Shown here in pieces: positions 1 through 33,091 of a stretch of DNA of 33,091 nucleotides. This DNA is from Syntrophomonadaceae bacterium (GTDB lineage: Bacteria; Bacillota; Dethiobacteria; DTU022; UBA8154), in the NCBI GenBank assembly GCA_003563385.1, contig PWRZ01000040.1:1-33091 (forward strand). Direction: 5' to 3'. Positions within the stretch are counted from its first letter, which is position 1; every line of letters begins with the position of its first letter. The notes beneath the pieces were generated by a model. The model searched no databases. It saw only the letters and a list, made by a program, of their open reading frames with translations, and was not told where the DNA came from. Made by a program: the position numbers and the translations under genes.

Positions 1-71
1 ATATAGTCGATATATGCCGGGAGATTATCCATGCAATCCAGGCAGCCGGGTTGTTTCACAGGATCAGTCAT
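1..71 (-). CDS. Possible anti-sigma-factor (zinc-finger type), 5' part only
   Basis: On the minus strand an ATG at 71-69 follows a GGGGAGG ribosome-binding site (plus-strand 82-88) and opens a frame that runs off the window after about 23 codons. The visible peptide begins MTDPVKQPGCLDCMDNLPAY. The short spacing of Cys residues followed by an LPAYID-like stretch resembles the start of zf-HC2 anti-sigma proteins. The gene starts only 26 bases after the stop of the sigma-70-like gene, the usual place for a cognate anti-sigma factor. The role is inferred from position and a very short peptide; it could equally be an unrelated small protein. Confidence 0.45.
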   Translation of the reverse strand, partial: MTDPVKQPGCLDCMDNLPAYIDY

Positions 72-97
72 AAACCGTATGCCTCCCCATGATTTGA

Positions 98-1144
98 TTA
101 CTTCTGCAGGTCTTTTACCAGTATTATTTTTCCTTCGTTACGGCGCACCCTTACCGCCGCCCGCAGCCTGCTTTTATCTTTCGGAGTGCGGGGAAGGGAA
201 AGGTCGTCTTCGATGCCGCGCGCAGTCCAACCGCGCATTTTGCCGATTTCCCGGGCCAGGTAATCGCTGTAATGCGGGTTATGTCCGCCTTTCTTGCCAA
301 GGTCGGCTATTTCTGCTGCAGGAAACGAAAAAGGCGGGGGATTGAATTCATGGCCGCTTCCGACCAGTTCGGTGTATTCCAGGAAGAAATCAGCAAAATA
401 ATCGTTCCAAAGAATCCAGGCTCGTTCCAGTCTGGGGGAACATTTTCCTTCGGGGATGCCAGGCTGCTCTGCTTTTCCCTGTCTAACAAGTTCCATTAAA
501 AATTTTAACCGGCGGTGCAACCAATCGCTGTGCTCGTGAGCCTTTTCCGGTTGGCCACAGCTTTCATCGGCATACAATTCCTGGCTGGAAGGGCCTTCAT
601 CAAATGGCTGTCCTTCCCAGGAAAAAACCTTTGAGCCGGGGCGCTCGCCGATTAACCCTTCTTTTCTGGCCTGCTGCAGAATTACATTATTTAGAACAGC
701 CATAACCCAGGTTTTTAATGAAGAGTGCCCGTTAAACTGAAGGAGGGATAATTTGCTGACCATGATTGTTTCTATCGTTGCTACAAGGGCATCCTCGGCA
801 CTGAAAAAAGTGCCCAGCCTGCCATAGCGGCTGATCATCTGATGGGCGACCCTGTACAAGGGGCAGGTCTGCGGACGGGACATATCATGAGGCAAAAGGA
901 GCCGGTACACTTCAGGAGCGTAGCGGTCAAAGACTCTGGCAACCTGCTCCACAAAAACAGAAAAGTCCCGATATGTATTTTTAACCCTGGTGGACTGCCA
1001 GTGATTAATCACCGCTTTTTCCACATCATGTATGAACGTGTGTCGATTTTTATAAAAATAGCAATCCTCAGCAAAGCCATCTCTTTCATAAATCCTGTTG
1101 ACCACTTCGGCTACTGTTTGTTTAATTGATGCAGCATCATGCAT
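98..1144 (-). CDS. Sigma-70-like (region 2) protein, atypical
   Basis: This 348-residue protein probably acts in transcription initiation or is a derivative of a sigma factor. Residues about 95-162 resemble sigma region 2: a helix around LYRVAHQMISRYG, an AEDAL segment, and FNGHSSLKTWVMAVLNN, which matches the conserved region 2.3/2.4 pattern 'F.G.SSLKTWL..I..N'. The first 95 residues form an unfamiliar helical extension. The C-terminal part is unusually long, and a region 4 helix-turn-helix is not obvious; residues about 295-335 (LAREIGKMRGWTARGIEDDL) may be a degenerate one. Typical ECF factors are about 170-200 residues, so this is an enlarged form. A possible anti-sigma gene follows directly. 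The ATG start at 1144 is supported by a GGTGGTG sequence upstream. I am confident it is a real gene and moderately confident of the sigma relationship. Confidence 0.6.
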   Translation of the reverse strand: MHDAASIKQTVAEVVNRIYERDGFAEDCYFYKNRHTFIHDVEKAVINHWQSTRVKNTYRDFSVFVEQVARVFDRYAPEVYRLLLPHDMSRPQTCPLYRVAHQMISRYGRLGTFFSAEDALVATIETIMVSKLSLLQFNGHSSLKTWVMAVLNNVILQQARKEGLIGERPGSKVFSWEGQPFDEGPSSQELYADESCGQPEKAHEHSDWLHRRLKFLMELVRQGKAEQPGIPEGKCSPRLERAWILWNDYFADFFLEYTELVGSGHEFNPPPFSFPAAEIADLGKKGGHNPHYSDYLAREIGKMRGWTARGIEDDLSLPRTPKDKSRLRAAVRVRRNEGKIILVKDLQK

Positions 1145-1235
1145 TACAGCACCACCTATGGAAAAACATGCGCATATACACCTGCTCCGATACTTACATA
1201 ACGTTCATTAAATTTTACCATATTTTCAAACCGTG

Positions 1236-1247
1236 TAGAATATTCTA
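1236..1247. promoter_or_regulatory. 12-bp perfect palindrome upstream of the sigma-like gene
   Basis: TAGAATATTCTA is a perfect palindrome about 90 bp before the sigma-like start. Read on the minus strand, it is part of an imperfect direct repeat: an AATTAG...AGAATA...ACGGT pattern occurs here and again about 35-40 bp away (around plus 1280-1300). This could be an operator or a promoter element for the minus-strand gene. No convincing -35/-10 pair was found. Confidence 0.3.
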
Positions 1248-1315
1248 ATTCGTAAAAAGCAGTGCCTTTTTGTTGAGCGACCGTGGTATTCTACTAATTA
1301 TTCTCCTGGCAGCCT

Positions 1316-1801
1316 TTATAAACCGCCGTTTTGGCCTTCCAGGAGTAAAATAACTTCTTCCGGCAGCTCGCCCATAATTCTGGTCAGGATATACTTTTCC
1401 GGGCTTCCCGGTGGCAGTCCCAGGTAGGTGGCAAAGTCCGCAAACGCTGCTTCGATATTACCGCTGTATGCAAAAGCCATCCCCCGGTAAAAGTAAGGTT
1501 CCCTTAGTTCCGGGGCAAAGTTTATCCTTCTGTTAAACATTTCTACCGCCTGGTCATATTTGCCCAGGTTTTGCCCAGGTATAGAAAGGCCCGTCCTGCG
1601 GATAAGCGAGAAGGCAAAGCTGATGTCCAGGGCAACGCTCCGCTGCTGAAAAACGATAAAAAGTCCCACGGAGCCGAGCACTTGCAGAGAAGCTATCAGC
1701 AGCCATAAGGTGAAATATGCCTTCACCAGGCTTTCGGAAATCTCAATTTCGTATGCCAGCGCTTCAAAACGCTGCACCAGATAGCTTAATTCCTTCTCCA
1801 T
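1316..1801 (-). CDS. Membrane-anchored TPR-like protein
   Basis: A 161-residue protein of unknown role. Residues about 1-25 are helical and charged, about 28-52 form one hydrophobic membrane segment (YFTLWLLIASLQVLGSVGLF), and residues about 80-135 contain a tetratricopeptide-like repeat (YFYRGMAFAYSGNIEAAFADF). TPR units usually mediate protein-protein contacts. The ATG at 1801 lies inside the end of ylzJ, overlapping it by 16 bases, so translation is probably coupled. It is the last gene of the tepA-ylzJ operon. There is no strong Shine-Dalgarno site, consistent with coupling. No specific family was recognised. Confidence 0.6.
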   Translation of the reverse strand: MEKELSYLVQRFEALAYEIEISESLVKAYFTLWLLIASLQVLGSVGLFIVFQQRSVALDISFAFSLIRRTGLSIPGQNLGKYDQAVEMFNRRINFAPELREPYFYRGMAFAYSGNIEAAFADFATYLGLPPGSPEKYILTRIMGELPEEVILLLEGQNGGL

Positions 1802-2010
1802 TGTAGCTGAATTTCTGTCCCTGGCTGCAGCCCGGGATGGAGATAGTCGTTGATATTATTGCTGTACAGGCGCACGATCCTGGCCCTTGAAGCAGATATC
1901 AGCTCTACTTCGAGTGTCCCCCCTTGGTAAGGTATCTGGAGGTAATGCCCCTTTTTTTCTTCGCTGCCCTTCAGTATTATTTCCAGGGGCAGCGGTGTGT
2001 ACAGTACCAT
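1786..2010 (-). CDS. ylzJ: YlzJ-like protein
   Basis: A 74-residue protein resembling the YlzJ-like family of Firmicutes, short beta-rich proteins that start with a 'MVLYTPLPLE.I' motif, as here. Family function is not established. In Bacillus the gene sits between tepA and spoIIIE. Here it follows tepA by 72 bases on the same strand, which supports the name, but spoIIIE lies elsewhere (4889, opposite strand). The 3' end overlaps the TPR gene by 16 bases. Its ATG is preceded by a CAGGAGCTG Shine-Dalgarno sequence. Confidence 0.75.
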   Translation of the reverse strand: MVLYTPLPLEIILKGSEEKKGHYLQIPYQGGTLEVELISASRARIVRLYSNNINDYLHPGLQPGTEIQLQWRRN

Positions 2011-2082
2011 TTTTTTCAGCTCCTGAGTGCCTAAGCTACCTGTATCCTGTCTACCTTTCTATCTTTCTAAGAGGCCGGCTTA

Positions 2083-2835
2083 TCATTCCCCGTCGTTCGC
2101 TTTGATCAGCTCTTTCAAGGTGTTCACGGCATCCCACAGCCCCCCGACGGCGTCGATCAAACCCAGGTCTACCGCTTCCTGTCCCACCAGGACCGTGCCG
2201 ATGTCCCGGCCCAGCTGACTGGTATTGAACATCAGCTCCTTGTACTTTTCTCTGGACATCTTTGAATTTTTACTGACAAACTCTATTACCCTGTCCTGCA
2301 TTTTGTCCAGGTACTCAAAAAACTGGTATATCCCAATTATTTGGCCGGCCAGCCTGATGGGGTGGATTGTCATTGTCGCAGTGGGTACAATGTAGCTTTT
2401 CTGGCATGAGATGGAAATGGGCACGCCGATAGAATGTCCCCCCCCGAGCACCAGCGATACTGTCGGCTTGGATAAGGTGTTGACCATCTCAGCTATGGCC
2501 AGACCTGCTTCTACATCTCCGCCGACAGTGTTGAGGATAATCAGCGCCCCCTTGATGTGGGAATTTTGTTCCACGGCGACCAGCTGTGGAATAACATGCT
2601 CGTATTTGGTAGTCTTGTTTTGAGGTGGCAGGATAAGATGGCCCTCGATCTGTCCTATAATAGTGAGGGTGAAGATTTCGTTGTCCGGTGAGGGGATAGT
2701 AAGCTGGCCCAATTTTTCAATGTTCCTTTCGGAAGGCCCGCTGCTATCCTGTTTTTCTTCCGGAGGCGTACCGGACGGCTCTTTAAGGGGTGGATCCTGT
2801 ATGTGCGGGTATTCTTCGGAGCTGTACTGGCCCAA
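2083..2835 (-). CDS. tepA: ClpP-like serine protease TepA
   Basis: A 250-residue protein of the ClpP/crotonase fold, TepA branch, a Bacillus protein described as translocation-enhancing. A proline- and charge-rich N-terminal tail (about 1-45) precedes the protease domain (about 50-245). The nucleophile region reads GGGHSIGVP with the probable catalytic Ser at 135, and the histidine region reads TATMTIHPI with His at 158, matching TepA rather than housekeeping ClpP. The chosen start is a TTG at 2835 with AGGAGA about nine bases upstream. It is first in the operon with ylzJ and the TPR protein, transcribed divergently from the phosphate-transporter-like gene. Its substrate cannot be told from sequence. 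Confidence 0.88.
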
Positions 2836-2996
2836 CTTTTATCTTCTCCTTTCTCTGTACTATTCTCTCCAGGAATGTCGTTATTATTAGCTGCCAGGCG
2901 GATAATGTAACGGCGGCAATATGTTCTAACAAAAGCGCTCTATGTATAAAATTTTAAGCGGGGAGCAAATAGCTGTTGCTGGAGAGGGGCCTGTCA

Positions 2997-3941
2997 ATGC
3001 TCCTATTAACCGTGCTTAAAATTATAGCGGCCCTTTTTCTGCTGCTTGGCGGAATAAAGTATATCAGCACCAATTTAAAGAGAATATCCGGTGGAGCACT
3101 GGACAGATTTTTGCAGAAATATACTTCCACGACGCCGGGTGCGTTTACGGCCGGATTTTTGGCCACGGCCTTTTTACAGAGCAGCAGTATGGTAACTGTA
3201 ATAGTGGTCGGCTTTATCAACGGAGGTTTTCTGAGCTTGAGACAGGGCCTCTGCATAGTTATCGGTTCCAACCTGGGGACAACCATTACGGTCCAGTTTT
3301 TTTCCCTCGATACCGGGTTTCTCATAATGCCCCTGCTTGCAGCGGGGGTTACAGTGCTGTCGCTGGAGGCGCTGTTTAAAAAAAATTATGGTGGAAGGGT
3401 TATCCTGGGGGCTGCAGCGCTTATTGGAGGCATTGAACTGCTCTCCTACTCCTTGAAGCCGCTCTCAGATACACCGTGGTTTACAGAACTGCTTAGCTTT
3501 GGCAAAGATGAGCCCTGGAAAGGAGTGTTAACGGGGGCAGGGGCAGCGGTACTGATACAGAGCAGCAGCGTTACCATCGGTATGGTAACGCTGCTGGTTA
3601 AAGAAGGGGCCCTCAGTGTATCCGAAGCCCTGGGCATGGTCCTCGGGGCTGATATAGGCACCTGTATTACTGCTATCCTGGCCTCCACAGGCACAGTTCT
3701 GCCCGCCAGGCAGGTTGCGTGGGGGCATTTTATTTTCAATATGATGTCACTGCTGCTGGTAGTGCCGGCATGGAAATATTTCCTGATGCTGCTTGCTCTT
3801 ACTGCAGGCGATTTTTCTCAGCAGGTGGCCAATGCTCACTTCATATACAACCTGGCCGGCGCCGCCGTGGCTCTTCCTGTAGTTGACATTTATGCATATA
3901 TATTGCAATATATCATCAGGGGCACAAAACGCGCATTTTAA
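2997..3941 (+). CDS. Na/Pi-cotransporter family membrane protein
   Basis: An integral membrane protein of about 314 residues related to the NptA/YjbB Na+-dependent phosphate transporter family. The diagnostic duplicated QSSS motif is present in both halves (AFLQSSSMVTVIVVG and VLIQSSSVTIGMVTLL), each followed by a glycine-rich 'GSNLGTT' or 'GADIGT' stretch. Eight or more hydrophobic segments are visible. The PhoU-like cytoplasmic C-terminal domain found in longer members is absent, so it is the short form. I chose ATG 2997 because GGAGAGGGG lies seven bases upstream; an in-frame TTG at 2976 has no such site. The substrate (phosphate) is inferred from the family. Confidence 0.82.
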   Translation: MLLLTVLKIIAALFLLLGGIKYISTNLKRISGGALDRFLQKYTSTTPGAFTAGFLATAFLQSSSMVTVIVVGFINGGFLSLRQGLCIVIGSNLGTTITVQFFSLDTGFLIMPLLAAGVTVLSLEALFKKNYGGRVILGAAALIGGIELLSYSLKPLSDTPWFTELLSFGKDEPWKGVLTGAGAAVLIQSSSVTIGMVTLLVKEGALSVSEALGMVLGADIGTCITAILASTGTVLPARQVAWGHFIFNMMSLLLVVPAWKYFLMLLALTAGDFSQQVANAHFIYNLAGAAVALPVVDIYAYILQYIIRGTKRAF

Positions 3942-4021
3942 TAAAAGAGGAGAATTAATAATTACTGCAGAAGTTTAAGTTGATATTTCAACAGTTATAA
4001 AACGGGGGAGAGGCGATTAAA

Positions 4022-4813
4022 ATGAGCTACCTGGAGGCGGCACTGCTTGGACTGCTGCAGGGACTGACGGAGTTTTTGCCTGTAAGCAGCTCCGGCCACC
4101 TTGTCATAGCGCAGCATTTTCTCGGCGTAACCCAGCCCGGCGTAACCTTTGAGGTGCTGGTCCATTTCGGGACCCTGCTTTCCATTGTGTGTGTTTTCTG
4201 GCAGGACATTTACAACCTGCTGAGGGGGTTCCTCCACGATGAACGTGAAAAGAAACTGCTCATACTCCTGCTCATTGGCACCATCCCGGCCGGTGTGATG
4301 GGTTTACTGCTGGGGCCTTTTTTCAAAGGGCTTTTTGACAGGCCTGATCTGGTCGGTGTCACGCTGCTGGTTACCGGGTTGATAGTGTGGATAATAAACA
4401 ACCTGAAACTGGAAAAAAGAGAAATAAAGGACATGTATGCCCTGGACGCGCTGGTAATAGGAATATTCCAGGGAATAGCCATTATACCGGGTATATCCCG
4501 CTCCGGTTCCACCATTTTGGGATCTCTACTTAGGGGGCTTGACCGGGAAACGGCCATCAGGTATTCCTTTCTCCTGGCGCTGCCAGCCATTGCCGGTGCT
4601 ACTTTCCTGGAATTTTGGGAGCTGCTGGGATCGGGAGAAAGGGTGGAATACCTCTACCCGTACCTGCTGGCCACAGTTGTCGCTTTTGTTTCCGGCATTT
4701 TTGCGATCAGGTTATTTATCGGGCTTTTGAAAAGAAGGCGCTTCTTTTATTTTTCCTATTACTGCTGGCTTGTGGGGATTGTGACAATAATATTTTCAAG
4801 TTTCCATTTTTAA
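4022..4813 (+). CDS. uppP: Undecaprenyl-diphosphatase (UppP/BacA)
   Basis: A 263-residue polytopic membrane enzyme that dephosphorylates undecaprenyl diphosphate, recycling the lipid carrier of peptidoglycan and wall-polymer synthesis; loss or gain of it changes bacitracin sensitivity in other bacteria. Both catalytic signatures are visible: GLTEFLPVSSSGHL near residue 15 and PGISRSGSTILGSLLRGL near residue 157. The length is typical of the family and several hydrophobic helices are evident. The ATG follows GGGGGAGAGG at normal spacing. It lies between a phosphate-transporter-like gene and the DNA translocase, all on the plus strand, with no terminator seen in the 80-base gap upstream. Confidence 0.95.
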   Translation: MSYLEAALLGLLQGLTEFLPVSSSGHLVIAQHFLGVTQPGVTFEVLVHFGTLLSIVCVFWQDIYNLLRGFLHDEREKKLLILLLIGTIPAGVMGLLLGPFFKGLFDRPDLVGVTLLVTGLIVWIINNLKLEKREIKDMYALDALVIGIFQGIAIIPGISRSGSTILGSLLRGLDRETAIRYSFLLALPAIAGATFLEFWELLGSGERVEYLYPYLLATVVAFVSGIFAIRLFIGLLKRRRFFYFSYYCWLVGIVTIIFSSFHF

Positions 4814-4828
4814 AGGTTAAAGGGGTTT

Positions 4829-4862
4829 TTTGTCGAAATATAACTTTGTCGAAACGTATTGT
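4829..4862 (+). promoter_or_regulatory. Tandem Spo0A-box-like repeats before the spoIIIE/ftsK gene
   Basis: The 10-mer TTTGTCGAAA occurs twice, at 4829-4838 and 4845-4854, exactly 16 bp apart. Each copy holds a perfect match to the Spo0A box core TGTCGAA. A TATTGT hexamer at 4857-4862 could serve as -10; the first TTGTCG would then sit 21 bp upstream as a -35-like element, a wide spacing reminiscent of Spo0A-activated sigma-A promoters such as spoIIG. The site lies 27-60 bp before the chosen start codon. Binding by Spo0A is inferred. Confidence 0.5.
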
Positions 4863-4888
4863 GGAATCTCCTGCGGGGTGTAAGCGCT

Positions 4889-7219
4889 ATGGCATCCAAA
4901 AAGAAAAAGAGTGTCTCCAAAAATTACAGCCGTAAAGATGAAACCATGAAAAGGCAGCTCTGGGCCGTTTTTTGGCTGGCAGCGGCCGTATTTATTTGCG
5001 CCGGCACACGCTTTACCGCGCAGACCGGCATGATGGGCAGAGTTGTTAATGTTGTTTTTGGGACAGTTTTCGGTGAAGGAACGGTGGCGCTTCCATTCCT
5101 GCTGGGTGCGGCAGCCATAGGGCAGCTTTTTTCTGAACGGATTGAAAATTTAAGGAACCGCTTTTACGGCCTGGCCATCATATTCTGTCTCTTTGTTGTC
5201 TCCCTGCACTTGAAGCTGACCTTCCAGCATATCGAAGTAATAGCCGGGGAAGGCTTTTACAGCTCTATTTTGGGAATGGTGCTTCAGGGACAGGGAGGGG
5301 GACTCCTCGGTGCCCTGCTGGCAGTTGTGATGCTGTTTTTATTCAAGGACCTGGGCAGCTATATCGTCATCAGTGCTCTCGGTGTTGTGGCCCTGCTGCT
5401 CGTAACGAACAGCTCCTTGCTGGAGATTCTGCCGGAAATGTGGAGCATTCTAAAGAAAGCGGGCCGGCACCTGTGGATTGTCTTCAGGGATTTGGTCGGG
5501 GTGAAAAACGGGCTGGATAAACGGCATAACCTCAAGGAAACTTATACCATTAAAGGGTACGAGGCCAAGGAATACGAGGCAGAAGAAACAGTAGAAGAAA
5601 GCGAGAAAACCACCGCCGCTGTGCTTGCCGGTGAAAAGGAGCGAAAAGAGCCGCTCCTTTCGCGTGAACATTTTACAGGGACGGAAAACGGGGATGCCGG
5701 TGAGGGCGACCAGGAAGCCTCCTCCACCGACCTGGCCCGCATAATTGAAGAGAACAGGCCGTTTGAAGATTACAAGCTTCCCCCGGTCAGCATACTGACC
5801 AGGGTCGGCAGGCTGCGCGATTACCAGCAGCAGAAGGTTATCCAGGAAAGGGCACGGGCCCTCGAAGGCACCTTTGAGAGCTTTGGGGTAAAAGTGAAAA
5901 TAAAGGAAATACAGACCGGGCCCGCAGTTACCCGTTTCGAGATCCAGCCCGAAACGGGTGTAAAGGTAAGCAAGATATTGAGCCTCAGTGACGACCTGGC
6001 CCTGAACCTGGCTGCCTCCGACGTGCGCATCGAAGCGCCCATACCCGGGAAGGCGGCAGTGGGCATCGAGGTGCCCAACAAGATAATATCCCTCGTTTAC
6101 CTGCGCGAGGTGCTCGAGGACCCCCTCTTTCTCAATTCCAATTCTCCTCTAATTACCGGCCTGGGTAAGGATATAACCGGAGTCCCTGTATTTGCGGATC
6201 TTTTGAAGATGCCCCACCTGCTCATCGCCGGTTCTACGGGATCCGGTAAGAGCGTCTGTATCAACACGATCATCTGCAGCATTTTACTGAAAGCGACCCC
6301 CTGGGTTGTGAAGTTCCTGTTTATCGACCCCAAGCTTGTGGAGCTGAGTATCTATAACGGTATTCCGCACCTGGTGTCGCCTGTGATCACTGAACCGAAG
6401 AGAGCTTCCGTTGTATTGCGCAGCATGGTAAAGGAAATGGAAAGAAGGTATGACCTTTTTGCCCAGGAGGGGGTCCGGGATATAAGCAGGTATAATGAGC
6501 AGGTCAAAGGCAACGGCGGGGACGGTCTTGAGCAAGCCCTGCCCTATATAGTGGTCGTTATAGATGAGCTGGCCGACCTGATGATGGTTGCCCCATCAGA
6601 GGTAGAAGATTCCATAGTGAGGCTCTCCCAAATGTCGCGTGCTGCCGGAATACACCTCGTCATTGCCACTCAGCGCCCTTCTGTGGATATTATTACCGGG
6701 CTGATCAAGGCTAATATAACATCGCGAATCGCCTTTGCCGTTTCTTCACAGGCTGATTCCAGGACTATCCTGGATATGGGAGGCGCTGAAAAGCTCCTCG
6801 GGCGCGGGGATATGCTCTACTACCCTATCGGTATGCACAAGCCCATGCGGGTGCAGGGTGCTTTTGTCAGCGAAAGGGACATATTTAACATTGTCGAATT
6901 TATTAAACAGCAGGAGAGCCCCGTTTACCAGCAGTCTTTTTTCTCAGAGGAAATGGGAGATGATCTCTCCGTGGAAGAAGATAAAGAAAGTGACCCCTTG
7001 CTAGCGGATGTAGTTGAGCTTATAATACAGACAGGATGTGCATCTATATCGCTTATCCAGAGAAGGTTCAGGGTTGGCTATACAAGGGCGGCGCGGCTGA
7101 TAGACGAGCTGGAGCGTATCGGTATAGTAGGACCGTATGAGGGGAGCAAACCGCGCCCGCTTTTAATGAACAGCGAACAGGCCGCCGCGGTTCTTAAAGA
7201 AAAGCTCAGGCGGAATTAA
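4889..7219 (+). CDS. spoIIIE: DNA translocase SpoIIIE/FtsK
   Basis: A 776-residue membrane-anchored, ATP-driven double-stranded DNA pump that clears chromosomes from the division or sporulation septum. Visible parts: four hydrophobic segments (about residues 22-190), an acidic linker (about 200-285), the FtsK alpha/beta motor with Walker A GSTGSGKS near 450 and Walker B YIVVVIDELADLMM near 553, ATQRPSVDIITGLIKANI, and a C-terminal winged-helix gamma domain (about 700-765, ISLIQRRFRVGYTRAARLIDEL) that reads oriented DNA motifs. I chose ATG 4889, which follows a GCGGGGTG site, over the in-frame TTG at 4859. Tandem Spo0A-like boxes lie upstream, favouring a sporulation role, though a vegetative FtsK role is not excluded. 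The RodZ-like gene follows closely. Confidence 0.95.
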   Translation: MASKKKKSVSKNYSRKDETMKRQLWAVFWLAAAVFICAGTRFTAQTGMMGRVVNVVFGTVFGEGTVALPFLLGAAAIGQLFSERIENLRNRFYGLAIIFCLFVVSLHLKLTFQHIEVIAGEGFYSSILGMVLQGQGGGLLGALLAVVMLFLFKDLGSYIVISALGVVALLLVTNSSLLEILPEMWSILKKAGRHLWIVFRDLVGVKNGLDKRHNLKETYTIKGYEAKEYEAEETVEESEKTTAAVLAGEKERKEPLLSREHFTGTENGDAGEGDQEASSTDLARIIEENRPFEDYKLPPVSILTRVGRLRDYQQQKVIQERARALEGTFESFGVKVKIKEIQTGPAVTRFEIQPETGVKVSKILSLSDDLALNLAASDVRIEAPIPGKAAVGIEVPNKIISLVYLREVLEDPLFLNSNSPLITGLGKDITGVPVFADLLKMPHLLIAGSTGSGKSVCINTIICSILLKATPWVVKFLFIDPKLVELSIYNGIPHLVSPVITEPKRASVVLRSMVKEMERRYDLFAQEGVRDISRYNEQVKGNGGDGLEQALPYIVVVIDELADLMMVAPSEVEDSIVRLSQMSRAAGIHLVIATQRPSVDIITGLIKANITSRIAFAVSSQADSRTILDMGGAEKLLGRGDMLYYPIGMHKPMRVQGAFVSERDIFNIVEFIKQQESPVYQQSFFSEEMGDDLSVEEDKESDPLLADVVELIIQTGCASISLIQRRFRVGYTRAARLIDELERIGIVGPYEGSKPRPLLMNSEQAAAVLKEKLRRN

Positions 7220-7263
7220 ACAAAGACTTTTTGAAGCCCTTATTAAACCAGAGGGGGGCATAT

Positions 7264-8109
7264 TTGTTGAAAGAAATCGGTGAACAATTATGCAGGGCCC
7301 GGGAAGAAAAAGGCATTTCCCTGGAAGAAATAAGCAGGCAGACCAAAATCCAGCCCCAGTACCTGGTAATGATGGAAAAGGGAGATTTTTCTGCCTTTGC
7401 CGGGGAGGTGTATGTAAAAGGAGCCCTGCGCAATTATGCTGAAGCGGTGGGCCTTGAGCCCTCCGAAATTATTTCTCTTTACAGGGAGTTGACCGGGGAG
7501 AGGGGGGCCCCCCCGGAAAAGGACATCAACAGGGAAAAATCTGCGGTGGGAAAACCGATCCTGGTACAGAAAGAGAGCATTCCTTTTTCTATCAATATGC
7601 TGGTATGGATAATTCTGCTTGTTGCTGTGGCCGGGGGCGGGGTCTGGTATTATTACCAGTCCCAAACCAGGGGTGAAGAAACGGGAATGCCCTTTAATAA
7701 CGAAATCTATAATGATGAAGAGGAAGAGGCGCCGTGGAGTGAACTAAACGAAGACGAGGAGGACGAACCGGAGACAGTGGAGCCGCCGCCGGTAGAACCT
7801 GAACTGGCAGCCCTGGAAACCGGCGAAAGGGAAGCGGTCTACCTGTTAAAAGGAGCAGAACAGAAGGACATCAACATCAGCTTTACTGCCCGGTGCTGGG
7901 TCAGGGTAGAGCAGGACGGGAGGCTGGTTGAAGAAAAGAACTACGAAGCCGGGGCTGGCATGCACATCGGGGACGGCAGTGAAACGTGGATCCGCCTGGG
8001 CTTCCCGGCCGCCGCAGAAGTAACAGTGAACGGGATCCCGCTGGAAAATTTATCATTGATCAGCAGTCCTTTTAATGTTACTATCAGGAAAGCCCCTCCC
8101 CAAAGCTAG
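7264..8109 (+). CDS. RodZ-like HTH membrane protein
   Basis: A protein of about 281 residues with the RodZ/YmfM layout: a cytoplasmic helix-turn-helix (about 2-65, KEIGEQLCRAREEKGISLEE), one transmembrane helix (about 112-135, MLVWIILLVAVAGGGVWYYY), a very acidic Glu/Asp/Pro linker (about 145-190) and a C-terminal beta domain of the DUF4115 type (about 195-275, ARCWVRVEQDGRLVEEKNY). RodZ proteins link MreB and the cell-shape machinery to the membrane. The start is TTG 7264 or the adjacent in-frame TTG 7267, both behind GAGGGGGG. It follows spoIIIE by 44 bases, and rimO and pgsA lie downstream, an order common in Firmicutes. Confidence 0.85.
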   Translation: MLKEIGEQLCRAREEKGISLEEISRQTKIQPQYLVMMEKGDFSAFAGEVYVKGALRNYAEAVGLEPSEIISLYRELTGERGAPPEKDINREKSAVGKPILVQKESIPFSINMLVWIILLVAVAGGGVWYYYQSQTRGEETGMPFNNEIYNDEEEEAPWSELNEDEEDEPETVEPPPVEPELAALETGEREAVYLLKGAEQKDINISFTARCWVRVEQDGRLVEEKNYEAGAGMHIGDGSETWIRLGFPAAAEVTVNGIPLENLSLISSPFNVTIRKAPPQS

Positions 8110-8237
8110 TGCCCTGTCAACAAAGATTTGATCGGTAAAAATAAAAACAGGAACAAAGTTGCCTGGTAGAAGTACCGTTTTTTGACCTTGCAGCATGCCT
8201 GTATTATCCTGGTCCTACAGGGGAACTAAACTCTATT

Positions 8238-9611
8238 ATGCAAAGCGGTCAATTTTGCGTCATTTCACTGGGCTGTGCCAAGAATCGCGTGGACTCCGAG
8301 GAGATCATCGGCAGCCTGGTAAAAAACGGTTACAGTTTAACAGCGGAGCTCAATGAGGCTGACCTGGTTATAATCAATACCTGCGCCTTCATACGGGAGG
8401 CCCGCAAAGAAACCATTGCTGCAATCAAGAGGGCGGCGCGGCTGAAGAAGAGCAGCTCGGCCAGGCTGGATAAAATTGTCGTTGTAGGATGTCTTGCCGG
8501 TTACTACAGGGAAAGCGTAATAAAAAAAGCGATTCCGCAGGTGGACCATGTTGTACCTATAGATAATTACAGCAGCATCCCGGTCATTTTAAAAAATGCC
8601 CCCGGCCAGGGCCGGGCCCGTTCTGGGGTGACCAAACTCAGCCGGGCAGGCTCTTCCTCCTCCAAATCGATAGATCGTTTTTTGACAGGCCCTCCCCACA
8701 GCGTATATATCAAGATAGCCGAAGGGTGTAATAACCGCTGTTCTTACTGCCTGATCCCGTCATTGAGAGGGAGGCTGCGCAGCAGAAGTATAGATGAAAT
8801 AGCTGCCGAGGTACGTGCCGTGCAGAGACTTGGTGCCAGGGAAATAATTCTCGTGGCCCAGGATACAACGGCTTACGGGCTGGACTACTACGGCAGGTTT
8901 ATGCTTCCGGAACTGCTGCAGCGCCTCTGTGCCTTAAACGGTGAGATAGCCTGGATACGGTTGATGTACGCCCATCCGTCACACGTTACCGACACGTTAC
9001 TGCAGGTTATGGCCACCGAATCGAAGATATGCAAGTATATTGACATCCCCATCCAGCATGTCAGTGACAGCATCCTGGAGCTGATGGGCAGGAAGACTAC
9101 CGGCAAAGATATTGCGGCGCTGTATCATAAAATGAGGACGATTGTGGAAGGCATAACCCTAAGAACGACTGTCATGGTAGGATACCCGGGGGAGGGGGAG
9201 CGGGAGTTTGAAGAGCTCCTCCATTTCCTGGAGCAGCACCCTTTTGAAAGGCTGGGCGCTTTTATTTTTTCTCCAGAAAGAGGGACGGCCGCTTTCGGTC
9301 AGGGCAAGCCTGTAAGCGCTGAAGAAGCATCGAGAAGGCTGCACCTGGTAATGAGCCGGCAGAAAGAAATATCGCGCCGTTTTAACAAAGACCTGCTCGG
9401 GGAAAAAGTGGCAGTGATCATTGATGTCCCGGCCCGGAAGGGAAAAGCCGCTCATGCAAGGATGCCATCCCAGGCGCCGGAAGTTGACGGGAGGGTAATC
9501 CTTTCCGGGGCGTCGGGCATGGAACAGGGAACGCTGTCAATGGCGAGGATAACCGCTGCAGGTGCCTATGATTTAATGGGAGAGATGGCTGATAATGAAC
9601 CTGGCCAATAA
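8238..9611 (+). CDS. rimO: Ribosomal protein uS12 methylthiotransferase RimO
   Basis: A 457-residue radical-SAM enzyme that adds a methylthio group to a conserved aspartate of ribosomal protein S12. The N-terminal UPF0004 domain starts with VISLGCAKNRVDSE and holds cysteines for the auxiliary 4Fe-4S cluster (INTCAF, VGCLAG). The radical SAM motif CNNRCSYCLIPSLRG lies near residue 164, and the C-terminal part (about 375-450) fits a TRAM domain. Cytoplasmic. The ATG at 8238 has AGGGGAA about twelve bases upstream, a little far. The 3' end overlaps pgsA by 17 bases, indicating coupled translation. RimO is favoured over MiaB by the SLGCAKN signature. Confidence 0.95.
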   Translation: MQSGQFCVISLGCAKNRVDSEEIIGSLVKNGYSLTAELNEADLVIINTCAFIREARKETIAAIKRAARLKKSSSARLDKIVVVGCLAGYYRESVIKKAIPQVDHVVPIDNYSSIPVILKNAPGQGRARSGVTKLSRAGSSSSKSIDRFLTGPPHSVYIKIAEGCNNRCSYCLIPSLRGRLRSRSIDEIAAEVRAVQRLGAREIILVAQDTTAYGLDYYGRFMLPELLQRLCALNGEIAWIRLMYAHPSHVTDTLLQVMATESKICKYIDIPIQHVSDSILELMGRKTTGKDIAALYHKMRTIVEGITLRTTVMVGYPGEGEREFEELLHFLEQHPFERLGAFIFSPERGTAAFGQGKPVSAEEASRRLHLVMSRQKEISRRFNKDLLGEKVAVIIDVPARKGKAAHARMPSQAPEVDGRVILSGASGMEQGTLSMARITAAGAYDLMGEMADNEPGQ

Positions 9612-10185
9612 AATTACCTTAACACGCATCTTTCTTGTACCTGTTTTCATGGTGTTTCTGCTGTTAAGGGTGGTGCCGTACGGGGAATTTTGGGCGGCCG
9701 CCATATTTATTCTTGCTGCTGCCACAGATAAACTCGACGGCTACATCGCCAGAAAACAAGAAAGTGTCACCAGGCTGGGGAAGCTTATGGACCCGCTCGC
9801 GGATAAGCTGCTCATAACGGCTGCCTTGATTTCGCTGGTCGGTTTGGGAACCTTGAGCCCGTGGGTTGCTTTCTTGATAGTGAGCAGGGAATTTGCGGTC
9901 ACCGGCCTGCGCCTTGTAGCTGCTGGAGAAGGTATTGTGATAACTGCCAGCAGATGGGGGAAGGTAAAAACGTTTTCACAGATTTCCATGGTTGTGGCAA
10001 TCATTTTGGAAACGGCCATAAAGGCAAATTTGTATTCCTCTTCCAGGTGGGTAAGCGTATTTGCCGCCTTTTATCCTGCAGAGGTTTTAACAAGCCTTAC
10101 CCTCTTTGTGGCAGTCACAGTGACGCTGCTTTCCGGGTTTGCCTATTTCTACAACAATATCAACCTGATTAAATTCGGCAAGTAA
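9595..10185 (+). CDS. pgsA: CDP-diacylglycerol-glycerol-3-phosphate 3-phosphatidyltransferase
   Basis: A 196-residue membrane enzyme that makes phosphatidylglycerophosphate, the committed step of phosphatidylglycerol and cardiolipin synthesis. The CDP-alcohol phosphotransferase signature (D-G-x2-A-R-x8-G-x3-D-x3-D) is complete at about residues 45-70, in DGYIARKQESVTRLGKLMDP followed by LADK. Several hydrophobic helices flank it. The ATG lies inside the end of rimO. In many Firmicutes cinA follows pgsA on the way to recA; here a REP-like element, a terminator and unrelated genes follow instead. Confidence 0.95.
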   Translation: MNLANKITLTRIFLVPVFMVFLLLRVVPYGEFWAAAIFILAAATDKLDGYIARKQESVTRLGKLMDPLADKLLITAALISLVGLGTLSPWVAFLIVSREFAVTGLRLVAAGEGIVITASRWGKVKTFSQISMVVAIILETAIKANLYSSSRWVSVFAAFYPAEVLTSLTLFVAVTVTLLSGFAYFYNNINLIKFGK

Positions 10186-10212
10186 AACTTCCCCTGCAAA
10201 ATATTATTTACA

Positions 10213-10296
10213 AGGTTCGGGGACACACCTCTTGCAGAGGAATGTCCCCGGGTCCTCCGCTGCGCTCCGGAAGTGACAGAACCGACCCCCTGCTTT
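10213..10296. repeat. REP-like double inverted repeat in the pgsA downstream gap
   Basis: Downstream of pgsA lies a GC-rich palindromic unit. CGGGGACA (10218-10225) pairs with TGTCCCCG (10243-10250), and inside it CCTCT pairs with AGAGG around a TGC loop. A second GC-rich stretch with CCGCTGCGCTCCGG follows (10257-10270), then GTGACAGAACCGACCCC. The ends carry GGTTC and, inverted, GAACC. The composition differs sharply from the AT-rich bases on both sides. This is the architecture of REP/RAYT-type repeats that occur in many copies per genome, but copy number cannot be judged here. The rest of the 287-base gap before the next gene holds a terminator and a promoter, listed separately. Confidence 0.5.
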
Positions 10297-10364
10297 GCGA
10301 CCTCCAGCGTCAATATTTCTTGCCAAAATTACGCAAGACTTTACGGATAATGGCCTAATTGCAG

Positions 10365-10397
10365 GCACCTTTTCTTGGAAGAAAAGGTGCTTTTTTT
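10365..10397 (+). terminator. Intrinsic terminator after pgsA
   Basis: A perfect 12-bp stem, GCACCTTTTCTT against AAGAAAAGGTGC, with a two-base loop (a tetraloop once the closing pair opens), is followed by seven T. It ends the rimO-pgsA transcript. Confidence 0.9.
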
Positions 10398-10403
10398 GTC
10401 AAC

Positions 10404-10445
10404 TTGTTTAGGGCGGGCTGTACTGGTATAATAATTATGTAAACT
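10404..10445 (+). promoter_or_regulatory. Sigma-A promoter of the 171-aa gene, with shared TGTAAACT box
   Basis: TTGTTT (10404-10409) and TATAAT (10427-10432) are 17 bp apart. The -10 lies in TGGTATAATA (10424-10433), and four bases later comes TGTAAACT (10438-10445). The same TGGTATAATA-N4-TGTAAACT module recurs before the FtsH-like gene at 11031-11052. Confidence 0.7.
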
Positions 10446-10472
10446 TAGCACTACTGTGAGGATGATTTTGCC

Positions 10473-10988
10473 TTGAGAAGACAATTTAAATGGCCTGTCG
10501 TAGTAGCTACATTTATTGCCGCATTTGTCGCTATTTATGCCTTTAATTGGTGGCGCCAGGAAAACCTTGTTATAGAGCCATTGACCCTTTCCTTAAAGGA
10601 AATTGAAGGTGTTGAAGAGGTCAACATAAGTGTGTTGAGAGACAGGGATATAATCGACCTTGAGCTGGCGCCGGTGGACAACCTGGCGACGGCCTACCAG
10701 GCAGCGGAGGATATAATAATCTCCTACTACGGAGAAGAAGATTACCAGTTGAACATTCTCGATGAAAGGGATGAGCACCTGGAAGAAGCTTACTGGCGGG
10801 TCCATATTACGTTGAGGGAAGGGCAGAGGCTCGGAAACTACAGCTTTATGAGCGCTGAGACTGCAAGGCTGCTGGAGCAGGACAGCAAGATTACCGCTTA
10901 CCGGCTCTATGTGGATGGACAAAGAATATATCTTCATCTTTCTGCCGGGGACCGCTATCTCTATGAGGTTTTGGAGATTGAGGAATAA
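10473..10988 (+). CDS. Uncharacterised one-TM protein
   Basis: A 171-residue protein of no recognised family. Residues about 8-25 form a single hydrophobic segment (WPVVVATFIAAFVAIYAF) after a basic start (RRQFK), so the N-terminus is probably cytoplasmic and the remaining 145 residues extracytoplasmic. That part is rich in acidic residues and alternating beta-like segments (VEEVNISVLRDRDIIDLELA). The start is a TTG at 10473 behind GAGGAT. It is transcribed from its own sigma-A promoter, and the next gene, an FtsH-like protease, starts 111 bases on behind a near-copy of that promoter module. A shared envelope-related role with its neighbours is an inference. Confidence 0.7.
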   Translation: MRRQFKWPVVVATFIAAFVAIYAFNWWRQENLVIEPLTLSLKEIEGVEEVNISVLRDRDIIDLELAPVDNLATAYQAAEDIIISYYGEEDYQLNILDERDEHLEEAYWRVHITLREGQRLGNYSFMSAETARLLEQDSKITAYRLYVDGQRIYLHLSAGDRYLYEVLEIEE

Positions 10989-11009
10989 TACAGGAGGATT
11001 TTTTTGTTA

Positions 11010-11052
11010 TTGGTTTTTTACCCCTTTTGATGGTATAATACATCTGTAAACT
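11010..11052 (+). promoter_or_regulatory. Promoter of the FtsH-like gene, with shared TGTAAACT box
   Basis: TATAAT at 11034-11039 has a weak TTGGTT 18 bp upstream (11010-11015). TGGTATAATA (11031-11040), four bases, then TGTAAACT (11045-11052) repeats the module at 10424-10445. The TGTAAACT box covers the expected transcription start, where a repressor could act. Confidence 0.6.
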
Positions 11053-11099
11053 AATTATGTTAACTATTTCAGGTTACTTCGCTTTTCGGAGGTTTATTT

Positions 11100-12614
11100 A
11101 TGGTTAAAGAGATTGGAGTGGGGACAGCCCTGGGTATCATAGTGGGCCTGCTCTGGCTTGGTTACAATGCATACCCGCTGTTAATAATTTTTGGGCTGTT
11201 CTTTTTTTTATATAAATTCCTCGACCTCAAAGGCGGTTTAAAGCAGTTTTCGCCGGCCAGGGTGGACCGCGGCAGGGCCTCAAAAAACGTCTCATTCGAT
11301 GATGTCGGGGGGCAAAAATCGGCCAAGAGGGAGCTGCTTGAATCGCTTGATTTTATCAGGGACCCGAACAAGATCAGCATGCTCGGTATAAGGCCCATAA
11401 AAGGGATACTGCTGGCCGGTCCCCCGGGGACAGGGAAAACATTGCTGGCCAAAGCGGCGGCATTTTACACCGATTCCGAATATATCGCCGCTGCCGGGAG
11501 TGAATTTGTGGAGATGTATGCCGGTGTAGGGGCACAGAGGGTCCGGCAGCTATTTGGACAGGCCCGCAGCATGGCCAGGAAGAAGGGCAGAAAGAGCTCC
11601 ATAATATTTATTGATGAAATAGATATCCTGGGGGTAAAGAGAGGAAGCTTCAATTCGTCTCACAAAGAAATGGAACAGACGCTGAACCAGCTCCTCGTGG
11701 AAATGGATGGGATGGACATGCGTGATGAAGTGCGTATTTTAGTTATAGGCGCTACCAACAGGGCTGATTTGCTTGACGAGGCCCTCCTGCGCCCGGGGCG
11801 TTTTGACCGCATTGTCCAGGTCGATCTCCCCGAAGTTCAAGGAAGGCTGCAGATCCTGGAGCTGCATACCCGCAATAAGCCCCTCTCTGACGATGTTGAC
11901 CTCCGGGAAATCTCTGCTGAAACCTTCGGCTTTTCGGGTGCTCACCTGGAAAGCCTCACCAATGAAGCCGCCATTTCGGCCCTTCGCGAGAACTGCAGCT
12001 GCCTGGAGAAGAGGCACTTCTATGAAGCGATAGACAAGGTGATCCTGGGCGAGAAAATAGATCGAAGCCCCGGTAAAGAAGAATACAAGAGAATTGCCGT
12101 CCATGAAACCGGTCATGCGCTGGTCAGTGAATGCATCCGGCCCAACTCTGTATCAACCATAACAATAATACCCAGGGGACAGGCAATGGGCTATATAAGG
12201 CACTGCCCTGAAAACGATATTTATATTCATACCCGTGAGTACCTGGAAGGGCAGATTGCCATGCTGCTGGGAGGGGCGATCACTGAAGAAGAGATACTGG
12301 GAAGCCGCAGTACAGGCGCTGCCAATGATTTTCAGCAGGCAGTGGAGGTAGCTAAAAAGATTATCTCTTCAGGGATGTCTTCCCTGGGGGTGGTAAGTAT
12401 AAAAGACCTGCCTGTAAGCCTGCTGCATAAGAGTATAAAGGAAATTATTAACGAGCAGGAAGAAAAGGTACGCCTGCTGGTTATAAATTACAGGGATATT
12501 ATTGAAACCGTGGCCGCTTTCCTCCTGGAGAAGGAAAGGATAAGCGGAAGCTTCCTGCGGGAGCTTCTCTATAAAGAGCAAAAAACGGGGTCTGTTAATG
12601 AACTGTCGAGGTGA
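11100..12614 (+). CDS. FtsH-like AAA+ membrane metalloprotease, short form
   Basis: A 504-residue ATP-dependent zinc protease related to FtsH. Two close N-terminal hydrophobic segments (about 8-22 and 26-40) are joined by only a few residues, so the extracytoplasmic domain of true FtsH (about 600+ residues) is missing. The AAA+ module has Walker A GPPGTGKT (107-114), Walker B IIFIDEID (168-175) and the second region of homology ATNRADLLDEALLRPGRFDR. The pore loop is MYAGVGA where FtsH has MFVGVGA. The M41 peptidase has HETGH (335-339) and the third zinc ligand candidate Asp410 in GAANDF, so it should be active. It overlaps the next gene by 17 bases. It is probably a specialised paralogue rather than the housekeeping FtsH. 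Confidence 0.85.
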   Translation: MVKEIGVGTALGIIVGLLWLGYNAYPLLIIFGLFFFLYKFLDLKGGLKQFSPARVDRGRASKNVSFDDVGGQKSAKRELLESLDFIRDPNKISMLGIRPIKGILLAGPPGTGKTLLAKAAAFYTDSEYIAAAGSEFVEMYAGVGAQRVRQLFGQARSMARKKGRKSSIIFIDEIDILGVKRGSFNSSHKEMEQTLNQLLVEMDGMDMRDEVRILVIGATNRADLLDEALLRPGRFDRIVQVDLPEVQGRLQILELHTRNKPLSDDVDLREISAETFGFSGAHLESLTNEAAISALRENCSCLEKRHFYEAIDKVILGEKIDRSPGKEEYKRIAVHETGHALVSECIRPNSVSTITIIPRGQAMGYIRHCPENDIYIHTREYLEGQIAMLLGGAITEEEILGSRSTGAANDFQQAVEVAKKIISSGMSSLGVVSIKDLPVSLLHKSIKEIINEQEEKVRLLVINYRDIIETVAAFLLEKERISGSFLRELLYKEQKTGSVNELSR

Positions 12615-13977
12615 TGGCACTAAAGCGGTACTGTTCAGCCTGCTGCTGACGTTTATAGTTATAAACCTGTTCGGCCCTTTTAGTATAAATGCGGATTTTT
12701 TTCAATTTGATGTTGAAGTTGGCTTTCTGGGCAGCGGTAAAACAGTGCTGCACTTCCCCCCTCTCGGCAAAGCTGTTGCCGATACACACCTTCCCCCTCT
12801 TGATTTTCATTTTTCCCTCGTTAATATCGACCTTGATAAGGCAACAGAAGCTGCCGCTGATGTTTCCGGCCCCCAACTGTGGGATAATGTCGTCCAGCAG
12901 GCCGGTAACTATCTTATTATGTACGTGCTTTTTTTACTAATGCTGGCCTTTGCCCTCGGTGCTGCCGGATACGTGCTGTGGATGCGCCGCAATGCAGCCT
13001 TAAAGGACATTGTCATAAGCGGGGCGGTAAGCCTGCTGGTGCTGCTTCTCCTGCTCGCTGCCGCTGCCGTGTCCTACGACATGGCGGCTTTTTCAGAGGC
13101 GGAGTACGTGGGCATAATTGAGGCTGCCCCCATGGTGCTTGATGTTTTGGGCGAAGGTATGGGGGTCATCGAGGATATCGGTGTCCAATTTGTTGAGATA
13201 GCGGAAAACATCACTTTACTGCGTGAAGGGTTGAAGGACAATATCGACTTCGAAAAGGGCGAAGATACGGTCAGGATTCTCCACGTTTCCGATATACACA
13301 ACAACCCTACTGCTTTCCAGTTTATAGAAAAAGTAGCCGGTATTTATAAGATAGATGCCATTATTGACACCGGTGACCTGGTCGACTATGGCACAGCCCT
13401 GGAAATGGAATTTCTTGGCAATGCGGCATCGTTTCCCGTTCCTTACCTGTTTATACCCGGAAACCATGAATCCCCGGTGGTAGTAGAGCATCTTAAAGCA
13501 GTTGAAAACGTGATTGTACTGGAAAATGGAGTGGTCGAGGTTGCCGGCCTTAGTATAGCTGGAATTGCCGACCCCTCCTCTTTTTCAAGCCGGATGTCCG
13601 TCGCAGATGAAGAAATTATGGAAGAAGCGGCGTTAACTCTCCGGGAGATTGTGAAAAGTGCCGGAGAGGTGGATATTGTGGCCGCGCATAATCCCTCCCT
13701 ATTTAAATATCTTCGGGAGGAAGGACACCTGCTGCTCGGGGGACACCTGCACAACCCCTATGTCGTAAAGGGTGCCGGTTTTATCGAGATCAATGCCGGT
13801 TCAACGGGAGGCTCGGGAATCAGGGGCCTGCAGAACCTCGAGGCCGACTACAGCCTGGTACTGCTTACTTTCAGGCGGGAAAATAAAGACTGCCGTTACC
13901 GGCCCGCCGGTGCGGACTTGATCAGGGTAAAACACTTTCCCTTTAATTTCAGCTTTGAACGTTTCTTTTTTAACTAG
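12598..13977 (+). CDS. Membrane-anchored metallophosphoesterase
   Basis: A 459-residue protein with one N-terminal hydrophobic segment (about 9-28), a beta-rich region (about 35-90), two more membrane helices (about 105-128 and 137-160) and a calcineurin-like phosphoesterase domain (about 222-440). The metal-site motifs are complete: SDIHNN (Asp232, His234), DTGDLVDYG (Asp260), PGNHES (Asn289, His290), AAHNP and GGHLHNP. Three membrane passes would place the catalytic domain outside the membrane if the N-terminus is inside, but topology is uncertain. The substrate is unknown. Its ATG lies within the 3' end of the FtsH-like gene, so the two are probably translated together. The C-terminus is basic and aromatic. 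Confidence 0.82.
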   Translation: MNCRGDGTKAVLFSLLLTFIVINLFGPFSINADFFQFDVEVGFLGSGKTVLHFPPLGKAVADTHLPPLDFHFSLVNIDLDKATEAAADVSGPQLWDNVVQQAGNYLIMYVLFLLMLAFALGAAGYVLWMRRNAALKDIVISGAVSLLVLLLLLAAAAVSYDMAAFSEAEYVGIIEAAPMVLDVLGEGMGVIEDIGVQFVEIAENITLLREGLKDNIDFEKGEDTVRILHVSDIHNNPTAFQFIEKVAGIYKIDAIIDTGDLVDYGTALEMEFLGNAASFPVPYLFIPGNHESPVVVEHLKAVENVIVLENGVVEVAGLSIAGIADPSSFSSRMSVADEEIMEEAALTLREIVKSAGEVDIVAAHNPSLFKYLREEGHLLLGGHLHNPYVVKGAGFIEINAGSTGGSGIRGLQNLEADYSLVLLTFRRENKDCRYRPAGADLIRVKHFPFNFSFERFFFN

Positions 13978-14047
13978 AAGGAAGGAAAATGATTTTCATG
14001 GGGGAAATAGTTTATTAAAGCACGTCCTAATGGAAGGAGCTCTGCCA

Positions 14048-14617
14048 ATGCGCGCGTTCCTGTCCGTAAATGTGGATTTTAACCTGAAGCAGGAGCTTGC
14101 TGCCATCCAGGAACAGCTGCAGAAAAAAATAAAGGGAGTGCGGTGGGTAAACCCGGAGCTGCTGCATATAACGCTGCTTTTTTTAGGAGAGATAGACCAA
14201 AAAGCCGTTTCCCTGCTGGAGGAGCCGCTGCAGAAGGTTGGAGAACAGGTGACCCCCTTTGAAGTGACCTTTGAGCAGCTGGGCGCCTTCCCGGGGCCCA
14301 AAAACCCCCGCGTTTTTTGGATCGGCATCCAGCATGGCGGAGAGCTGCGCCGGCTGGCGGGAGAAGTGAGAAGGGCGGTCCTTTCCCTGTCACAGCAGTG
14401 CCGTTTTAAAATAGAAGACAGGGATAATTACAGGCCGCACCTGACCCTGGGAAGAAAAAAAAGAAACGAGCAGCTCACATTCCCACTGGAAATATTCGAG
14501 CAGCAGTGGTTCTGCAAGGGCAGCCTCTATGTTGACCGCTTTTTTTTGATGCACAGCCGGCTGCAGCCTCAGGGTCCAATATATACCCCCCTTAAAAAAT
14601 TCTTTTTAAAAAAATAA
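14048..14617 (+). CDS. thpR: RNA 2',3'-cyclic phosphodiesterase (LigT/ThpR)
   Basis: A 189-residue 2H phosphoesterase that opens 2',3'-cyclic phosphate ends on RNA in vitro. Both catalytic HxTx motifs are visible: HITLLFLGE near residue 41 and HLTLGRKK near residue 133. The frame is open further upstream to 13955, but ATG 14048 has GAAGGAGCT seven bases before it and gives the family's usual start (MRAFLSV) and length. It follows the phosphoesterase gene by 70 bases and precedes recA. thpR next to recA is common in Clostridia. Confidence 0.9.
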   Translation: MRAFLSVNVDFNLKQELAAIQEQLQKKIKGVRWVNPELLHITLLFLGEIDQKAVSLLEEPLQKVGEQVTPFEVTFEQLGAFPGPKNPRVFWIGIQHGGELRRLAGEVRRAVLSLSQQCRFKIEDRDNYRPHLTLGRKKRNEQLTFPLEIFEQQWFCKGSLYVDRFFLMHSRLQPQGPIYTPLKKFFLKK

Positions 14618-14660
14618 CCGCCGGGGCAGGATTTTTTTTCCCGGTAGAGAAATATTAGGT

Positions 14661-14685
14661 TATAATACAAGCAAACAGATGTTCA
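14661..14685 (+). promoter_or_regulatory. recA promoter -10 and LexA box
   Basis: TATAAT at 14661-14666 is the probable -10; no good -35 is visible. CAAACAGATGTTCA (14672-14685) matches the Gram-positive LexA consensus CGAACRNRYGTTYC at 12 of 14 positions and covers the expected transcription start. Repression of recA by LexA and SOS induction follow from established Firmicute biology. Confidence 0.75.
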
Positions 14686-14709
14686 TATAATTTGGGAGGC
14701 TGAAAGGAC

Positions 14710-15744
14710 ATGGAAAAGAAAAAAGCTTTGGAAATGGCGCTGCTGCAGATAGAAAAGCAGTTTGGAAAAGGTTCCATCATGAAACTTGGTTCAGAAACAA
14801 GGGCCAATATTGCCGTCATACCGACGGGTGCCCTGCCGCTTGATATCGCGCTGGGTGTAGGAGGCCTGCCCCGGGGAAGGGTGGTGGAGGTCTTCGGGCC
14901 GGAATCTTCCGGAAAAACAACGGTAGCCCTGCACGTGGTTGCCGAAGCTCAAAAGAACGGCGGCTATGCCGCTTTTATCGATGCCGAGCATGCCCTTGAC
15001 CCTGTTTACGCCGGCAGGCTGGGGGTAAATATTGATGAACTCCTTGTTGCCCAACCGGACACGGGCGAAAATGCACTTGAAATAGCAGAGGCCCTCGTCC
15101 GTAGCGGGGCTATCGATGTGCTGGTGATAGATTCAGTGGCGGCGCTCGTTCCCAGGGCTGAAATAGACGGGGAAATGGGTGATGCGCACGTAGGCCTGCA
15201 GGCCCGCCTGATGTCGCAGGCGATGAGGAAGCTGTCCGGGGCCATAAGCAAGTCGCATACAACGGCAATATTTATAAACCAGATCAGGGAAAAAGTCGGT
15301 GTTATGTTTGGAAACCCCGAGACGACGCCGGGAGGAAGGGCGCTTAAATTCTACGCTTCCGTGAGGCTCGATATCAGAAGACTTGAAACCTTAAAGCAGG
15401 GGAATGAGATGATCGGCAACCGCACCAGGGCAAAGGTGGTTAAGAATAAAGTGGCGCCCCCGTTCAAACAGGCTGAGTTCGATATTATTTACGGCGAAGG
15501 TATTTCCAGGGAAGGGTGCATCCTCGACCTGGCCATAGAAAAGGATATCATCAGCAAAAGCGGTACCTGGTATTCTTACGGTGATGAAAAGCTGGGGCAG
15601 GGACGGGATAACGTCAGGGAGTTTCTAAAAGAAAACAGGGATTTATGCGCGGAAGTAGAAAAACAGATCCGCCGGCAGTACGAATATCTTTCACCGCGTG
15701 AACCTGCCCAGCCCGTTGAAGAGGCCAGGTCGGAGAAAGTTTAG
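14710..15744 (+). CDS. recA: Recombinase RecA
   Basis: A 344-residue ATP-dependent strand-exchange protein and coprotease for LexA. Walker A is GPESSGKTT (near 63-71), with the conserved [36 protein letters not shown] and [17 protein letters not shown] segments, and the C-terminal domain ends with the usual charged tail. Length is typical and there is no intein. The ATG follows GGGAGG and AAAGGA. A LexA box lies at the promoter. No recX follows; the next 358 bases hold no gene. Confidence 0.98.
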
Positions 15745-15836
15745 AGAAGAAAATTATTATAACGGCGGGTGTATATATTTCCGCTTGTCCCGGTAGAAAT
15801 CGTTTTAGCGCCCCATTGGCTGAAAACCAATGTTAC

Positions 15837-15865
15837 TTGACATGTTCCAGCAAAGAGGATAAAAT
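15837..15865 (+). promoter_or_regulatory. Strong sigma-A promoter for RNA candidate or rny leader
   Basis: TTGACA (15837-15842), a 17-bp spacer and TAAAAT (15860-15865) form the best sigma-A promoter in the window. Transcription would start near 15872. Confidence 0.75.
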
Positions 15866-15871
15866 TGTTTC

Positions 15872-16049
15872 AGAAATGGGTTAGAGCAGTCTTGTGGGAT
15901 AGCTGCTTTAAAATAGATTTGACCATGCCTTTCCATGTATATGGATGCTCATAAAGTATAATATACAAGCGATCAGTATGTTATTTAAAAGGGAAATGTG
16001 GCCATTTCTATTTTAAAAAAGCTGTGTACCCCACAGCTTATTTTATTTT
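15872..16049 (+). ncRNA. Candidate structured RNA or attenuator leader upstream of rny
   Basis: From the promoter start near 15872 to the T-rich tract at about 16049 the RNA would be roughly 178 nt. Hairpins seen: A, TTAGAGCAG/CTGCTTTAA (15881-15911); B, TCCAT/ATGGA with GTAT loop (15932-15945); C, ATAATATAC/GTATGTTAT (15958-15984); D, TTTAAAA plus GAAATG against CATTTC plus TTTTAAA, with TGGC loop (15984-16017); E, the terminator AAGCTGTG/CACAGCTT (16019-16039). The 5' end AGAAATGG (15872-15879) can also pair perfectly with CCATTTCT (16002-16009), competing with hairpin D. It could be an independent small RNA, or the rny leader with attenuation. No known RNA family was recognised; a 6S-like fold was considered but not supported. 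Confidence 0.5.
16019..16049 (+). terminator. Intrinsic terminator upstream of rny
   Basis: An 8-bp stem, AAGCTGTG/CACAGCTT, with a TACCC loop is followed by ATTTTATTTTA. The T run is interrupted, so termination may be partial. It lies 54 bases before the rny start. Confidence 0.7.
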
Positions 16050-16102
16050 ATAAAAATAACAATAATGTTTTAAAAACAAAACGCAGGAGGTGACATCTTT
16101 AA

Positions 16103-17641
16103 TTGGGATACCTGTACATTATCACCGGTATTATCGGTATTATTCTCGGGGTGGGCTGCGGTTATTTTATTCGAAAATATCTTGCAGAAGCGAAAATTGC
16201 CTCTGCTGAAGAAGCGGCAAAAAAAATCGTTAAAGAGGCAGAAGAAAAATCGCAATCACTTAAAAAAGAAAAAATTTTGGAAGCCAAAGAAGAAGTTCAC
16301 AGGCTGAGAAGTGAGTTCGAAAAAGAAACCAAGGAGCGCAGGCAGGAGCTGCAGAAGCTGGAAAGGCGCATGCTGCAGAAGGAGGAAGCTCTTGACAAGA
16401 AGACATCCTTCCTGGAGAAAAAAGAGGAGGAATTCAAGGGAAAAGAGGCCGAGACCGCTGCCGTTCAAGAAAAGCTGGACCAGGTATACAAGCAGCAGCT
16501 GACCGAGCTGGAGAAAATTTCGGGAATGTCCAGCGAAGAGGCAAAAGACCTTCTCTTAACGAGGGTAAGAGAAGAAATACAGCACGAAATCGCACAGATG
16601 ATTAAAGATATCGAATCCCAGGCACGTGAAGATGCGGAGAAAAAGGCCCGTGATATTATCACCCAGGCTATCCAGCGCTGCGCGGCCGACCATGTTTCCG
16701 AGTCTACTGTGTCGGTGGTTAACCTTCCCAATGATGAAATGAAAGGACGGATCATCGGCAGGGAGGGGCGCAATATCCGCACCCTGGAAACTTTGACCGG
16801 CATTGATTTGATCATCGATGATACCCCCGAAGCTGTAATACTTTCCGGTTTTGATCCCATAAGGAGAGAAGTGGCCCGCATTGCATTGGAGAAGCTAATT
16901 TCCGATGGGCGCATCCATCCGGCACGTATAGAAGAAATGGTGGACAAGGCGCAGCAGGAAGTTGATGTTCAGGTACGTGAAGAGGGTGAGCAGGCCGCTT
17001 TTGAAGTAGGCGTCCACAATCTGCACCCGGAACTGATAAAAATGCTCGGAAGGCTGCGGTTTCGCACCAGTTACGGCCAGAATGTACTGAAGCACTCCAT
17101 TGAAGTGGCCCACCTGGCCGGTATTATGGCCTCCGAGCTGGGCCTGGACGTCAAGATGGCCAAAAGGGCCGGACTGCTGCATGACCTCGGGAAAGCCCTC
17201 GACCATGAAACCGAAGGCCCCCACGTGGTTAACGGGGCGGAGCTCGTTAAAAAACACCGAGAGTCGGCTGAAATAACCAACGCCGTGGCCGCTCATCACG
17301 GTGACTTTGAACCGCAAACGATGGAGGCCGTTTTAATACAGGCTGCCGACGCCATTTCTGCGGCAAGGCCCGGCGCGAGAAGAGAAACCCTGGAGGCATA
17401 TATAAAGCGCCTGGAGAAGCTCGAGGAAATTGCCGACTCTTTTGACGGGGTCGAAAAGGCCTACGCCATTCAGGCGGGGCGGGAAATACGCATCATGGTA
17501 AAGCCGGAAAAAATAGATGACCTGGCTGCTACCAAGGTGGCGAGGGACATAGTTAAGAAAATTGAAGGTGAGCTGGAATACCCGGGGCAGATTAAAGTTA
17601 CTGTTATCAGGGAAACAAGAGCCGTCGAATATGCCCGTTAG
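16103..17641 (+). CDS. rny: Ribonuclease Y
   Basis: A 512-residue membrane-anchored endoribonuclease that starts decay of many mRNAs in Firmicutes. Residues about 1-22 form the membrane anchor ([20 protein letters not shown]), about 30-200 a long charged coiled coil, about 205-270 a KH domain with [15 protein letters not shown], and about 325-420 an HD domain with the metal motif [10 protein letters not shown]. Length matches the family (about 510-520). The start is a TTG at 16103, nine bases after GGAGGTGA. A terminator-like hairpin just upstream suggests leader control or separate transcription from an RNA gene. A clear terminator follows. Confidence 0.96.
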
Positions 17642-17664
17642 AAAAGAGTTTTAACTGGTAATTA

Positions 17665-17690
17665 GTGCCGAAAGGCACTTTTTTCTTTTT
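17665..17690 (+). terminator. Intrinsic terminator after rny
   Basis: A GTGCC/GGCAC stem with a GAAA tetraloop is followed by a T-rich tract (TTTTTTC then TTTTT). Confidence 0.9.
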
Positions 17691-17693
17691 GCA

Positions 17694-17723
17694 GAAGGAA
17701 TTCATAAAGATATTATGGAATTA
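17694..17723 (+). promoter_or_regulatory. Sigma-H-type promoter before the 170-aa gene and ymdB
   Basis: GAAGGAATT (17694-17702), 12 bp, then ATGGAATTA (17715-17723) matches the Bacillus sigma-H consensus RNAGGAWWW-N11/12-RNNGAATWW at every defined position. It sits just behind the rny terminator and 60 bp before the next start codon. Use by a stationary-phase/sporulation sigma-H is inferred. Confidence 0.6.
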
Positions 17724-17783
17724 TTAATTTTATATTGAGTGGACAGCCCCACTATACATATACTTGAAGAGGTGTTTCCTGTT

Positions 17784-18296
17784 ATGAAAACGGTAGAGTC
17801 CTCCCCTGACATGTCCAGCGCCGGCATTTTAATATCCCTGCTTGTGCGCTTCCCCGAAATTTTTTCGATAAACTATAATTTAATTGAAGCCCGCTTCAGG
17901 CTTTCTTTTATGTTGAAGGGCACACTGGAGAAAGAACATTACATAAAATTTAAGCGGCATTTTATAAAGTGTGTGCAGGCTTACAGGGATGTGGCAAACA
18001 TAGACACCCTTCTGCCGAAGATAGGTAGAAGAACGGTTAACATGTGGACCCTGCTGAATGTTACCTGGGAGAAAGAAACCATTTCCTTTGAGGAGGTAGA
18101 CCTCGTCAGAAGCCTTGTTTTGAGTGAATTTAAAAATGACGTTATCATTGACCTGCGCGGCAATAGATGTCTTGATGACGACCTTTCTGCCGGTGACAAA
18201 AACATCATTGAATACATGCTCCCGCCTCAAAGCAGGCGGGAAGAAAACCTCTTTGCTTTCAGAGAGGCCGGCAAAGTGTATGTCTTTGACAAATGA
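17784..18296 (+). CDS. Uncharacterised protein, gene between rny and ymdB
   Basis: A 170-residue soluble protein of no family I recognise. It is mixed helical, with no membrane segment and no obvious catalytic motif. Features include FPEIFSINYNLIEARFRLSFML, a basic helix (KFKRHFIKCVQAYRD) and an acidic C-terminal half ending in a beta strand (KVYVFDK). ATG 17784 has GAGGTG nine bases upstream; a GTG at 17739 in the same frame is an alternative. A sigma-H-type promoter precedes it. Its end lies 13 bases before the preferred start of ymdB, or overlaps the alternative ymdB ATG at 18280, so the two genes are a tight pair. That suggests work in the same stationary-phase process; this is inference only. 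Confidence 0.75.
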   Translation: MKTVESSPDMSSAGILISLLVRFPEIFSINYNLIEARFRLSFMLKGTLEKEHYIKFKRHFIKCVQAYRDVANIDTLLPKIGRRTVNMWTLLNVTWEKETISFEEVDLVRSLVLSEFKNDVIIDLRGNRCLDDDLSAGDKNIIEYMLPPQSRREENLFAFREAGKVYVFDK

Positions 18297-18309
18297 GGGG
18301 GGAAAATAC

Positions 18310-19092
18310 CTGCGTATCCTGTTCGTAGGAGATATAGTCGGCAGCCCTGGGCGGCGTACTGTTAAGCAGCTTCTCCCGGGGTTGAGAGATAATTATGAAA
18401 TAGACCTGGTCATTGCCAACTGCGAAAATGCGGCCGGAGGAATGGGTGTTACCCCCGAAGTTGTAAAAGAGCTGTTTGGCTACCATGTTGACGTACTGAC
18501 TTCCGGCAACCATGTCTGGGACAAAAAAGAGGTTTTGCAGGTGATCGGGGGGGAAAGCCGGCTGCTGAGACCGGCCAATATGTCTCCTTCTGCACCCGGC
18601 AGGGGGGTGGGTTTTTACCCCGTGGGGGACTGTGTAGTTGCTGTTTTAAATGTAATGGGACGGGTTTTTATGTCCCCTTCGGAATGCCCTTTTGAGAGAG
18701 CAGATAGAGAAATCAAGCTGATGCAGAAAATAACACCTATTATCGTGGTTGATTTTCATGCCGAGGCAACCTCTGAAAAGCTGGCTATGGGGTTTTTTTT
18801 AAAGGACAGGGTAAGTGCTGTCATAGGGACACATACCCACGTGCAGACTGCCGATGAGAGGATATACCCGGGAAAGGCGGCTTATATCAGTGATGTGGGC
18901 ATGGTAGGCCCTTATAATTCCGTTTTGGGCCTGGACCCGGGCGCTGTCCTGGACCGGTTTTTGAGCGGGATCCCTGTTAAATGGAAGGTTGCCGGGGGTG
19001 AGTGCATATTTAACGCTGTATACCTGGAAATAAACAGGCAGGATGGGCAGGCACTTGAAATTAAGAGAATATTCAATAAGCTTAATATTTAA
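18310..19092 (+). CDS. ymdB: YmdB-type metallophosphoesterase
   Basis: A protein of about 260 residues of the YmdB/TIGR00282 family, di-metal phosphodiesterases; the Bacillus protein hydrolyses 2',3'-cAMP and influences the choice between motility and biofilm. Visible active-site segments: RILFVGDIVGSPG, CENAAGG, SGNHVWDKKE, VVDFHAEATSEK and GTHTHVQTADE. The normal family start (RILF) corresponds to a CTG at 18310, seven bases after GAGGGGGG; this rare start gives the family length. An in-frame ATG at 18280 would add ten residues and overlap the upstream gene. rny-ymdB order is conserved in Firmicutes. It is probably co-transcribed with the 170-residue gene from the sigma-H-type promoter. Confidence 0.92.
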   Translation: MRILFVGDIVGSPGRRTVKQLLPGLRDNYEIDLVIANCENAAGGMGVTPEVVKELFGYHVDVLTSGNHVWDKKEVLQVIGGESRLLRPANMSPSAPGRGVGFYPVGDCVVAVLNVMGRVFMSPSECPFERADREIKLMQKITPIIVVDFHAEATSEKLAMGFFLKDRVSAVIGTHTHVQTADERIYPGKAAYISDVGMVGPYNSVLGLDPGAVLDRFLSGIPVKWKVAGGECIFNAVYLEINRQDGQALEIKRIFNKLNI

Positions 19093-19121
19093 AAGAATAT
19101 AAATGTTTTTTTAAATCGTGG

Positions 19122-19150
19122 GAAGGAAATTATTCAACATTGAAGAATAA
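19122..19150 (+). promoter_or_regulatory. Sigma-H-type promoter of spoVS
   Basis: GAAGGAAAT (19122-19130), 11 bp, then GAAGAATAA (19142-19150) fits RNAGGAWWW-N11/12-RNNGAATWW at every defined position. spoVS of Bacillus is known to be sigma-H dependent, which supports the call. The roughly 105-nt leader that follows contains a small hairpin (TAGGC/GCCTA around 19175-19195). Confidence 0.75.
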
Positions 19151-19261
19151 AATAATTATGTGGTGCTTTATATTAGGCATCATTTCTATAGCCTAGTTGG
19201 CGCTATGAGTTGTAGAAAAAACATTATATAAAAAGAGTTATTAAAAGGAGGTACTACAACA

Positions 19262-19522
19262 ATGGAAGTATTAAAGGTTTCAGCAAAATCCAACCCTAAC
19301 TCTGTAGCCGGGGCTTTAGCAGGAGTTTTACGAGAGCGCGGAGGAGCCGAAATGCAAGCTATTGGTGCAGGGGCGCTTAACCAGGCTGTAAAGGCGGTAG
19401 CCATCGCCAGGGGGTTTGTTGCTCCAAGCGGTATCGATCTGATTTGTATTCCTGCATTTACGGATATCCAAATTGACGGTGAAGAAAGAACGGCAATCAA
19501 ACTAATAGTAGAGCCCCGTTAG
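19262..19522 (+). CDS. spoVS: Stage V sporulation protein S
   Basis: An 86-residue protein of the SpoVS family, small Alba-fold proteins needed for normal progress through septation, coat assembly and heat resistance in Bacillus spores. The sequence is nearly canonical: MEVLKVSAKSNPNSVAGALA, then GAGALNQAVKAVAIARGFV and a C-terminal DIQIDGEERTAIKLIVEPR. The start is fixed by AAAGGAGGT twelve bases upstream. It is transcribed alone, between a sigma-H-type promoter and an intrinsic terminator. Confidence 0.97.
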   Translation: MEVLKVSAKSNPNSVAGALAGVLRERGGAEMQAIGAGALNQAVKAVAIARGFVAPSGIDLICIPAFTDIQIDGEERTAIKLIVEPR

Positions 19523-19586
19523 AAAAGTCGAACAGAAATATTACAGGAATCCATACAATACTATATATTTCTATACAGATAAGTAT

Positions 19587-19615
19587 ACACTCCTTGCACA
19601 AAGGTGTGTTTTTTT
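19587..19615 (+). terminator. Intrinsic terminator after spoVS
   Basis: ACAC-T-CCTT pairs with AAGG-T-GTGT (one T/T mismatch) around a short loop and is followed by a run of T. Confidence 0.8.
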
Positions 19616-19657
19616 ATGTATTATAGACAATGAGGGTTTGAAAAGGGTGGTGATATA

Positions 19658-20659
19658 TTGTATATTCATAGGAGTAACAAATCGGCGTCGGCCGGGCTCC
19701 ATTTTCGTCATGGAGCAGTAGATGCCCACTGCGATACCGTCCATTATTTTCAGGGCGTTAAAGGTTCTTACGTATTTTCCCGCAGAAATGAGTGTGCGCA
19801 CCTGGACCTTCCCCGCATGGAAGAAGGCGGCGTCAGGGCACAGTTCTTCGCCCTTTTTGTAGAACCGCGCTACGGGCCCTGCGGTGCCCTGAAAAGGTGT
19901 ATACAGCTGCTGGACAGCTATTACGAAACGGTGGGGCAATGCAGCAGCAGGCTGGAAACCGTCGGCAGTTATAATGAACTTCTCCGGGTCAATGGTGAAG
20001 GAAAAATCGCCGCCGTCCTTACCGTAGAAGGCGGGGAGGTCCTCGAAGGTGCGCTGGAGGTGTTGAGAATCCTTTACCGGCTGGGGATAAGAGGGCTGGG
20101 GCTGACCTGGAACAACAGGAACCAGCTGGCAGACGGGGTAGATGAACCGGAAGGATCAGGGGGATTAACCCGCTTTGGCAGGGAAGTAGTAAAAGAAATG
20201 AACAACCTGGGGATGATGATAGACCTGGCCCATATATCCGAAAAAGGATTTTTCGATGTTATGATGCTGACCTCTGGACCGGTAATTGTTTCCCATGCCA
20301 ATACCCGCATGGTATGCGGGCACCGGCGCAACCTGACAGATGAGCAGCTCAGGGCCCTGCGGGAAAACGGCGGTGTAATTGGAATCTCTTTCTGCCCTTC
20401 CTTTATTGGCGGCGAAGATGCCACCCTGGATAAGCTGCTGGACCATTTCGAGCACGCTGCTGATATTGCCGGCATTGACCACCTGGGGATAGGTTCCGAC
20501 TTTGATGGTGTGGAAAAAACAATTCCACTATTGGAAGATGTTTCTTGCCTGCCTGTTTTAACAGAAGGATTTTTACGGAGAGGTTTTTCGGAAAGGGATG
20601 TTCAGAAAATTCTCGGGGAAAACTTTTTAAGGGTAATGGGGAAAGTTTGCAGGTCCTGA
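19658..20659 (+). CDS. Membrane dipeptidase-family (M19) zinc peptidase
   Basis: A 333-residue protein of the renal-dipeptidase family, which cleaves dipeptides, including D-amino-acid ones in some members. Metal-site segments are visible: VDAHCDTVHYF near residue 24, TVEGGEVLEG, IDLAHISEKGFFDV, VSHANTRMVCGHRRNLTDEQ and GIGSDFDGVE. No signal peptide is present despite the family name, so it should be cytoplasmic. The start is a TTG at 19658 preceded by GGGTGGTGA. The PHP phosphoesterase gene begins 18 bases after its stop. Confidence 0.92.
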   Translation: MYIHRSNKSASAGLHFRHGAVDAHCDTVHYFQGVKGSYVFSRRNECAHLDLPRMEEGGVRAQFFALFVEPRYGPCGALKRCIQLLDSYYETVGQCSSRLETVGSYNELLRVNGEGKIAAVLTVEGGEVLEGALEVLRILYRLGIRGLGLTWNNRNQLADGVDEPEGSGGLTRFGREVVKEMNNLGMMIDLAHISEKGFFDVMMLTSGPVIVSHANTRMVCGHRRNLTDEQLRALRENGGVIGISFCPSFIGGEDATLDKLLDHFEHAADIAGIDHLGIGSDFDGVEKTIPLLEDVSCLPVLTEGFLRRGFSERDVQKILGENFLRVMGKVCRS

Positions 20660-20677
20660 GGAAAGCGGAAAGCGCAG

Positions 20678-21550
20678 GTGGCGGCTTTGAGTCGTGTAGA
20701 TCTGCATGTGCATACCAATATCTCCGACGGCATACTGAGCCCCGTACAGGTTGTGGCCGAGGCGGCCCGGAAAAAGATTGCCGCAGTCGCTATTACCGAC
20801 CACGATACTATGCAGGGGATGCCGTCTGCCCGGAAAGCAGGGAAAAAGCTGGGCCTGGAAATTGTTCCCGGTGTGGAGCTGAGTGTCAACTACGGCCAAA
20901 GAGAGATCCATATTCTTGGTTTTTTTTGTGACCCTGATAACAGCTATTTCAAAAAATCTCTGGAAGCTTTTAAGTTTAATCGTTACTACAGGATGATCAA
21001 AATGATCAAAAAGTTGAAAAAGCTTGGTATTAATATTGAGCTGGCAGACGTATTTAAAATAGTAAAAGGAGAAATGCCCGGCCGGCCGCACCTGGCCGTA
21101 GCTCTCTACCAAAAGGGGTACTGCAAAACTCCGGCAGAGGCTTTCCATAAGTTCATCGGCCCTGATGGCCCGGCCTATGTTAAACGCATGAAATTTAACC
21201 CCTTTGATGCCATAAATATAATCAGGAATGCAAGGGGTATACCTGTACTGGCACACCCCGGTCTGTACGGTGAAGATAGAATTGTTCCAGTTCTTGTAAA
21301 TGCCGGTCTTATCGGTATCGAAGTATTTCACCCCGATCATACCGCATTTGATAAGTTCCGGTATTATCGCCTGGCTAAAAAATATAATTTATTAATAACA
21401 GGAGGTTCTGATTTCCACGGTTTTAATATCGGTTCCGCATCTTCGGTGGGTGCTATAACGCTGAGCTATTCTTACCTTGAAAAGCTAAAAGAAACAAACA
21501 GGATTATTAAGGAAGGTAAAAAATTTTTCACCCCTGTTAAAGGATTTTAG
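20678..21550 (+). CDS. PHP-domain phosphoesterase (TrpH/RnaAM-like)
   Basis: A 290-residue protein with the PHP trinuclear-metal hydrolase motifs: RVDLHVHTNISDG, AITDHDTMQGM, IVPGVELSV, IHILGFFCD, VLAHPGLY, EVFHPDHT and GGSDFHGFN. Members such as E. coli RnaAM act on 3',5'-bisphosphate nucleotides and short RNAs; the substrate here is unknown. The start is GTG 20678; a TTG at 20687 behind GCAGGTGG is an alternative. It is cytoplasmic and probably in an operon with the dipeptidase gene. No terminator is seen in the 76 bases before korD. Confidence 0.88.
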   Translation: MAALSRVDLHVHTNISDGILSPVQVVAEAARKKIAAVAITDHDTMQGMPSARKAGKKLGLEIVPGVELSVNYGQREIHILGFFCDPDNSYFKKSLEAFKFNRYYRMIKMIKKLKKLGINIELADVFKIVKGEMPGRPHLAVALYQKGYCKTPAEAFHKFIGPDGPAYVKRMKFNPFDAINIIRNARGIPVLAHPGLYGEDRIVPVLVNAGLIGIEVFHPDHTAFDKFRYYRLAKKYNLLITGGSDFHGFNIGSASSVGAITLSYSYLEKLKETNRIIKEGKKFFTPVKGF

Positions 21551-21626
21551 AACTATTATAAAGAATAAAATAAAAGTATTGGAGAGCAGGGCTTCTACAG
21601 CCATAATATAACAGGAGTGGTATTAA

Positions 21627-21848
21627 ATGCCAGGTTCTGAGAACAATAAAATGACCATACCGGTAAAAGTGAATGAAGTCTGGTGTAAGGGCTGTAAAAT
21701 ATGTGTTGAATTTTGCCCACGCTCCGTTTTTGAAATGAAAGAGAACAAGGCCGTGGTAGTAAGACCGGAAGACTGTGTGCTCTGTGGTCTGTGCCAACTG
21801 CGGTGTCCTGATTTTGCTATTGAACTGGAGGGTAGGGATGAAGAGTAG
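21627..21848 (+). CDS. korD: 2-oxoacid:ferredoxin oxidoreductase delta (ferredoxin) subunit
   Basis: A 73-residue ferredoxin-like protein with two complete 4Fe-4S motifs: CKGCKICVEFCP (Cys 20, 23, 26, 30) and CVLCGLCQLRCP (Cys 50, 53, 56, 60). It would carry electrons from the TPP-containing subunits of the 2-oxoacid oxidoreductase to ferredoxin. It is the first gene of korDABC; its stop overlaps the alpha-subunit start by 11 bases. The ATG follows AACAGGAGTGG. Confidence 0.9.
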   Translation: MPGSENNKMTIPVKVNEVWCKGCKICVEFCPRSVFEMKENKAVVVRPEDCVLCGLCQLRCPDFAIELEGRDEE

Positions 21849-22992
21849 CAGAAAGTTAATGCAGGGAAATGAAGCCTGCGCCGAAGGGGCGCTTAAGGCA
21901 GGGGTAAAATTTTTTGCCGGCTACCCGATAACCCCGTCTACCGAGATAGCGGAAACGCTGGCAGAAAAGCTTCCCCGGGCGGGCGGTGTTTTTATCCAGA
22001 TGGAGGATGAGATAGCTTCCATGGCCGCGGTAATAGGTGCCTCCCTTACCGGGGTAAAATCAATGACCGCCACCAGCGGACCGGGCTTCAGCTTGAAACA
22101 GGAAAATATCGGTTTTGCCGTTATGACCGAGATTCCCTGTGTTGTCGTAAATGTGCAGAGGCTTGGTCCCAGCACCGGGGGGCCTACGCTCCCCGCGCAG
22201 GGCGATGTTATGCAGGCAAGGTGGGGGACACACGGGGAACACGCCATGATTGCACTGTGCCCGGCATCTGTGGAAGAAGCCTACTACCTGACCATAATGG
22301 CGTTCAATTACTCGGAAAGGTTTCGGACCCCGGTAGTCCTGCTCCTCGATGAGACCATCGGCCACCTTCGCGAAAGCGTAGATTTAAAAAAGTACGAGGA
22401 TACCCGTATTATAAACAGGCCGGTTCCCTGGGAGGCACCTGGACAATACCTCCCCTATAAGGCGGAGGGTGACGAACCACCGCCGATGGCATCACTTGGA
22501 GAAGGCTACCGCTTTCATGTTACCGGCCTTGTCCATGACGAAAGCGGTTTTCCCGTTGCCGGCAACCACGCTGCTATTGACAGGCTTTTGACAAGGCTGT
22601 CAAACAAAATTATAAAGCGCCAGGAAGAGATTACCCTTTATAAAGAGTTCATGACTGAAAACGCCCAGTACCTGGTCATAGCCTATGGTGCTACGGCACG
22701 TTCCGCTTACGGCGCCGTAGAGCTTGCTCGGAAAGAAGGCTACCGGGTCGGCCTGCTGCACATGCAGACTTTGTGGCCATTTCCGGAAAAGCTGGTCAGG
22801 CAGAAAACGCTGGGCAAAAAAACGGTACTGGTTCCGGAAATGAACCTGGGGCAGTACGCCCGGGAGATTAAAAAAACAGTAGCCGATCAAACACAGGTTG
22901 TTACCCTGTCGCAGGTAGACGGCAGGATTTTCCACCCAAGTAGAATTGTCGCTTTTTTAAGAGGTGAAGCAAAGTATGCCCAAGTCCTTTAA
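21838..22992 (+). CDS. korA: 2-oxoacid:ferredoxin oxidoreductase alpha subunit
   Basis: A 384-residue subunit of the CoA-dependent 2-oxoacid:ferredoxin oxidoreductase, an oxygen-sensitive enzyme that oxidatively decarboxylates a 2-oxoacid to an acyl-CoA, or runs in reverse. The alpha signature FFAGYPITPSTEIAE is present, followed by MEDEIASMAAVIGAS, TSGPGFSLKQENIGFA and VVNVQRLGPSTGGPT. The start ATG 21838 follows GGAGGGTAGGG and overlaps korD; the frame is open further upstream but only as a shadow of korD. It overlaps korB by 17 bases. The KorA resemblance favours 2-oxoglutarate, but substrate choice cannot be proven by eye. Confidence 0.92.
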   Translation: MKSSRKLMQGNEACAEGALKAGVKFFAGYPITPSTEIAETLAEKLPRAGGVFIQMEDEIASMAAVIGASLTGVKSMTATSGPGFSLKQENIGFAVMTEIPCVVVNVQRLGPSTGGPTLPAQGDVMQARWGTHGEHAMIALCPASVEEAYYLTIMAFNYSERFRTPVVLLLDETIGHLRESVDLKKYEDTRIINRPVPWEAPGQYLPYKAEGDEPPPMASLGEGYRFHVTGLVHDESGFPVAGNHAAIDRLLTRLSNKIIKRQEEITLYKEFMTENAQYLVIAYGATARSAYGAVELARKEGYRVGLLHMQTLWPFPEKLVRQKTLGKKTVLVPEMNLGQYAREIKKTVADQTQVVTLSQVDGRIFHPSRIVAFLRGEAKYAQVL

Positions 22993-23824
22993 CGTAAACA
23001 AGTATCTGCGTAAAGATAAAATGCCTCATATATGGTGCCCGGGGTGCGGCAACGGCATGGTCATGAGCGCTTTTTTAAGGGCAGTCGATGGGCTGCGCCT
23101 CGACCCGGACAGGGTGGTGGTTGTGAGCGGCATAGGGTGTTCTTCCAGGATATCCGGATATATGGACTTCAACACGCTCCATACCACGCACGGGCGGCCC
23201 CTGGCATTTGCCACGGGGATCAAGCTGGCCAACCCTTCCCTTGAAGTGGTCGTTATTACCGGTGACGGCGATGCTACTGCCATAGGGGGGAACCATTTCC
23301 TGCACAGCTGCCGCAGAAACATAAACATTACCATGGTTATTATTAACAACAATATCTACGGAATGACCGGCGGGCAGTATTCTCCCCTGACACCGAAGGG
23401 TGAGAGCGCCAGCACCGCCCCTTATGGAAATATTGAACCGGAAATGGATATCTGTGCGGTGGCGGAAGCGGCCGGTGCGACATACGTGGCCAGGGGGATT
23501 ACCTACCAGCCCGTTGTAATGGAGGACCTGATCCTGCAGGGCATTGAGAATAACGGCTTCTCACTGGTGGAGGTCATATCGCAGTGCCCAATTTATTACG
23601 GGCGCATGAATAAAAAGGGCGACGCCATAGATATGCTCAAATGGCAGAAGGAGAACACCGTATCCCAAAAAGCGGCCTCCAACATGCCCCCTGCCGCTGT
23701 TAAAGGCAAGATTATTACAGGGATATTATCGACGCAATACCGCCCCGAGTTTGTTGAGGAATACGAAAGCATAAAAAAGGTGGCTCAAGGGGTTAAGTAT
23801 GATGAAAGAAGAGCAGAAATGTGA
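22976..23824 (+). CDS. korB: 2-oxoacid:ferredoxin oxidoreductase beta (TPP) subunit
   Basis: A 282-residue subunit that binds thiamine diphosphate. The TPP motif reads GDGDATAIGGNHFLHSCRRN and continues to IINNNIYGMTGGQYSP; the N-terminal CPGCGNG and GIGCSSRISGY contribute cluster-binding cysteines typical of the family. ATG 22976 follows GAGGTGAAG. It overlaps korA by 17 bases and korC by 26 bases, so the whole complex is translationally coupled. Confidence 0.93.
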   Translation: MPKSFNVNKYLRKDKMPHIWCPGCGNGMVMSAFLRAVDGLRLDPDRVVVVSGIGCSSRISGYMDFNTLHTTHGRPLAFATGIKLANPSLEVVVITGDGDATAIGGNHFLHSCRRNINITMVIINNNIYGMTGGQYSPLTPKGESASTAPYGNIEPEMDICAVAEAAGATYVARGITYQPVVMEDLILQGIENNGFSLVEVISQCPIYYGRMNKKGDAIDMLKWQKENTVSQKAASNMPPAAVKGKIITGILSTQYRPEFVEEYESIKKVAQGVKYDERRAEM

Positions 23825-24368
23825 AATTCGGCTCAGCGGTTCAGGAGGCCAGGGCCTTATCCTGGCCGGGATTATTCTGGCTGATGCAGCCAACCTGGAA
23901 AACAAGTATGTTGTGCAGACCCAGAGCTACGGGCCGGAAGCAAGAGGCGGCGCCAGAAGGGCTGAGGTTATTATCAGCAACATGCCCATACACTTTCTGA
24001 TGGTGGAAGAAGCGGACATTTTTTTAGCGCTGACGTCGGAAGCTTACACCAAGTTCAAGTATAATGTTAAACCGGGAGGGATGATAATACTGGATGAAGA
24101 GATCAACCCGAAGATGTTTGTTACCAGCGTTAATCCTTTTCCGATCATAAAAACTGCCCGGGAAGAGCTTGGGCGCGAGATAGTTGCCAACATAGTGTCC
24201 CTGGGTGTCCTGACTGCATTAAGTGGAATCCTGAAGCCTGCTTCACTTGAAGAGGCACTGAAGATCAGGGTACCACCCCATACTGTCGATTTAAACCGGA
24301 GGGCTTTTCAAAGAGGTTGGGATATGGGGAAAGAGCGCATCAAAAAGAAGGAGGTGGAAAAAGTATAA
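23799..24368 (+). CDS. korC: 2-oxoacid:ferredoxin oxidoreductase gamma subunit
   Basis: A 189-residue gamma subunit with the family signature RLSGSGGQGLILAG at its start and SYGPEARGGARRAEVIIS in the middle. It is structural within the Kor complex and completes the four-subunit set (D, A, B, C). The start is ATG 23799 or the adjacent ATG 23802, inside the end of korB. The OadG-like gene follows 32 bases later, with no terminator between. Confidence 0.92.
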   Translation: MMKEEQKCEIRLSGSGGQGLILAGIILADAANLENKYVVQTQSYGPEARGGARRAEVIISNMPIHFLMVEEADIFLALTSEAYTKFKYNVKPGGMIILDEEINPKMFVTSVNPFPIIKTAREELGREIVANIVSLGVLTALSGILKPASLEEALKIRVPPHTVDLNRRAFQRGWDMGKERIKKKEVEKV

Positions 24369-24400
24369 CCTTTAATTACCTTGCACAAGGGGGTTTGTTG

Positions 24401-24784
24401 ATGAACGCCAGCAGCTCTATTTATTATGGTTTAGAAATCCTGGTGGTCGGGTTTTCTGTAGTCTTTATCATACTGATTGCCCTGGCACTTGTACTGGTAC
24501 TGTTTTCTAAAATTCTGGCACCTGCCCCAAAAAAAACGGCAGTGGCAACAGGCCCGGCCGTGGAAGCCGGCCGCGAAACAGCATCGGCAGTTTCACAGGT
24601 TGAAGATAAGGCGGGCGATAAAGTAAGCCCGGAGATGGTCGCTGCAGCTGTCGGAGTTGTCCTCTGCATGCTGGAACCATTCAGGGAAGAAACAGTAAAA
24701 AGCAAGTGGGCCACAGATGGCCGCAAAAGATTGCTGGAATCAAGGCGCGAATTTGCCCAGCTCAGAAAGGAGAAGGTTAGATGA
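24401..24784 (+). CDS. OadG-like small membrane subunit of a Na+ pump decarboxylase
   Basis: A 127-residue protein with one N-terminal hydrophobic helix (about 8-35, VVGFSVVFIILIALALVLVL) followed by an Ala/Pro/Lys-rich linker and a charged C-terminus, the layout of the gamma subunit of Na+-pumping decarboxylases. In those enzymes it anchors the soluble carboxyltransferase to the membrane subunit. ATG 24401 follows AAGGGGG; an earlier in-frame start overlapping korC is unlikely. Its stop overlaps the biotin carrier start by four bases (ATGA). Confidence 0.8.
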   Translation: MNASSSIYYGLEILVVGFSVVFIILIALALVLVLFSKILAPAPKKTAVATGPAVEAGRETASAVSQVEDKAGDKVSPEMVAAAVGVVLCMLEPFREETVKSKWATDGRKRLLESRREFAQLRKEKVR

Positions 24785-25245
24785 GAAAATTTAAAGTTTA
24801 TGTTGATGGACAACCTTTTGAAGTTGAAGTAGAAGACCTCGGCAGCGGCCAGGCAAAAGTAACCCCTGCCGCCGCACAGCCCGAAGCAACTCCGCCTAAA
24901 CCGGCAGCAGTTGAACAGCCTTCTGCTCCTCCTGCAGCCGAAAAAGCTGCACCTGCACCTGTGAAAGAAGAACCACCGAAAGCAGAACCAAAAGCCGAAC
25001 CGCAGCCGCAAAAGAAAACCGCTGTTGAAGGCGGCATGGAGGTTACGGCGCCTATGCCCGGTTCGGTCCTGGAAGTAAAGGTAAAGGTAGGAGACACCAT
25101 CAAGGAAGGGGATGTTTTATTTATACTGGAAGCGATGAAGATGGAAAACGAAGTCAGTTCTTCCCACTCGGGGACTGTAAAATCTATACTTGTCGAAAAA
25201 GGCAGTACAGTAAATACAGGCGATCCAATGATGGTCATTGAGTAA
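24781..25245 (+). CDS. Biotin carboxyl carrier protein of a Na+ pump decarboxylase
   Basis: A 154-residue carrier. A short N-terminal segment ([18 protein letters not shown]) leads into a long flexible Ala/Pro/Glu/Lys linker (about 25-80) and a C-terminal biotinyl domain with the site EAMKMENE, the biotinylated Lys at about residue 120, and the preceding [20 protein letters not shown]. Biotin shuttles CO2 from a carboxyltransferase to the OadB-type membrane subunit. The start overlaps the OadG-like gene by four bases. No carboxyltransferase gene is in the cluster. Confidence 0.92.
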
Positions 25246-25262
25246 GGCGGGGAGGGGTAGAC

Positions 25263-26390
25263 ATGTTTGAAAGGCTACTACAGTTTTTTGCAACGACCGG
25301 CTTTGCCCACCTGGCATTCGATCAGGTAATTATGATCGTTATAGCACTTGTCCTTTTGTACCTGGGAATATATAAAAAGTATGAACCGCTGCTGCTTGTC
25401 CCAATCAGCTTTGGCATGCTCCTGGTAAACCTCCCTCTCGGGGGGCTGATGGATCCTCCGACAGACGGGGAGTTAGGTGGACTGCTTTATTATATATACC
25501 AGGGAATAGAACTGGGTATTTATCCTCCCCTTATCTTCCTGGGGGTTGGAGCATTGACCGATTTTGGCCCCCTCATTTCCAATCCCATGACCCTGCTGCT
25601 GGGGGCTGCGGCACAGTTCGGAATCTTTTTTACTTTTATTGGGGCAATGTTGCTGGGCTTTACGCCATATGAAGCCGGCTCCATTGGTATTATTGGCGGT
25701 GCCGACGGCCCTACAGCCATTTTTATTGCTTCCCGCTTGTCACCGCATCTCCTGGGAGCTATAGCGGTGGCGGCCTATTCCTATATGGCCCTGGTGCCCA
25801 TTATCCAGCCGCCCATTATGAGGCTTCTTACCACGGATAAGGAAAGAAAAATAGTCATGGAGCAGCTGAGACCGGTTTCCCAAAAGGAACGCATTCTTTT
25901 CCCCGTTGTTGTTATTATTTTAACGGGCCTTCTCCTGCCCGCTGCTCTCCCTCTCCTGGGAATGCTCATGTTTGGCAACCTGTTAAGGGAATGCGGCGTA
26001 ACGGAGCGCCTTAACAAGGCGGCCCAAAACGAGCTCAATAACATAGTAGTTATTTTTCTCGGTTTAACCGTAGGAGGGACGGCGAGCGCACATTATTTCC
26101 TGACCGCGGAAACGCTGATGATTATTGCGCTTGGGCTGGTTGCTTTCATGGTCGGGACTGCCGTGGGGGTGCTCATGGGCAAAATAATGTGCAGTGTAAC
26201 GGGCGGCAGGGTTAATCCCCTGATCGGCTCTGCAGGTGTTTCGGCGGTGCCCATGGCGGCACGGGTTTCGCAGGTAGTCGGCAAGCAGTACAACCCCAAC
26301 AATTACCTGTTAATGCATGCCATGGGGCCGAACGTGGCCGGTGTTATCGGTTCCGCCGTAGCTGCCGGTATTTTCCTGTCCTTGCTCTAA
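25263..26390 (+). CDS. Na+-pumping decarboxylase beta subunit (OadB/MmdB type)
   Basis: A 375-residue polytopic membrane protein that decarboxylates carboxybiotin and exports Na+ in oxaloacetate, methylmalonyl-CoA or glutaconyl-CoA decarboxylases. The conserved ion-site region [16 protein letters not shown] lies near residue 145, and the second conserved stretch runs from [20 protein letters not shown] to [19 protein letters not shown] at the C-terminus. The ATG follows GGGGAGGGG. It is the last gene of the seven-gene korDABC-oadG-bcc-oadB run and is followed by strong hairpins. Which acid is decarboxylated cannot be told without the missing alpha subunit. Confidence 0.93.
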
Positions 26391-26415
26391 GGTACGGGTT
26401 TTATAATAAAAATAG

Positions 26416-26444
26416 GGGAAGCAAGAGAGAACCTCTTGCTTCCC
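26416..26444. repeat. Perfect 12-bp hairpin after oadB
   Basis: GGGAAGCAAGAG (26416-26427) pairs without mismatch with CTCTTGCTTCCC (26433-26444) around a five-base loop. There is no T run directly after it. It may protect the upstream mRNA 3' end. Confidence 0.8.
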
Positions 26445-26448
26445 ACTG

Positions 26449-26476
26449 AACCTGTGGTCTTGATCACAGGTTTTTT
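26449..26476 (+). terminator. Intrinsic terminator of the kor-oad operon
   Basis: AACCTGTG pairs with CACAGGTT around an eight-base loop and is followed by six T. It comes four bases after the 12-bp hairpin. Confidence 0.85.
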
Positions 26477-26566
26477 GTTAGCGGCCGCGCATAACAACAA
26501 TACAGTCTACATAAACATAATACAGCGGCGACCGCCGGGAAGGGTCTGCCATTTTTTTGTGGGCTG

Positions 26567-27946
26567 GTGGTGAATATCAAAAATTGGCCGTACGGCTGGC
26601 GCACGCCTCTTAAAAACAAGAGGTCGCTGAAGATACTGGCTGCCGTGCTGATGGCAGTGATTATATTACTGTCAGCGGAACTGCTCTATTTCAGCGAAAG
26701 AGCTCCCCTGGGACTGCATATTGGGCCTTACTACGTAGGCGGTAAATCTCATGCCTGTATAGAAGGGCTTTTAATAAATGCAAAAAAAGATTTCATGGAA
26801 AATGAGGTCACCGTCACAGTACCGCACCGTCAGGCAGCGCTGGTATTTGAACTGCAGAATATGGGTATATTCCTGGATGTTGAGGCCCTGCTTGAGGAAT
26901 TGAAAAGTAAAAGCGCCCCCTTCAATTACAGGAGCAAAATGCTCTTCTTACAAGAAGGCCTCTCCATACCCCTGAACTTCCAGGTAAATGAAGATGTATT
27001 TAACTCTCTGCTCGGCAGTATTGAAGAGGAGGTGAACATTTCTTCCAGGGAAGCGAGTGTCTGGGCTGAAGGAGGAACACTGCAGTTCAGGCCGCACCGC
27101 ACCGGCAGGATGCTGCAGGCAGCCGCCTTCCGGGATGCTGTCATCAGCAAGCTGTTGCAGTGGCCGCTGGCGCCGCTGGAGGTGGAACTGGAAGTTGAAT
27201 ACTTAAAACCGCAGGCCACCATTTCCTACATCTTGCTGAGCAAGGGGATAAAAGAAAAAATAGCGGCAACCAGGACAAAATTTAACCCGGCAAACGAAAA
27301 CAGGGTTCACAACATTCGTCTCGCTGCCGCCGAGCTTGACAACATGGTGCTGGCCCCGGGCGATATTTTTTCGTTTAACCAGATCATAGGGAGAGCGTCG
27401 CTGGAAGAAGGTTTTAAAGAAGCTCCCGTAATCGTGAACGACCGCCTGGTGATGGGCCCCGGCGGCGGAATCTGCCAGGTATCTTCAACTATCTATAACA
27501 CAGCCCTTTTGGCCGGTGTTTCAATTCAAGAACGCCACAATCACGGGCTGCCGGTGTCATATATTCCACCGGGGAGAGACGCCGCGGTTGCTTATGACTA
27601 TCTTGATTTGAAGTTTAAAAACTGCCTGGATTGTCATGTTTTAGTGCACACGGAGGTGCATGACGACAGTATCGAAATATTTATTTTCGGCGATCCGCAG
27701 GCGGTGTCCGAAATAAAGGTAATGTCGCAGGGCCTTCAAAAAATCCCTCCGCCAGTCCACTACCGGCTGCTGGAAAATAAGCCCTCCTCTTATAAAGAAA
27801 AGATACAGGAAGGGAAGGAAGGCTTTTCCGTGGAAACAGTGCGGGTATTTTACGAGGACGGAGTGGAGATATACAGGGAAAAGCTCGGCCGCGATTACTA
27901 TGCCCCCACCCCCACAATTTATGGTGTAGGGACACTGCCGCAATAA
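26567..27946 (+). CDS. VanW-family protein with G5-like tail
   Basis: A 459-residue protein with an N-terminal membrane segment (about 22-45, after a basic stretch), a putative peptidoglycan-binding region of PG_binding_4 type (about 55-220), a VanW domain (about 245-380: LAAAELDNMVLAPGDIFSFN, GPGGGICQVSSTIYNTALLA, ERHNHGLPVSYIPPGRDAAV) and a C-terminal G5-like strand region (ETVRVFYEDGVEIYREKLGR). It is probably exported and anchored, acting at the cell wall; the VanW activity is unknown. The start is GTG 26567 or the next GTG, with only a weak ribosome-binding site. Confidence 0.88.
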   Translation: MVNIKNWPYGWRTPLKNKRSLKILAAVLMAVIILLSAELLYFSERAPLGLHIGPYYVGGKSHACIEGLLINAKKDFMENEVTVTVPHRQAALVFELQNMGIFLDVEALLEELKSKSAPFNYRSKMLFLQEGLSIPLNFQVNEDVFNSLLGSIEEEVNISSREASVWAEGGTLQFRPHRTGRMLQAAAFRDAVISKLLQWPLAPLEVELEVEYLKPQATISYILLSKGIKEKIAATRTKFNPANENRVHNIRLAAAELDNMVLAPGDIFSFNQIIGRASLEEGFKEAPVIVNDRLVMGPGGGICQVSSTIYNTALLAGVSIQERHNHGLPVSYIPPGRDAAVAYDYLDLKFKNCLDCHVLVHTEVHDDSIEIFIFGDPQAVSEIKVMSQGLQKIPPPVHYRLLENKPSSYKEKIQEGKEGFSVETVRVFYEDGVEIYREKLGRDYYAPTPTIYGVGTLPQ

Positions 27947-27962
27947 AAGGGATGGAGAAGTA

Positions 27963-27991
27963 TTTACAGCACCGGCACATTTTGTTAAAAT
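27963..27991 (+). promoter_or_regulatory. Sigma-A promoter of the SGNH hydrolase gene
   Basis: TTTACA (27963-27968), 17 bp, TAAAAT (27986-27991), about 44 bp before the start codon. Confidence 0.6.
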
Positions 27992-28034
27992 AGGACAGTT
28001 CTAATTAGCAGCGGCCATGGAAGGGTGAAGAAGC

Positions 28035-28589
28035 ATGAAATTCGCGGCGCTGGGCGATTCCATTACTTACGGGTTCCCTTTCAGCACTAGCATGTCATGG
28101 GTGGCTGTCGTGGAAGAAAGAGAAGGAGTAACAATTATAAACTGCGGCATGTGCGGGGACATCACCGCGAACATGGTATACCGTTTTGACTATGACGTGC
28201 TACCGCACAGGCCGGATTACCTCATAATACTGGGGGGAGCAAACGACGCCTACAGCGGCATAGCTGCAGAGAAGGTAGCCGGCAACATTGAAAAAATCTG
28301 CTCCAAGAGCAGGATGGAAAACATTGAGCCGGTTATCGGGCTGCCTACGCCGGTAGCGGAATACTACATTGAGAGAGTTTTAAAGAGCTATCGTTCCCTC
28401 ATGAAAGCGATTGCCCGTGACAACGGCTACCGCGTTATCGATTTTTACAGCGCCCTGCTGGACCCCGCTACCGGGGGACCCGCTGCCGGGCTTACGGTGG
28501 ACGGTGTCCACCCGAGCATAGAAGGATATGAAAGGATGGCCGAGGCGGTGGACCTGAAAGCAATAACAAATAAAAATGCGCAGCAGTAG
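28035..28589 (+). CDS. SGNH/GDSL-type hydrolase
   Basis: A 184-residue esterase/lipase-like enzyme. The four SGNH blocks are visible: ALGDSITYGF near residue 6 (nucleophile Ser), CGMCGD (Gly), ILGGANDAY (Asn) and VDGVHPSIEGYERMA (Asp/His). No signal peptide is present, so it is probably cytoplasmic. The ATG follows GGAAGGGTGAAG, and its own promoter lies upstream. The substrate is unknown; the family includes acyl-ester and lysophospholipid hydrolases. Confidence 0.9.
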   Translation: MKFAALGDSITYGFPFSTSMSWVAVVEEREGVTIINCGMCGDITANMVYRFDYDVLPHRPDYLIILGGANDAYSGIAAEKVAGNIEKICSKSRMENIEPVIGLPTPVAEYYIERVLKSYRSLMKAIARDNGYRVIDFYSALLDPATGGPAAGLTVDGVHPSIEGYERMAEAVDLKAITNKNAQQ

Positions 28590-28685
28590 AAGATATTACC
28601 TGGTATCATACACCGGAAACAGGGGAAACATGTAACAAAAATGAAACTACCTGGATTACGGGTAAAAACAGGAGGCTGCGCATTT

Positions 28686-28892
28686 ATGACCGCAGGGAAA
28701 AAAATAAAAACCTGCCTTTCCAGCCTGAAAAGTGTTCAGGCCGACCTGGAGTCCTTTGCGCTGGAAACAGAAAACCAGACCGCCAAGCAAATGTTTACAC
28801 AGTTTGCAGACCAGGCCAGGAGTATAGTAGAGGGACTGCAGGCCAGGGTTATGGAAATCGAAAGCGAAGAACCGCAGTATAAAGGCAATTAA
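28686..28892 (+). CDS. DUF1657 protein
   Basis: A 68-residue helical protein matching the DUF1657 family from end to end (MTAGKKIKTCLSSLKSVQAD at the start, IESEEPQYKGN at the end). The family is restricted to endospore formers and is often found near SpoVA-like genes; its function is not established. The ATG at 28686 has ACAGGAGG about ten bases upstream, which fixes the start; the longer upstream frame lacks one. Here it stands alone, between the SGNH hydrolase and a strong terminator. Confidence 0.85.
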   Translation: MTAGKKIKTCLSSLKSVQADLESFALETENQTAKQMFTQFADQARSIVEGLQARVMEIESEEPQYKGN

Positions 28893-28896
28893 GCCG

Positions 28897-28935
28897 GGAA
28901 AGGCCCCTTTAAATAAAGAGGGGCTTTTCCTTTTT
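28897..28935 (+). terminator. Intrinsic terminator after the DUF1657 gene
   Basis: GGAAAGGCCCC pairs with GGGGCTTTTCC (one G-T pair), with further TTT/AAA pairing inside, followed by five T. Confidence 0.9.
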
Positions 28936-29014
28936 AGGGCTTCAAATGCAGTTTTGGCGCTGCGGAAGGATTTTGAAGCTGATGGGAAGAAATATACCGG
29001 GGGAGGGGGAAAAG

Positions 29015-29764
29015 GTGCACTACAGAGAAAAGCTGGAAAGCACAGCCGCGCTTATAAAAAATAGCGCCCATACATATATTTTGACCGGGGCGGGCATTAG
29101 CACTGAAAGCGGCCTGCCCGATTTTCGAAGCCCGGGTACCGGTGTGTGGGAAAAAACAGACCCCATGAAAACATCTACACAGCAGGTCCTGTATGAAAAT
29201 CCAAGGCTCTTTTATGAAGCCGGCTTTGCCCGCTTTGCCGGCATGATCGATGCCGAACCCAATGACGGTCACTATGCGCTCGCTGAGATGGAAAGGCTGG
29301 GCCTGGTCCGGGGGATAATTACCCAGAATATCGACGGGTTGCATATAAAAGCCGGCTCGAAGAAGGTATGGGAAGTGCACGGGCACTTGAGGAGTTGCCA
29401 CTGCCTGGGCTGCAGTCAGCCGTATCATTTCCAGGCACTCGTGGAGCAGCTTCAAAATGGTCAAAATCCGCCCCTGTGCATGGACTGCGGGGGCATGCTC
29501 CGCCCGGACGTGGTTTTGTTTGGCGACCCCATGGCCGAATCATTTTTCGATGCTCAAAGCGTCCTCCAGAGAGGGTGTGACCTGATGATGGTGGTAGGGA
29601 GCAGCCTGATGGTCTACCCGGTGGCCAGCTTGCCGCGTCTGGCGAGGAAGCTGGCCATAGTAAACTTACAGCCGACCAGCTACGATTCACGGGCCGAAGT
29701 TGTAATAAGGGAAAAGTGTGGTAAAGTACTGCAAGACCTGCTGGAGATATTAAAGCAGCAATAA
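29015..29764 (+). CDS. Sir2-family NAD-dependent protein deacylase
   Basis: A 249-residue sirtuin that removes acyl groups from lysine using NAD+. NAD-binding motifs TGAGISTESGLPDFRS and TQNIDGLH are present, with the catalytic His in VHGHL and a zinc site formed by cysteines in SCHCLGC and LCMDCGG. GSSLMVYPVASL and IVNLQPTSYD complete the fold. I chose GTG 29015, which follows GGGGGAGGGGG and gives the family length; upstream in-frame starts (28946, 28982) lack a comparable site and overlap no other gene. gltX follows 38 bases later. Confidence 0.93.
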   Translation: MHYREKLESTAALIKNSAHTYILTGAGISTESGLPDFRSPGTGVWEKTDPMKTSTQQVLYENPRLFYEAGFARFAGMIDAEPNDGHYALAEMERLGLVRGIITQNIDGLHIKAGSKKVWEVHGHLRSCHCLGCSQPYHFQALVEQLQNGQNPPLCMDCGGMLRPDVVLFGDPMAESFFDAQSVLQRGCDLMMVVGSSLMVYPVASLPRLARKLAIVNLQPTSYDSRAEVVIREKCGKVLQDLLEILKQQ

Positions 29765-29802
29765 TAACTGCCATTATAAACTGTCAGGTGAGGTGTAATT
29801 AC

Positions 29803-31266
29803 ATGGAAAAAGTGAGGGTCAGGTTTGCTCCCAGCCCTACGGGGGAGCTCCATATCGGTGGGGCAAGGACAGCTCTTTTTAACTGGCTGTTTGCGAGGAA
29901 CCGCGGAGGCAGCCTGGTTTTGCGTGTCGACGATACGGACAGGCAGCGCTCCTCCAGGCAGTACCTCGATTCCATAATTGAATCAATGCGCTGGCTTGGA
30001 CTTGACTGGGATGAGGGTCCGCTGGTGGGGGGTCCCTTCGCTCCCTACGTGCAGTCGGAAAGGCTGCCCATATACCGGCAGGAAGCCGAAAAACTGCTTC
30101 AAAAAGGGATGGCTTACCCCTGTTTCTGTACAGCCGAAGCACTGGCCGAGCAGAAGGAAAAATTCCGGCGCATGGGGCAGCCGCCGCGCTACACAGGCAA
30201 CTGCCGCAACCTTTCGGAGATGGAAAGGGAGCTACAAAAAGCGGAGGGGAGAAGCTATGTCCTGCGGCTTTTGACACCCGGGGATGGTGAAACAATTGTT
30301 GATGACATTATCAGGGGCAGGGTCAGCTTTGAAAACAGGTATATAGACGATTTTATAATAATCAGGTCTGACGGACTGCCCACCTATAATTTCACTTCAA
30401 CGGTGGACGACCATAAGATGGAGATAACTCATGTTATCCGGGCAGAGGAACATCTTTCCAACACCCCGCGGCAGCTCCTCATTGCCGGTCGGCTGGGATA
30501 TGATACCCCCCTTTATGCCCACGTACCCATGATACTGGCTCCCGATCACAGCAAGCTGAGCAAAAGGCACGGGGCCACAGCAGTGAGCGAATACCGGGAA
30601 ATGGGCATTCTCCCCGAGGCTCTTGTCAACTATCTCGCTCTTTTAGGGTGGTCACCGGGGGATGACCGCGAAATTGTCGATATTGAAGAAATGACCAGGC
30701 TTTTTTCACTGGAGAGGGTAAGCAAAAATCCGGCCATATATGACCTTAAAAAACTTACCTGGATAAACGGCCATTACCTGAGGGAGCTGCATATCGACAA
30801 GGTGACGGCATATGCAGTACCTTTTTTGGCAAAAAGCGGACTTATATCGGCGGAGCCGGGTGCTGATGAAGAAAAAAGGCTGCAGACAGTAATCGACCTG
30901 GTCCGAGACAGGGTTAAAAACTTGTGCGAGGTTGCCGATGCCTGCAACTATTTTTTCATTGATCACTTTCCTTACGATGAGCAGGGGATAAAAGAGCACT
31001 TTCAAAAAGAGGGCGCCGGGGAGGTCTTAAAAGAAATAGCGGCGGCACTGGAAGAGGTGGAGCCATTTGAGGTGGAGAATATTAAAAGTGCCCTGAAGCA
31101 GCTCAGCAAGAAGATGGGCCTTAAGATGGCTCAGGTAAACCTGCCCCTGAGGCTGGCCGTTACAGGGCGGACCATGGGCCCGGACTTGTTTGAGATCATT
31201 GCCCTGCTGGGGAAAGAGAAAGTGACCGAAAGGCTTTACAGGGCCTGCGAGCGCTTCTGTTCGTAA
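29803..31266 (+). CDS. gltX: Glutamyl-tRNA synthetase
   Basis: A 487-residue class I aminoacyl-tRNA synthetase that charges tRNA-Glu, and in most Firmicutes also tRNA-Gln for later amidation. The HIGH motif is in APSPTGELHIGGARTALFNW and the KMSKS motif is KLSKRHG near residue 251; VDDTDRQRSSRQYL and THVIRAEEHLSNTPRQ are also conserved. The ATG at 29803 follows AGGTGAGGTG; a GTG at 29788 lies inside that site. Length and motif order are typical and no T-box leader is visible in the short upstream gap. Confidence 0.96.
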   Translation: MEKVRVRFAPSPTGELHIGGARTALFNWLFARNRGGSLVLRVDDTDRQRSSRQYLDSIIESMRWLGLDWDEGPLVGGPFAPYVQSERLPIYRQEAEKLLQKGMAYPCFCTAEALAEQKEKFRRMGQPPRYTGNCRNLSEMERELQKAEGRSYVLRLLTPGDGETIVDDIIRGRVSFENRYIDDFIIIRSDGLPTYNFTSTVDDHKMEITHVIRAEEHLSNTPRQLLIAGRLGYDTPLYAHVPMILAPDHSKLSKRHGATAVSEYREMGILPEALVNYLALLGWSPGDDREIVDIEEMTRLFSLERVSKNPAIYDLKKLTWINGHYLRELHIDKVTAYAVPFLAKSGLISAEPGADEEKRLQTVIDLVRDRVKNLCEVADACNYFFIDHFPYDEQGIKEHFQKEGAGEVLKEIAAALEEVEPFEVENIKSALKQLSKKMGLKMAQVNLPLRLAVTGRTMGPDLFEIIALLGKEKVTERLYRACERFCS

Positions 31267-31334
31267 ATGAGGAAGTATAGTTATCAAAGAACTGCTCTTA
31301 GATAAGTATTCCTGTGTACCTGCAGTAGAATTAT

Positions 31335-31342
31335 GCTATAAT
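31335..31342 (+). promoter_or_regulatory. Extended -10 promoter of the two-TM gene
   Basis: TGCTATAAT (TG at 31334-31335, TATAAT at 31337-31342) is an extended -10 element; no good -35 is visible. It lies 31 bp before the start codon. Confidence 0.5.
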
Positions 31343-31373
31343 GAATCATATTATTCTATTAGGGGAGTGTTTT

Positions 31374-31598
31374 ATGCGCAGACCCCGGACCTATTACTTT
31401 ATTGCCGCCGTTTATGCGGTGATAGGAATTTATTTTCTCCTTTACAGCGACTTTCCCCTGTTTATTATTCTTTTCGCCGGTCTTGCCGTTTTTAATATAT
31501 TTTTAGGGCGAACGCTGACAAGGTGGGTAGAGGAAAGAAAAGAATTGTCAGAGATACAGGAGATCATTGACCCCAAATTGGACGACGACGATCGTTAA
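31374..31598 (+). CDS. Small two-TM membrane protein
   Basis: A 74-residue protein with two hydrophobic helices (about 8-24, YYFIAAVYAVIGIYFLLY, and about 27-45, FPLFIILFAGLAVFNIFL) and a charged, acidic C-terminal tail ending DPKLDDDDR. No family was recognised. ATG 31374 follows GGGGAGTG; the longer upstream frame lacks a ribosome site. It precedes the cyclophilin-like gene by 21 bases and is probably co-transcribed with it. Confidence 0.75.
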   Translation: MRRPRTYYFIAAVYAVIGIYFLLYSDFPLFIILFAGLAVFNIFLGRTLTRWVEERKELSEIQEIIDPKLDDDDR

Positions 31599-31619
31599 TA
31601 CGGACCTGGAGGTATTACC

Positions 31620-31988
31620 ATGGACATTAAGATTACCGTAAACGAGGACATTTCCCTGCGCGCATCCCTGAACGATACTGAAACTGCACGAAAAGTTTAC
31701 GAGGCACTGCCCATTAGAGACGAGGGCAGCACCTGGGGGGAGGAAATCTATTTTTCTACCGAAGTAACGGCGCCGCTGGAAAACCCCAGGGACCTTTTGG
31801 AAGCAGGAGAGATCGCCTACTGGCCTCCGATGCAGGCCGTATGTCTCTTTTACGGGCCTACCCCGGCCAGCCGGGGTGATGAAATCAGGGCTGCCGGCCC
31901 GGTAAACGTGATCGGTAAAATAGAAGGGGATCTTTCCCCGTTAAAAGGGCTGCAGGGAACGGTCAATGTTGTCCTGGAAAAGGCCTGA
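31620..31988 (+). CDS. Cyclophilin-like fold protein
   Basis: A 122-residue beta-rich protein resembling the cyclophilin-like family typified by Thermotoga TM1367. Matching elements are VYEALPIRDEGSTWGEEIYF, a GEIAYWPPMQAVCLFYGPTP stretch and a C-terminal VNVIGKIEGDL. Family function is not established and prolyl isomerase activity is doubtful. The ATG at 31620 follows GGAGGTATT. It is cytoplasmic and in line with the following Rossmann-protein gene, nine bases apart. Confidence 0.8.
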   Translation: MDIKITVNEDISLRASLNDTETARKVYEALPIRDEGSTWGEEIYFSTEVTAPLENPRDLLEAGEIAYWPPMQAVCLFYGPTPASRGDEIRAAGPVNVIGKIEGDLSPLKGLQGTVNVVLEKA

Positions 31989-31997
31989 GCCGCCGGT

Positions 31998-32678
31998 ATG
32001 AGTGTTGAACATGCCTACCTGGTCCTGGGATGCGGCTATTTTGGTTTAAAGGCCGTTGACGCCTTGATAAAGGAACATCCCTCTGCGAAGATTACAGTGG
32101 TAGATAAAAATCCCAGAAAATTAGGAAATGTATCATCAACAAATTGCCGTGCCTGTGAAGGAGATGCGCTGGAGTATCTTGATCGTACCGTCAACGGGAG
32201 CTCCATGGCGCTGTGGGTTGTCCCGGCTGTGCCCATCCACCTCGCTTACGAATGGCTGTTGAACAGGCTTTCCGGGAAAACGACGGTCAAGAGGAGAGCA
32301 AAAAGAATACCTGTCCCTGTCGGCCTGGACCTGGGCCTGCCCTTTCAGGTGCGCAGCGAGCAGGGAACCCTTTACTGCAGTTATGCCGACTTCGGGTGTC
32401 CCGATGACTGCCCGGAGCCGCTAGGTTACTGTACCGTGACAGGAATGACCCGCGAAAAGCCGCTCTACGAGGTTTTGGAGGGCATAGAATACAACGGTTA
32501 CCGGTCTTTCGTGATCCGCAGCAGGCAGCTTGCCCCGGGGGTAGGCGGGTATACAACCGGCGATCTTGTGGCGCTGTTTGAGAGGGTTTCTTCCGCTCCC
32601 GGCCAGGGCGCCCTGCTAAGCACTTCATGCAGGTGCCACGCTGTTATGGACGGCCTGCATTTTGATGAAGGGTATTAA
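31998..32678 (+). CDS. Rossmann-fold protein with cysteine-rich insertion
   Basis: A 226-residue protein. The N-terminus is a nucleotide-binding Rossmann unit (YLVLGCGYFGLKAVDALI with GxGxxG, then TVVDKNPRKL with an Asp that favours NAD), similar to TrkA-N domains. The C-terminal half is unfamiliar and cysteine-rich: CSYADFGCPDDCPEPLGYC (C-x6-C-x3-C-x6-C) and later STSCRCHAV, suggesting a metal or Fe-S site. A TrkA-type gene starts 24 bases downstream, so a role in ion-transport regulation or redox sensing is possible but unproven. The start is ATG 31998, preceded by a weak GCCGG sequence. Confidence 0.7.
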   Translation: MSVEHAYLVLGCGYFGLKAVDALIKEHPSAKITVVDKNPRKLGNVSSTNCRACEGDALEYLDRTVNGSSMALWVVPAVPIHLAYEWLLNRLSGKTTVKRRAKRIPVPVGLDLGLPFQVRSEQGTLYCSYADFGCPDDCPEPLGYCTVTGMTREKPLYEVLEGIEYNGYRSFVIRSRQLAPGVGGYTTGDLVALFERVSSAPGQGALLSTSCRCHAVMDGLHFDEGY

Positions 32679-32702
32679 GTATATTACGAAGGGGTTTTTG
32701 GC

Positions 32703-33091
32703 ATGCACATTATTATAATAGGCGGCGGGGCAGTTGGTTCCACCCTGTCAAGGTTTCTTTCAGAAGAAGAGCAGGATGTCGTTATAATTGAAAAAGACCC
32801 CGATCTGGCCCAGGCCCTGAACGAGGAAATCGATGTAATGGTCAACTGCGGCAGCGGGGCCAGCGCCGTAGACCTGGAAAAAGCAGGGATAAAAAACGCT
32901 GAAATGCTTATTGCCGTTACAGAGGTTGATGAAGTAAATATAATTTCCTGCATGCTGGCGAAGAAATACGATGTACCCATAACCGTTGCCAGGGTACGAA
33001 ACCCGGAATACTATGAAGGTTCTACCGTGTTGAGCAATGAACAGATTGGGGTAGACATACTCATTAACCCGGAAAGAGTTGCTTCTTTTGA
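32703..33091 (+). CDS. trkA: TrkA-type K+ uptake regulator, 3' truncated by window edge
   Basis: The frame from ATG 32703 runs about 129 codons to the window end without a stop. It begins HIIIIGGGAVGSTLSRFLSE (GxGxxG NAD-binding) with VVIIEKDPDLAQAL, and continues through MLIAVTEVDEVNIISCMLAK and VARVRNPEYY, the standard TrkA N-terminal RCK domain. TrkA binds NAD(H) and gates the TrkH/TrkG channel. GAAGGGGTTTTT upstream contains a usable ribosome site. The gene was read directly from sequence; the remainder, and any trkH gene, lie beyond the window. Confidence 0.88.
   Translation, partial: MHIIIIGGGAVGSTLSRFLSEEEQDVVIIEKDPDLAQALNEEIDVMVNCGSGASAVDLEKAGIKNAEMLIAVTEVDEVNIISCMLAKKYDVPITVARVRNPEYYEGSTVLSNEQIGVDILINPERVASF

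Follow-up and report, generated by a model that had tools for sequence, protein, structure and literature searches.

What occupies the gap between recA and rny in this genome, and does it act on rny? In Bacillota, RNase Y initiates the turnover of many mRNAs; most of what is known about how its abundance is controlled comes from B. subtilis, in which RNase Y cleaves its own transcript. Within the stretch of DNA analyzed here (33,091 nucleotides from a Syntrophomonadaceae bacterium, hereafter the window), the recA stop codon (15744) and the TTG start codon of rny (16103) enclose 358 bases (15745 to 16102) that, as the initial annotation had stated, hold no gene. We take the downstream ORF to be rny, based on family knowledge and the gene order recA-rny-ymdB-spoVS. 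A 185-amino-acid ORF of unknown function (17739 to 18296) lies between rny and the ymdB-like gene, and a similar ORF follows rny in L028. Judged from its sequence and that of its relatives, the region is probably a cis-acting transcription attenuator of rny. Computation reveals a conserved anatomy that is restricted to rny and adopts mutually exclusive, co-varying folds, from which we infer that transcription terminates here in cells and that this termination is controlled. The features on which this reading depends are collected in Table 1.

Table 1. Features of the recA-rny region and their coordinates in the window.
Feature	Position	Strand	Basis
Sigma-A type promoter, TTGACA-17-TAAAAT	15837..15865	+	Best promoter-like site of the region, 11/12
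Antiterminator segment AT (TGTGGGATAGCT)	15893..15904	+	MFE fold, energetics, co-variation in related families
Match to covariance model R1	15903..16047	+	96.7 bits; R1 built in part from the window sequence
P1 5' strand (TTTAAAATAGATTTGACCAT)	15907..15926	+	MFE fold; near-invariant in 19 f1 members
Hairpin TCCAT/ATGGA at the P2 place	15932..15945	+	Sequence; relatives have GCC/GGC hairpins there
P1 3' strand (GTGGCCATTTCTATTTTAAA)	15998..16017	+	Fold; covariance-model alignment
Intrinsic terminator hairpin AAGCTGTG-TACCC-CACAGCTT	16019..16039	+	Sequence; conserved in relatives
Terminator U tract	16040..16050	+	Sequence
rny ribosome binding site (AGGAGGTG)	16085..16092	+	Sequence
Presumed rny (RNase Y), the regulated gene	16103..17641	+	ORF

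Two other elements of the initial annotation were recovered at the positions given in Table 1: the promoter, which is the top site of the region, and a terminator-like fifth hairpin, which is followed by ATTTTATTTT. Transcription is predicted to start near 15872, giving a leader of approximately 175 nt up to the end of the terminator and approximately 230 nt up to the rny start codon. Among 85 related leaders, an 11/12 upstream promoter is kept in 80, whereas no site between the terminator and the start of rny scores better than in shuffled sequence. Polymerase would therefore be expected to traverse the terminator in order to transcribe rny. The order of elements is that of an attenuator, with promoter, intrinsic terminator, and gene in succession and no other promoter seen. 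Near-identical stems of the terminator hairpin recur in f1, the family to which the window belongs (19 members), and in family f3 (30 members), and a U-rich tract lies 3' of the hairpin in the aligned relatives. Attenuation by a leader peptide found little to build on, as a short ORF with a Shine-Dalgarno sequence occurred in just 6/82 leaders, at inconsistent places.

The same hairpin invites two simpler readings. It could be nothing more than the transcription terminator of recA, with the remainder due to chance, since recA immediately precedes the region in the window and has no other obvious terminator. However, nearly all relatives have a promoter downstream of recA and upstream of the hairpin, and elsewhere an ORF separates recA from that promoter while the element stays with rny; P2, P3, the terminator, and AT also co-vary. 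We find this reading scarcely credible. Alternatively, the hairpin might not work as a terminator and might instead stabilize the 5' end of the mRNA, holding off RNase J1 once RNase Y has cut the leader. The hairpin is located 40 to 95 nt before the start codon, and PMC10303841 describes cleavage of the B. subtilis rny 5' UTR by RNase Y followed by RNase J1 trimming to about -15. A blocking hairpin, however, needs neither the U tract seen after it in aligned relatives nor a co-varying antiterminator, and we regard such a role as very improbable.

The distribution of the element was established with two covariance models, R1 (built from 19 f1 leaders) and R2 (built from 30 f3 leaders). R1 finds the element in 46/71 genomes of the order, in which rny orthologues are present in 65/71. 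All sense matches (46/46) are located 31 to 95 nt upstream of rny, and the 10 other matches fall on the opposite strand of these same sites. R2 retrieves nearly all of f3, the larger sister family, plus parts of the remaining class (the class that holds Dethiobacter), and leaders of the same plan occur in families f6 to f8. The element stays with rny where another, recX-like ORF intervenes after recA. Within the class, one R2 match (G097) is not at rny. Across 349 genomes spread over the phylum, the only R2 matches outside the class were four weak ones (G179, G203, G319, and G352), none near rny, and these were taken as chance. In a single genome (G040:C305:12093-12423; L188 and L230), approximately 330 extra bases lie between the leader element and rny.

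These data bear on whether the region is instead an independent gene for a trans-acting small RNA with its own terminator, with rny transcribed through accidental read-through or from an unseen promoter. Such a gene would account for the strong promoter, the dedicated terminator, the product of approximately 175 nt, and the compact fold. However, the element has no copy at any other locus in the 71 genomes and is not lost when recX-like ORFs intervene, no rny promoter downstream of it exceeds the shuffle level, and the co-variation between AT and terminator described below would have no role in a free small RNA. The free small RNA that the initial annotation had offered as one of two options is therefore disfavored, given the single copy, the constant placement just upstream of rny, and the lack of a visible second rny promoter; we consider it quite improbable. 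The other option, a switchable structured leader belonging to rny, is upheld by its conservation, its place just 5' of rny, and its two exclusive folds.

The element also does not correspond to a known RNA class, in agreement with the initial annotation. At gathering score, no Rfam 15 family (T-box included) matched the window or eight relatives, and the best permissive matches in the window (E up to 10) were hairpin look-alikes far below gathering score. 6S RNA (RF00013) resembles the element in length, in its rod-like fold, and in its paired 5' and 3' regions; it differs in that the window element lacks an Rfam match and the canonical 6S RNA of this genome is encoded elsewhere (G000:C157:9367-9552; 97 bits).

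In the window, the RNA from 15871 to 16051 folds better than 200/200 shuffles (z = -3.49). Without its last 39 bases, which form the terminator segment, the same RNA is not unusual (z = -1.32); thus, it is pairing with the terminator segment that provides the extra stability. The fold of four hairpins (A to D) given in the initial annotation is not borne out: the leader without the terminator segment does not fold unusually well, and hairpin D is not conserved. The same annotation had proposed an exact pairing of AGAAATGG with CCATTTCT as the basis of two exclusive folds. The two sequences are indeed exact complements (15873 to 15880 and 16002 to 16009), but the pairing is not conserved: AGAAATGG is not kept in relatives, and CCATTTCT is kept as part of the P1 3' strand, whose partner is 15907 to 15926. 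By our estimate, an 8-base exact complement arises by chance in about one in four RNAs of 180 bases. Two exclusive folds do exist, although not the ones named; the real competitors are the pairing of AT with the terminator and the terminator hairpin itself.

Comparison of recA-rny gaps extracted at the levels of family, order, and class revealed a common plan in all families, consisting of the promoter, a 5' segment of 30 to 80 nt, the P1 5' strand, a variable domain, the P1 3' strand, and the terminator, with rny following soon after. The variable domain usually contains two hairpins, P2 (of the GCC/GGC type) and P3; in the covariance-model alignment, the window does not retain the canonical pairs of P2. 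On this sequence comparison, the P1 helix is preserved across families although its sequence changes, each strand changing with its partner: UUAAAAUAGA/UCUAUUUUAA in f1, AAGAGAAAG/CUUUCUCUU in f3, AUAAAGAG/CUCUUUAU in f6, AUAAGAGAA/UUCUCUUUAU in f8, and CUUAUACCG/CGGUAUAAG in f7. Conservation and covariation in relatives, which the initial annotation had put forward as a check, gave a mixed outcome. The element is conserved and f3 covaries, while f1 gave no P1 signal because P1 is invariant there. RNAalifold on a mixed-family MAFFT alignment (A2) was misaligned and lost P1, and an alignment of f3 only (A3) was used instead. In A3, the named structure is paired in 94% of cells, compared with 38 to 60% in slid-partner controls, and cells with double changes number 28 versus 8.3 in shuffles, mostly in P2, P3, and the terminator. 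P2 covaries within f3.

The second fold centers on AT. In the window, AT is predicted to pair with both terminator arms (16020 to 16025 and 16030 to 16035), continuing P1. In f3, a conserved 5' motif, GUUCAGnnCAUAACU, can pair with terminator AGCUGUGUCCUGGAC, and GUUCAG/CUGGAC (AT/terminator) is paired in 92% of cells versus 17 to 47% when slid. In f6, GUGUGGGU pairs with GCCCGCAC/ACCCACAC in the loop and 3' arm of the terminator (91% versus 14 to 77% slid), and altered terminator loops are accompanied by altered AT segments (GUGCGGAU with GUCCGCAC in L267; GUGCGUUU with GAACGCAU in L266). Two f5 leaders form near-perfect AT duplexes of 13 to 17 bp (z = -5.8 and -4.8), though their terminators differ. 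A conserved candidate antiterminator that is exclusive with the terminator was accordingly found in f3, f5, and f6, and AT energies in f7 and f8 are supportive.

Across 82 leaders, the pairing of AT with its own terminator averaged -12.1 kcal/mol, compared with -9.3 kcal/mol when partners were permuted, and 0/5000 permutations were as low. Permutation over all families leaves shared ancestry in; this problem is reduced by permuting within families, which gave 0/5000 for f6, 71/5000 for f3, and 228/5000 for f1. Part of the complementarity between AT and terminator follows from the terminator's own palindrome. The comparison of fold energies given below does not rely on four f6 leaders (L246, L249, L253, and L254) in which the terminator stem was mis-delimited (1 bp). 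The AT signal of f1 is weak (mean z = -0.3), the exceptions being the window itself and L206. For the window, the antiterminated fold is predicted at -48.9 kcal/mol and the terminator-enforced fold at -45.2 kcal/mol, approximately 3.7 kcal/mol apart, with a predicted terminator probability of 0.01. In contrast, prediction favors the terminator in 16/20 f1 leaders; thus, the balance differs between relatives.

A leader of this architecture might be a metabolite riboswitch, in which a small molecule binds the domain enclosed by P1 and stabilizes P1 and, with it, the antiterminator. The layout is pbuE-like in that P1 competes with the terminator that immediately follows it, and conserved unpaired stretches occur in f3 (GGAUAGAU and a loop with UGUA) and in f6 (UUUUACUGG). 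To our knowledge, the cores of known metabolite aptamers stay alike across phyla. In this element, however, the enclosed domain varies between families of one class: the features common to the domains of f1, f3, and f6 are limited to an AU-rich stretch and a hairpin of the GCC/GGC type, and no aptamer core is conserved across the three. No metabolic gene is attached. A metabolite riboswitch is therefore less likely, and we judge it improbable.

We return to the attenuator reading in its general form. RNA polymerase would start from the promoter (15837 to 15865) and make a leader of approximately 175 nt that ends in the intrinsic terminator. In the "on" state, P1 would form and zip outward, and AT would pair with the terminator arms and loop, blocking the terminator so that polymerase continues into rny. 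In the "off" state, formation of the terminator hairpin would halt transcription ahead of rny. The P1-enclosed domain may respond to the activity of free RNase Y or to a decay-machinery protein, providing feedback on RNase Y. This is our leading candidate for the trigger, at somewhat less than even odds. The AU-rich composition of the domain and its strong divergence between families favor this reading, although no sensor site is evident in a domain so poorly conserved between families. Binding would fit the timing more easily than cleavage, since the decision must precede the departure of polymerase from the terminator.

Known systems supply parts of this scheme. PMC10303841 reports that RNase Y downregulates its own expression in B. 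subtilis through cuts in the 164-nt leader and the early ORF, which makes feedback by RNase Y plausible here. In B. subtilis, the ribosome is the block to RNase J1 after this cleavage. The B. subtilis rny 5' UTR shares with the present leader the gene, a sigma-A promoter, and a long AU-rich leader beside stem-loops (164 nt there; approximately 230 nt here). It differs in that control is by cleavage, with no terminator or antiterminator described in the sections consulted (PMC10303841). The two leaders are unrelated; the control by leader cleavage that the initial annotation had suggested is known for the B. subtilis one. The E. coli rne 5' UTR sensor is likewise a structured leader of a gene for a decay-initiating endoribonuclease that may sense the enzyme, but its feedback operates via transcript cleavage rather than a terminator, as summarized in PMC10303841. 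Adenine-type attenuators such as pbuE share the abutment of the P1 3' strand on the terminator 5' arm and the exclusive antiterminator and terminator folds. Here, in contrast, the gene encodes an endoribonuclease, the enclosed domain is not conserved, and AT lies outside P1 and extends it.

Terminators ahead of rny are not confined to this class. Among named Bacillota rny loci, a terminator lies no more than 180 nt ahead of the rny start in 27/79, compared with 0.5% in shuffles; outside the class, most of these have CCGAG/CTCGG stems, whereas no terminator was found before rny at the Bacillus-type loci among those examined. In an exploratory analysis, 9/19 tested leaders contained a long-range helix ending at or inside the terminator 5' arm (p < 0.05), which suggests that related attenuators may be common. 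The CCGAG/CTCGG terminator is itself surprisingly conserved (L070 to L072, L074, L079, L080, L083, L086, L097, L102, L103, L107, L113, and L115 to L117). Separately, Clostridium and Peptostreptococcus rny regions (L075, L078, L092, and L106) share a motif resembling ACCTTTC-N-GCTTTTATATTTACTA near the promoter, before it in some and after it in others. The most far-reaching interpretation is that these leaders represent an undescribed RNA family through which RNase Y controls its own gene by attenuation: the nascent leader would detect free RNase Y, or the complex containing it, and adopt the antiterminator or the terminator accordingly, with equivalent CCGAG/CTCGG rny leaders in several other Bacillota lineages. 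We advance it tentatively and consider it rather doubtful in this full form.

In the open-access literature, we found reports of RNase Y autoregulation by cleavage only, and none of an rny attenuator; relative to the literature searched, terminator-based control of RNase Y would be new. The covariance models, together with the map of AT, P1, and terminator, make attenuation directly testable. If the attenuator is real, then transcription itself, a layer for which we found no open-access report for an mRNA-decay enzyme, would carry part of the control of RNase Y.
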